From positions 1 to 40,503 of IMG/VR virus record IMGVR_UViG_3300032304_001807: a stretch of DNA of 40,503 bases. One strand, given 5' to 3'. The notes below the pieces were generated by a model that saw only the letters and a program-made list of their open reading frames with translations, searched no databases and was not told the origin of the DNA. Shown piece by piece: positions 1 through 40,503 of the stretch; position 1 is the first letter of the stretch, and the number at the start of each line of letters is the position of its first letter. This DNA is from a virus. The position numbers and the translations under genes are program-made.

Positions 1-207
1 CGTAAAAATGATAAGGAAGAAGAAGCAGAAAAGAATGAGTACAGATATCTTCTCCGCACAATTAAAAAATCAAGTTTTGATCTTGCTTGGAAAATTTCAA
101 GTAAATATAATCTCCAAGAGCTAGAAGCTAAATTGGATAAAGGATTATTGACTTTGGATATTCCATTTGCAAAGGAAAATAAACCAACAAAGGTTACGAT
201 TAAATAA
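1..207 (+). CDS. Small heat shock protein (Hsp20/IbpA-like), C-terminal part
   Basis: The window opens inside this gene; the last 68 codons are present in frame from base 1 and end at TAA 205-207. The tail has the Hsp20 alpha-crystallin pattern: a central FDLAWKISSKYN strand region, then AKLDKGLLTLDIP, which matches the family's A-x-x-x-N-G-x-L-x-x-x-x-P signature, and a terminal strand ending VTIK. Small heat shock proteins hold unfolding proteins for refolding by chaperonins, and GroES and GroEL follow immediately, so the three probably form a phage folding operon. The N-terminal part lies outside the window. The lysine/glutamate-rich stretch at the visible start may be an inserted loop. 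Confidence 0.72.
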   Translation, partial: RKNDKEEEAEKNEYRYLLRTIKKSSFDLAWKISSKYNLQELEAKLDKGLLTLDIPFAKENKPTKVTIK

Positions 208-260
208 GTTTTGAAAACCGAAGACCTGTCATTATCTTCAATTTAAACAAAGTTATAAAA

Positions 261-551
261 ATGAAAATTAAACCACTTTATAATCACGTTGTGATTAAAC
301 AATTAGATGAAACTGAAACAATGTATGGTAACATTGTAGTACCTGATATGGGTAAAGAAAAACCACTTATGGGTGAGATAGTAGCTGTAGGACCTGGAAT
401 ATACTCAGTTACAGGAACATGGCTTGCGACTGGAGTTAAAGTAGGTGAAACAGCAGTATTTCCTGCATTTGGTGGAACTAAAATGACCGTTGAAGGTGAA
501 GAATACATTGTAATGAAGGAACAAGATTTGTTGGCAATTCTAGAAAAATAA
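261..551 (+). CDS. groES: Co-chaperonin GroES
   Basis: A 96-residue protein of normal GroES length. The start MKIKPLYNHVVIK matches the conserved N-terminal strand, and residues near 18-30 (ETETMYGNIVVPD) correspond to the mobile loop that docks on GroEL. The middle EIVAVGPG and the end EEYIVMKEQDLLAILE are the usual GroES signatures. It caps the GroEL cavity during ATP-driven folding. It sits 3 nt upstream of groEL and downstream of an Hsp20-like gene. T4-type phages normally encode only a GroES replacement (gp31); here both partners are present. Identification is by family pattern and context and is very secure. Confidence 0.96.
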   Translation: MKIKPLYNHVVIKQLDETETMYGNIVVPDMGKEKPLMGEIVAVGPGIYSVTGTWLATGVKVGETAVFPAFGGTKMTVEGEEYIVMKEQDLLAILEK

Positions 552-554
552 TAT

Positions 555-2180
555 ATGAGTAAAATAATTAAGTTTGATCGTGAAGCGAAAGAAAAGCTTC
601 AAGCAGGTATCGATAAAGTAAATAAAGCAGTATCAGTTACGATGGGTCCATTCGGACGTAATATATTGATTGAAAAAGAACATGGGCAAGTAGTATCTAC
701 TAAAGACGGTGTTACCGTAGCCAAAACTATTACATTGGAAGATTCAATTGAAAACATGGCAGCAACTGTAATTAAGCAAGCAGCTCAAAAAACAGTTGAC
801 GCTGCTGGTGATGGTACTACTACATCAACAGTGTTGGCTCATGCTATTGCATCTCAAGCATTAGAGGCAACATCATATGCTTCAATAAATGCTACTCAAG
901 TAAAACGTGGTATTGAAGAAGCAGTAAAGCAAGTAGTAGAAGAACTAAAGAAAATCTCTACAGATATTACAGATGAAAAGCAAATTAAACAAATTGCTAC
1001 TCTCTCAGCTAATGGTGATACTGAAATTGGTGAACTAGTAGCTACCGCTATTGATAAAGTAGGAAGAGATGGAGTAGTAACAGTAGAAGAATCCCGTTCA
1101 GGTGAAACATCACTTGAGGTAGTAGAAGGTCTTCAATTCGATAAAGGTTATAAGTCACCTTATATGGTTACAGATAATAACTCAATGCAAGCAATCCTTA
1201 ATGATGCCTTGATTCTATTGTTTGATGGTAGAATTAGTACTGTAAAAGATCTACTTCCACTTCTAGAGCGTGTATCACAAGAAAATAAATCACTCCTTAT
1301 CATCGCTGAAGATATTGATGGTGAAGCGCTTTCAACACTCATTGTAAATAAGATGAGAGGTATCTTGAAAGTAGCTGCTGTTAAGGCTCCTGATTTCGGT
1401 GAACGTAGAACACTTATTCTAGAAGACATCGCTACTGTAACTGGCGGTACTGTAATTTCACCTACTAAAGGAATGAAATTGGATCGTTTTAATATGGATT
1501 GGTTCGGTAATGCTAGAACAGTTACTGTAGGTAAAGAAACAACTACAATTGTAGATGGTAAAGGCAACACAGAAGCTATCGACGTTCGTATTGAAGAATT
1601 AAAATTCCAAATCGATCAGTCTAATTCACCGTATGAAGTAGAACGCCTACAAGATCGTCTTGCTAAGATGATTGGTGGTGTAGCTATTATCAATGTAGGT
1701 GGAGGTACTGAGATTGAAATGAAGGAAAGGAAAGATCGTATTGACGATGCTCTTCAAGCAACTAAAGCAGCACTTGAAGAAGGTATTCTACCTGGTGCTG
1801 GTATTGCTCTAATGCATGCTAGAACAGCTATTAGTCAAGCTAAAGTTGATGGAGTTGATTTTAATAAAGGTAAACAAATAATCTTAAAAGCATGTAGCTC
1901 TCCATTCAAACAAATACTTAATAATGCTGGTGTAGACCATAATGAAGTATTAATGAATCTCAGAAATGCTTCAAATAATATGGTTCCAAACATTGCTGAT
2001 GAAACATTAGTAGATGCCTTTGAATCAGGTATCATCGATCCAACTAAAGTAGTTAGATGTGCTCTAGAGAATGCAGCCGCAGCCGCTGTAACGTTGCTGA
2101 TGACTGAATGTGTAATCCATGACAAACCTACTGATAAAAAGAAAACAGACGAAGTTGATATGTCAGGGTTTGGAATGTAA
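555..2180 (+). CDS. groEL: Chaperonin GroEL (60 kDa)
   Basis: A full-length 541-residue group I chaperonin. Residues 26-36 (VSVTMGPFGRN) and 85-91 (GDGTTTS) are the ATP-binding elements, D51 lies in the DGVT motif, and the C-terminal equatorial signature DDALQATKAA carries the ATPase Asp. The apical domain is intact. The C-terminus ends in a short GFGM rather than the long GGM-repeat tail of many bacterial GroELs. It forms the barrel that works with GroES encoded 3 nt upstream. Phage GroELs are known in some large phages and presumably fold phage-specific substrates. Start ATG 555 is chosen by homology (MSKIIKFDREAKEKL). Confidence 0.97.
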   Translation: MSKIIKFDREAKEKLQAGIDKVNKAVSVTMGPFGRNILIEKEHGQVVSTKDGVTVAKTITLEDSIENMAATVIKQAAQKTVDAAGDGTTTSTVLAHAIASQALEATSYASINATQVKRGIEEAVKQVVEELKKISTDITDEKQIKQIATLSANGDTEIGELVATAIDKVGRDGVVTVEESRSGETSLEVVEGLQFDKGYKSPYMVTDNNSMQAILNDALILLFDGRISTVKDLLPLLERVSQENKSLLIIAEDIDGEALSTLIVNKMRGILKVAAVKAPDFGERRTLILEDIATVTGGTVISPTKGMKLDRFNMDWFGNARTVTVGKETTTIVDGKGNTEAIDVRIEELKFQIDQSNSPYEVERLQDRLAKMIGGVAIINVGGGTEIEMKERKDRIDDALQATKAALEEGILPGAGIALMHARTAISQAKVDGVDFNKGKQIILKACSSPFKQILNNAGVDHNEVLMNLRNASNNMVPNIADETLVDAFESGIIDPTKVVRCALENAAAAAVTLLMTECVIHDKPTDKKKTDEVDMSGFGM

Positions 2181-2189
2181 TTTCAACCT

Positions 2190-2498
2190 ATGAAAAAACT
2201 ATACCTCGACGATATCCGTACCCCTAAAACTAAGGGGTGGGATATCGTTCGTAGTTACGATGAATTTGTAAAGTGGATTGAGAAAAATGGACTACCTGAT
2301 AAAGTATCCTTCGACCATGATTTGGGAGAAGAAGGAACAAAAACAGGATACGATGCCGCAAAGTGGTTATTCCAATATTGCTACAGCAATGGCCTCCCAT
2401 TCCTCCCAGAATACAATGTTCACTCTGCTAATCCAGTTGGTAAGGCAAATATAGAGTCTTATCTTTCAAATGCAAAAAAACATTTAAATAAGTTATGA
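2190..2498 (+). CDS. cREC-type receiver-domain protein
   Basis: A 102-residue single-domain protein. LYLDDIR (residues 4-10), SFDHDLG (40-46) and VHSANPVG (77-84) are the conserved signatures of the family annotated as cyclic-phosphate processing receiver domain (cREC), a relative of response-regulator receiver domains. The acidic residues D7, D8, D42 and D44 are all retained, so a metal site is likely. The family is linked in comparative genomics to nucleotide or RNA-end processing; that role is inferred here. It follows groEL by 9 nt and overlaps the clamp-loader start as ATGA, so it is in the same transcription unit. Confidence 0.7.
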   Translation: MKKLYLDDIRTPKTKGWDIVRSYDEFVKWIEKNGLPDKVSFDHDLGEEGTKTGYDAAKWLFQYCYSNGLPFLPEYNVHSANPVGKANIESYLSNAKKHLNKL

Positions 2499-3415
2499 AA
2501 CAACACACACTCTGGATTGAAAAATATAGATCAGAAACATTAGAACAATACATCGGCAACGATGCAGTTAAAGCCCGCATCGCCGATTGTATTGCTTCAA
2601 ACGATATCCCCCATTTCTTATTCGCTGGTAGCGCTGGAACAGGTAAAACCACACTCGCGAAGTTAATAGTCAAGAATATCAAATGCGATTATCTGTATAT
2701 TAACGCCAGCGATGAGAATGGGATTGATATGATTAGAGAAAAAGTAAAGGGATTTGCTTCTACATCTACATTTCAACCACTTAAAGTAGTAATATTAGAT
2801 GAGTCTGATTTCTTAACCCAACCTGCACAAGCAGCACTCCGTAATTTAATTGAGGAATATTCAATTACAACTCGATTTATACTTACTTGTAATTATATTG
2901 AGCGTTTAATTGAACCACTACAATCACGTTGTGAAACCCATTTATTAACACCTCCCTCTAAAGGTAATGTTGCAAAACACGTTTGTACTAGTATTCTAGA
3001 TGTTGAAGGAGTTCAATATGAAATGGCTGATGTAGCAATAATAATTAAGGAATATTATCCTGATGTTCGTTCTATTATTAAAGTATTACAACAGAATGTT
3101 AGAGATGGTAAATTGTCTGTAGCGACTTTAGATGCTAATTGGATTAAACAACTAATTCAAATACTGAATAAACGCGATAAGAATGCCTGGTATCAAGTTC
3201 GCCAACTTGTAGCTGATAGTCAAGTAGACGACTTTCAAACCGCTTATCGATATATGTTTGAGCATCTAAATGAATTCAGTTACGGACACGATGCTGAACT
3301 ATCAGTTATATTAGATGATTTCATTTGGAGAAGTGGGGTTGTGCCAGATAAGGAAATTAACTTTGCAGCCGCAATAGCAAAAATATTAGAAACAACTAAA
3401 AAACAAGTAATATAA
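2495..3415 (+). CDS. Sliding-clamp loader large subunit (gp44/RFC-like AAA+ ATPase)
   Basis: A 306-residue AAA+ protein. Walker A is GSAGTGKTT (residues 45-53), Walker B is VVILDESD (98-105, D102 E103), and SRC at 144-146 is the arginine-finger motif typical of RFC/gp44 clamp loaders. ASDENGID follows the first strand, as in RFC small subunits. The protein opens and loads the DNA polymerase sliding clamp onto primed DNA. Its length matches T4 gp44 and RFC small subunits. The small-subunit partner lies 468 nt downstream, separated by two small genes. Start ATG overlaps the upstream stop (ATGA) and the stop overlaps the next start (TAATG). Confidence 0.92.
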   Translation: MKQHTLWIEKYRSETLEQYIGNDAVKARIADCIASNDIPHFLFAGSAGTGKTTLAKLIVKNIKCDYLYINASDENGIDMIREKVKGFASTSTFQPLKVVILDESDFLTQPAQAALRNLIEEYSITTRFILTCNYIERLIEPLQSRCETHLLTPPSKGNVAKHVCTSILDVEGVQYEMADVAIIIKEYYPDVRSIIKVLQQNVRDGKLSVATLDANWIKQLIQILNKRDKNAWYQVRQLVADSQVDDFQTAYRYMFEHLNEFSYGHDAELSVILDDFIWRSGVVPDKEINFAAAIAKILETTKKQVI

Positions 3416-3654
3416 TGGAACAGCAATTAAACATCAGTTTAGATAAAACTACAGGAGTAGTATGTGAAGAATGTAATAACCAAGTATTTCAAGAAGGAGT
3501 AATGCTTAGAAAAGCATCTCGATTCCTAACAGGTACAGCACAGGATGCTCTAGTCCCTATCCAGGTATTCTCTTGCGCTAAGTGTGGTCATGTAAATGAA
3601 GAATTCCTCCCATTACAATTAAGATCAAATAAAGAAGAAGATAATGTTCTTTAA
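3415..3654 (+). CDS. Small zinc-ribbon protein
   Basis: A 79-residue protein with two CxxC knuckles, C17-x2-C20 and C54-x2-C57 (CAKCGH), the layout of a zinc ribbon. No catalytic motif is visible. It lies between the two clamp-loader subunit genes with TAATG and 11-nt overlaps, so it is co-expressed with replication genes. It may be a nucleic-acid-binding or assembly factor; the specific role is unknown. T4 does not carry a gene between 44 and 62 at this place, so the insertion is a lineage feature. Confidence 0.75.
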   Translation: MEQQLNISLDKTTGVVCEECNNQVFQEGVMLRKASRFLTGTAQDALVPIQVFSCAKCGHVNEEFLPLQLRSNKEEDNVL

Positions 3655-3883
3655 AAAATACAAAATGCAAATAGAACAACTTCAACAAGAAAATGAGCAA
3701 TTGAGAGCTCAAATAGCAGGTCTTGCTTTTAATCTTAAAACAGCAGATGATAAAATCAAGCAATACGAGATGCAGATAGATAATCTTTATAAACAAAACA
3801 TGGGGTTATCTAGTGAAGTAAAACATCTTAATATGCTTGCTATGACATCTAATTCTAACAGAAACGATTCAAGAAATTACTAA
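3644..3883 (+). CDS. Coiled-coil protein of unknown function
   Basis: A 79-residue protein. Residues 8-62 show a continuous heptad pattern rich in Q, E, L and K (IEQLQQENEQLRAQIAGL and onward), predicting a parallel coiled coil. There is no signal peptide or transmembrane segment. It overlaps the zinc-ribbon gene by 11 nt and the gp62-like gene by 1 nt (TAATG), so it is translationally coupled within the clamp-loader operon. It could be an oligomerisation or adaptor factor. I do not recognise a family. Confidence 0.7.
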   Translation: MFFKKYKMQIEQLQQENEQLRAQIAGLAFNLKTADDKIKQYEMQIDNLYKQNMGLSSEVKHLNMLAMTSNSNRNDSRNY

Positions 3884-4254
3884 TGAATATATTTGATCAT
3901 ATTAAGAATATCACAACCAATAAAGGACCCTACTTAGGTGATGAAGGTTGGAATAACTGGATGATCAATCGTTATTTAAGTATGGATCCTGATTATTGTG
4001 AAGTAGTAAATATAGTACAAAAGAACACTTGGCAGATGAAAGGTGAGTATCTTTATAATCTGTATAAAGACCTTATTCCTCAACAATACAAGTATCTTAA
4101 ATATATTAAAGCTAAAAATAAAAAGGAACACAAAGCAGATCAAATAGAAGCCGTTGCCGCCTATTATGAAATAAGTAAAAGCGAAGCTAAAGAATATATT
4201 GATATGCTTCCTAAGGAAGAAATTGAAAACATAATACTACAAATCAATGGGTAA
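3883..4254 (+). CDS. Clamp loader small subunit (gp62-like)
   Basis: A 123-residue, mostly helical protein. The segment NWMINRYLSMDPDYCEVVN and the later KYLKYIKAKNKK match the pattern of the phage clamp-loader A subunit (T4 gp62 family), though it is shorter than T4 gp62 (187 aa). C-terminal residues EIENIILQING form a further helix. It would sit as the fifth subunit in the gp44/62 ring. Position in the same operon as the gp44-like ATPase supports the call. Family-level confidence is good, not certain, because gp62 diverges fast. Confidence 0.72.
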   Translation: MNIFDHIKNITTNKGPYLGDEGWNNWMINRYLSMDPDYCEVVNIVQKNTWQMKGEYLYNLYKDLIPQQYKYLKYIKAKNKKEHKADQIEAVAAYYEISKSEAKEYIDMLPKEEIENIILQING

Positions 4255-4528
4255 ATACATAGACAGTTCTAAATCATATAGAGATTATCTAATCGAAATG
4301 GAAAAACAACAAGAAGACACACCCAAATTAGACTCAATTGTTACTTCAGTTATAGACCAATTTACAGCTCGCGCTAAGATGGGTAAGAAAAAATACGGTG
4401 TTGATTTAGACCGTACTGATCTATCATTACTAGATTGGATTGAACATGCTAAACAAGAACATATGGATGCCATCCTGTATTTAGAAAAAATAAAAAACGA
4501 ACTTGATGGCCAAGAAAAAGTATTCTGA
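4247..4528 (+). CDS. MazG-like small phage protein (putative)
   Basis: A 93-residue protein. The core KKKYGVDLDRTDLSLLDWIEH followed by KQEHMDAILYLEKI resembles small phage proteins with an all-alpha NTP-pyrophosphohydrolase flavour: a KYG motif, a W-x-E helix and an E-x-x-D (EHMD) helix. MazG-type enzymes hydrolyse (d)NTPs to monophosphates. Only one ExxD-type motif is clearly visible, so catalysis is not established. It overlaps the upstream gene by 8 nt and the downstream nuclease gene by about 23 nt, again indicating one operon. Confidence 0.55.
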   Translation: MGKYIDSSKSYRDYLIEMEKQQEDTPKLDSIVTSVIDQFTARAKMGKKKYGVDLDRTDLSLLDWIEHAKQEHMDAILYLEKIKNELDGQEKVF

Positions 4529-5441
4529 GATAGAACTCAAAATAAAAAACTACCAGTCACCTGAAATAAATCACGCTTTTCAAAAAAGCGTTTCTTATTC
4601 TCAGTATTCGCTTTGGGCGTCTTGTCCTCACAAATGGTATCTTACCTATGTAGAAAACAAACAACCATATCAAGCAAGTATACACACCGTATTTGGAACA
4701 GCTTTTCATGAAACACTCCAATCATATATTACAACAATGTATAATGAAAGTGGAGCCGCTGCTGATAAAATGGATTTAGAAACACTATTTCAAGAGCGAT
4801 TTAGAGAAGTATATGCTAAAGAATATCAAGCATCAGGTGCTCATTTCACTGATGCTGCAGAAATGAGTGAATTTTTTGATGACGGTATAGCAATATTAAG
4901 ATGGCTTAAAACAAGGCGAAATAAAATATTTACTATTCGTAAAATGAAATTATTAGGTATAGAATTACCTCTACTCCTAAAATTATCAAACAACATATAC
5001 TACAAAGCATTCATTGACTTTGCATTATACGATGAAGATTTAAATAAAGTTTACATATATGACATCAAAACGTCGACTCGTGGATGGAGTGACAACGAAA
5101 AAAGAGACGATCAAAAAACTGCTCAAGTCTTACTATACAAAGAATATTTCGCAAGACAATACGGGTGGGACGTTGAACAAATTGAAGTCGAATTCTTTAT
5201 CGTTAAGCGCAAAATCTATGAACAAGCTGAATACCCTATTCCCCGGCTTCAGTCATTCAGACCCGCTAGTGGAAAAAACAAGCGAAAACAAGCAATAGAT
5301 AATTTTGAAGCCTTTGTTAAGGATTGCTTTGATGAAGTTGGTAAACCTCAAATAAAGTCGTATCTTAAAAATGTAGGTGAAAATAGTTGTAAGTGGTGTC
5401 CCTATAAAGATAATCAAGAACTTTGCGATAAAATACAATAA
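4506..5441 (+). CDS. PD-(D/E)XK nuclease, RecB/Cas4-like with four-Cys cluster
   Basis: A 311-residue protein from ATG 4506 (a TTG at 4503 is less likely). The motifs in order are H68 in GTAFHETLQ, D171 in IDFALYD, D186-x-K188 in YIYDIKTS, and Q207-x3-Y211 (QVLLY). This is the complete RecB-family nuclease active site (PDDEXK_1). C40 (SCPHKWY) plus C295, C298 and C307 at the C-terminus form the split four-cysteine pattern that holds an Fe-S cluster in Cas4 and AddB nucleases. It is probably a DNA-end-processing exonuclease for recombination or host DNA degradation. It sits at the end of the replication block. Confidence 0.85.
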   Translation: MAKKKYSEIELKIKNYQSPEINHAFQKSVSYSQYSLWASCPHKWYLTYVENKQPYQASIHTVFGTAFHETLQSYITTMYNESGAAADKMDLETLFQERFREVYAKEYQASGAHFTDAAEMSEFFDDGIAILRWLKTRRNKIFTIRKMKLLGIELPLLLKLSNNIYYKAFIDFALYDEDLNKVYIYDIKTSTRGWSDNEKRDDQKTAQVLLYKEYFARQYGWDVEQIEVEFFIVKRKIYEQAEYPIPRLQSFRPASGKNKRKQAIDNFEAFVKDCFDEVGKPQIKSYLKNVGENSCKWCPYKDNQELCDKIQ

Positions 5442-5442
5442 T

Positions 5443-5625
5443 ATGGAAGATAAATGTTATCAAGCAACTAATGAGGATTTAAGAAAATCTGCTTTAGAAC
5501 ATTATGAAGAATTATCAAATAAGTGTTGTCATTGGTCAAGTGACGTTCCAAGAGCAATTAATTTTTATTATGACTATAAAGAAATGAATTTATGGGAAAA
5601 GATAAAATTAGCATTTAAAAAATGA
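5443..5625 (+). CDS. Small hypothetical protein
   Basis: A 60-residue protein starting MEDKCYQATNEDLRKSAL, placed 1 nt after the nuclease stop; an upstream in-frame ATG at 5377 would overlap the nuclease gene heavily and is rejected. It has a conserved-looking CCHW segment (residues 29-32) and an amphipathic C-terminal helix ending LAFKK. No family is recognised. It ends the replication operon, and a promoter-like motif lies 20 nt downstream. Confidence 0.6.
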   Translation: MEDKCYQATNEDLRKSALEHYEELSNKCCHWSSDVPRAINFYYDYKEMNLWEKIKLAFKK

Positions 5626-5644
5626 TGTTTTTTGCATAAACGTA

Positions 5645-5653
5645 TATATTTAT
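5645..5653 (+). promoter_or_regulatory. TATATTTAT promoter-like motif
   Basis: TATATTTAT, 16 nt upstream of the next ATG, in the gap between the replication block and the glycan island. It is the first copy of a motif that recurs before many genes here (20789, 21350, 23038, 25183, 26489, 30049, 32954, 34404). A TTTG lies only 10 nt upstream, too close for a normal host -33 box. Confidence 0.5.
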
Positions 5654-5669
5654 ATCAAAATATAATATT

Positions 5670-5864
5670 ATGGGAAACAAAATGCAATTAACAAGTGTAA
5701 AAGTTCCTGAAGATTTATTTGAGCAATTCAAAATTGCTTGTGTTAAGTATAAGTTTAGCGTACAAAAATTAACAGAACGCTCTATGTTCTTATATTTAAC
5801 AAATGAAGACTTTAGAAAAACAATTCACAATCAATTAGACACAGAATTTACTGGAAGTATTTAA
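5670..5864 (+). CDS. Ribbon-helix-helix-like small protein
   Basis: A 64-residue protein. MQLTSVKVPEDLFEQFKIAC followed by KYKFSVQKLTERSMFLYL resembles the ribbon-helix-helix layout: a short strand with alternating residues (TSVKV), helix A (EDLFEQFKIACVKY) and helix B (VQKLTERSMFLYL). Such proteins dimerise and bind DNA operators. It is the first gene after a promoter-like motif and heads the glycan island, so it may regulate that unit; this is inference. Many phages carry close-looking proteins of unknown role. Confidence 0.6.
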   Translation: MGNKMQLTSVKVPEDLFEQFKIACVKYKFSVQKLTERSMFLYLTNEDFRKTIHNQLDTEFTGSI

Positions 5865-5874
5865 AAACAGTTTT

Positions 5875-7365
5875 ATGAAAGAAGGTTATATTCCTAAGGA
5901 ACAACGTAAGAAAATCCTACTACTTTGTGATGATATTAGAATGACAAGTGGTATTTCTACAATGGCAAGAGAAATCGTTATTGGTACTGCTCACCACTAT
6001 AATTGGGTAAATGTAGGAGGAGCTATTAATCATCCTGATAAAGGTAAACGATTTGATTTATCTGAAGATACTAATCAAAATACTGGTATAAAGGATTCTA
6101 ATATTTTTCTCTACCCAATTGATGGATATGGTTCTCCAGAATTAATTCGCCAATTAATTCAATTAGAAAAACCAGATGCAATTATGTTCTTTACTGATCC
6201 AAGATATTGGGTTTGGTTATTTCAAATGGAACATGAAATAAGAAAAACAATGCCTATGATTTATCTTAATATATGGGATGATTTACCTTATCCAATGTAT
6301 AATAAATCATTTTATGAATCATGTGATACATTATTTGCTATTAGCAAACAAACAGAAAATATTAATAGATGTGTTTTAGGAGCAGAAATATCGGCTGAGA
6401 AAATTATTAAATATGTTCCTCATGGAATAAATGAAAATATATTTTTCCCTATTGATTCATCTCATCCTGAATATCTTGCACTACAAGATTTTAAGAAGCA
6501 AGTGTATAGTAATAAAGAGTATGATTTTAATCTTCTATATAATGCAAGAAATATTCGCCGTAAATCAGTTCCTGATTTAATGTTAGCTTGGAAGATATTC
6601 ATTGACACACTACCTGAGGATAAAGCTAAAAAGTGTGCTTTAACACTTCATACTCAACCTATAGATGAGAATGGAACTGATTTATATGCTGTACAACAAA
6701 TGTTGTTTGGTAATGATTCTAAATATAACATCGTATATTCAAATGGACGTTATCCTTCAAATGTAATGAATCTACTTTATAATTCAGCTGATGGTGTTGC
6801 TTTAGTTAGCTCAAATGAAGGATGGGGATTGTCACTTACAGAAGCAATGATGTGTGGTAAACCAATTATAGCTACTGTAACAGGCGGAATGCAAGATCAA
6901 ATGCGTTTTGAGGATGAAAATGGTGAATGGATTAAATTTACTCCTGAATTTGGTTCAAATCATAGAGGTAAATATAAAAAGCATGGTAAATGGGCTTTCC
7001 CTGTATTCCCAAGCAATATCAGCTTAATTGGTTCTGTTCCTACACCTTATATATTTGATGATAGAGCAGACCCACATGACATTGCTGACCAAATTAAAGA
7101 ATTATATGCTTTAAAAACAAATCAAGTTGATGAATTTGGTTCTCATACTAGAGAACTTGAAACATACGAGGAAGTAAGTAAAGCAGCTCATAAATGGGTA
7201 ACATCAGATGAATCAATGCAATCAGCAAAAAATATGTGTAAGAATGTAATTGACGGTATTGATGAAACATTTGATAAATGGGAACCAAGGTATGCTTTTG
7301 AATTAATTAAAGTAGAACCACTAGAACAACCAAAACATTTTGTAAAACAAGTTATAGCACAATAA
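5875..7365 (+). CDS. Glycosyltransferase family 4 (GT-B fold)
   Basis: A 496-residue protein. The N-terminal half starts with KKILLLCDDIRMTSGIST, an acceptor-domain strand-loop as in GT4. The C-terminal domain has the GT4 E-x7-E donor signature in SSNEGWGLSLTEAMMCGKPI (around residues 311-330), followed by ATVTGGMQD. GT4 enzymes transfer sugars from NDP-sugars with retention. There is no membrane segment, so it is a soluble enzyme. It is the first enzyme gene of the carbohydrate island, 2 nt before a second GT4. The acceptor and sugar cannot be read from sequence. Confidence 0.86.
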   Translation: MKEGYIPKEQRKKILLLCDDIRMTSGISTMAREIVIGTAHHYNWVNVGGAINHPDKGKRFDLSEDTNQNTGIKDSNIFLYPIDGYGSPELIRQLIQLEKPDAIMFFTDPRYWVWLFQMEHEIRKTMPMIYLNIWDDLPYPMYNKSFYESCDTLFAISKQTENINRCVLGAEISAEKIIKYVPHGINENIFFPIDSSHPEYLALQDFKKQVYSNKEYDFNLLYNARNIRRKSVPDLMLAWKIFIDTLPEDKAKKCALTLHTQPIDENGTDLYAVQQMLFGNDSKYNIVYSNGRYPSNVMNLLYNSADGVALVSSNEGWGLSLTEAMMCGKPIIATVTGGMQDQMRFEDENGEWIKFTPEFGSNHRGKYKKHGKWAFPVFPSNISLIGSVPTPYIFDDRADPHDIADQIKELYALKTNQVDEFGSHTRELETYEEVSKAAHKWVTSDESMQSAKNMCKNVIDGIDETFDKWEPRYAFELIKVEPLEQPKHFVKQVIAQ

Positions 7366-7366
7366 T

Positions 7367-8653
7367 ATGAAACCACTAGTTTTTATAAGCTGCCCAATTG
7401 ATACATTTTCCGGCTATGGAGCCCGATCAAGAGATATCGCTTTAGCAATTATTAAATCAGATAAGTATGATGTAAAAATACTATCACAGCGTTGGGGAGC
7501 TACCCCATTTGGGTTTCTCCAAAAAGATAATCCAGACCATAAATTAATACTTGACTGTATTTGGGGACAACCTCAACTTCCTAAGCAACCTGATTGCTGG
7601 ATTCAAATTACAGTTCCAAATGAATTTCAGCCTGTAGGTAAATTTAATATCGGAATGACAGCAGGTATTGAAACTACAGTATGTGCTCCTCAATGGATTG
7701 AAGGACTAAATAGAATGAATTTAAATCTAGTTTCTTCAGAACATACTAAGAAAGTATTTGAAAACAGTACATTTAAAGAAAAAAATCAACAAGATCAAGT
7801 ACTTCGCTCTATTAAACTAGAAAAACCAGTAGAAGTATTATTTGAGGGAGTAAATACAGACATATATAAAAAATTAAAATCAGTAAATACACTAAATGAA
7901 TTAGATACTATTAAAGAAGATTTTAACTATCTATATGTAGGTCACTGGTTACAAGGAGAAATAGGACAAGATAGAAAAGATACAGGTATGTTAGTTAAAA
8001 CATTCCTAGAAACATTTAAAAATAAAAAACAACGTCCTGGTCTTATCCTTAAAACATCTGCTGGAAATTACTCGGTAATGGATAGAGATAGTATGTTAGA
8101 AAAAATTAGACAAATTGAAGCATCAGTTGATGGTGACTTACCAAGTATTTATCTACTTCATGGTGAATTAAGCGATGATGAAGTAAATGAACTATATAAT
8201 CATCCTAAAGTAAAAGCACACGTATCATTTACTAAAGGAGAAGGATATGGCAGACCACTACTCGAAGCCACCCTATCTCAAAAACCAGTAATAGCAAGTA
8301 GCTATAGTGGTCATCTAGATTTTCTTGACCCTGAAATGTCAATTTTATTACCTGGAGAAATAACCCAAATACACCCCTCGGCAGTAGTAAAAGATATGTT
8401 AATTCCTGAAAGTGGTTGGTTTACTGTTAATTATGATAAGGCATCTGAAACTCTTGAAGATGTTTATAAAAATTATAAAAAATACATTGATAGGGCAAAG
8501 AAACAAGCGTATCGTTCACGTACTGAATTTAGTTTAGAGAAAATGTCTAAAAAACTGATTTCTATTATGGATGAAAAAATCCCTAAACCAATACAACTTA
8601 AATTACCTCAATTAAAGAAAATTGAATTACCTAAACTTAAAAAAGTAGACTAA
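7367..8653 (+). CDS. Glycosyltransferase family 4 (GT-B fold)
   Basis: A 428-residue protein. The N-terminus FISCPIDTFSGYGARSRDIA is the glycine-rich acceptor-domain loop; the C-terminal donor site FTKGEGYGRPLLEATLSQKP carries the E-x7-E pair (about residue 290), then VIASSYSGHLDFL. The tail after about 400 has a lysine/leucine repeat (LKLPQLKKIELPKLKKVD) that may be a membrane- or partner-binding extension. Its stop overlaps the next start (TAATG). It forms a pair with the upstream GT4, suggesting sequential additions to the same glycan. Confidence 0.86.
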   Translation: MKPLVFISCPIDTFSGYGARSRDIALAIIKSDKYDVKILSQRWGATPFGFLQKDNPDHKLILDCIWGQPQLPKQPDCWIQITVPNEFQPVGKFNIGMTAGIETTVCAPQWIEGLNRMNLNLVSSEHTKKVFENSTFKEKNQQDQVLRSIKLEKPVEVLFEGVNTDIYKKLKSVNTLNELDTIKEDFNYLYVGHWLQGEIGQDRKDTGMLVKTFLETFKNKKQRPGLILKTSAGNYSVMDRDSMLEKIRQIEASVDGDLPSIYLLHGELSDDEVNELYNHPKVKAHVSFTKGEGYGRPLLEATLSQKPVIASSYSGHLDFLDPEMSILLPGEITQIHPSAVVKDMLIPESGWFTVNYDKASETLEDVYKNYKKYIDRAKKQAYRSRTEFSLEKMSKKLISIMDEKIPKPIQLKLPQLKKIELPKLKKVD

Positions 8654-9048
8654 TGCAAGAATCATTTATAATATGCCCTAAGTGTGAAGGTAATGCGTGC
8701 CATGAAGTATCAAATGATAAGCTTACTGTTTGGAGTTGTTTTGGATGTGGTTTCACATCCAACTCAACCCTTACAGAAGATAAATTAGAAGAAATAGAGG
8801 TAGTAATTCCTCAACTATATAAAGATCTTAAATTTAAAGATGATAAAGGTTATTATTGGTATCCTAATAGTATAATGTTAGAAGACAAATCATTAATATT
8901 TGCTGATGGTAAAACATCAGAGGAATGGAAGTGGGCTGGTGTACAATCTAAAGATGGTAAAGCTGATATGACAACAGTAAAATACTTTGAAGAGAAAGAA
9001 TTTATGGAAGCTCTAGATTATATAGGCTTCTTTGAAAAACAAAAATAA
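8653..9048 (+). CDS. Zinc-ribbon protein of unknown function
   Basis: A 131-residue protein. C8-x2-C11 and C29-x2-C32 (CFGCGF) form an N-terminal zinc ribbon. The rest is an acidic, aromatic-rich domain (YYWYPNSIM, EEWKWAGVQS) with no recognised fold. It lies between glycosyltransferase genes with overlapping stop/start, so it is expressed with them, but a direct role in sugar transfer is not evident. Confidence 0.65.
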   Translation: MQESFIICPKCEGNACHEVSNDKLTVWSCFGCGFTSNSTLTEDKLEEIEVVIPQLYKDLKFKDDKGYYWYPNSIMLEDKSLIFADGKTSEEWKWAGVQSKDGKADMTTVKYFEEKEFMEALDYIGFFEKQK

Positions 9049-9052
9049 TGTT

Positions 9053-9667
9053 ATGCCTTCAATTAGTTATGCAATCACTGCTTGTAATGAGCATGTTGAG
9101 TTAGATCGCTTATTAACTCAACTAACTGAATCTATAAGACCAGAAGATGAAATAGTTATACAACTGGATAAAACAGCTACTGTAGAAGTTAGATCTACAT
9201 GTTTTGATTTTGAAAGACCTAATCTTAGAGTTGTTGAATTTCCATTGAATGGTGACTTTGCTTCATTCAAAAACAATCTAATTAAGGAATGTTTAAAAGA
9301 CTATATCTTCCAAATAGATGCTGATGAATATATCTCAGAAGAATTACTCCTATCACTCCCAGGAATATTAGAACTCAATCCTGGAATTGATTTATTTGCT
9401 GTTCCTAGAATCAATACAGTAGAAGGATTAACTCAAGAACACATTCAAAAATGGAGATGGAATGTTAATAAAAATGGATGGGTTAATTATCCTGACTATC
9501 AAACACGTATACTTAAAAATATACCTGAGATAAGATGGATAAATAAAGTTCATGAACGCTTAGTTGGAGCTAAAAATGGATCTCATTTACCTGAAGGATA
9601 TGATTTGATTCATCCTAAAACAATTGAAAGACAAGAAAAACAAAACGAATATTATAATACATTATGA
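9053..9667 (+). CDS. Glycosyltransferase family 2 (GT-A, WaaE/SunS-like)
   Basis: A 204-residue protein from ATG 9053; a TTG start 21 nt upstream overlaps the previous gene and is less likely. SISYAITACNEHVELDRLL is the GT2 opening strand, and FQIDADEYIS holds the D89-A-D91 metal/nucleotide motif. The C-terminal part (KWRWNVNKNGWVNYPDYQTR, then WINKVHERLVG) matches the short GT2 class that includes lipopolysaccharide-core enzymes. It overlaps the next methyltransferase gene as ATGA. Confidence 0.8.
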   Translation: MPSISYAITACNEHVELDRLLTQLTESIRPEDEIVIQLDKTATVEVRSTCFDFERPNLRVVEFPLNGDFASFKNNLIKECLKDYIFQIDADEYISEELLLSLPGILELNPGIDLFAVPRINTVEGLTQEHIQKWRWNVNKNGWVNYPDYQTRILKNIPEIRWINKVHERLVGAKNGSHLPEGYDLIHPKTIERQEKQNEYYNTL

Positions 9668-10194
9668 TTAAATTACATTTAGGCTGTGGTACTAAGCATA
9701 TAGAGAGCTTTACTAATATTGATATTAGATATCTCCCTGGAGTTGATGAAGTAAATAATATTCGTTTCCTACGAAATTATAAAGAAAATACAGTAGATGA
9801 AATATATGCTTGTCATGTTTTAGAACATTTTGGTAGATGGGAATATAAAAGCGTATTAACTAGATGGTTTGAACTTTTAAAACCTGGAGGTACTTTAAGA
9901 TTAGCAGTACCTAACTTTTCAGCAATATGTTCATATTATATTAAAACTAGTAATTTAAATCAAATAATGGGATTATTATATGGTGGTCAAGATTATGATG
10001 AAAATTATCATTACACTACATTTGATTTTAATTCATTGTCTAATGATTTAAAAACAATAGGATTTAATGCAGTACAACCGTATAATAATGAAAATACAGA
10101 CCATGCTAATGTTGATGATTTTAGTAATGCTTATCTACCACATATGGATAAAAACGGAATGTTAATGAGTCTAAATATAGAAGCAATAAAATAA
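9664..10194 (+). CDS. Class I SAM-dependent methyltransferase
   Basis: A 176-residue protein. KLHLGCGTKHIESFTNID has motif I (LGCGT, residues 6-10) and an acidic end to strand 2. EIYACHVLEHF is motif II with the HVLEH pattern common in Methyltransf_11 enzymes, and LLKPGGTLRLAVPNF is motif III. The short length and position among glycosyltransferases fit an O- or N-methyltransferase that caps or decorates a sugar. The substrate is not readable from sequence. Confidence 0.82.
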   Translation: MIKLHLGCGTKHIESFTNIDIRYLPGVDEVNNIRFLRNYKENTVDEIYACHVLEHFGRWEYKSVLTRWFELLKPGGTLRLAVPNFSAICSYYIKTSNLNQIMGLLYGGQDYDENYHYTTFDFNSLSNDLKTIGFNAVQPYNNENTDHANVDDFSNAYLPHMDKNGMLMSLNIEAIK

Positions 10195-10201
10195 ATAAAA
10201 T

Positions 10202-10753
10202 ATGGAACATTTTTATAAAAATCTAGGAGAAGAATGGTTTACATACCCAGGATTATACTCTATGGTAGTAGATCAATTCCCAACTAATTCTCATTTTGTT
10301 GAGATTGGAGTATGGAAAGGAATGAGTGCAGCTTACATGGCAGTAGAAATTATCAATTCTGGAAAAAATATTAAATTTGATTGTGTTGATAATTGGGAAT
10401 ATATTGATTCTCAGAAAGAAATTCCTGAAAGTATGTTTAATGAATTATACGAGACATTTTTAAAAAATATATCACCTGTAAAACATATAATTACTCCTAT
10501 CAGAGAATTATCTTGGGAAGGGGCTAAACATTATGAAGATAACACATTAGATTTTATTTTTATAGATGCTGCTCATGATTATGAAAGTGTAAAAAAAGAT
10601 ATTAATGCTTGGTTTCCTAAACTAAAACAAGAAGGTATAATAGCAGGACATGATTACACATGGTGTGAAGAAGTAAGACAAGCTGTTAATGAATTTTTTG
10701 AAGGTAAAACTATCTATGAAAATGAAGGATGTTGGATCTATAAAAATATTTAG
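10202..10753 (+). CDS. Class I SAM methyltransferase (Methyltransf_24 type)
   Basis: A 183-residue protein. HFVEIGVWKGMSAAYMA (residues 31-47) is the SAM-binding motif I; LDFIFIDAAHDYESVKKDI (116-134) and IIAGHDYTW (146-154) are the IDAxHxYExVxxDI and GHDY signatures of the Methyltransf_24 family, whose members methylate sugars or act in glycan or antibiotic pathways with a metal near the Asp/His residues. It overlaps the next gene by about 32 nt. Confidence 0.82.
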   Translation: MEHFYKNLGEEWFTYPGLYSMVVDQFPTNSHFVEIGVWKGMSAAYMAVEIINSGKNIKFDCVDNWEYIDSQKEIPESMFNELYETFLKNISPVKHIITPIRELSWEGAKHYEDNTLDFIFIDAAHDYESVKKDINAWFPKLKQEGIIAGHDYTWCEEVRQAVNEFFEGKTIYENEGCWIYKNI

Positions 10754-11549
10754 TAAATTTTTTAACCCAGAAGAATTTAAAAAAAGTTTATCTGATATAT
10801 CATATACTGATTTTTCTATATTTGTGGATGATATTCCTAAAACACATAATGACTTATCTTCTCTTAATATATTAGTACTAGCTGAACCCAATGAATATTT
10901 TGGCTTACATGAATGGGCAATTCAAAATAAAAACCTATTTTCAGTTATATTAACATGGAGTGATAAAGTATTAAATAACTGTGAAAATGCTATATTTTTA
11001 CCTTTTGGTTCTACATGGTTTAAGCCGGATCAATATGAAAAAAAACATAAAAAAGAATTTAAATTATCTCATTTATCTGGGGTATTATTAAAATCCTATG
11101 GACATCAAATGCGTCATGAAATAATAGAAAGAGAAAATGAATTTAAAATACCTACTAAATTTTACAAAACAATAGGAGATAGACATAATGAAGATGATGC
11201 TAGGATAGGTAAAGAAATTGTATTTAGTAATTCTCAATATGGTGTAGCTATTGAAAATTTTTCACATAGAGGATACTTTAGTGAAAAAATATTAGATTGT
11301 TTCCTAATGAAAACTATTCCTGTTTATAATGGTTGTTCTAATATAGATGATTATTTCAACCCAGAGGGTATTATTATTTTTAAAAATGTAGATGATCTTA
11401 TCTATACAGTTAATAATTTAGATAAAAATTATTATAATTCCCATCAAGATGTAATTGAAAAAAATTATCAAAAATCAATTCAATATATTAATTATAAACA
11501 AAGCATTGTCCAGAAGGTAAAAGAAATATTTAAATTAAATAATTTATGA
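10722..11549 (+). CDS. Glycosyltransferase family 10-like (fucosyltransferase C-terminal fold)
   Basis: A 275-residue protein from ATG 10722; an ATG at 10689 would add 11 residues and a larger overlap with the previous gene. The motif GYFSEKILDCFLMKTIPVYN followed by GCSNIDDYFNPEG matches the GT10/FucT donor motif (Y-x-S/T-E-K-I ... IPVYxG ... YF). The upstream VAIENFSHRGYF strand is also typical. GT10 enzymes transfer fucose or related 6-deoxy-sugars from GDP-sugars. The family call is by motif; the actual donor is unknown. Start overlap with the methyltransferase indicates coupling. Confidence 0.72.
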   Translation: MKDVGSIKIFSKFFNPEEFKKSLSDISYTDFSIFVDDIPKTHNDLSSLNILVLAEPNEYFGLHEWAIQNKNLFSVILTWSDKVLNNCENAIFLPFGSTWFKPDQYEKKHKKEFKLSHLSGVLLKSYGHQMRHEIIERENEFKIPTKFYKTIGDRHNEDDARIGKEIVFSNSQYGVAIENFSHRGYFSEKILDCFLMKTIPVYNGCSNIDDYFNPEGIIIFKNVDDLIYTVNNLDKNYYNSHQDVIEKNYQKSIQYINYKQSIVQKVKEIFKLNNL

Positions 11550-12427
11550 TTCAAATATTAGTTCATACTCTACCTCAAGAAATAGATCAACTAGAACAAC
11601 TTCTAATACAATTAAAATATAATTCTAACTATATACAATCTGATAATAAGGTAATAGTAGATGTTGTATTAAATCTTAATTTAGTTAATTGGACTAAATC
11701 AATTATACCTAAGTCTTTTTTTATAAATAAATTCACTAATTTACAAAAACTAACTCAAACTTGGGCAAAAACTAAATTTGAAGTAAATGAAGATGGAACT
11801 ATTCAAGGTTGTGTTTCACATCGTAGAAAATCTATTAAACAAACACAAGCAGATGCTATATTGTTATTTGATACTGACATAATATTTAGTCCAACATTAT
11901 TATTCCATTTTATCCATTCAGTTAATGTCCTTAAAGAAAATAACCCATATTATATACTAACACCACAGACAACACCAATGTGGGATCATAGCTGGGATTG
12001 TATAGTAAGTAAAAAATATATCCATGAGCCTGCTGATAATATTGGGTTTAGAAATAGAGATCCATATAAACACGCCCAATGTTTAGAAAATGTTAATATT
12101 AGACAAATAAATGAATTTAAGTTTGGTGGAGGGTGGGCAACTCTAATAAGTACACCCTTATTCAAACATATAGGGATTCCGGATTCATTGGGTCATTATG
12201 GATTAGAAGATACATATATTATGTATTGTTCTCAAATAATGAGACAAAAAGGAATAAATGTTAATCAATTTATTCTTGAAAATGAAATTATTGTAGAAGA
12301 TCATTTATTTAGGTTTAATCCATATAAAGATTACTTATCAATAATAGATAAAAGAGAAGAGTTTAGGCAAGTGGCCTATATTAACTTTCAAAATGAAATA
12401 AATAAATTTGAAAAAAATGAAATATAA
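11546..12427 (+). CDS. Glycosyltransferase-like protein (GT-A, DxD)
   Basis: A 293-residue protein. ILLFDTDIIFSP contains D109-T-D111, the DxD metal/nucleotide-sugar motif of GT-A enzymes. The N-terminal strand IQILVHTLPQEIDQLEQLL and the later FKFGGGWATLIS and HYGLEDTYIMY regions resemble a GT2-type catalytic domain, with the ED pair as a candidate base. It begins with an ATGA overlap and its stop lies inside the next gene. Exact GT family is uncertain. Confidence 0.65.
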   Translation: MIQILVHTLPQEIDQLEQLLIQLKYNSNYIQSDNKVIVDVVLNLNLVNWTKSIIPKSFFINKFTNLQKLTQTWAKTKFEVNEDGTIQGCVSHRRKSIKQTQADAILLFDTDIIFSPTLLFHFIHSVNVLKENNPYYILTPQTTPMWDHSWDCIVSKKYIHEPADNIGFRNRDPYKHAQCLENVNIRQINEFKFGGGWATLISTPLFKHIGIPDSLGHYGLEDTYIMYCSQIMRQKGINVNQFILENEIIVEDHLFRFNPYKDYLSIIDKREEFRQVAYINFQNEINKFEKNEI

Positions 12428-13304
12428 TAGACCCTTAGTATTTGGAGCAGCAGGAATGTTAGGAACTACACTTAAAAATGTAGCGGAAGACATCAAATTT
12501 ATTTTAACTGATAAAGATACAAGTACAGGATTAGAATTTTGTGATATACGAGACTTAGCACTTACTACAGAAATAATAAAAAAATACAACCCAGATATTA
12601 TTTTTAACTTTGCTGCTTTAGTTGACCTTGAATACTGTGAAGTTGAAAAGGATGACTGTTATTTAACTAATACTATAGCTGCTATACACCTATTTAATCT
12701 AGCTAAAGATAGAAATATTCCTTACATATTCATAAGTACAGCAGGTATATTTGGAAATGATAAAGAATTCTACACAGAGGAAGATCAACCTAAACCATTA
12801 AGTGCTTATGGTAAAAGTAAATACTATACTGAACAAATACTCCAAAATCAAGAATATGAAAAATACTGGATATTCAGAGCAGGATGGATGATGGGAGGTG
12901 GACCTGATATTGATAAAAAATTTGTAAATAAAATTATAAAACAAATTAAAGCAGGATCAACAGAACTAAATGTTGTTGATGATAAGCTAGGTGTACCTAC
13001 ATATACTAAAGACTTTGTAAAATCTCTTTTGAAACACACAGAAATGGACTTACCTTACGGGTTATATAATATGGTTTCTCAAGGAGAAGCAAGCAGATAT
13101 GATACCGCTGTAGAAATAAATAATTATCTTAAACTTAATTTAAAAGTAAATAAAGTAGATAGTAGTTTCTTTAAAGAAGAATATTTTGTTCAAAGACCAT
13201 TTTCTGAGAAATTAATTAATAAAGCATTAATAGATTTAGATAGGAATTATATGAGAGATTGGAAAATATGTTTACATGAATATTTAGACGAATTTTATAA
13301 ATAA
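12417..13304 (+). CDS. NAD(P)-dependent sugar reductase/epimerase (RmlD-like)
   Basis: A 295-residue extended-SDR protein from ATG 12417; a TTG three codons upstream is less likely. GAAGMLG (residues 10-16) is the Rossmann glycine motif, IFNFAALVDLEYCE resembles the RmlD NxAAxTxVDxxE region, and Y131-x3-K135 in SAYGKSKYYTEQ is the catalytic pair. VDDKLGVPTYTKDF is a close match to the RmlD substrate-site motif (QxGxPTxxxD). It likely reduces or epimerises a nucleotide-linked 6-deoxy sugar (dTDP-4-keto or similar). Confidence 0.83.
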   Translation: MKYNRPLVFGAAGMLGTTLKNVAEDIKFILTDKDTSTGLEFCDIRDLALTTEIIKKYNPDIIFNFAALVDLEYCEVEKDDCYLTNTIAAIHLFNLAKDRNIPYIFISTAGIFGNDKEFYTEEDQPKPLSAYGKSKYYTEQILQNQEYEKYWIFRAGWMMGGGPDIDKKFVNKIIKQIKAGSTELNVVDDKLGVPTYTKDFVKSLLKHTEMDLPYGLYNMVSQGEASRYDTAVEINNYLKLNLKVNKVDSSFFKEEYFVQRPFSEKLINKALIDLDRNYMRDWKICLHEYLDEFYK

Positions 13305-13312
13305 AAATACAC

Positions 13313-13948
13313 ATGAAAAACGTATACGACATTACAGTAGAATTTGAAAAACGTTTAGCTGAATACACAGGAGCCCCATACGTAATTACTCTTGATAATC
13401 AAAGTAATGCTTTATTTTTAGCTTTGATGTATGAAAATGTTAAAGGCATAGAAATTGAAATCCCAGCTAGAACATACCCTTCAGTACCTTGTGAAATAAT
13501 TCATGCTGGTGCTAAGGTTAAATTTAAGCCTGTGGAAAAGAAAACATTAAAAGGAGCTTATCAATTAACCCCTACTAATGTTTGGGATAGTGCTTTGCGT
13601 TTTACCGCTGATATGTACATTCCTGGAACTCATATGTGTGTTTCATTTACGGGTCCTTATAAACATTTTAAATTATCTAAAGGTGGTGCTATATTAACTG
13701 ATAATTATGAAGCTTATTTATGGTTTAAACGAGCTCGATATAGTGGACGTCGTGAATGTTCATACCATGAAGATTATCTTGATATGTTAGGGTGGAATTT
13801 TTATATGATGCCCGAATTAGCTGCTCGTGGTTTGCTTCTTATGAATCAATTCTATGATGGTGAAACACCAAAACATAATAATGACCTAGAACTACCATAC
13901 CCAGATTTATCTAAGTTTGAAGTTTATACTAAAGCAAATAGAGGATAA
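13313..13948 (+). CDS. DegT/DnrJ/EryC1-type aminotransferase, minimal (PLP domain only)
   Basis: A 211-residue protein, about half the 370-400 aa typical of the family. The PLP-domain landmarks remain in order: DNQSNALFLAL (28-38), the IPARTYPS region with AGAKVKF, D92 in VWDSALRF (pyridine-N partner), and SFTGPYKHFKLSKGGAIL (111-127), where K117 aligns with the Schiff-base lysine seven residues before GG. The C-terminal small domain is missing, so either the phage enzyme is minimal or it is a decayed or non-catalytic variant. In active family members it aminates a keto-sugar. No in-frame continuation follows the stop. Confidence 0.7.
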   Translation: MKNVYDITVEFEKRLAEYTGAPYVITLDNQSNALFLALMYENVKGIEIEIPARTYPSVPCEIIHAGAKVKFKPVEKKTLKGAYQLTPTNVWDSALRFTADMYIPGTHMCVSFTGPYKHFKLSKGGAILTDNYEAYLWFKRARYSGRRECSYHEDYLDMLGWNFYMMPELAARGLLLMNQFYDGETPKHNNDLELPYPDLSKFEVYTKANRG

Positions 13949-13997
13949 GCAAAATACTTTTATTATCTTCCGCTTATTATAAAATAACTCACTTATT

Positions 13998-15251
13998 ATG
14001 AAAAAAATATTGATTTTAGGAGCTAATCCTGAAACTATACCACTTATTGAAACAGCGAAATCTATGGGACTGTATACTATAGTTACTGACCCTAATCCTG
14101 AGGCCCCCGCGAAAAAATTTGCAGATAGAGGAATTAATATTAATGGAATGGATATAGAGGCATTAGTAACTTTTTGTAAACAAGAAAAAGTAGATAGTGT
14201 TTTAGTTGGTGTAGCGGATAGATTAATTGAACCTTATCAAAAAATATGTGAGGCTCTTAATTTACCTTGTTATAGTAATGAATATCAATGTAGTGTTCTT
14301 ACAAATAAAGGAAAATTCAACAATCTTTGTAAAGAATATAATATTTCAACTATTCCTTCAATTTTGCTTTATAAGAAAGATATAAATAATGATATAAAAA
14401 ACATCATATATCCTGTTTTTATAAAACCAATTGATAGGAACTCAGGAAAAGGAATGTCTATAGCTTATAATGAAGACGAATTAAAAAAAGGAATTAAAAA
14501 AGCATTTAATAATACGAGTAGTGATTATATTCTATTAGAAAGATATATGACTTGTCGTGATATTTTTGTAAGTTATACTATTGTAGATGGTGAACCTATA
14601 TTATCTGTTATAGCAGATAGATATACTTGTAAAGAACAAGATAAAACAAGTCAAGTTTGTTTAGGAGTAGTTTATCCTTCAAACTTATTGGATGTTTATA
14701 TGGATAAAGAACATCCCAAAATGACTAAAATGCTAAAAAATATAGGTTTACAAAATGCTATCCTTACAATATCAGCTTTTGTTGAAGATGATAATTTTTA
14801 TTACTATGATCCTGGATTTAGACTTCAGGGTGAAGCTCCTAATCTTCATATGGAAAATATAAATAAATTTGATCAAAAGAAATTTTTAATAGATATAGCA
14901 TTAGGTAATATAACAACTAATAAAGATAACATAACTAAAGCAAATTTTCAAAATAAACATGCAGCTACGGTTTGGTTTTTATTAGAAAAAGGCATAATAC
15001 ATCAAATAAATGGATTTGAAGTAATAGAAGAAGATCCTTCTATATTTCATATGTCAAGACGTTTATTTGAGGGTGATATAGTTGATGAAGAAATGGTTGG
15101 TACTGAAAGTCAAGTTATGGCTAGAATTTATGTATGTTGTAATACAAAACAAGAATTAAAAGATAAAATATTAAAAATTCAAAACACAATACAAGTATTT
15201 AATAGTGAAGGTAATAATCAACTTCTTAATGGATTTGTTTTAAAATACTAA
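13998..15251 (+). CDS. ATP-grasp ligase (carbamoyl-phosphate synthase-like)
   Basis: A 417-residue protein. The N-terminal pre-ATP-grasp Rossmann part begins KKILILGANPETIPLIETA. The ATP-grasp core has YPVFIKPIDRNSGKGMSIAY (K plus the glycine loop), LLERYM with the acidic residue, and YYYDPGFRLQGEAPNLHM, a variant of the metal-binding ExNxR loop. Such enzymes form amide or ester bonds via acyl phosphate. In this island it may attach an amino acid or acyl acid to an amino sugar, as in some surface glycans. A 49-nt AT-rich gap precedes it. Confidence 0.8.
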   Translation: MKKILILGANPETIPLIETAKSMGLYTIVTDPNPEAPAKKFADRGININGMDIEALVTFCKQEKVDSVLVGVADRLIEPYQKICEALNLPCYSNEYQCSVLTNKGKFNNLCKEYNISTIPSILLYKKDINNDIKNIIYPVFIKPIDRNSGKGMSIAYNEDELKKGIKKAFNNTSSDYILLERYMTCRDIFVSYTIVDGEPILSVIADRYTCKEQDKTSQVCLGVVYPSNLLDVYMDKEHPKMTKMLKNIGLQNAILTISAFVEDDNFYYYDPGFRLQGEAPNLHMENINKFDQKKFLIDIALGNITTNKDNITKANFQNKHAATVWFLLEKGIIHQINGFEVIEEDPSIFHMSRRLFEGDIVDEEMVGTESQVMARIYVCCNTKQELKDKILKIQNTIQVFNSEGNNQLLNGFVLKY

Positions 15252-15253
15252 AA

Positions 15254-16012
15254 ATGGATAAAGAAACATTTGTTATAGCAGGAGGTACCAAAGGAGTAGC
15301 TAAACAAGTAGTAATTGAACTTGTTAAAATAGGACATAATGTTATTTTTGGTGATCTTGGGGATAGCGGAAATGCAGATAAATTTTTAAATGAATTAAAA
15401 GAATATAAAGGAAAAGCTTATTTTATTTTTACAGATGTAACAAAAGTAAAAGATTGCGAAAATCTATTTAAGTTTGCTTTTAAAACATTTGGGCGTATTG
15501 ATGGATTTTTCAGTTATGCTGGGATTACTCCATCCCAATCTCTATTAGAGTGTACTGAGGAAATACATGATAAAATATTTGATGTAAATTTAAAAGGAGC
15601 CTTATTTTGTTCTAAATATGCTATAAAGTATATGAAAGAAAATAAGGGTGGATCAATAATATTTACTGGATCACCACATTCATGGGATGGAGAAGAAGAT
15701 AGAGTTTCATATGCATGTTCAAAAGGAGCTATTATTACATTAGCAAATCACATATCTAAGAATTATGGTAAATATAATATACGTTCTAATTATATCACCT
15801 TAGGGTGGACACCTACAGAAGGAGAATTATCTTTAAGAGAAAGTCAAGGAATGTCTGAAGAAGATTTAAGACAATATGCTTCTAGATTTATTCCTATGGG
15901 GAGAATGAATGAATATGATGATGTTATTCCCGCTATAATGTACTTATTATCTAATAAATCTAAAATGGTATCAGGGTCTAATATTAGAATCACGGGTGGT
16001 TGGTTTATGTAA
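15254..16012 (+). CDS. Short-chain dehydrogenase/reductase (classical SDR)
   Basis: A 252-residue classical SDR. GGTKGVA (10-16) is the cofactor loop, FSYAG (86-90) corresponds to NNAG, and the catalytic tetrad N112, S140, Y153 and K157 (VSYACSKGA) is complete. C-terminal GSNIRITGGW is the usual end. It oxidises or reduces a hydroxyl or keto group with NAD(P)H. It starts 2 nt after the ATP-grasp stop, so the two probably act on the same intermediate. Substrate unknown. Confidence 0.88.
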   Translation: MDKETFVIAGGTKGVAKQVVIELVKIGHNVIFGDLGDSGNADKFLNELKEYKGKAYFIFTDVTKVKDCENLFKFAFKTFGRIDGFFSYAGITPSQSLLECTEEIHDKIFDVNLKGALFCSKYAIKYMKENKGGSIIFTGSPHSWDGEEDRVSYACSKGAIITLANHISKNYGKYNIRSNYITLGWTPTEGELSLRESQGMSEEDLRQYASRFIPMGRMNEYDDVIPAIMYLLSNKSKMVSGSNIRITGGWFM

Positions 16013-16024
16013 TTAAAATAATTT

Positions 16025-17233
16025 ATGAATAATTTATTAATAAGTATAATAATTCCTATTTATAATAGTGAAGCCTTTTTAGATAAATGTATTCAAAGTG
16101 TAATTAATCAATCTTATAAAAATATTGAAATCATTCTAGTTAATGATGGTTCAACAGACATAAGTGGAAAAGTATGTGACAGTTATGCTACTATTGATAA
16201 CAGAATTAAAGTAATCCATAAAATTAATGGTGGATTAGTTAGTTCTCGTAAAACTGGACTTAAATATTCAACTGGAGATTATATATTATATATTGATGGA
16301 GATGATTGGATTGAATTAGATTTGATTGAACATTATATAGATCAAGTTCTAAAATTTAAAGCAGATGTTGTAATATCTTCTCATATAGTAAACCTAGAAA
16401 ATAGAATAGATATCTGCACAAATACAATCCCTTCAGGAGTCTATAATAAAAATCAACTTAAATCAATAGTTTATCCTAAAATGCTATATACTGGGAATTT
16501 CTCTCAGTTTGGGATATTTTCATATTCATGGGGAAAATTATATCGAAGAGAAATATTACTAAAAAATCAATTAAGAGTTACTGAGGACATAACTATCGGT
16601 GAAGATGCATTGTGTTTATATCCCACGTTATTAGATGCTAATATATTAGTTATTCTAAACCAACCCTATTATCATTATAGACAACGAGTAGATTCTTTAA
16701 TTAAAACTTTAAGAACAATTGAACTTCCTAAAATGGAAAAAGTTTATAATAATCTTAAAAAAATATTCAGTGATAAAGGTGTTTTAGATATAATGTTACC
16801 TCAACTTCAATATTATCTTCTAAGTCTATTAACAATTAATACTGAAGGGCCTAATCCAAATGACATAATAAATTTATATCCTTTTGATAAGGTTAAATAT
16901 AGAGATAATTTAATTATTTATGGTGGAGGTACATTTGGACAACACCTATATAAAAAAATTACCAATAATAAATCACATAATATTTTAGCTTGGATAGATG
17001 AAAAACATAATCATTATTCTAAACTAAATCTTCCAGTAGATGGATTTGATAAAATTAATTCTATTAAATATGATAATATTATAATAGCGTTAATTGATGA
17101 AGATAATTCTAATTTAGCACGTTTAAAGTTAATAAAATATGGAGTTGATGAGAAAAAAATAATTCAAATCTCTCATTATTACAATAAAGAAAATATACAG
17201 AAACTTTTATTAGAATATAAAATTAATTTATAA
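16025..17233 (+). CDS. GT2 glycosyltransferase fused to a Rossmann-like C-terminal domain
   Basis: A 402-residue protein in two parts. Residues 1-230 are a GT2 catalytic domain: SIIIPIYNSEAFLDKCIQSV, VNDGSTD and YILYIDGDDWIE (D-x-D-D). The part after about 290 has NLIIYGGGTFGQHLYKKI, a glycine-rich nucleotide-binding turn, then a second strand ending in ILAWIDE. This resembles the sugar-binding/NAD-like domain fused to some capsule GT2 enzymes. It may help in substrate recognition. It is followed 1 nt later by an SMP-30-like gene. Confidence 0.84.
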   Translation: MNNLLISIIIPIYNSEAFLDKCIQSVINQSYKNIEIILVNDGSTDISGKVCDSYATIDNRIKVIHKINGGLVSSRKTGLKYSTGDYILYIDGDDWIELDLIEHYIDQVLKFKADVVISSHIVNLENRIDICTNTIPSGVYNKNQLKSIVYPKMLYTGNFSQFGIFSYSWGKLYRREILLKNQLRVTEDITIGEDALCLYPTLLDANILVILNQPYYHYRQRVDSLIKTLRTIELPKMEKVYNNLKKIFSDKGVLDIMLPQLQYYLLSLLTINTEGPNPNDIINLYPFDKVKYRDNLIIYGGGTFGQHLYKKITNNKSHNILAWIDEKHNHYSKLNLPVDGFDKINSIKYDNIIIALIDEDNSNLARLKLIKYGVDEKKIIQISHYYNKENIQKLLLEYKINL

Positions 17234-17234
17234 T

Positions 17235-18056
17235 ATGGAACTAATTTTTTATGCTGGGTCGAGTCTATTAGAAGGACCTATTTGGGATAGTAATAATAAG
17301 GTATTATATTGTGTCTCAATAGAACAAAATATTATCTACCAGATTAACCCATCAACAGGAGAAGTACAAACATATCTTACTAATGGAAGTGTAGGATGTG
17401 TAGCACTAACCCCAGAAGGAAATCTAATATCTGCTGAAAAAAATGGTATTTTTATTATAAATCCTAAAACTAAAGAAAAAAAATATATAACACAATTTGA
17501 ATCAGATGCAAATTTGCGTTACAATGACGGTAGATTTGATCCAGTTGGAAGATTTCTTGTTGGAACAAAAAGTGAAGCAGATTATTTTGTTGAAGAAACA
17601 GTTGTAAAAGGTAAATTATTTTCATATTATAAAGAATCACATAAGGTATTATTAAACGATTTATTAATATCAAATGGAATTGAATTTTCCTATAGTGGAG
17701 AAAAAATGTATTTTATAGACACTCCTACAAAAAAGGTAGCTCAATACAAATATAATCTAACTACAGGTGATATTGAATTTGAAAAATACATTATTAATAT
17801 TGATGGAAATGGATGGCCAGACGGAATGTGTGTAGATTTAGAAGGAAATATATGGGTAGCAGAATGGGAAGGAAGTAGAGTTAGAAAATGGGATATTAAT
17901 ACAGGAAAGGTATTAGACGAAATAATATTACCTTGTTCTAGAGTAACTTCATGTTGTTTAGGAGGAGAAAATTTTGATGAACTTTTTATTACAACAGCTA
18001 AAAATGAAAAAGATATTCTTGGAGGAGCATTATTTAGAAAAAAATTAAAACAATAA
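17235..18056 (+). CDS. SMP-30/gluconolactonase-family protein
   Basis: A 273-residue six-bladed beta-propeller of the SGL type. E13 (LLEGPIW), N97-D98 (RYNDGRFDP), N147 (SNGIEFS) and D196 (WPDGMCVD) match the metal-binding set of SMP-30/gluconolactonase (Glu, Asn, Asp plus the ND pair). These enzymes hydrolyse sugar lactones. In this island it may open a lactone made by the SDR. Repeating blade motifs (EGNLISAE, EGNIWVAEW) are visible. Uncommon in phages, but the fold call is strong. Confidence 0.84.
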   Translation: MELIFYAGSSLLEGPIWDSNNKVLYCVSIEQNIIYQINPSTGEVQTYLTNGSVGCVALTPEGNLISAEKNGIFIINPKTKEKKYITQFESDANLRYNDGRFDPVGRFLVGTKSEADYFVEETVVKGKLFSYYKESHKVLLNDLLISNGIEFSYSGEKMYFIDTPTKKVAQYKYNLTTGDIEFEKYIINIDGNGWPDGMCVDLEGNIWVAEWEGSRVRKWDINTGKVLDEIILPCSRVTSCCLGGENFDELFITTAKNEKDILGGALFRKKLKQ

Positions 18057-18062
18057 ATTAAT

Positions 18063-18644
18063 ATGATTATACCATCTGAATTTGATAATAATGTATTTTC
18101 TCTTACTAGAGAACATCTCAATTCATTTATTAATAGAATAGCTAAACAATATGGAAACAATAATGATAAATTACTTGAAATAGGACCTCAAGATCGATCT
18201 GAAGTTAAAATAGCTTTCAATATGTGTAAAATTGAAACTCTAGATCTAATCCCGGATTATAATCCTGATATTGTAGGTGATATTACAAAATATAATTTTC
18301 ACATAAAAGACTCTACATATGATATTATTACATGTTTAGAAATTCTAGAGCACACTATAAATCCATTTTCTGCTATAGAAGAATTAAAAAGAATAACCAA
18401 ACATGAAGGATATGTCCTATTTTCAGCCCCTTTAAATTGGAGAATTCATGGTCCTATCCCCGACTGTTGGAGATTTACAGAGTTTGGGTGGAGAGTATTA
18501 TTAAAAGATTTTGATATTATTGAAATAGATAAATTAGAAACTCCTGACAGGAATTTATTTCCAATTAAATACAATATATTAGCAAAATGTAATAAATTAA
18601 AAAATATAGATGTTTATTCTATGAAATTTGAACCTTTAAAATAA
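18063..18644 (+). CDS. SAM-dependent methyltransferase (Methyltransf_11 type)
   Basis: A 193-residue protein. KLLEIGPQDRSEVKIAF is motif I in a variant form (EIGPQ), DIITCLEILEHTINP is motif II with the characteristic LEH, and ITKHEGYVLFSAPLNWRIHG is motif III. The WRFTEFGWRVLLKDF segment is typical of methyltransferases found in O-antigen and capsule clusters. It lies between lactonase and glycosyltransferase genes, consistent with sugar methylation. Confidence 0.78.
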   Translation: MIIPSEFDNNVFSLTREHLNSFINRIAKQYGNNNDKLLEIGPQDRSEVKIAFNMCKIETLDLIPDYNPDIVGDITKYNFHIKDSTYDIITCLEILEHTINPFSAIEELKRITKHEGYVLFSAPLNWRIHGPIPDCWRFTEFGWRVLLKDFDIIEIDKLETPDRNLFPIKYNILAKCNKLKNIDVYSMKFEPLK

Positions 18645-18654
18645 TTATAAATTT

Positions 18655-19353
18655 ATGAAATTACACATATTCTATTGCCACTATAATATAACAGGTACAG
18701 ATTATAAAGGTAGACCTCATTGGTTTGATTATGAAAAATGTTTTATTAATCTTTTAAATACTATCAAAGATAAAAATAATATAGAGCTCCATGTAATAAT
18801 GGATGGTATTATTAAAGATAATTGGATAAATAAATATAAAGACAAGTATGTTGCTCATGAAATTGTTACAACTCATGATATGGATTCTGTAACAAAAGGA
18901 GTATACCCTATTATAAAAGAAACAAAATGTAAAGATACAGATCTTGTTTATCTTTTAGAAAATGATTATCTACATACTGATAATTGGGTAGATAAGATTT
19001 TTGATATTTTTCAAATATTTGAAGGATTAAATTATGTATCTTTATACGATCATGGAGATAAGTATTGGCATCCTAACTACGATAACTTAGTATCTAAAAT
19101 ATTTGCTTCTAATACTCATCATTGGAGAACAATGATATCTACTTGTGGTAGTTATATTACAACTAAAAAAATATTTGATGAAGATTTTAATGATCATACT
19201 GGAGTTACAATCCCTATAGGAGATCACCATAAATGGATATTTTTAAATGAAACCAAAGAAAGATTTATTCTAACCCCAGTCCCTGGATTATCTACCCATT
19301 GTATGGAAGCCTTTTTATCACCTACTATTGATTGGAAACAAATAAATAACTAA
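18655..19353 (+). CDS. Glycosyltransferase-like protein, family uncertain
   Basis: A 232-residue protein. LHIFYCHYNI then NIELHVIMDGI are alternating strands of a GT-A-like Rossmann half, and LVYLLENDYLHTDNWVDKI holds an acidic END motif in the place of the DxD. CGSYITTKKIF and DHHKWIF are further conserved-looking segments. A role in sugar transfer is inferred mainly from its neighbours; no named family is certain. Confidence 0.55.
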   Translation: MKLHIFYCHYNITGTDYKGRPHWFDYEKCFINLLNTIKDKNNIELHVIMDGIIKDNWINKYKDKYVAHEIVTTHDMDSVTKGVYPIIKETKCKDTDLVYLLENDYLHTDNWVDKIFDIFQIFEGLNYVSLYDHGDKYWHPNYDNLVSKIFASNTHHWRTMISTCGSYITTKKIFDEDFNDHTGVTIPIGDHHKWIFLNETKERFILTPVPGLSTHCMEAFLSPTIDWKQINN

Positions 19354-19356
19354 AAT

Positions 19357-20151
19357 ATGAGTATAAGTTTAATTATCCCTACATACAGAAATCCAAAATA
19401 TTTGGATATTTGTTTAAAATCAGCAATTGAAAATCAAGTAAATAAAAATGAAATCATTGTTACTGTTGATGGTTATATTGAAGAAAGTCAATATATTTTA
19501 GATAAATATAAAAATGATATTACTATCCTAGATTTAGGAGAAAATCAAGGATTTCAAATGTCCCATAACTTATCAGTTATGAATGCTAATAATGAAATTG
19601 TTTGTATTATAAATGATGATAACGTTTTATGTAAAGAATGGGATAAGGTTATAAAACAAGACTTTGATCCAAATAAGGTTATGACTATAGAACAAATTGA
19701 ACCTATAGGACCTAGTATATTTAATTTTCATATTAAAGATTTTGGTAAAACACCAAGTGAATTTAAATACGATGATTTTATAAAATATGAATTAACTATT
19801 AGAGAAAATAAATTTACTAAGGATGGAGGTGTATTTCCATTTGTTATTTCTAAGAAAAATTATATGATAGTAAATGGATTTGATACTTTTTATCCATCTC
19901 CATATGTGTGTGATTGGGATTTCTTTTTAAGATTAGAACTTAATAATGTAGAGTTTTACAAAACACATAATATCCATTTCTATCATTTTGGTAGTTCAGT
20001 ATTGAAGAAAGGAGTTGATGGAGATAAATTTGCAGCATCCCATCAACTTGCAGCAGAAACTTATTATTATAAATGGGGAATGTCTCACCAACTTTTTAAA
20101 AATAATAGCCATAAGCCAAATCAAACAACAATTAAAGGAATTAAATTTTAA
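19357..20151 (+). CDS. Glycosyltransferase family 2
   Basis: A 264-residue protein. SISLIIPTYRNPKYLDICLK is the GT2 opening, IIVTVDGYIEES the second strand, and EIVCIINDDNVLCKEWDKVI carries the N-D-D metal motif. YPSPYVCDWDFFLRLEL is the acceptor-side WDFxLR element. GT2 enzymes invert the anomeric centre on transfer. It is the last transferase gene before the nucleotidyltransferase that ends the island. Confidence 0.83.
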   Translation: MSISLIIPTYRNPKYLDICLKSAIENQVNKNEIIVTVDGYIEESQYILDKYKNDITILDLGENQGFQMSHNLSVMNANNEIVCIINDDNVLCKEWDKVIKQDFDPNKVMTIEQIEPIGPSIFNFHIKDFGKTPSEFKYDDFIKYELTIRENKFTKDGGVFPFVISKKNYMIVNGFDTFYPSPYVCDWDFFLRLELNNVEFYKTHNIHFYHFGSSVLKKGVDGDKFAASHQLAAETYYYKWGMSHQLFKNNSHKPNQTTIKGIKF

Positions 20152-20155
20152 TTAT

Positions 20156-20779
20156 ATGAAATATAAAGCATTAATACCATGCGCTGGTTTTGGGACTAGA
20201 ATGAAAATGCTTCCCCATGAAGCAAAAGAATTACTACCAGATGAAAATGGTAATCCAACTATTGATTGGTCATTAAGTTTATGTAATAAATATAATATTG
20301 AACCTATAATAATAACTAGACCTGAAAAGGAAAAATTTAATAAATATATTAATGATAGAAATGTTAAATATGTTTATGATGAAGGAAAATCAGTAGGAAT
20401 ATCATTATTAAAAACAAAAGAATATTGGGGTGAATATAATATAATATTATTACCTGATACTAGATTTGATTATTCTGAAAATTTATTTATAGATATTTTT
20501 AAATGTATGGAAATAGGTAACGACTGTATGTTTGCCTTATTTAATGTAATTGATTATCATAATTGGGGTGTAATATGTAATAATACCTTTTATGAAAAAC
20601 CTAAAAAATCATTTATAAAAGAAGATAATGCACTTGCATGGGGAGTAATAGGTTTTAAAAAAGATTATGGAGAAACTTTACTTAGTAGTTATAACTTAAC
20701 TTCTGAACCTCTTATTTTATCCAATCCTGGGTATTTATTTATTAATAATTTTAAAGATATTAGTAGAAAATATATTTAA
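20156..20779 (+). CDS. Sugar-nucleotide pyrophosphorylase-like nucleotidyltransferase
   Basis: A 207-residue protein from ATG 20156; an upstream ATG at 20015 would overlap the previous gene by 137 nt. YKALIPCAGFGTRMKMLPHE followed by AKELLP matches the NDP-sugar pyrophosphorylase signature (AGxGTRxxP...KxLLP), with PDTRF later as the metal-binding Asp region. It makes an NDP-sugar from sugar-1-phosphate and NTP, the activated donor the transferases need. It is shorter than full RmlA/GalU (about 290 aa), lacking the C-terminal part. Confidence 0.8.
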   Translation: MKYKALIPCAGFGTRMKMLPHEAKELLPDENGNPTIDWSLSLCNKYNIEPIIITRPEKEKFNKYINDRNVKYVYDEGKSVGISLLKTKEYWGEYNIILLPDTRFDYSENLFIDIFKCMEIGNDCMFALFNVIDYHNWGVICNNTFYEKPKKSFIKEDNALAWGVIGFKKDYGETLLSSYNLTSEPLILSNPGYLFINNFKDISRKYI

Positions 20780-20787
20780 TTCTTTTT

Positions 20788-20796
20788 AATATTTAT
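20788..20796 (+). promoter_or_regulatory. AATATTTAT promoter-like motif
   Basis: AATATTTAT, 15 nt upstream of the ClpP-like gene and just after the glycan island ends. It is one of the recurring copies of the TATATTTAT-type motif. No clear TTTG lies 19-21 nt upstream. It marks the likely start of a new transcription unit. Confidence 0.45.
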
Positions 20797-20811
20797 GAGA
20801 AATCTAAATAT

Positions 20812-21351
20812 ATGGCTGATAAGCGCTCTGATAAGCAATCTCGACTAAGTAGAACCATAACACTAGGAGAAATCAATTCAGAATCAGCCAACGATATAAT
20901 TCAACTAATATACGATATTAATGATGAGGATATTGGAAAAACGCAAGTAGAGCCGATTAGACTAATAATTAATTCATTTGGTGGAGAAGTATACAGTGGA
21001 CTAGCATTAATAGATACAATTGATAACTCATCAACTCCAGTCTATACAATATGCCACGGCTCAGCAATGTCTATGGCTTTAATAGTATATTCTGCGGGTC
21101 ATAATAGATACGCTAGTAGGAATGCTACATTCATGTACCATGAAGCAGCATATCCAATTGAGGGTAAGGTAGCGCATCATAAACAGGAGTTAAAAGAAGT
21201 AGAACGTATTGATAGTATATGTGATAATTATTTATTATCTAAAACATCATTCACTAAAAAACAATTCAATGATGTTAAGAAAACACAAGGAGAATGGTAT
21301 TTTGACATAGAAATAGCACAAGAACACGGGTTAGTAAACGAAATTTTATAA
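20812..21351 (+). CDS. ClpP-like serine protease with Glu in the Asp position
   Basis: A 179-residue ClpP-fold protease. LIINSFGGEVYSGLALIDTI is the oxyanion region, S87 in GSAMSMA is the nucleophile and H110 in MYHEAA the base. Aligning the end GEWYFDIEIAQEHGLVNEIL with E. coli ClpP puts E161 where Asp171 should be, so the triad may be Ser-His-Glu. Length equals host ClpP without a propeptide. Phage ClpP-like proteins often serve as prohead proteases, but no capsid gene is adjacent; it may instead degrade host proteins. It follows a promoter-like motif. Confidence 0.88.
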   Translation: MADKRSDKQSRLSRTITLGEINSESANDIIQLIYDINDEDIGKTQVEPIRLIINSFGGEVYSGLALIDTIDNSSTPVYTICHGSAMSMALIVYSAGHNRYASRNATFMYHEAAYPIEGKVAHHKQELKEVERIDSICDNYLLSKTSFTKKQFNDVKKTQGEWYFDIEIAQEHGLVNEIL

Positions 21352-21358
21352 TATTTAT
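21350..21358 (+). promoter_or_regulatory. AATATTTAT promoter-like motif
   Basis: ATATTTAT preceded by A, directly at the stop of the ClpP-like gene and 15 nt before the next ATG. Same motif family as at 5645 and 23038. No host -33 box is evident. Confidence 0.45.
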
Positions 21359-21373
21359 ACATAAACGCATATA

Positions 21374-21676
21374 ATGGCTGAAGTAAAACCAAAACTTAGA
21401 GTAGATGTAAATCATAACCCAACTAAAAAGGGTATTAAGGTACAATTTGTATTACCACAAGAAATTGAAGGTGATGCTAAAGCAGCCGCTACACAGAAAT
21501 TACAATCTAAATTAAACCAGGGATTATCCCAATATAATTTAACTGTATCTCAAGATACAGATGTACCATATTCAAATGTAATTGGATTTTTGATTCCAAT
21601 TGCTGATTTTAAATTATTTATTAAAAATGCAATTAGCGGTGGTAGTGTAGAAACCCCACCACCACCTGCAGTATAG
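21374..21676 (+). CDS. Conserved small protein of unknown function
   Basis: A 100-residue protein. The start MAEVKPKLRVDVNHNPTKKG leads to alternating beta-like segments (KVQFVLPQE, YSNVIGFLIPI), and a proline-rich tail ends TPPPPAV. No signal peptide, membrane segment or known motif is seen. It follows its own promoter-like motif and precedes three small genes spaced by 2 nt. Confidence 0.65.
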   Translation: MAEVKPKLRVDVNHNPTKKGIKVQFVLPQEIEGDAKAAATQKLQSKLNQGLSQYNLTVSQDTDVPYSNVIGFLIPIADFKLFIKNAISGGSVETPPPPAV

Positions 21677-21678
21677 TT

Positions 21679-21996
21679 ATGATTAAAAACAAAAGAATGA
21701 GGCGAAAGATACCTGTTTTCAGAGTAAGCTTGCCACCAGGAACTTCCTACAGCATATTAACAGAAACTCCTGCCATTCAACAAATCGTTATAGAAGAGAC
21801 TTTATTTGCTATTAAAGAAGGCATTAACAAGAAGAAGAAATCTATTATGCTATTTGAAGTAGCCAATTCAGAATATTATATTGAATTGAAGAAAGAGCAA
21901 TGGAAACTATCTCTTGAACACGCAATGGAATATTATGTTGAAAAGGAAGAATACAATAAGTGTATTGAATGTAGAGAATTGATAAATAAACTTTAG
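21679..21996 (+). CDS. Small UVR-like protein
   Basis: A 105-residue protein with a basic N-terminus. The C-terminal 35 residues (SLEHAMEYYVEKEEYNKCIE then CRELINKL) resemble the UVR helical hairpin of UvrB/UvrC (M-x...EYxxCxxxRxxIxxL). It resembles the protein at 25662 over most of its length (both have I-x(1,2)-F-[ED], K-x-Q-[WY]-K and EEYxxC), so the two look like paralogs. Function unknown; an adaptor or replication-associated role is possible. Confidence 0.65.
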   Translation: MIKNKRMRRKIPVFRVSLPPGTSYSILTETPAIQQIVIEETLFAIKEGINKKKKSIMLFEVANSEYYIELKKEQWKLSLEHAMEYYVEKEEYNKCIECRELINKL

Positions 21997-21998
21997 TT

Positions 21999-22418
21999 AT
22001 GGAAGAACACACTCAGGGTATTAAAACATCAATTGAAAGTATAATTGGGTCTGATACCGTTTTAAAACGTAAACGTAAAACCGAAGATGATATTAACCGT
22101 GAATCGTTTGAAAAAATAATTCAAACAATGGAAGCGGTACAAGTTAGATCAACTTTACTTCATAGTGAGTTTAATTTAGATCTACTTAGCTATGATGAGA
22201 AATTTTATGAAGTTATAGATAGACTATTTACTCTTCATTTCGGACAGGCAGCAGCTGAAGTAATATTCTTTTATGTATATGAGAGAATGGATCCGGATGG
22301 TAATATTAATCAATTACTAGATCAAGACAATAATCCAATACCACTAGAATCACCTTCAGATTTATGGTTGTTAGTTAATCATTTAAAGGATAAAACTAGC
22401 AAAACAAAGAAAAAATAG
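21999..22418 (+). CDS. Conserved phage protein of unknown function
   Basis: A 139-residue protein. The C-terminal domain has LLSYDEKFYEVIDRLFTLHF then AAAEVIFFYVYERMDPDGNI and SPSDLWLLVNHLKD, a helical layout seen in uncharacterised T4-type phage proteins, often next to replication or packaging genes. The N-terminal 35 residues are charged and probably flexible. The tail is lysine-rich. No enzymatic motif is visible. Confidence 0.65.
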   Translation: MEEHTQGIKTSIESIIGSDTVLKRKRKTEDDINRESFEKIIQTMEAVQVRSTLLHSEFNLDLLSYDEKFYEVIDRLFTLHFGQAAAEVIFFYVYERMDPDGNINQLLDQDNNPIPLESPSDLWLLVNHLKDKTSKTKKK

Positions 22419-22420
22419 TT

Positions 22421-23020
22421 ATGCCTGCTACAAAAACATATAGTCGAGAAGACATTCTGCGCGCAATGCGCTTTACTAAATCAAATCGTGCTGCTGCTCG
22501 CTATTTAGGATGTTCATATCAACATTATAAACCATATGCTAAATTATTTAGACTAGATGAATCCGACCCATCTTCACCTACTTTATTTGATACTCATAAA
22601 AACCAAAGTGGAAGAGGAATCCCAAAATTTCTCCCTAATAAACGAAAAGAACCAAACGTTAAACGTTTATTTGAGGAAGGTATTGGATATGAATCCTTTA
22701 CTCCTGCTAAAATAAAAACAAGAGGTATAGTTGAAGGTTATTTAAAAGATGAATGTTATACTTGTGGTTGTAATGAACGTAGAGTAACTGATTATAAAAC
22801 ACCTACATTATTGAATTTTAAAGATGGTAATAAATCAAATTACTTAATAGATAATTTAGAGATATTATGTTATAATTGTTATTTTTTATACGTAGCTGAT
22901 CCCCTTACTCCTAATGAAGTAAGACATATTGAAGATAATAAAGAAGTACTAGCAGTACAACATGAGTGGGACTTAGATGAAGCCCAATTAGAAAATATGA
23001 AAGCTTTAGGTCTCTTATAA
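22421..23020 (+). CDS. HNH-derived zinc-finger protein with lost catalytic histidines
   Basis: A 199-residue protein. The N-terminus MPATKTYSREDILRAMRFTK then SNRAAARYLGCSYQHYKPYA is a helix-turn-helix of the type found ahead of HNH domains. The finger has CYTC (C112, C115) and CYNC (C150, C153) around TLLNFKDGN and NLEILC. Aligned with the intact HNH protein at 25196, the catalytic His becomes F133 and the last His becomes Y154, while all four zinc cysteines stay. So it is probably a domesticated, non-cleaving DNA-binding protein, for example a regulator. Confidence 0.72.
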   Translation: MPATKTYSREDILRAMRFTKSNRAAARYLGCSYQHYKPYAKLFRLDESDPSSPTLFDTHKNQSGRGIPKFLPNKRKEPNVKRLFEEGIGYESFTPAKIKTRGIVEGYLKDECYTCGCNERRVTDYKTPTLLNFKDGNKSNYLIDNLEILCYNCYFLYVADPLTPNEVRHIEDNKEVLAVQHEWDLDEAQLENMKALGLL

Positions 23021-23037
23021 AGATTCCCAACCTGTTA

Positions 23038-23046
23038 TATATTTAT
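23038..23046 (+). promoter_or_regulatory. TATATTTAT promoter-like motif
   Basis: TATATTTAT ends 4 nt before the ATG of the HNH gene at 23051. If it is a -7/-10 type element the transcript would be almost leaderless. The same spacing recurs at 25183 and 34404. Confidence 0.5.
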
Positions 23047-23050
23047 AGAT

Positions 23051-23704
23051 ATGAGAATATGTTCTAAATGTAAAATAGAAAAGGAATTAAATATGTTTCC
23101 TAAAGATAAAAACCAAAGTTTAGGTTATGGATATAAATGTAAATCATGCTGTAAATTAAATAATAAAAATTATTATGATTCAAATAAAGATAAATATTCC
23201 TCTTATTATAATATTAATAAACAAGATAAAGAAGAATATTATAGACAAAATTCTTTAAAATATAATACTATAAATAAAGATAAAGTAAAAGAATACAGAG
23301 ATCAAAATAAAGATTATCATAAAAAGTGGGTTAATAATAAATTAAAAACAGATCCTAAATTTAAAATAAAGCATATTCTTCAAACTAGAATTAATAATGC
23401 TTTAAAAAGCAACAAAACTGAAAAAACCAATGTATTACTAGGAGGAACAATTAGTCAAGTCAAGATTTACCTTGAATCACAATTCAAACCAGAAATGAAC
23501 TGGGATAATCATGGTAATGTGTGGGAGATTGATCATATAGTAGGGTGTGTTAATTTTAATTTAGCTGATATAGAACAACAAAAACAATGTTTTCATTATA
23601 CTAACTTACAACCCCTGTTTAAAACAACAGACATTGCTAAATCTTTAGGTTACAATGAGATAGGAAATAAAAACAAAAAGAAAAGATTGGATCTGGCAAA
23701 ATAA
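23051..23704 (+). CDS. HNH homing endonuclease with N-terminal zinc ribbon
   Basis: A 217-residue protein. C4-x2-C7 and C30-x2-C33 form a zinc ribbon, then a lysine/asparagine-rich helical linker with repeated NKDK-type units (residues 40-95). The nuclease part has KIKHILQTRINNALKS, then VWEIDHIVGCVNF with the D-H catalytic pair, and YTNLQPLFKTTDIAKS supplying the N of HNH. This is the layout of free-standing phage HNH endonucleases. The lower GC and lysine-rich linker fit a mobile gene. No intron is evident around it. Confidence 0.85.
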   Translation: MRICSKCKIEKELNMFPKDKNQSLGYGYKCKSCCKLNNKNYYDSNKDKYSSYYNINKQDKEEYYRQNSLKYNTINKDKVKEYRDQNKDYHKKWVNNKLKTDPKFKIKHILQTRINNALKSNKTEKTNVLLGGTISQVKIYLESQFKPEMNWDNHGNVWEIDHIVGCVNFNLADIEQQKQCFHYTNLQPLFKTTDIAKSLGYNEIGNKNKKKRLDLAK

Positions 23705-23709
23705 GGTTG

Positions 23710-23717
23710 TATATTCA
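23710..23717 (+). promoter_or_regulatory. TATATTCA promoter-like element
   Basis: TATATTCA with TTGG at 23687-23690, a 19-nt spacer, resembles the Bacteroidota TTTG-N19-21-TAnnTTTG promoter. ATAAATAAA and the ATG of the next gene follow. The same element occurs at 33998, 38107 and 39139. Confidence 0.5.
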
Positions 23718-23733
23718 ATTATAAATAAAAAAT

Positions 23734-24021
23734 ATGAGTTACGAATTAGCACAAAAATTTGCTGAATATCAGCTGCCAAAAGAAATTAAAGATGCATTTA
23801 AACAAGGAATGCAAATGATTGGTTCTCTTAACTTTACTAAGATGATGATGTTTGCAAATGAAGTTCAACTAACCAATGATGATGTTGATTATTTTATGAA
23901 CATGAGTCCTCAACGTAGCGAAGATGAATCATATGAGGATATGAAAACTAGAGGTCGATTTTCTAAAGCACTCCTCAAATACAGACCACATGTATACGAT
24001 TATTCAGTTTATAATAAATAA
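23734..24021 (+). CDS. Small conserved protein of unknown function
   Basis: A 95-residue, mostly helical, soluble protein (YELAQKFAEYQLPKEIKDAF, then MIGSLNFTKMMMFANEVQLT). Residues DDVDYFMNMSPQRSEDESYE form an acidic linker. No motif identifies a family. It starts 17 nt after a TATATTCA element and is followed 6 nt later by a small gene, so the two form a short unit before the RNA cluster. Confidence 0.65.
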   Translation: MSYELAQKFAEYQLPKEIKDAFKQGMQMIGSLNFTKMMMFANEVQLTNDDVDYFMNMSPQRSEDESYEDMKTRGRFSKALLKYRPHVYDYSVYNK

Positions 24022-24027
24022 TAAATT

Positions 24028-24267
24028 ATGCAATATTTTCAAGTAAAAGTTCAATTCAGAACCGAAGACGAAAACGGTAAAGTAAAAAAACAAAATGTAG
24101 CCTATTTAGTAGATGCTCAATCAGTAACTGAAGCTGAAGTTAGAACTATAGAATACCTAGCAGCACAGGGTGAAGAAGCATTTGAAGTAAAAGCAGCAGC
24201 CGAGTCAAAAATATTTGAAGTAATTCGACATGAAAATTCAGGAATTGATGAATTAGTAGAATTGTAG
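24028..24267 (+). CDS. Small conserved protein of unknown function
   Basis: A 79-residue protein with alternating beta strands (MQYFQVKVQFRT, QNVAYLVDAQSVTEAEVRTI) and a helix, a layout seen in small phage proteins of the ferredoxin-like type. The N-terminal strand and the EAEVRTIEYLA helix suggest a compact fold. Its stop codon lies inside the first acceptor strand of the following tRNA-like module. Function unknown. Confidence 0.65.
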   Translation: MQYFQVKVQFRTEDENGKVKKQNVAYLVDAQSVTEAEVRTIEYLAAQGEEAFEVKAAAESKIFEVIRHENSGIDELVEL

Positions 24268-24419
24268 AGTGGTGGAAAAGCGTACGCTGTGGCAGACATA
24301 TCCGCTCGTCTAGCGGATGCAGAAAACGAGAAAGATAAATAATATGGGTTGACCACAAAGCCGGCTTATTTTGTTATTTATTGAATCGCTGCGTGAAGGT
24401 TCGACTCCTTCCTCTACAG
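24263..24419 (+). ncRNA. tRNA-like module 1 (expanded, no canonical anticodon arm)
   Basis: Acceptor strands TGTAGAG (24263-24269) and CTCTACA (24412-24418) pair fully. T8 and G9 follow, then a D-arm-like part. A perfect T arm GAAGG/CCTTC (24395-99/24407-11) with loop TTCGACT precedes the 3' acceptor. Between lie about 120 nt, where a tRNA needs about 40: TGTGG/CCACA (24288-92/24353-57) encloses a hairpin ATCCGCT/AGCGGAT (24300-06/24312-18). No 7-nt loop with U33 and a believable anticodon is seen. Discriminator position is G and CCA is not encoded. It could be a tRNA with an insertion or a tRNA-shaped domain of a longer RNA. Confidence 0.55.
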
Positions 24420-24650
24420 CACAAGCCCACAGGCCATGGGATCGAAAACTCAGGAACGCCTCTCAGAATAGAGTTCACTCTTGCACAGGCGCACCAATCC
24501 TCTGAATCGTTAGTCAGCGGTGTAAAGCAACCCCACTGGAGAATAGGGTTGTAAATAAGGTTGATTGGGATGAATGCAGGTGCATCGCCGGTTAGTAAAG
24601 CCAATCATAAAAGTAGATGTCCACGCACCCATCTTCTGCTTTCCTAATGT

Positions 24651-24774
24651 GGTCAGGTGGCGGAATGGAGACGCAAAAAACTGGAATGTGGTAGGTCGAA
24701 CCACACTGTAAACAAAAAAGACAATAACGCAGCAGTGCGGAAGCTAATTGAAGGTTCGACTCCTTCCCTGACTA
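24651..24774 (+). ncRNA. tRNA-like module 2 (Leu-type D arm, no anticodon arm)
   Basis: GGTCAGG (24651-57) pairs with CCTGACT (24767-73, one G-U). T8 and a D arm GCG/CGC (24660-62/24672-74) with a GGAATGG-type loop resemble leucine tRNAs. T arm GAAGG/CCTTC with loop TTCGACT (24755-61) is perfect. The centre is 75 nt and holds TGTGGT/ACCACA (24687-92/24700-05) with a 7-nt loop AGGTCGA that lacks U33, and a small CGCA/TGCG hairpin like a variable arm. No anticodon is assignable. The T-arm sequence is nearly the same as in module 1. Confidence 0.55.
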
Positions 24775-24835
24775 CAACCCGTCGGAAGCTCATCATGGCC
24801 CGAGTGAGATGAAAACGCGGATATCGGGCCTATAT

Positions 24836-24939
24836 AGTCAGGTGGCGGAATTGGTAGACGCAACGACAAGTGTCAAAATGGGGCGATATTAATAGGAGTC
24901 CAAGTATATGACATACAGGTTCGAATCCTGTCCTGACTA
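24836..24939 (+). ncRNA. tRNA-like module 3 (Leu-type D arm, no anticodon arm)
   Basis: AGTCAGG (24836-42) pairs with CCTGACT (24932-38) followed by A73. T8, G9 and a D arm with loop GAATTGGTAGA match leucine tRNAs well, and the T arm ACAGG/CCTGT with TTCGAAT is canonical. The 53-nt centre cannot form a normal anticodon stem next to the D arm; the best pairing is TGTCA/TGACA (24871-75/24909-13). A standard tRNA search may call it a leucine tRNA or pseudogene. The acceptor stem is nearly the same as that of module 2. Confidence 0.55.
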
Positions 24940-25065
24940 CTGACACGCACGGCAACCTGGAATTGGTGCATCATGAACAGGTAATGCGAGCAAACATGGA
25001 GAATACCTCACTGTGCGTAGGTAAGCATCAAGTTCTTCTGACTGTGGGGAATAGACCCACTCTTA

Positions 25066-25149
25066 GCCGGGGTGTTGAAATGGTAGACAAGAAGCACTTA
25101 AAATGCTTTGAGCTGAAAGCTCGTGCGGGTTCGAGTCCCGCTCCCGGTA
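25066..25149 (+). tRNA. tRNA-Leu(UAA)
   Basis: A complete class II tRNA. Acceptor GCCGGGG (25066-72) pairs with TCCCGGT (25142-48), with G-U pairs at 1-72 and 7-66. The D loop has GAAATGGTAGA. The anticodon stem AAGCA/TGCTT encloses CTTAAAA with anticodon TAA. The long variable arm GAGCT-GAA-AGCTC and T arm GCGGG/CCCGC with TTCGAGT are canonical. A73 is the discriminator, as required for leucine. CCA is not encoded. It reads UUA, a codon common in this AT-rich genome. Confidence 0.93.
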
Positions 25150-25182
25150 CATATTTAGGTTTATTGGTCTTGTATGTTTACA

Positions 25183-25191
25183 TATATTTAT
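25183..25191 (+). promoter_or_regulatory. TATATTTAT promoter-like motif
   Basis: TATATTTAT 33 nt after tRNA-Leu and 4 nt before the HNH start codon. Same motif and spacing as at 23038. Suggests that the HNH gene is transcribed on its own from a near-leaderless start. Confidence 0.5.
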
Positions 25192-25195
25192 TGGT

Positions 25196-25660
25196 ATGAA
25201 ACAATATAACACTAAAAAACCAAACAGTTGGGAAAAATCGGGTATTAAACCTAAAAATATCCCACAACAAGAGTTCATTGATATATGTAATAGTAGTGAA
25301 TCTATGGCACATGCTGCTTCTAAATTAGGATTACACTTTACTACTTTTAAAAAGTATGCTATAAATTATGGTTGTTATAATACTAATCAATCTGGTTTAG
25401 GTACTAAGAAAAATAAAGGCAATATTTTAGAAATAAATAAAATATCCAGTAGAGCAGGGATGAGAAACCGTATAATTAAAGAAAATCTTATCCCCTATAA
25501 GTGTAGTGAGTGTGAAATATCAGAGTGGAAAGGCCAAAAACTATCATTACATTTAGATCACATTAACGGTAATGCCTGGAACCATGAATTATCTAATTTA
25601 AGGTTTCTTTGTCCTAATTGTCATTCCTTAACTGATACGTATACGGGAAAAAATAAGTAA
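25196..25660 (+). CDS. HNH homing endonuclease
   Basis: A 154-residue protein. The N-terminal helix-turn-helix (residues 23-60, SMAHAASKLGLHFTTFKKYA) binds DNA, and the HNH domain is intact: CSEC (C103, C106), LHLDHINGN (D121, H122, N126), FLCPNCHSL (C139, C142, H143). The HNH motif with four zinc cysteines is typical of phage homing endonucleases that cut at conserved sites such as tRNA genes. It is inserted directly after tRNA-Leu. It is the intact relative of the degenerate protein at 22421. Confidence 0.9.
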   Translation: MKQYNTKKPNSWEKSGIKPKNIPQQEFIDICNSSESMAHAASKLGLHFTTFKKYAINYGCYNTNQSGLGTKKNKGNILEINKISSRAGMRNRIIKENLIPYKCSECEISEWKGQKLSLHLDHINGNAWNHELSNLRFLCPNCHSLTDTYTGKNK

Positions 25661-25661
25661 T

Positions 25662-25985
25662 ATGGCATGTCATTATTTAACAATGAAAAACAGTAACGAA
25701 TTCTACATGCGAATGAAGAATCGAGACGCTGATCTTATTTTAAAAATGGCAAAATGTGTTTTAAGTGCCTACAAACGAAATAAATCAAGTATTGATATAT
25801 TTGATATTACGTTTAAAGTACTAAGCGACGGGCTAGTATTCACCATTGATAAATCACAATACAAAGAACTATTAGGTAATTGTATGGATGATTTGATTAC
25901 AATGGAAGAATATGAGCTGTGTGCTGAAATAAAGAAAATACTAGAAGGCAAGAAAAGAGGTCGTAAATTGAAAGAAGTTCTTTAA
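25662..25985 (+). CDS. Small UVR-like protein (paralog of 21679)
   Basis: A 107-residue protein. The C-terminal helix-turn-helix LLGNCMDDLITMEEYELCAE then IKKILEGK resembles a UVR hairpin and aligns with the end of the 21679 protein, including M, EEY and C. The central IDIFDITF also has a counterpart there. The last residues are basic (KKRGRKLKEVL). It begins right after the HNH stop and ends just before the tRNA-Met gene. Function unknown. Confidence 0.62.
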   Translation: MACHYLTMKNSNEFYMRMKNRDADLILKMAKCVLSAYKRNKSSIDIFDITFKVLSDGLVFTIDKSQYKELLGNCMDDLITMEEYELCAEIKKILEGKKRGRKLKEVL

Positions 25986-25993
25986 AATAATAT

Positions 25994-26065
25994 TGCGAGG
26001 TGGAGAAATGGTAACTCATTGGGCTCATAACCCAAAGAATGGTGGTTCGATTCCATCCCTCGCAT
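25994..26065 (+). tRNA. Initiator-type tRNA-Met(CAU)
   Basis: A complete cloverleaf: acceptor TGCGAGG/CCTCGCA (25994-26000/26058-64), T8, D stem GAG/CTC with A11-T24, anticodon stem TTGGG/CCCAA around CTCATAA, and T arm GGTGG/CCATC with TTCGATT. The three consecutive G-C pairs 29-31/39-41, A11-U24 and the acceptor G2-C71, C3-G70, G4-C69 are those of bacterial tRNA-fMet. The 1-72 pair is T-A, weak, instead of the C x A mismatch. The discriminator is T (26065) rather than A. CCA is not encoded. Confidence 0.88.
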
Positions 26066-26085
26066 CTAAAAGTTCTTTAACATAT

Positions 26086-26468
26086 GGGGATAACATGGTA
26101 TCGATTCGAATGTTGAGATAATACTACATGCAGGCGTTTGGTAGAGTCGCCTTAAAAAACTGCAAACAATAACTGACGAAATGTCAACTATGACCTTCAA
26201 CGACCTTATGACGTTTGTAGGCGCCGACTACGCTTTAGCAGCCTAGTCCGCATCGGGTGTGGAATAACCTAGGAACAGAATACCACCGAGCGCTCACAAT
26301 CGACTCGCTAAATAAGGACTGTGGATTAGTTTCTTGATGTCATAAATCAAGTGGTGGAAACGACCATAACGGTCAGCCCTACTGATCAGATTTATTCAGA
26401 TCTAAGCATGTGAAACGTTAGTATTATTGTCGCTTTCGAAGACAGGGGTTCGATCCCCCTTATCTCCA
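26086..26468 (+). ncRNA. ssrA: Transfer-messenger RNA (tmRNA, SsrA)
   Basis: GGGGATA (26086-92) pairs with TATCTCC (26461-67), followed by A. The T arm AGGGG/CCCCT with loop TTCGATC and the 3' end ACAGGGGTTCGATCCCC are typical of tmRNA. The tag ends GAC-TAC-GCT-TTA-GCA-GCC-TAG (26226-26246), giving DYALAA. The stretch CAAACAATAACT just before the frame is the Bacteroidota-like resume context, with A at -4. From GAC at 26175 the tag is 23 codons; from GGC at 26220 it would be 8 (GADYALAA). It rescues stalled ribosomes by trans-translation. Confidence 0.93.
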
Positions 26469-26469
26469 C
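26461..26469 (+). repeat. Direct repeat TATCTCCAC, copy 1 (tmRNA 3' end)
   Basis: TATCTCCAC is the last acceptor strand of the tmRNA plus the discriminator and one base. An identical copy lies at 26980-26988, on the far side of the HNH gene. The next bases (ATATCTCC versus TATTTCTC) are also similar. Confidence 0.5.
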
Positions 26470-26488
26470 ATATCTCCCCCCTTCTTGA

Positions 26489-26497
26489 TATATTTAT
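26489..26497 (+). promoter_or_regulatory. TATATTTAT promoter-like motif
   Basis: TATATTTAT 13 nt upstream of the HNH gene at 26511, in the short gap after tmRNA. Same motif as before the other two HNH genes. Confidence 0.48.
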
Positions 26498-26510
26498 TGT
26501 AAATAACAAT

Positions 26511-26966
26511 ATGAAATCAAGAACTAAGGAGTATTATACTGAGTATTATGAGCAAAATAAAGATGCTCATAATGCTCGGTCTGTTGAGTGGCAATCTAAA
26601 AATAAAGATAAAGCTAAAGAGTCTGTTAAAAAATACCAAGAAAAAAATATTGATAAAGTAAGAGAATGGGATCGATTACAAAAACAAAAACAAAGACAAG
26701 AACGTAGACAATTTATAGATGAATGTAAATCTACTTGTAGTTGTAAAAAATGTGGTGATGTTAGACCCTATATATTAGATTTTCATCATATTGATCCTAA
26801 TGAAAAGGAATTTGATTTAGGTGAGGCTAGTAAATATAGTATAACTAGATTAAAAATAGAATTAGAAAAATGCATTACTTTATGTCGTAATTGTCATAGT
26901 GAGTTCCATTTTCTTGAAAAAAAACAAAACATAACTATTGAAAAATATTTATATTTAGGAATGTAA
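26511..26966 (+). CDS. HNH homing endonuclease
   Basis: A 151-residue protein from ATG 26511; an earlier in-frame ATG at 26427 lies inside the tmRNA. The N-terminal half is a charged helical linker (residues 1-70, repeated NKDK units). The nuclease domain has C78-x2-C81, DFHHIDPNEKEF (H92, H93), CITLCRNCHSEFH (C125, C128, H129). It directly follows tmRNA. A 9-bp copy of the tmRNA 3' end lies 14 nt beyond its stop, hinting at insertion there. Confidence 0.87.
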   Translation: MKSRTKEYYTEYYEQNKDAHNARSVEWQSKNKDKAKESVKKYQEKNIDKVREWDRLQKQKQRQERRQFIDECKSTCSCKKCGDVRPYILDFHHIDPNEKEFDLGEASKYSITRLKIELEKCITLCRNCHSEFHFLEKKQNITIEKYLYLGM

Positions 26967-26979
26967 ATAATATTGCCTC

Positions 26980-26988
26980 TATCTCCAC
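26980..26988 (+). repeat. Direct repeat TATCTCCAC, copy 2
   Basis: Second copy of the tmRNA 3'-terminal 9-mer, in the non-coding gap after the HNH gene. The pair brackets 26461-26988, as expected if an HNH-bearing element inserted at the tmRNA end and carried a replacement end. Nine bases in AT-rich DNA could occur by chance, but the location at the tmRNA end is suggestive. Confidence 0.45.
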
Positions 26989-27030
26989 TATTTCTCTATA
27001 TTTTATTATATTTATGGATGTAAAAAATAA

Positions 27031-27059
27031 GGTTGTATATGAAAATATACAGCCTTTTT
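27031..27059 (+). terminator. Rho-independent terminator
   Basis: GGTTGTATAT-GAAA-ATATACAGCC is a 10-bp stem (one G-U) with a GAAA tetraloop, followed by TTTTTCTGTTTT. It closes the HNH/tmRNA unit. A TATATTTAT motif sits only 15 nt upstream (27007-27015), so a short RNA could be made and stopped here. Confidence 0.8.
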
Positions 27060-27088
27060 CTGTTTTACATACATTAAAAATTAAAAAT

Positions 27089-27322
27089 ATGAAACACTTC
27101 TTCTCACAGTTATTCAATGACAACAACACTATTAATGAAAAATCAGTTGTTGGTTTTTTAGCATTTGTAATGATGGTAATATTTGCAGGAGCAGATATTG
27201 TTACAGGAACTCTTGGTAAAGAACTTGTTATTCAAGAGTTTATATTCAATGCATTCATGTGGTTAACTTTAGGTTCTTTTGGAATCGGATCAGTAGATAA
27301 GTTTATTAACAAAGGTAAATAA
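27089..27322 (+). CDS. Small two-helix membrane protein (holin-like)
   Basis: A 77-residue protein from ATG 27089; an upstream ATG at 27014 lies before the terminator hairpin and is rejected. Two hydrophobic segments, VVGFLAFVMMVIFAGADIV (about 20-38) and EFIFNAFMWLTLGSFGIGSV (about 52-71), separated by a short charged turn, give a holin-like hairpin. Proteins of this type are widespread in T4-type phages of marine and freshwater bacteria. It heads a lysis-like cassette. Holin function is inference from topology and context. Confidence 0.65.
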   Translation: MKHFFSQLFNDNNTINEKSVVGFLAFVMMVIFAGADIVTGTLGKELVIQEFIFNAFMWLTLGSFGIGSVDKFINKGK

Positions 27323-27367
27323 GATTCTGAAGTTTAGTATCTTTTATAGAGCAAAAATTAAAAATAA

Positions 27368-27673
27368 ATGGCACCAAAAAAATCTACAGCAGTAGACTCA
27401 GTAGCAGGTGCAATTAAACCACCTATTTCTTTTAAAGAGTTTAGTAAAGATCCTGTTAAAGGATTACTATTTATTGTATTAATAGCTATAGGTTATTTAT
27501 ATGTTGATGGTAAAATGAACTATAATTCTCAAATAGAAAAGCAAGGTAAGAAAATAGAGAACCTAGAAGGTAAAATAGATATTCTATCAACTCAACTCAG
27601 AAAATCAGATAGCACATTATCAGGAGCAATAGCTACAATATCTATATTACAACAGTTAGGAAAAATACAGTAA
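27368..27673 (+). CDS. Single-pass membrane protein with coiled coil (i-spanin-like)
   Basis: A 101-residue protein. After a basic N-terminus, GLLFIVLIAIGYLYV (about 34-48) is a membrane anchor, followed by a periplasmic-type coiled coil (IEKQGKKIENLEGKIDILST then QLRKSDSTL). This N-in/C-out, coiled-coil layout is that of an inner-membrane spanin. The next gene, starting inside TAATG, is a lipoprotein, the expected partner. No enzyme motif. Confidence 0.58.
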   Translation: MAPKKSTAVDSVAGAIKPPISFKEFSKDPVKGLLFIVLIAIGYLYVDGKMNYNSQIEKQGKKIENLEGKIDILSTQLRKSDSTLSGAIATISILQQLGKIQ

Positions 27674-28035
27674 TGAAGAAAGCAATACTTATATTATTCG
27701 CTCTATTTATTACTTCTTGTAGTTCTAATGTCGAAGAAAAGCCAGAAGAGCAAGAAGTTTTAGAAGAAGCAATTCAAGAAAAAAAGACTAGCGTTTTAGA
27801 TAATCTAATTAAAAAAAGTGAATCAAACCAGTCAAAAATATATACTATCAATAAAGCAGTAGATAGCACAGTTATGAAAAAGATAGAAGTTACGACTACT
27901 GTTATGAATAATCTAAAAGAAACCGTAACCGAATTAAAAGAAACAAATGAAACACTTAAAGATAGTATTAATACTAATGTTGGTAGGCCTTACAAGTTAC
28001 TCCCAATCCTATCCAATAGCCAAGACCATAGGTAA
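27673..28035 (+). CDS. Coiled-coil lipoprotein (o-spanin-like)
   Basis: A 120-residue protein. The signal MKKAILILFALFITSC has a lipobox ending at C16, then SSNVEEKPEEQE, an acidic linker. The middle and C-terminal parts form a coiled coil (MKKIEVTTTVMNNLKETVTE then LKETNETLKDSI). An outer-membrane lipoprotein with coiled coil fits the o-spanin. The last 89 nt overlap the start of another exported protein in a different frame. Start TAATG overlaps the upstream membrane gene. Confidence 0.65.
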   Translation: MKKAILILFALFITSCSSNVEEKPEEQEVLEEAIQEKKTSVLDNLIKKSESNQSKIYTINKAVDSTVMKKIEVTTTVMNNLKETVTELKETNETLKDSINTNVGRPYKLLPILSNSQDHR

Positions 28036-28378
28036 AGACTCAGTTGTTATTATTGATATAAAACAAGCTGAGCAAATTAATAGATCTCATATTAAATTAA
28101 CAAATACAGTGGATGGTCTGGAGAATAAGTCATCAATACTTGATATGCAAAAGGCGCAAGGACTTATTATGGTAGAAGCTTTAGATAGAGAATATAAAAG
28201 AGCTAATATAAAAATAGAAAACCTTAACCTCCAGCTAGAAGATAAAGATAAAGAAATTAAATTTTTACATAGAAAAATAAATAGAACTATATTTCAAGGA
28301 TTTTTAATATTGGCAGGATGGACAATATATACAGGTACAAGAAACATGCCATCCAAAAGTATAAACATAAGTTTATAA
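27947..28378 (+). CDS. Signal-peptide coiled-coil protein with C-terminal membrane segment
   Basis: A 143-residue protein overlapping the lipoprotein gene by 89 nt in another frame. MKHLKIVLILMLVGLTSYSQ is a signal peptide, residues 50-112 are coiled coil (IENLNLQLEDKDKEIKFLHR), and TIFQGFLILAGWTIYTGT (about 113-130) is a hydrophobic segment. The dual overlap resembles Rz/Rz1-type nested spanin genes, although the order differs. A role in linking membranes or in lysis is inferred. Confidence 0.58.
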   Translation: MKHLKIVLILMLVGLTSYSQSYPIAKTIGKDSVVIIDIKQAEQINRSHIKLTNTVDGLENKSSILDMQKAQGLIMVEALDREYKRANIKIENLNLQLEDKDKEIKFLHRKINRTIFQGFLILAGWTIYTGTRNMPSKSINISL

Positions 28379-28386
28379 ACTATATT

Positions 28387-28542
28387 ATGATAAAAAAAAT
28401 AATAATTTCCATACTGCTAATATGGATATTACTAATAGCGGCAATAGAAATGTCCATAATATCCGAGGATTTAATTATGGGTATTGTGGATAAAATAAAG
28501 ATTAAAATACTAAAAACTATTGGATTTTATAGTATAAAATAA
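28387..28542 (+). CDS. Small single-pass membrane protein
   Basis: A 51-residue protein from ATG 28387; the longer start at 28318 overlaps the previous gene. IIISILLIWILLIAAIEMSI (about 5-24) is a membrane helix, followed by a short basic amphipathic tail (DKIKIKILKTIGFYSIK). Such tiny membrane proteins are common in lysis modules. Function unknown. Confidence 0.55.
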   Translation: MIKKIIISILLIWILLIAAIEMSIISEDLIMGIVDKIKIKILKTIGFYSIK

Positions 28543-28565
28543 TTCATTTATAAAAAAAATAAAAC

Positions 28566-29132
28566 ATGCAAACTGGATTTAAAGAGTTATTAAACCAAAT
28601 GATGGCCAGAAGATGGTATATTACGGCTATGGTTTTAGGTGGATTTGTATTAATAATAGCAGGTATATTTGTTTCTATCACAAGCAATACAATAATTGCT
28701 GGTGAATGGAAAGAATTATTATTACTATTATTAGGTGCCTTCATTGGTAGTTATGGCAAAATTATTGATTATTGGTTTTCTGATACTGATAAGGATAAAA
28801 TGCTAGTTCAGAAAATGGATGAGGAAGATGGTGTTAGTATGGGTAGTGTAAATGATATAAAAGAATCTAACAAACCAGTAACACCATTAATCCCAGATGC
28901 CTTTATAACTGCTGCGGCTCATGCACATCAAACTAATATGGTTGAACTTGATATGAAAAAAGATCAGCAAGAGCATAATCAAATGATGTCTAAAGATCAA
29001 CAAGAACATGAGCAGGAAATGGAAAAATTAGAATTTGAATTTCAATCTCATAGACAATGTGAGCATGAGTGGGGTGATAGTGATTATGATGGTGAATTAG
29101 AATGCCAAAAATGTGGTAAAATAAAAGATTAA
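28566..29132 (+). CDS. Membrane protein with C-terminal zinc ribbon
   Basis: A 188-residue protein. Two membrane segments, ITAMVLGGFVLIIAGIFVSI (about 19-38) and LLLLLLGAFIGSYGKII (about 51-67), are followed by an acidic linker, an HxxQ-rich coiled coil (DQQEHNQMMSKDQQEHEQEM) and a C-terminal C-x-H...CxxC finger (CEHEWGDSDYDGELECQKCG). The fusion of a holin-like hairpin to a zinc finger is unusual. It may be an anchored regulator or part of the lysis machinery. Confidence 0.68.
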   Translation: MQTGFKELLNQMMARRWYITAMVLGGFVLIIAGIFVSITSNTIIAGEWKELLLLLLGAFIGSYGKIIDYWFSDTDKDKMLVQKMDEEDGVSMGSVNDIKESNKPVTPLIPDAFITAAAHAHQTNMVELDMKKDQQEHNQMMSKDQQEHEQEMEKLEFEFQSHRQCEHEWGDSDYDGELECQKCGKIKD

Positions 29133-29136
29133 AAAG

Positions 29137-29168
29137 TTTGGTTCGGGCAAAAAAACATTATATATTTA
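29137..29168 (+). promoter_or_regulatory. Host-type (Bacteroidota RpoD) promoter
   Basis: TTTG at 29137-29140, a 20-nt spacer and TATATTTA at 29161-29168 match the Bacteroidota consensus TTTG-N19-21-TAnnTTTG closely. The start codon of a lipoprotein gene is 18 nt further on. This is the best-formed promoter in the window. Confidence 0.7.
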
Positions 29169-29186
29169 CATCAACAAAAATTATAT

Positions 29187-29360
29187 ATGATGAAAAAAGT
29201 AATGTTCGTATTCGCAGTTGCAACTATGTTGGTTGCATGTGGAGGAAATGCATCCGTTGAAACCACAAACACTGATAGCACAGCTGTAGCTGATTCTTCA
29301 GTAGTAGTAACAGATTCAACTGTAGCTGCAATTCCAGCTGATTCAGTTTCAGCAAAGTAA
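29187..29360 (+). CDS. Small lipoprotein (single-gene transcription unit)
   Basis: A 57-residue protein with signal MMKKVMFVFAVATMLVAC; the lipobox cysteine is C18. The mature part GGNASVETTNTDSTAVADSS and onward is rich in Ser, Thr, Val and Asp, like small flavobacterial lipoproteins. ATG 29190 is an equally possible start. It has its own host-type promoter (29137) and terminator (29367), so it can be expressed without phage transcription factors. This is the layout of a phage moron, perhaps altering the host envelope or excluding other phages; that role is inference. Confidence 0.75.
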   Translation: MMKKVMFVFAVATMLVACGGNASVETTNTDSTAVADSSVVVTDSTVAAIPADSVSAK

Positions 29361-29364
29361 TTAA

Positions 29365-29394
29365 GAGGGGGCGATGAGCCCCCACTTTAATTTT
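29365..29394 (+). terminator. Rho-independent terminator
   Basis: GGGGGC-GATGA-GCCCCC (29367-72/29378-83) followed by ACTTTAATTTT. It ends the lipoprotein unit 6 nt after its stop. The next gene starts 17 nt further on, after AAGGTT. Confidence 0.8.
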
Positions 29395-29400
29395 AAGGTT

Positions 29401-29895
29401 ATGTATAAGATAAAGCAATTCTTCAAACGTATTTACAATCTATATCGTTGGTTTCCTATTATTTGGAAGGACCAGGACTGGGATGATCATTATATTTTTG
29501 AGATCCTTAAATTCAAACTTAAGAATCAAGCTAAATATATTGGCTACCATAATCGCCATGTCAGTGCTAAACGCGATGCTGAAATAATGATGTTATGTGT
29601 TCGTTTAATTGAAAAAGTACAAGATGAATACTATAGCGGTGAATATCAAAACTATAATAAGACAGAACTAAGATTTATAGATAGTGAAACTCACCCAGGA
29701 ATGTATGAAATGGAAATAGAAGAAATATCAGAATGCTTCAATGAATATTTTAAAAAATATCCTCGCATTTATAAACAAGCAAACGGCATAAATAGACATA
29801 ATATAGCATTTAATATAGCTAGAATAAACGAAGAACGAGCACATAAATTACTATTTAAAATATTAGAACAAAACATTAAAAGATGGTGGGATTAA
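29401..29895 (+). CDS. Conserved phage protein of unknown function
   Basis: A 164-residue protein from ATG 29401; the ATG at 29374 lies within the terminator. The pattern FPIIWKDQDWDDHYIFEILK then FKLKNQAKYIGYH (about 18-50) occurs in uncharacterised phage proteins from diverse hosts. It is helical and charged with no membrane segment. KTELRFIDSETHPGMYEMEI is a second conserved-looking segment. It overlaps a small membrane gene by 13 nt. Confidence 0.68.
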   Translation: MYKIKQFFKRIYNLYRWFPIIWKDQDWDDHYIFEILKFKLKNQAKYIGYHNRHVSAKRDAEIMMLCVRLIEKVQDEYYSGEYQNYNKTELRFIDSETHPGMYEMEIEEISECFNEYFKKYPRIYKQANGINRHNIAFNIARINEERAHKLLFKILEQNIKRWWD

Positions 29896-30029
29896 TTATT
29901 TTAACAGTAGCATTATTAGGTTCATTAATTTGGTTATGGGCTGGTGGAATCGAATATATGGCTAAAAATCACCCAGACTATAAAGGTGAAGACTTCTTTA
30001 ATGAAGAAGATAAGGATGAAGTATTATAG
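29883..30029 (+). CDS. Small single-pass membrane protein
   Basis: A 48-residue protein overlapping the previous gene by 13 nt. MVGLIILTVALLGSLIWLWA is a membrane helix, followed by GGIEYMAKNHPDYKGEDFFN and a very acidic tail (EEDKDEVL). It is short but has a clear hydrophobic/acidic design. Function unknown; it may be co-translated with its neighbour. Confidence 0.6.
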   Translation: MVGLIILTVALLGSLIWLWAGGIEYMAKNHPDYKGEDFFNEEDKDEVL

Positions 30030-30048
30030 CAAGTTTTCCAATTGCAAA

Positions 30049-30057
30049 TATATTTAT
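30049..30057 (+). promoter_or_regulatory. TATATTTAT promoter-like motif
   Basis: TATATTTAT just before the small gene whose preferred ATG is at 30065. It overlaps the alternative ATG at 30056, which is why I prefer the later start. Confidence 0.48.
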
Positions 30058-30064
30058 GCTTGCT

Positions 30065-30289
30065 ATGGTACGTACTACATTTGTAAATGGTAAGGAGTAT
30101 TATGTAATCACTACTTCAATCGAAGTAGGTGGGATAAAGGCTCCTGTCCAAATGTATATAGATGTTAATAAGTTAAGTAATGTAGATAAACATACCATCT
30201 ACCGCTACGCAAATCTTCTATTAGATCATCCATTCAAAGTTAATACACTACAACCGAAGGCTAAAAAGCCATGGTATCAATTTTGGTGA
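30065..30289 (+). CDS. Small conserved protein of unknown function
   Basis: A 74-residue protein from ATG 30065; the ATG at 30056 lies inside a promoter-like motif. MVRTTFVNGKEYYVITTSIE is a beta hairpin, followed by a strand (APVQMYIDVNKL) and a helix ending before a lysine-rich tail with aromatic end (KKPWYQFW). No family is recognised. Confidence 0.6.
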   Translation: MVRTTFVNGKEYYVITTSIEVGGIKAPVQMYIDVNKLSNVDKHTIYRYANLLLDHPFKVNTLQPKAKKPWYQFW

Positions 30290-30317
30290 AGGCCAAATAA
30301 TATATTATCTTTAAACT

Positions 30318-30584
30318 ATGACAGTTAAAGAATTAATTGAATATCTACAAACAATAGATCCTGAATTAAAGGTATTTGTTAAAGGCTACGAAGCTGGGTA
30401 TAATGACGTTAATAATATTAATTATGAAGAAATGGTATTAAATATGAATAATATTTGGTATTATGGTAAACATGAGTTATTACGTAACATGGAAAAGAAA
30501 GATAAAATACTCGATAAAGAATCAAATTACAACTCCGTTAAAGGAATAATAATAGGTTATGAAGAAAACTTTAGTACTAGGTGA
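30318..30584 (+). CDS. Small conserved protein of unknown function
   Basis: An 88-residue protein. TVKELIEYLQTIDPELKVFV then KGYEAGYNDVNNI resembles a common small phage and plasmid protein fold (helix, strand, acidic loop) of unknown function. The C-terminus SVKGIIIGYEENF is a strand. It overlaps the phosphoesterase gene by 26 nt, indicating coupling. Confidence 0.65.
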   Translation: MTVKELIEYLQTIDPELKVFVKGYEAGYNDVNNINYEEMVLNMNNIWYYGKHELLRNMEKKDKILDKESNYNSVKGIIIGYEENFSTR

Positions 30585-31299
30585 TACACACGGCCGCTCA
30601 AATTGGAAATTAGCAATACATCAAGAACAACCTGATAGAGTTATCTTTATAGGTGATTACTTTGACTCATTCGAGTTTAGTGGTGTAGAGCAAATTGATA
30701 ATTTCAAACAAATAATCCAATACAAAGAAAACAACCCACAAGTTGAAGTTGTATTGTTGATTGGTAACCATGATCATCATTACTTCCCCGAAATTGGCTA
30801 TACAGGTACTAGTGGATATCAATCCGGAATCGCCCCATCAATCACTCAGGCTATAGATGAAAATAGACATCATCTACAAATGGCTTACGGCTTTGATAAG
30901 TATCTACTTACCCATGCAGGTGTAAGCCCTGTATTTATGGATCAAGTGTTTGGTGAGAATGATTGGAGTGTAGAGAGTGTAGTAGTAGATCTAAATGAAT
31001 TATTTAGGTATAAACCTAAAGCATTTGAATTTAATGGTTTTGATGCTTATGGAGATAATACAACACAAACACCAATTTGGATCAGACCTAGGTCATTAAT
31101 GTCTGCTAATAAAAAACATAAGAAAAGTCTAAGAAAAAAATATATTCAGATTGTAGGTCATACTGGAATGCAGAAAATAGATATTAGTGGTAGTGATAAA
31201 TTCACTGGTGGGAGATATTATTTCATTGATACAATGGAAACATCAGGAGAATATTTGGTTATTCAAGATAATAGTCTCAGTGTTAACTCAGTAAAATAA
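30559..31299 (+). CDS. Calcineurin-like metallophosphoesterase
   Basis: A 246-residue protein with the complete dimetal site: LVLGDTHG (D9, H11), IGDYFDS (D33), LIGNHDHH (N70, H71), LLTHAG (H119) and IVGHTG near residue 205. It hydrolyses phosphomonoesters or diesters. T4-type and other phages often encode such enzymes (including the Ser/Thr phosphatase of lambda); substrates here may be protein phosphate, cyclic nucleotides or RNA ends. There is no signal peptide, so it is cytoplasmic. Confidence 0.88.
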   Translation: MKKTLVLGDTHGRSNWKLAIHQEQPDRVIFIGDYFDSFEFSGVEQIDNFKQIIQYKENNPQVEVVLLIGNHDHHYFPEIGYTGTSGYQSGIAPSITQAIDENRHHLQMAYGFDKYLLTHAGVSPVFMDQVFGENDWSVESVVVDLNELFRYKPKAFEFNGFDAYGDNTTQTPIWIRPRSLMSANKKHKKSLRKKYIQIVGHTGMQKIDISGSDKFTGGRYYFIDTMETSGEYLVIQDNSLSVNSVK

Positions 31300-31304
31300 A
31301 TGTT

Positions 31305-31583
31305 ATGGAAAATAATCGTAGATCATTTTTTAAAGGACTAGCCGCTTTTGCTAGTGGAGTAGTAGCAGCTAAAGTATCTGCTTATGTACCAAAGAAAGAA
31401 GAACCAAAAGAAGCAGTGTTTGTGCCTAGCGTTCTTACAATTCACCATGAAGGTAAAGAGTATCATCCATTAGTAGTAGAGAAAACATCGTCTGATAAAA
31501 TAAAGATTAGTGCAAATTATTTTCCTGATCATAGTATTGGAGTATCTTCGTATCAAAACACAATTAGAAAAGCAAACGTATGA
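31305..31583 (+). CDS. Small protein with Tat-type signal
   Basis: A 92-residue protein. MENNRRSFFKGLAAFASGVV has a twin-arginine motif (RRSFFKG, residues 5-11) and a moderate hydrophobic stretch with AKVSA as a likely cleavage region, as in Tat substrates. The mature part (SVLTIHHEGKEYHPLVVEKT) looks like a small beta domain. Tat-exported phage proteins are unusual. A folded protein with cofactor, or host-envelope modification, is possible; nothing identifies it further. Confidence 0.68.
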   Translation: MENNRRSFFKGLAAFASGVVAAKVSAYVPKKEEPKEAVFVPSVLTIHHEGKEYHPLVVEKTSSDKIKISANYFPDHSIGVSSYQNTIRKANV

Positions 31584-32074
31584 GTAAATTAAAATACATA
31601 TTACAAGATCTTAAATGGTTGAAGGTATTAAATAGTCCATTCAAACCATTTCGTGTTAGGTTTTATACTGGTAAAACGCAAATTGGTACTCCATATTTTC
31701 TACCTCGTAAATGGGTTAAAGATAAAGAAAAACCAGGATGGAATAAAGCAGTACCACTCAAAGTTGGATTCAGCTATTGTGGATTGGGATGGAAAACAAA
31801 ATGGACTAATACTGATTTTAGATACGAATGGGGTCCTGTGCTATCGTTTGTATTCTTTGGTTATCAACTAGCATTAACAGTTGGCCACGAACACAGTTCA
31901 CATTACTGGGAAGCATGGTTATACTATGAATACGCTACTGATAAAATCAAATCTAAACGTGAACGAATAGAACAATGTAGAAAAGAATTTAATCAGACTT
32001 GGACAGTATCTTCTATGGGCAAAGAAGAAGTCGTAGATTATTATCAACGTATACTTAAAACTAAATATCTATGA
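31580..32074 (+). CDS. Conserved protein of unknown function
   Basis: A 164-residue protein rich in Trp and Tyr. KPFRVRFYTGKTQIGTPYFL, YCGLGWKTKWTNTDFRYEWG and FFGYQLALTVGHEH are beta-rich segments that look like one compact domain. It starts with an ATGA overlap to the Tat-signal gene and ends with an ATGA overlap to the next gene. No signal peptide or known motif. Confidence 0.65.
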   Translation: MSKLKYILQDLKWLKVLNSPFKPFRVRFYTGKTQIGTPYFLPRKWVKDKEKPGWNKAVPLKVGFSYCGLGWKTKWTNTDFRYEWGPVLSFVFFGYQLALTVGHEHSSHYWEAWLYYEYATDKIKSKRERIEQCRKEFNQTWTVSSMGKEEVVDYYQRILKTKYL

Positions 32075-32382
32075 CACGCGAACAAAGAAAAAGAGATAAG
32101 GATACTCTTATACTAAAAGAATTGATCGATAAAATGTTTGAACTTGCAGGACATGATCTTAAGTTTGAAGATGTAGAAGGTAGAAAGGATAATTGGTTTC
32201 AACAACACACAATGACTGAAGCCCAAAATGAGGAGTGGCGAGAGTGGGGTATTAAACTTATAATGAAGAAACGTCGTTATAACAGGTACTTAGCAGATCG
32301 CGAAATGAGAATGTTGGATTTATATTGTGGATTAAAAATATCAGACTCCAAATATGGCAAAGAAGAAACAACCGAAGCGTGA
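32071..32382 (+). CDS. Small helical protein of unknown function
   Basis: A 103-residue, highly charged helical protein (TREQRKRDKDTLILKELIDK, EEWREWGIKLIMKKRRYNRY). It has Trp residues in a WFQQHTMTEAQNEEW region. No motif is recognised. Overlaps: ATGA at the start and 29 nt with the next gene. Confidence 0.6.
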   Translation: MTREQRKRDKDTLILKELIDKMFELAGHDLKFEDVEGRKDNWFQQHTMTEAQNEEWREWGIKLIMKKRRYNRYLADREMRMLDLYCGLKISDSKYGKEETTEA

Positions 32383-32557
32383 GTGGTTTATCGTAATGAA
32401 TTCACAATTGGAATACTTTAGTGGAATGATGTATGGTGGTCAATTAGTATGGTGTAGTGATTATAATGAGGCAAAACCACTGGATAATGAACGTAAATTC
32501 CAAACATTGAAATATCTTTGTTATGGCGAAGAACTTATATTAGATTACATTTCATGA
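32354..32557 (+). CDS. Small protein of unknown function
   Basis: A 67-residue protein. After a basic start (MAKKKQPKREW), FIVMNSQLEYFSGMMYGGQL and VWCSDYNEAKPLDNE form a compact beta-rich domain found in small phage and plasmid proteins. Ends with ATGA overlap to the next gene. Function not known. Confidence 0.6.
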   Translation: MAKKKQPKREWFIVMNSQLEYFSGMMYGGQLVWCSDYNEAKPLDNERKFQTLKYLCYGEELILDYIS

Positions 32558-32748
32558 GAACAGAAGAAGAACGTCTTACACATTATCGAGTAGCATTTTT
32601 AGAGAAAGTTAAGAAATGGAAATGGGATGCTGTTGAGGAATGTACTTATAAGCAACGTGGTCGCAAAGCTAAAGTAACAACTCGCCCTGAATCAAAACCA
32701 AGAACTAAATCAGAACAAGGCGCTTTTGCTTATAACTGGATAAAATAA
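32554..32748 (+). CDS. Small basic protein of unknown function
   Basis: A 64-residue protein from ATG 32554 in an ATGA overlap; the longer start at 32518 is less likely. An amphipathic helix (EERLTHYRVAFLEKVKKWKW) precedes a very basic tail (KQRGRKAKVTTRPESKPRTK), which could bind nucleic acid. No family recognised. Confidence 0.55.
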   Translation: MRTEEERLTHYRVAFLEKVKKWKWDAVEECTYKQRGRKAKVTTRPESKPRTKSEQGAFAYNWIK

Positions 32749-32754
32749 TAAATT

Positions 32755-32952
32755 ATGAATAAATACGAAGCATTAGGAGACAATTATTTCGGATTTGAAT
32801 TATTTGAAGAAGTATTTAAAGTAATTAATGAACGTGGTTACTCACATGAAGATCAAATGTTTAAAGCAGGTGTAGCAAGCGCTGAAGCTGCTGTAAGACG
32901 TTTAAGGGAAGAATATTATGAGGCCATATCTAAGTCAGTAATGGATATGTAG
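32755..32952 (+). CDS. Small helical protein of unknown function
   Basis: A 65-residue acidic-then-helical protein: MNKYEALGDNYFGFELFEEV and AGVASAEAAVRRLREEYYEA. No motif. It ends just before the promoter-like motif of the secreted nuclease gene. Confidence 0.58.
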   Translation: MNKYEALGDNYFGFELFEEVFKVINERGYSHEDQMFKAGVASAEAAVRRLREEYYEAISKSVMDM

Positions 32953-32953
32953 T

Positions 32954-32962
32954 GATATTTAT
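32954..32962 (+). promoter_or_regulatory. GATATTTAT promoter-like motif
   Basis: GATATTTAT 4 nt upstream of the nuclease ATG at 32967, the same spacing as at 23038. It supports 32967 as the start, which also places the signal peptide at the N-terminus. Confidence 0.5.
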
Positions 32963-32966
32963 AGGT

Positions 32967-33593
32967 ATGAAATACCTATTATCACTCCTTCTATTAATTA
33001 GTTTTACTGTTTCAGCTCAAGATACAGTTACTATTACTCACAAAGCGTACAAAACAACTTATAGCAAATCCAAACATTACCCTGTCAAGGTTGAATGGTG
33101 GGTAACTAAAGCATCATTAACATGTCCTGTAAAGGTAAAACGTGGTGATAAATTTATTCCCGATCCTAAACTACTAACTGAAACAAATTTACAATCAGAT
33201 TATACAGGCCAAGGATTTGATCGTGGACACAATTTTCCAGCAGCAGACGCAGCGTGTGATCAAGTAGCAAACGATGAGTCATTCTACTTCAGTAACATGA
33301 CAGCTCAATATCCATCACTCAATCGTGGTGATTGGAAATCATTAGAATTAATGATACGTGAAGGAGCACTTATTGATGATTCAATTCATGTTTGGTGTGG
33401 TTCAATTGGTGAAGTTAAAAAAATAGGTAAAGTATCAGTACCAGCACAATGTTGGAAAGTAATACACACTAAAAAGACAAATGAATGGTTAGCGTTTCTA
33501 TTTGATAACAACACAAGTAAAGCAGATGGACTTAAAAATAATGAAGTTAATGTTGCTGAAATTGAAAAATTAACAGGATTTAAGTTTAAGTAA
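32967..33593 (+). CDS. Secreted DNA/RNA non-specific endonuclease (NUC1 family)
   Basis: A 208-residue protein from ATG 32967; a GTG start 15 nt upstream would disrupt the signal peptide. MKYLLSLLLLISFTVSAQ is a signal peptide. The mature part has DRGHNFPAADA (DRGH at 85-88, catalytic His) and the N-x-x-x-Q...N-x-G-x-W segment FSNMTAQYPSLNRGDWKSLE (108-127), the signature of His-Me-finger endonucleases such as Serratia nuclease. It can degrade DNA and RNA in the periplasm or outside the cell, for nutrients, entry or lysate thinning. Exported phage nucleases are rare. Confidence 0.85.
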   Translation: MKYLLSLLLLISFTVSAQDTVTITHKAYKTTYSKSKHYPVKVEWWVTKASLTCPVKVKRGDKFIPDPKLLTETNLQSDYTGQGFDRGHNFPAADAACDQVANDESFYFSNMTAQYPSLNRGDWKSLELMIREGALIDDSIHVWCGSIGEVKKIGKVSVPAQCWKVIHTKKTNEWLAFLFDNNTSKADGLKNNEVNVAEIEKLTGFKFK

Positions 33594-33991
33594 TGTTCGT
33601 ACCAAATCATTTACACCTATTAGTTAAGGGTTATATTTCAAACCCACCAAAGTCAGAAGAAATACTAAACCAATGGTTTAGAGAATTAATAAATAAAGTC
33701 GGAATGGTAGTTGTAGCAGGACCTACCTCAGTATACGTTCATGAAGAAGGTAATGAGGGAATAACAGGTACTGTAACGTTAGCTACATCACACGCCTCAA
33801 TACATGTTTGGGACGCTGCTAATCCTCCAATGTTCCAGTTTGATTTATATAGCTGCTCAGACTTTACACCTGAGCAAGTACTGGATCATATTAATGAGCA
33901 TTTCAGTTTACAATCAGCAACATGGCAGTTTATAGATAGAAACAGTGATGAATTTAAGTTGATTGATAGTGGAAAGTGGAGGGCAGAATAG
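33593..33991 (+). CDS. SpeD-like S-adenosylmethionine decarboxylase homolog
   Basis: A 132-residue protein close to bacterial SpeD in size. NHLHLLVKGYISNPPKSEEI is the N-terminal strand-helix, and GITGTVTLATSHASIHVWD then MFQFDLYSCSDFTPEQVLDH match the processing and active-site region. S66 aligns with the pyruvoyl-forming Ser, H71 with the processing His, and C88 with the catalytic Cys. The residue before the Ser is Thr (T65), not the usual Glu. Phage SpeD homologs are known, some with altered substrates. It overlaps the nuclease stop as TAATG. Confidence 0.75.
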   Translation: MFVPNHLHLLVKGYISNPPKSEEILNQWFRELINKVGMVVVAGPTSVYVHEEGNEGITGTVTLATSHASIHVWDAANPPMFQFDLYSCSDFTPEQVLDHINEHFSLQSATWQFIDRNSDEFKLIDSGKWRAE

Positions 33992-33997
33992 AAATTG

Positions 33998-34005
33998 TAT
34001 ATTCA
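33998..34005 (+). promoter_or_regulatory. TATATTCA promoter-like element
   Basis: TATATTCA followed by TTTCAAATAAATAAA and an ATG 17 nt downstream. No TTTG/TTGG at 19-21 nt upstream. Same family as 23710. Confidence 0.42.
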
Positions 34006-34022
34006 TTTCAAATAAATAAAAT

Positions 34023-34208
34023 ATGGCTATTCAAACAAAAGACGATGCACAGAGTAAAGCGGACAGGAGAGTTGATAGATCATTCTTTAAAAAAACAAAA
34101 CAAAAACCACTAATGGAAATGAAATTCAGCGAAGTAATATCTTTGGCTGATCAGCTTGAGTGGCTTAGATTGAAAAAGATAGAGAAAGAAAAACAATTAA
34201 ATAAATAA
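34023..34208 (+). CDS. Small basic protein of unknown function
   Basis: A 61-residue, lysine-rich helical protein: DDAQSKADRRVDRSFFKKTK and LADQLEWLRLKKIEKEKQLN. No motif. Starts 17 nt after a TATATTCA element, so it may be the first gene of a unit. Confidence 0.55.
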   Translation: MAIQTKDDAQSKADRRVDRSFFKKTKQKPLMEMKFSEVISLADQLEWLRLKKIEKEKQLNK

Positions 34209-34210
34209 AC

Positions 34211-34402
34211 ATGACTAACGACACAATGTATTTCAATTGTATGGCTATTGAAGAGTTAGTTCGTAGTATGGTTATGAGAGGTATAGATGATAATTCTAAA
34301 TTAGTAGCTGCTGTGGATAAAGAATTCCGTCCCCAAAACGCCTGGGAAATGGAATTATACAGCGAAGCCATTATATATGCTAAGCAGGGTGTTTTAAATT
34401 AA
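34211..34402 (+). CDS. Small helical protein of unknown function
   Basis: A 63-residue protein of two or three helices (YFNCMAIEELVRSMVMRGID, FRPQNAWEMELYSEAIIYAK). No motif. It is 2 nt after the previous gene, so the two are likely co-translated. Confidence 0.58.
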   Translation: MTNDTMYFNCMAIEELVRSMVMRGIDDNSKLVAAVDKEFRPQNAWEMELYSEAIIYAKQGVLN

Positions 34403-34403
34403 T

Positions 34404-34412
34404 AATATTTAT
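34404..34412 (+). promoter_or_regulatory. AATATTTAT promoter-like motif
   Basis: AATATTTAT 4 nt upstream of the next ATG, the near-leaderless layout seen at 23038 and 25183. Confidence 0.5.
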
Positions 34413-34416
34413 CAAT

Positions 34417-34719
34417 ATGAAACAGCAAATCAACGAAATTAAAAGAATGCAGCAATTAGCTGGTATTAACGAAGCGTTTAATTCATTTTTAGATACTAAA
34501 GAAGGTGGATGGATGAGGCAATACATTGATGATGTTGTTGAAGACAGTATGGATAGACCTAATGATGATGAAGATGATGAAGATGGTATAGCACAATTAG
34601 ATCCTAAATATCGTGGCGATTTCGATACTGCTTTTGATGAAGCATTAGCTCGTCTAAGAAAAGATCATCCTGAATTAGATTTTGAAGCTATTATTAAAAA
34701 TAAAGAAAGTTTCTTTTAG
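34417..34719 (+). CDS. Small acidic protein with IKRMQQLAGI N-terminus
   Basis: A 100-residue protein. MKQQINEIKRMQQLAGINEA is an N-terminal motif seen in many phage proteins, often structural or packaging-related, where it may act as a sorting or processing peptide. The middle is very acidic (DRPNDDEDDEDGIAQLDPKY) and the end is helical. The promoter-like motif 4 nt upstream marks an independent start. Role not assigned. Confidence 0.65.
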   Translation: MKQQINEIKRMQQLAGINEAFNSFLDTKEGGWMRQYIDDVVEDSMDRPNDDEDDEDGIAQLDPKYRGDFDTAFDEALARLRKDHPELDFEAIIKNKESFF

Positions 34720-34774
34720 TGGGCAAAATTATCCTAGTACATTTAATGTATTAAATAATTAAAAAATAAAGGTT

Positions 34775-35563
34775 ATGCAAAACGAATTGAATTCAAACAT
34801 TATGATGAGCAGTAAGACTTACTCGCTCGAGCAAATCAAAGCAATCGCCCCATCAGTATTCACAACTGATAAATTATCAACACTTACTGATAAGTATGTT
34901 CATGCTCCTACTTCAAGAGTAATTGAAGATTTAATGAATTTAGGATGGGTAGTAACAAAATGTCAAGAAACTAAAGCAAGAAAAAATAAAGGATTTCAAA
35001 AACATGTAGTTATACTTCGTAATCCTAATATTATGATTAAAGGAAAAAATGGTGATGATGCTTTCCCTCAAGTAATTTTAACTAATTCACATGATGGAAA
35101 AAATGCTTTTAATTTTAGAGTAGGTATATATCGCCTTGTCTGCTCTAATGGGTTGGTTGTAGCTGATAGTGAATTTGGAAATACATCTATTCGCCATATT
35201 AATTACACATTTGAAAATCTTAGAGAAAAGATGAATGAACTAATATCAAAATTACCTAGATTGGTTCAAAAAATTAATCTATTTAAATCAACTCAGTTAA
35301 CTGAAGTTCAAATGATTGATTTTGCAACTAAAGCAGCAATCCTTAGAACCAAACAAAGAGTAAATACTATAGAATTACTTGAAGCAACTCGAAATGAAGA
35401 TCAAGGTAGTGGGCTTTGGGAAGTATACAATAGATTACAAGAAAAAATATTGGGAGGTAGTTATACAGCTGGTAGAAGAAAAGCCCGTTCAGTAAAATCA
35501 TTTCAAAAAGATATTGAATTGAATGAACAGTTGTGGGGATTAGCTGAGAGTTACCTCGATTAG
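34775..35563 (+). CDS. DUF932 family protein
   Basis: A 262-residue protein of the DUF932 (phage/plasmid-like) family. SVFTTDKLSTLTDKYVHAPT is the N-terminal signature region, NFRVGIYRLVCSNGLVV is the family's most conserved stretch, and LWEVYNRLQEKILGG is typical near the C-terminus. Members are common in phages and plasmids and their biochemical function is not established. It is followed by a strong terminator. Confidence 0.85.
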   Translation: MQNELNSNIMMSSKTYSLEQIKAIAPSVFTTDKLSTLTDKYVHAPTSRVIEDLMNLGWVVTKCQETKARKNKGFQKHVVILRNPNIMIKGKNGDDAFPQVILTNSHDGKNAFNFRVGIYRLVCSNGLVVADSEFGNTSIRHINYTFENLREKMNELISKLPRLVQKINLFKSTQLTEVQMIDFATKAAILRTKQRVNTIELLEATRNEDQGSGLWEVYNRLQEKILGGSYTAGRRKARSVKSFQKDIELNEQLWGLAESYLD

Positions 35564-35571
35564 GATAAGAT

Positions 35572-35604
35572 AGAACCCCTCTTAAAAGGGAGGGGTTCTT
35601 TAGT
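35572..35604 (+). terminator. Rho-independent terminator
   Basis: AGAACCCCTC-(8 nt)-GAGGGGTTCT (35572-81/35590-99) followed by TTAGTATTTATTAT. It ends the DUF932 unit. GTATTTAT at 35603-35610 may also act as a promoter-like motif for the GIY-YIG gene. Confidence 0.82.
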
Positions 35605-35633
35605 ATTTATTATCGACTAAAACAACAAATACG

Positions 35634-36245
35634 ATGATAAATATTACTGAAATCTATCTTATTACTAATATAGATAATAATCCAAATAAAGTTTATATAG
35701 GTAAATCCCAAGATTCTAAACGACGAAAATCATCTCATAAAAGAAGATTCGGCTTTCAAATTACATTTGATATTATAGATAGCATTAATTCTCTTGAAAG
35801 AAAATATTGGAAACCACTTGAATGTAAATGGATAAATTACTATAAAGATTTAGGTTATGAGGTAATAAATAAAAATGAAGGAGGTAACGGGGTTGATTAT
35901 CATACTGAACAAACAAAAATTAAATTAAGTAAACCTAAAAGTGAAGAATGGAAACAAAAAATGAGAGGTGTTAGAGGACCCCAACCTAATATGAAAGTAT
36001 CTAAAAATAATGGTAAAAAAGTAAGTGAAGCATTAAAAGGCAAACCAAAACCATCAAGATATAAACCAGTAATTCAGTATGATATGTGTGGAAATCTAAT
36101 TAAAAAATGGAATAGCATTAAAGAAGTAGGAGAAATACTAAATCTAGATAGAGGAGCCATATCAGCCACCTGTTCAGGTAGACAAAAAACGGCTTACGGT
36201 TATAAATGGGAATATAATAAAAATTATACCTTTAATATATACTAG
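35634..36245 (+). CDS. GIY-YIG homing endonuclease
   Basis: A 203-residue protein. TEIYLITNID...KVYIGKSQD (residues 5-27) is the GIY-YIG motif, with R30/R31 and H35 following as in the catalytic region. Residues 97-140 contain two NUMOD3-like DNA-binding repeats (KLSKPKSEEWKQKMRG, KVSEALKGKPKPS), and the C-terminal PVIQYDMCGNLIKKWNSIKE then VGEILNLDRGAI is a NUMOD1 helix-turn-helix module. This is the layout of free-standing phage homing endonucleases. It lies between two terminators. Confidence 0.88.
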   Translation: MINITEIYLITNIDNNPNKVYIGKSQDSKRRKSSHKRRFGFQITFDIIDSINSLERKYWKPLECKWINYYKDLGYEVINKNEGGNGVDYHTEQTKIKLSKPKSEEWKQKMRGVRGPQPNMKVSKNNGKKVSEALKGKPKPSRYKPVIQYDMCGNLIKKWNSIKEVGEILNLDRGAISATCSGRQKTAYGYKWEYNKNYTFNIY

Positions 36246-36276
36246 GTGGGGGTGTCAAAGCCCCCACTTACATTTA
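36246..36276 (+). terminator. Rho-independent terminator
   Basis: GTGGGGG-(8 nt)-CCCCCAC (36246-52/36261-67) followed by TTACATTTATTT, right after the GIY-YIG stop. The stem is very GC-rich for this genome. Confidence 0.78.
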
Positions 36277-36292
36277 TTTAAATAATAAGGTT

Positions 36293-36745
36293 ATGATGTT
36301 GAATGAACGAATAGAACAGTATACTCCAATTAGTTATAATCAATGGTATTGGTGGAGACGATTTAAATCACGTGACACACTACACAAGTATCAACCACTT
36401 GAAGCCAAAATCAAAAATGGTGATTTTGAAGTAAGTGATTATCATTGGTGGTCGTTGTGGGAAAATGAATTGGAAAAAGAAGCCATAGCCAAGCTAGAAG
36501 ATCCTAATAAGCAACATGAGTTAAGATGTTTATTTGGAGAGCGTAAACGCAGATTAACTGAAGACTATATTAAAGACGAAGCTAAAATATTAGAAGCAAT
36601 GTATAAAGACTTCCGTGTTGAGCTTAAAATGAAACAAGAAGAAGTAGAAGATGAAATGCTTCAGTTTGAAGGCACATTGTCAGAATTCTATTATTATATT
36701 TATAACAAAAAAAAAGCAAATGGAAATCAAAGACATCCTCAGTGA
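36293..36745 (+). CDS. Conserved protein of unknown function
   Basis: A 150-residue, Trp/Tyr- and Glu-rich helical protein: YNQWYWWRRFKSRDTLHKYQ, EVSDYHWWSLWENELEKEAI and a long charged helix to the end. No catalytic motif or membrane segment. ATG 36296 is an alternative start. Its end overlaps the next gene by 26 nt. Confidence 0.62.
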   Translation: MMLNERIEQYTPISYNQWYWWRRFKSRDTLHKYQPLEAKIKNGDFEVSDYHWWSLWENELEKEAIAKLEDPNKQHELRCLFGERKRRLTEDYIKDEAKILEAMYKDFRVELKMKQEEVEDEMLQFEGTLSEFYYYIYNKKKANGNQRHPQ

Positions 36746-36917
36746 ATTAATCACAGTAGCAACAAACGTATTGAACGAAAAAGGCGCACCCGAAAACTTC
36801 GATTTAGAAGACTTCATCACAACGATGGAAGATTATTATGAAGAATTGGATGAGATAGGAGCATTTCATTTTGAAGATGAAGGTGACGGATATGAGTTTG
36901 ATGAAGACGAATATTAA
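36720..36917 (+). CDS. Small acidic protein of unknown function
   Basis: A 65-residue protein from ATG 36720; the longer start at 36651 lies deep in the previous gene. A helix (IKDILSELITVATNVLNEKG) precedes a strongly acidic tail (FEDEGDGYEFDEDEY). DNA-mimic or inhibitor functions are common for such acidic phage proteins, but nothing specific supports it. Confidence 0.6.
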   Translation: MEIKDILSELITVATNVLNEKGAPENFDLEDFITTMEDYYEELDEIGAFHFEDEGDGYEFDEDEY

Positions 36918-36937
36918 TCAATTAAATTAAAATACCA

Positions 36938-37201
36938 ATGAATAGAAATCGACATCGCCTTCTTAATGATATCCAAATAGTAGATATCACATCTCAGGTA
37001 GCTTATGATTTAGTTAAATATAAAACTGAAACAGCAGAAGTGTTAATGGATCATTATTTGAGGGGCGATGCTGAGGGGTTATTCGCTATAGTAAGTGAAT
37101 GGATTGAAGCGGCCGAAGATGAAATAAAGAGACAACTTAATATGGAGTTAACAGAAGATTCATTTGATGATGATAATTACACCCCAAGTTACGATTTTTA
37201 A
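36938..37201 (+). CDS. Small helical protein of unknown function
   Basis: An 87-residue protein: IVDITSQVAYDLVKYKTETA, VSEWIEAAEDEIKRQLNMEL and an acidic end (DSFDDDNYTPSYDF). No family recognised. It is 20 nt downstream of the previous gene. Confidence 0.6.
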   Translation: MNRNRHRLLNDIQIVDITSQVAYDLVKYKTETAEVLMDHYLRGDAEGLFAIVSEWIEAAEDEIKRQLNMELTEDSFDDDNYTPSYDF

Positions 37202-37222
37202 ACAATAAAAACAAATATAATT

Positions 37223-37495
37223 ATGGCAGCAAAAGCAAAACCAACCCTCACATTTACGGAAGTAAAAGCAATTACTAGAGAACAACTCAACGTACTTAAT
37301 CAAATCAAAGACACATTGGATGATGCTACTGATGAGATTAGGGATTTGGGTGAAAATGGAGAGCAAGATCAAATGTCAATTGGATTTACTTTAGGTAAAC
37401 TCTACGAATCATTGATTATCGCTCACAAACAAGCAGATGATCTTTATGATGAGTTGGATATTGATGATGAAGATACTGATGAAACTGAATGGTAG
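37223..37495 (+). CDS. Small acidic coiled-coil protein of unknown function
   Basis: A 90-residue protein with a helical heptad region (ITREQLNVLNQIKDTLDDAT through RDLGENGEQD) and a very acidic C-terminal end (DDLYDELDIDDEDTDETEW). No motif identifies it. A terminator-like hairpin follows. Confidence 0.6.
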   Translation: MAAKAKPTLTFTEVKAITREQLNVLNQIKDTLDDATDEIRDLGENGEQDQMSIGFTLGKLYESLIIAHKQADDLYDELDIDDEDTDETEW

Positions 37496-37519
37496 TCGTT
37501 AGTATTTAAGAATTAATTT

Positions 37520-37549
37520 GGTGGGCACAATTATTGTGCCTACCTTTAT
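37520..37549 (+). terminator. Rho-independent terminator-like hairpin
   Basis: GGTGGGCACAA-TT-TTGTGCCTACC (37520-30/37533-43, one G-T), then TTTATTTAAATAATAA and the next start 20 nt on. The TTTATTT tract is short. It belongs to a group of similar hairpins at 36246 and 38546. Confidence 0.7.
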
Positions 37550-37563
37550 TTAAATAATAAGTT

Positions 37564-38100
37564 ATGCATAAAACATTAGTAATTCATCCACACGACCAAT
37601 CAACACATTTCCTAAAGCCAATATACGATAATATACCTAATAAAACCATTATCACTGGTGGTCTATTTGTAGATGAAATAAATAAATTAATATATAATCA
37701 TGATCAAATAATAATGTTAGGTCATGGTTCACCTAAAGGTTTATTTGGAGTTAATTTTAAACGTAGTTATGTTATCGATGAAGATCAGGTAGATTTACTT
37801 CAAGATAAAGAATGTATATTCATTTGGTGTCATGCTGATCAATTTGTAAAGGAACATAACTTAAAAGGATTCCATAGTGGTATGTTTATAAGTGAGGTTG
37901 GAGAAGCATTAATATATAAATTGAAAGGTGATAAACAATTAGTAACCGAATCAAACAACACATTTGCATTTATGCTTGGTTCAGTTATTAACCAACCACT
38001 CCCTGAAATATATGAGCAAATCAAAAAGGATTATGGCTGGTTAGCGGAGCGAAATGAAATAGCTAAATATAATCATGAAAGATTGGCTTTGGCAGAGTAA
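37564..38100 (+). CDS. Protein with possible caspase/CHAT-like His-Cys pair
   Basis: A 178-residue protein. KTLVIHPHDQSTHFLKPIY is the first strand and TTHFL-type loop; DQIIMLGHGSPKGLFGVN (47-64) places H54 in a HGxxxG context, and DKECIFIWCHADQFV (81-95) has C89 at the end of a strand, as in caspase-hemoglobinase fold enzymes. The distances are plausible, but the rest of the fold is unverified. Related proteins occur in other phages and plasmids. If the dyad is real, it would be a regulatory or anti-defence peptidase; that is speculative. Confidence 0.62.
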   Translation: MHKTLVIHPHDQSTHFLKPIYDNIPNKTIITGGLFVDEINKLIYNHDQIIMLGHGSPKGLFGVNFKRSYVIDEDQVDLLQDKECIFIWCHADQFVKEHNLKGFHSGMFISEVGEALIYKLKGDKQLVTESNNTFAFMLGSVINQPLPEIYEQIKKDYGWLAERNEIAKYNHERLALAE

Positions 38101-38106
38101 AAGTAT

Positions 38107-38114
38107 TATATTCA
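38107..38114 (+). promoter_or_regulatory. TATATTCA promoter-like element
   Basis: TATATTCA with TTGG at 38083-38086, a 20-nt spacer, then CAAATAAA and ATG 38142. It matches the Bacteroidota promoter layout as well as the copy at 23710. Confidence 0.5.
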
Positions 38115-38141
38115 TACAAATAAAAAAATAAAATAAAAGTT

Positions 38142-38537
38142 ATGAAAAAATCAACACTCCTCGCAGAATTCGACCAAGCAGTACACATTGTAGACAGCTC
38201 ATTCCCATCATTGTACACTAAGAATGATGTAATTAAAGTACTTAGAAATCTTGAAGGTGTACTTAAAGACTTTATAAATGATAAAGAAGAAACATATGAA
38301 TCAATTATTAATATCACTCCTGAACAGTATGATACGCTGATTGATAATATTGCTGATGAGGTTGATAATAATATAAGTACTGGTCATTGCATTGATGAAT
38401 ATGATTTCTCCTTAACATACAATGAAATCCAAGTAGATAGTATCTCAGTCAATAACGATAATCTTAGGGATATTATTGAACAAGTAGTTAATAGATGGGT
38501 AGTTGATATAAAGAATGATGACGATTGTGGTTGCTAA
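38142..38537 (+). CDS. Conserved protein of unknown function
   Basis: A 131-residue, acidic protein. TLLAEFDQAVHIVDSSFPSL, VIKVLRNLEGVLKDFINDKE and PEQYDTLIDNIADEVDNNIS are helical segments with a sequence pattern of alternating Asp and Ile. The end has DIKNDDDCGC. It starts with a TATATTCA element and ends before a hairpin, so it is a single-gene unit. Confidence 0.62.
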   Translation: MKKSTLLAEFDQAVHIVDSSFPSLYTKNDVIKVLRNLEGVLKDFINDKEETYESIINITPEQYDTLIDNIADEVDNNISTGHCIDEYDFSLTYNEIQVDSISVNNDNLRDIIEQVVNRWVVDIKNDDDCGC

Positions 38538-38545
38538 TTAAATTT

Positions 38546-38574
38546 GGTGGGCGGCTTAAAGCCGCCTACCTTTA
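38546..38574 (+). terminator. Rho-independent terminator-like hairpin
   Basis: GGTGGGCGGC-TTAAA-GCCGCCTACC (38546-55/38561-70) followed by TTTATCTAAATC and the next ATG 20 nt on. Nearly the same design as 37520. Confidence 0.75.
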
Positions 38575-38589
38575 TCTAAATCAAATAAC

Positions 38590-38781
38590 ATGAATAAAAT
38601 ACAAATGTATGATGCTATAACAGCATTCGGAAGACAAGTAATATATGATGTAATGGAGTTAGCAGCCTGTTGTGATCTTAAAGTAGCACATAAGTCATTT
38701 AAAAGCCTAAACATGAATCGACATGCCGAGTGTATTGAGTATATGTTTAAAGCAGAATTAAATAAAAAATCAAAAAAGTAA
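38590..38781 (+). CDS. Small helical protein of unknown function
   Basis: A 63-residue protein with cysteines (MELAACCDLKVAHKSFKSLN) and a helical N-terminus (YDAITAFGRQVIYDVM). The C-terminus is lysine-rich. No motif. It lies between a terminator and a tiny membrane ORF. Confidence 0.55.
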   Translation: MNKIQMYDAITAFGRQVIYDVMELAACCDLKVAHKSFKSLNMNRHAECIEYMFKAELNKKSKK

Positions 38782-38783
38782 TT

Positions 38784-38855
38784 ATGGTTTATTTTATAGT
38801 TATAGTTTTATTATTGGCAATTAACGAAAATATTAGACGCAATGGCAGACTTTAG
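38784..38855 (+). CDS. Putative 23-residue membrane peptide
   Basis: A tiny frame with MVYFIVIVLLLAINENIRRN, starting 2 nt after the previous stop and overlapping the next gene by 14 nt. The first 12 residues are hydrophobic. The spacing fits translational coupling, but a chance frame cannot be excluded. Confidence 0.3.
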   Translation: MVYFIVIVLLLAINENIRRNGRL

Positions 38856-39072
38856 TAAACAATGGTGTGATCAAAACGATCCGGATATGCCTTATGACTT
38901 TGATGTTATTGAAGAGTTTAAAAAACTATCCGAAGATCATTGGATACCAATGATATGTGAAGGATATGGCTTTCTAGGTATATTAAATGATAAGGGAGAA
39001 TGTAAGGTATTGATAGATGATAAGTGGGTGTTATTTGATGATGTGATTAATAATTACGATTTACCCTTCTAA
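38842..39072 (+). CDS. Small acidic protein of unknown function
   Basis: A 76-residue, Asp/Trp-rich protein: DFSKQWCDQNDPDMPYDFDV, EDHWIPMICEGYGFLGILND and WVLFDDVINNYDLPF. It looks like a small beta-rich domain. No motif. Confidence 0.58.
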   Translation: MADFSKQWCDQNDPDMPYDFDVIEEFKKLSEDHWIPMICEGYGFLGILNDKGECKVLIDDKWVLFDDVINNYDLPF

Positions 39073-39138
39073 TTTAAAGCTTGTGGCTCACACACCACCA
39101 CCCCCAATCCGTATATACGATTGGCAGGATTAAGGTCA

Positions 39139-39146
39139 TATATTCA
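39139..39146 (+). promoter_or_regulatory. TATATTCA promoter-like element
   Basis: TATATTCA followed by TTCAAATAAAAAGTT and ATG 39162. TTGG at 39121-24 is 14 nt upstream, shorter than in the other copies. A near-palindrome CCAATCCGTATATACGATTGG-like sequence at 39104-39124 lies just before it and could be an operator. Confidence 0.42.
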
Positions 39147-39161
39147 TTCAAATAAAAAGTT

Positions 39162-39371
39162 ATGACAGCACAAGAAAAAGCAGCACAATTAGCAGCAACA
39201 GCAGAGTTAATAGTATTAGCAGAGGTAGGTTTTAAACTAACACCAACCGAGCGTAATAGTATTGCTAAACGCTATGCAATTAATTGTTGTGATGAGGTAT
39301 TAGGGTTTATGGGTGCGGATAGAGGTTATTCATTTTGGGTTGAAGTTAAACAAGAATTAGAAAAAATATGA
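39162..39371 (+). CDS. Small helical protein of unknown function
   Basis: A 69-residue protein: MTAQEKAAQLAATAELIVLA, a helix, and LTPTERNSIAKRYAINCCDE, another. No motif. It shares MTAQE with the next gene, with which it overlaps by ATGA. Confidence 0.58.
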   Translation: MTAQEKAAQLAATAELIVLAEVGFKLTPTERNSIAKRYAINCCDEVLGFMGADRGYSFWVEVKQELEKI

Positions 39372-39559
39372 CAGCACAAGAAATAGAAAAATTAGCCGAA
39401 TCTGCTTGGGAAGGATGTCATCATTGTGATGAGAATGATAAATACTTTTGGATTAAGGGATATGTAATTGGTTATTTACATGCTAGAGTAGATAGTATAG
39501 AAAAACAGATTGGAGCGAGTCGTAATAAGATAGCAGATATGTTAATTAATAATAAATGA
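39368..39559 (+). CDS. Small helical protein of unknown function
   Basis: A 63-residue protein with MTAQEIEKLAESAWEGCHHC and a conserved-looking KYFWIKGYVIGYLHAR segment. Cys/His-rich (CHHC) part may bind metal. Its stop overlaps the next tiny gene. Confidence 0.58.
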   Translation: MTAQEIEKLAESAWEGCHHCDENDKYFWIKGYVIGYLHARVDSIEKQIGASRNKIADMLINNK

Positions 39560-39642
39560 GTATGAAGATTACCAAATTAGACGTATTACTATCATTAATT
39601 ATGGTTTTAACGTGGATATTAATTTACTTATTAACTAAATAG
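39556..39642 (+). CDS. Putative 28-residue membrane peptide
   Basis: MSMKITKLDVLLSLIMVLTW followed by ILIYLLTK: a single hydrophobic helix, starting in a 4-nt overlap (ATGA) with the previous gene. Short, but spacing and composition suggest a real small membrane peptide. Confidence 0.42.
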   Translation: MSMKITKLDVLLSLIMVLTWILIYLLTK

Positions 39643-39643
39643 C

Positions 39644-39790
39644 ATGGCACAGCAAATATACAATCCATTAGGTATATGGTATCCAACTTCAATAACATTC
39701 ATAGTAAATGGAAAAGAATACCGTGAATATTCAGCTCCTATGGATTTATTTTCAATAACGCTTGAATGGATAAGACTAAGTAAATTATAA
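39644..39790 (+). CDS. Small protein of unknown function
   Basis: A 48-residue protein MAQQIYNPLGIWYPTSITFI, then VNGKEYREYSAPMDLFS and a helix. It begins 1 nt after the previous stop and ends 3 nt before the next gene. It looks like a small beta hairpin plus helix. No family. Confidence 0.5.
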   Translation: MAQQIYNPLGIWYPTSITFIVNGKEYREYSAPMDLFSITLEWIRLSKL

Positions 39791-39793
39791 ACT

Positions 39794-40009
39794 ATGGCAC
39801 AACAAACAGCAATTGAATGGTTATATAAAGAACTTTATGGAATACCTCGTACTTTATGGGAAGATCAAATAATAAAGATATTTGAACAAGCAAAAGCAAT
39901 GGAGAAAGAGCAAATAGCAGAAGCATATCGTAAGGGTGTTGAAGAGGATGTATATAATAATCCATTGAAAACGGGTAATGAATACTACAACGAACGATAT
40001 GGAAAATAA
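39794..40009 (+). CDS. Small conserved phage protein
   Basis: A 71-residue protein, MAQQTAIEWLYKELYGIPRT then IIKIFEQAKAMEKEQIAEAY. The pattern of QTAIEWL and FEQAKxMEKEQI is very common in small phage proteins of unknown function. It overlaps the next gene by 11 nt. Confidence 0.68.
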   Translation: MAQQTAIEWLYKELYGIPRTLWEDQIIKIFEQAKAMEKEQIAEAYRKGVEEDVYNNPLKTGNEYYNERYGK

Positions 40010-40208
40010 CATAGCAGCAGGTGATATGATAAAAACACAGGTGGGTGGGCCATATAAGGTTATTAGCGTTAAGGATAATTTAGTAACGTTTAAAATGAAA
40101 AACGGAATTGGAATGACCATAACACAACACGTGACGGAATTGATTAAGCAAACAATAGACGTGTGTGAGTATAGTGGACTAGCATCAGTTAAATCATATA
40201 TAAAATAA
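39999..40208 (+). CDS. Small beta-rich protein of unknown function
   Basis: A 69-residue protein from ATG 39999; the ATG at 39978 lies further inside the previous gene. AAGDMIKTQVGGPYKVISVK then NLVTFKMKNGIGMTIT suggest an SH3-like or KOW-like barrel. No function known. Confidence 0.58.
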   Translation: MENNIAAGDMIKTQVGGPYKVISVKDNLVTFKMKNGIGMTITQHVTELIKQTIDVCEYSGLASVKSYIK

Positions 40209-40214
40209 AATAAT

Positions 40215-40367
40215 ATGGAACAACAAACAATAGACAATATAAATGAAATATTAGATAGGATCGAGGCGAGAATGGATGAAATGAATAAAATGTTGGGTGA
40301 GATAGTGGACGAAATAGATAAACATAAAAATGGATCCAGCAAAACTATAACGAACAAATACGACTAA
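40215..40367 (+). CDS. Small coiled-coil protein of unknown function
   Basis: A 50-residue protein with a heptad region (IDNINEILDRIEARMDEMNK through KMLGEIVDEID) and a polar tail. No motif. It is 6 nt after the previous gene and 2 nt before the next. Confidence 0.55.
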   Translation: MEQQTIDNINEILDRIEARMDEMNKMLGEIVDEIDKHKNGSSKTITNKYD

Positions 40368-40369
40368 TA

Positions 40370-40498
40370 ATGAGAAATAAACGACTACATCAAATTGAGA
40401 ATATAGGTTTTTATGTGACGATAGTGTTCGGTTCAATTGTTATAACGCTTGGTTTTCTAGCGTTGGTGGGCAAGATAGTAATGAGTATATTTAGTTAA
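40370..40498 (+). CDS. Small single-pass membrane protein
   Basis: A 42-residue protein: a charged start (MRNKRLHQIE), then a hydrophobic helix NIGFYVTIVFGSIVITLGFL followed by ALVGKIVMSIFS. It is the last gene in the window. Function unknown. Confidence 0.55.
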   Translation: MRNKRLHQIENIGFYVTIVFGSIVITLGFLALVGKIVMSIFS

Positions 40499-40503
40499 AT
40501 AAA

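Follow-up and report, generated by a model that had tools for sequence, protein, structure and literature searches.

A predicted cassette of seven small structured RNAs, some of them built as tRNA shells, in the tRNA/tmRNA island of a Bacteroidota phage

The block at positions 24263–25063 of the viral record IMGVR_UViG_3300032304_001807 (the whole stretch of 40,503 nucleotides that was analysed is called the window below) resolves, on sequence comparison, into seven separate small RNAs (A, B, C, M2, S, M3 and G), all on the plus strand. Together they form a cassette within the tRNA/tmRNA island of a Bacteroidota phage. The best explanation of the whole, which we regard as reasonably probable, is that separate units are combined here, with tRNA-processed shells, exchangeable effector cores and a dimerising unit A that can be charged by AspRS. 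An initial annotation had read the block as one structured RNA of about 800 nt, either of the GOLLD/ROOL type or new; an undescribed structured phage RNA is indeed what is found, whereas GOLLD and ROOL are excluded at the sensitivity of the Rfam models and a single RNA of about 800 nt is not supported.

The RNA block and its relatives

The limits of the block were correctly placed from the start: the acceptor stem of the first tRNA-like module opens at position 24263, and shortly after 25063 follows an ordinary tRNA-Leu(taa) (25066–25150, plus strand, ARAGORN-type tRNA call) that closes the cassette. The GC content is 0.47–0.50 inside vs about 0.25–0.33 outside, no credible open reading frame is present (the longest encodes about 76–79 aa), and the only overlap with a protein gene consists of the last 5 nt of a DUF4494 gene (24028–24267, plus strand), whose stop codon at 24267 falls within the acceptor stem of unit A. 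The three tRNA-like modules that had been noticed are real: those at 24651–24774 (M2) and 24836–24939 (M3) score at or above the level of the Rfam tRNA model, the one at 24263–24419 (A) is supported by covariation, and all three have the acceptor, D and T arms of the cloverleaf. Such a repetition of tRNA-like domains is unusual, as was remarked at the outset.

Downstream in the same island, all on the plus strand, are a small HNH endonuclease-like gene (25196–25660; Pfam HNH, E = 0.00099, just under the curated cut-off), an ordinary tRNA-Met(cat) (25994–26066, tRNA call) and a phage tmRNA with the tag DEMSTMTFNDLMTFVGADYALAA (26086–26469, tRNA/tmRNA call and Rfam search). The HNH-like gene is a candidate free-standing homing endonuclease that may spread the region. 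Small HNH-like genes are also seen around the RNA island at 22421–23020, 23051–23704 and 26427–26966, and only the one at 25196–25660 has a (weak) Pfam match; tmRNAs are present in most related contigs too. Elsewhere, the window contains a phage GroEL-like chaperonin (555–2180), 58% identical to that of Flavobacterium phage immuto, and a ClpP-like protease (20812–21351).

Predicted folding energy was uninformative: the whole block folded no better than shuffles (z +0.95), and neither did most of the single units, with the exceptions of A (z −2.0) and M3 (z −1.8). Comparative evidence was therefore used instead, and it bears out the structured RNA that the many stems had been taken to indicate, whereas the counting of stems is no evidence by itself. 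No promoter or terminator signals above shuffles were detected. Relatives were gathered via the two genes that flank the block, independently of the block itself. BLAST of the block located its pieces in relatives among ordinary tRNAs, either singly or with changed spacing or order. Among 52 contigs retrieved via the upstream gene, simple motifs identified unit A in 20, unit C in 11, an AGUCAGG-type shell in 8, G in 6, S in 4 and B in 3, and at least one unit was present in 24 of the 28 closest relatives. Because the units move independently, a single transcript unit of about 800 nt, as first proposed, is not supported. Covariation among homologs was found for units A and G. Rfam holds no family for any of the seven units except the generic tRNA (M2 and M3), other matches being at chance level; relatives of A, C, G and the M3 shell were absent from the INPHARED phages, and Flavobacterium phage immuto, the nearest cultured phage by GroEL, is without unit A.

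Unit A in phages and in bacterial chromosomes

Unit A (24263–24419, 157 nt) is a tRNA-like RNA supported by 51 phage copies, covariation and 66 chromosomal relatives, and was missed by ARAGORN and by the Rfam tRNA model. It has the acceptor TGTAGAG/CTCTACA, G73, a hairpin inserted in the D-loop, a T-arm, an anticodon-like arm (24301–24317, loop TCGTCTA) and a domain of about 75 nt that replaces the variable loop. According to loop tallies in phage and chromosomal copies, the anticodon-like 7-nt loop (24306–24312) contains the core CGUCU, which is the loop core in nearly all phage copies; its GUC at positions 34–36 corresponds to 24308–24310 and is followed by U37. The segment 24346–24367 comprises the near-invariant GGGUUGACCAC (24346–24356) and then the perfect palindrome AAGCCGGCUU (24358–24367). 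A broad search pattern mixed true copies with chance matches, and only full-element copies were kept, resulting in an alignment of 51 non-redundant phage copies. In 36 copies laid on a hand-written cloverleaf with the extra domain, 97.6% of the cells of 37 pairs were paired, and double-change cells numbered 197 vs 56 in shuffles, with none of 500 shuffles as high. This signal was gone when the partners were slid, and compensated changes were seen in the helices of the acceptor, of the D, anticodon-like and T arms and of the variable domain alike.

Of the 51 phage copies, 50 contain a perfect palindrome that is 8 nt or longer, vs about 4.5% of segment shuffles, and it took about ten different sequences (AGCCGGCU, UAGCGCGCUA, GCUAGCUAGC, GUGCGCAC, GCUGCAGC, GCUUGCAAGC, CGCCGGCG, GCGCGCGC, GCUCGAGC and others). 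Because self-complementarity persists while the sequence changes, loop–loop dimers are suggested, with the palindromic loop of phage unit A as the candidate kissing-dimer contact; the retroviral dimerisation site is a known parallel. Unit A, through this conserved loop, is the only unit for which multimerisation is plausible. The D-loop hairpin was rejected as a possible second palindromic contact, since several copies are not palindromic.

The main aspartate identity determinants are G73, G34, U35, C36 and C38 (PMC9976931). G73 was found in 49 of 51 phage and in 66 of 66 chromosomal copies of unit A, GUC at 34–36 is almost always kept in the family, and C38 occurs in all 66 chromosomal copies and in 30 of 36 aligned phage copies; the copy in the window has A38 and the other four main determinants. 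The chromosomal copies do not retain G10, which is a weaker determinant for aspartate in bacteria. We infer that unit A is a relative of tRNA-Asp that can be charged by AspRS. Charging by SerRS instead is rather improbable: G73 and a long variable region are both serine determinants in bacteria (PMC9976931), but the conservation of GUC and C38 would be needless for SerRS, and in the tRNAs of these phages the combination of G73, GUC and C38 means Asp. As for decoding, the copy in the window has the arm but carries C33 and U37, and because U33 and a purine at 37, both typical of decoding tRNAs, are not kept in the family, unit A probably does not decode. Position 37 is the sole difference between the chromosomal loop CUGUCUC and the loop CUGUCAC of a phage tRNA-Asp.

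With the covariance model of phage unit A, relatives were identified at E 1e-12 in 30 of 296 Bacteroidota genomes, amounting to 43 copies in 30 loci. Their structure is as in the phages, with 222 double-change cells vs 60 in shuffles in an alignment that was fitted to the model and hence leans towards it. With a model made from the chromosomal copies, true copies scored at least 81 bits and ordinary tRNAs at most 65 bits in searches of the phylum and the family. Relatives were present in 39 of 395 Bacteroidota genomes (counted at E 1e-19 or better) and in 71 of 99 Chitinophagaceae (the family of a Sediminibacterium genome). None were found in 100 Flavobacteriaceae (the family of a Flavobacterium genome) or in 200 Pseudomonadota (the phylum of a Neisseriaceae genome), an absence that holds at the sensitivity of the stricter filters with which the large genome searches were run. 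In six chromosomal loci the element had no Rfam match, and ARAGORN made no call in ten.

A gene of the Lrp/AsnC family (Pfam) adjoins chromosomal unit A in 20 of the 30 first loci, 10 being without it, and in 18 of 20 further Chitinophagaceae loci, where one miss lies at a contig end; in the loci inspected this gene is divergent from unit A. This AsnC-type neighbour hints at amino-acid-linked control. No AsnC relatives were found in the phage unit A loci. As read by eye from the sequence, chromosomal relatives lie near an ArfB-like gene in two loci (L580, L583), and two tandem relatives are found beside frr (ribosome recycling factor) and pyrH in two others (L558, L559). Further chromosomal relatives are located near RluD-like genes (L575, L581) or an Obg-like gene (L572).

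tRNA shells, their cores and the remaining units

In unit M3 (24836–24939; 39.4 bits with the Rfam tRNA model in a narrower search) a shell AGUCAGG...CCUGACUA surrounds a core closed by GUGUCA/UGACAU, the layout being AGUCAGG U GGCGGAAUUGGUAGACGC, core, ACAGGUUCGAAUCCUGU CCUGACU A. Unit M2 (24651–24774; 34.7 bits with the same model in the whole-window search) combines the shell GGUCAGG...CCUGACUA, which is of the M3 type with G1 and has a T-arm resembling that of A, with a non-anticodon core, for which no close relatives were found. An anticodon arm was detected in neither unit by ARAGORN or the shell test. By its predicted structure M3 is a member of a phage class in which a tRNA shell encloses a non-tRNA core, and M2 probably belongs to the same class. 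A normal anticodon arm was present in 2 of 244 distinct AGUCAGG-type shells, in a census that comes from one exact 24-mer scan and thus over-represents that acceptor and T-arm; however, 8 of the 52 contigs, which had been reached without the 24-mer, also carry shells of this type. The exact 24-base pattern for the 3' end of M3 occurred in at least 119 stretches of viral contigs and in only 10 stretches of 84,980 bacterial and archaeal genomes, and a structural shell scanner had no hits when run on 3.2 Mb of shuffled DNA. A wider set of tRNA shells, which includes ordinary tRNA-Leu genes, fell into 209 core clusters, most of them single, and its cores folded somewhat better than shuffles (mean z −0.78 ± 0.08, 158 cores).

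Unit G (24941–25060) is a pseudoknotted domain that stands free in the window with a 3' hairpin. In an alignment of 41 copies, double-change cells numbered 136 vs 38 in shuffles (0 of 500 as high). The pairing ACGCAC/GUGCGU crosses the covarying helices and is invariant, which precludes a covariation signal for the pseudoknot. Elsewhere (L472, L463) G is also free, with its own closing helix, and it occurs inside complete tRNA shells with the acceptors AGTCAGG, GGTTGGG, AGCCATG and TGTCAGA; as these differ yet stay paired, the shell changes by compensation. Since G is seen both free and shelled, one and the same RNA domain is used either way, and in the shelled copies the anticodon arm is replaced by an RNA domain that is autonomous. 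G was not found in the 296 Bacteroidota genomes.

Unit C (24559–24648) consists of the helix GAUUGG/CCAAUC, a variable arm and then the hairpin AAAGUAGAUG-UCCACGCACC-CAUCUUCUGCUUU; it occurs in at least 119 viral stretches, and among 47 non-redundant copies 18 sequences have a double change at one pair. Unit B (24424–24551) contains the hairpins CUGA(AUCGUUAG)UCAG and GCAACCC...GGGUUGU and was found in eight contigs by pattern, with compensated changes in four aligned copies. Unit S (24776–24831) is an H-type pseudoknot in which CUCA/UGAG is crossed with GGCCCGA/UCGGGCC; in seven aligned copies CUCA/UGAG, CACA/UGUG and CGAA/UUCG compensate, as read by eye. By these comparisons C and, on fewer copies, B and S are further predicted structured units.

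In the mechanism that we propose, the RNA island would be transcribed as a precursor, from which the tRNA-shelled RNAs would be released by RNase P and 3' tRNA processing. The shell may protect the core, as an artificial tRNA scaffold does, and the cores would be exchangeable functional RNAs, most likely directed against host functions or defences. Phage unit A would pair with itself through its palindromic loop and could supply or mimic the host RNA during infection.

Alternative explanations and known systems

One large RNA of about 800 nt of the GOLLD/ROOL kind, with the tRNA-like domains as its parts, would fit the length, the tRNA island and the high GC content, which are as in GOLLD and ROOL (PMC12286853), and GOLLD is carried by two related contigs. 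It is nevertheless very improbable, since the Rfam covariance models of GOLLD (RF02032) and ROOL gave no match in the block even at permissive thresholds, the units are single or reordered in relatives, and the block as a whole folds no better than shuffles. The GOLLD model does work on relatives, with 262 bits at 10893–11310 of L021 and 255 bits at 5087–5512 of L023; these are the two positives among 19 related loci scanned, and both also carry unit A and shell RNAs, elsewhere in the contig. A set of decaying tRNA pseudogenes, in which the anticodon arms degenerated or were hit by insertions, would account for tRNA-like acceptor, D and T arms around a non-tRNA centre. For unit A and domain G this is refuted by covariation, with compensatory changes across the 51 phage copies of unit A, whose loop and palindrome are conserved and which is also conserved in Chitinophagaceae chromosomes; as the AGUCAGG shell, too, almost never has a normal anticodon arm, decay has a very low probability as an explanation of the block.

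Ordinary tRNAs interrupted by introns, an alternative named in the initial annotation, are not what is seen either. The extra sequence does sit at the place of the anticodon arm, but Rfam searches gave no group I or group II intron match, only 2 of 244 shells have a normal anticodon arm where one would be expected, G exists without a tRNA shell, and the cores, at about 20–140 nt, are shorter than self-splicing introns, which makes this reading extremely improbable. It is conceivable, though on balance unlikely, that the shelled RNAs are decoys for tRNA-cleaving defences (Septu, retron-Eco7, PARIS, OLD), with centres made hypervariable by an arms race and with the small HNH endonucleases of the island helping to amplify or spread it. 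Phages do use tRNAs against tRNA-cleaving defences, and in T6 a locus of this kind is amplified by a homing endonuclease (PMC13096335); moreover, the cores are extremely diverse between phages and an HNH-like gene lies in the island. Most cores, however, contain neither an anticodon nor a variable loop that looks like a tRNA target, and the occurrence of G also outside a shell points to the core as the active part.

GOLLD and ROOL are located in phage tRNA islands (PMC12286853), and the cassette resembles them as structured non-coding phage RNA in such islands, possibly with self-association (unit A), but differs in lacking any sequence or structure match and in consisting of seven small independent units. 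The artificial tRNA scaffold retains the acceptor, D and T arms of a tRNA and carries an insert in place of the anticodon arm (PMC3753655). The phage shells likewise keep the three arms and hold a structured RNA insert at the anticodon arm, but they are natural, with more than 100 different cores, and their processing and protection are predicted. The pseudo-tRNA tRNAOther of Bacillus cereus is chromosomal and reported to be non-functional in translation (PMC3399842); it is, like chromosomal unit A, a tRNA-like RNA, whereas unit A is a family that covers multiple species, possesses a large additional domain and an aspartate-type loop, adjoins an AsnC-type gene and has phage-borne relatives. 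With tmRNA the units share the island and tRNA-like ends around a large non-tRNA centre, but they have no reading frame or tag, and the tmRNA model matches only 26086–26469. The defence-countering tRNAs of phages are, like the shells, tRNA-type genes adjoining homing-endonuclease-like genes; they are complete decoding tRNAs, whereas in the shells the anticodon arm is missing or replaced.

Several of the RNA families described here are absent from Rfam 15 and the searched literature, with strong covariation for A and G, and the principle of natural tRNA shells that carry unrelated structured RNAs, in hundreds of variants, is new to the sources searched: in a largely open-access body of literature, no paper was found that describes either natural tRNA shells in which the cores are exchangeable or an AsnC-linked tRNA-like RNA in Bacteroidota. 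Possibly, though we advance this only tentatively, Bacteroidota phages have turned a natural tRNA scaffold into a large exchangeable repertoire of RNA effectors for the control of host translation or of RNA-based defence; one of these would be a non-decoding tRNA that bears a palindrome, is charged by AspRS and is akin to the AsnC-linked chromosomal RNA of Chitinophagaceae. As chromosomal unit A adjoins an Lrp/AsnC regulator in most of the Chitinophagaceae loci that were examined, its function can be tested directly, and the questions are whether a non-decoding aspartyl-tRNA has a regulatory or metabolic job and why phages carry versions of it. Since these genes escape a standard tRNA finder, further ones may be present in many phage genomes. 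The densest array seen comprises about 16 shell elements in 6 kb (16.2–22.5 kb of the 62-kb contig of L221). One recurring shell core, GAGTGGACAGCGTGCCATTGGGGAAG...AAAGTTACGCA, forms a family of its own (L255, L275, L285, L317 and L326).
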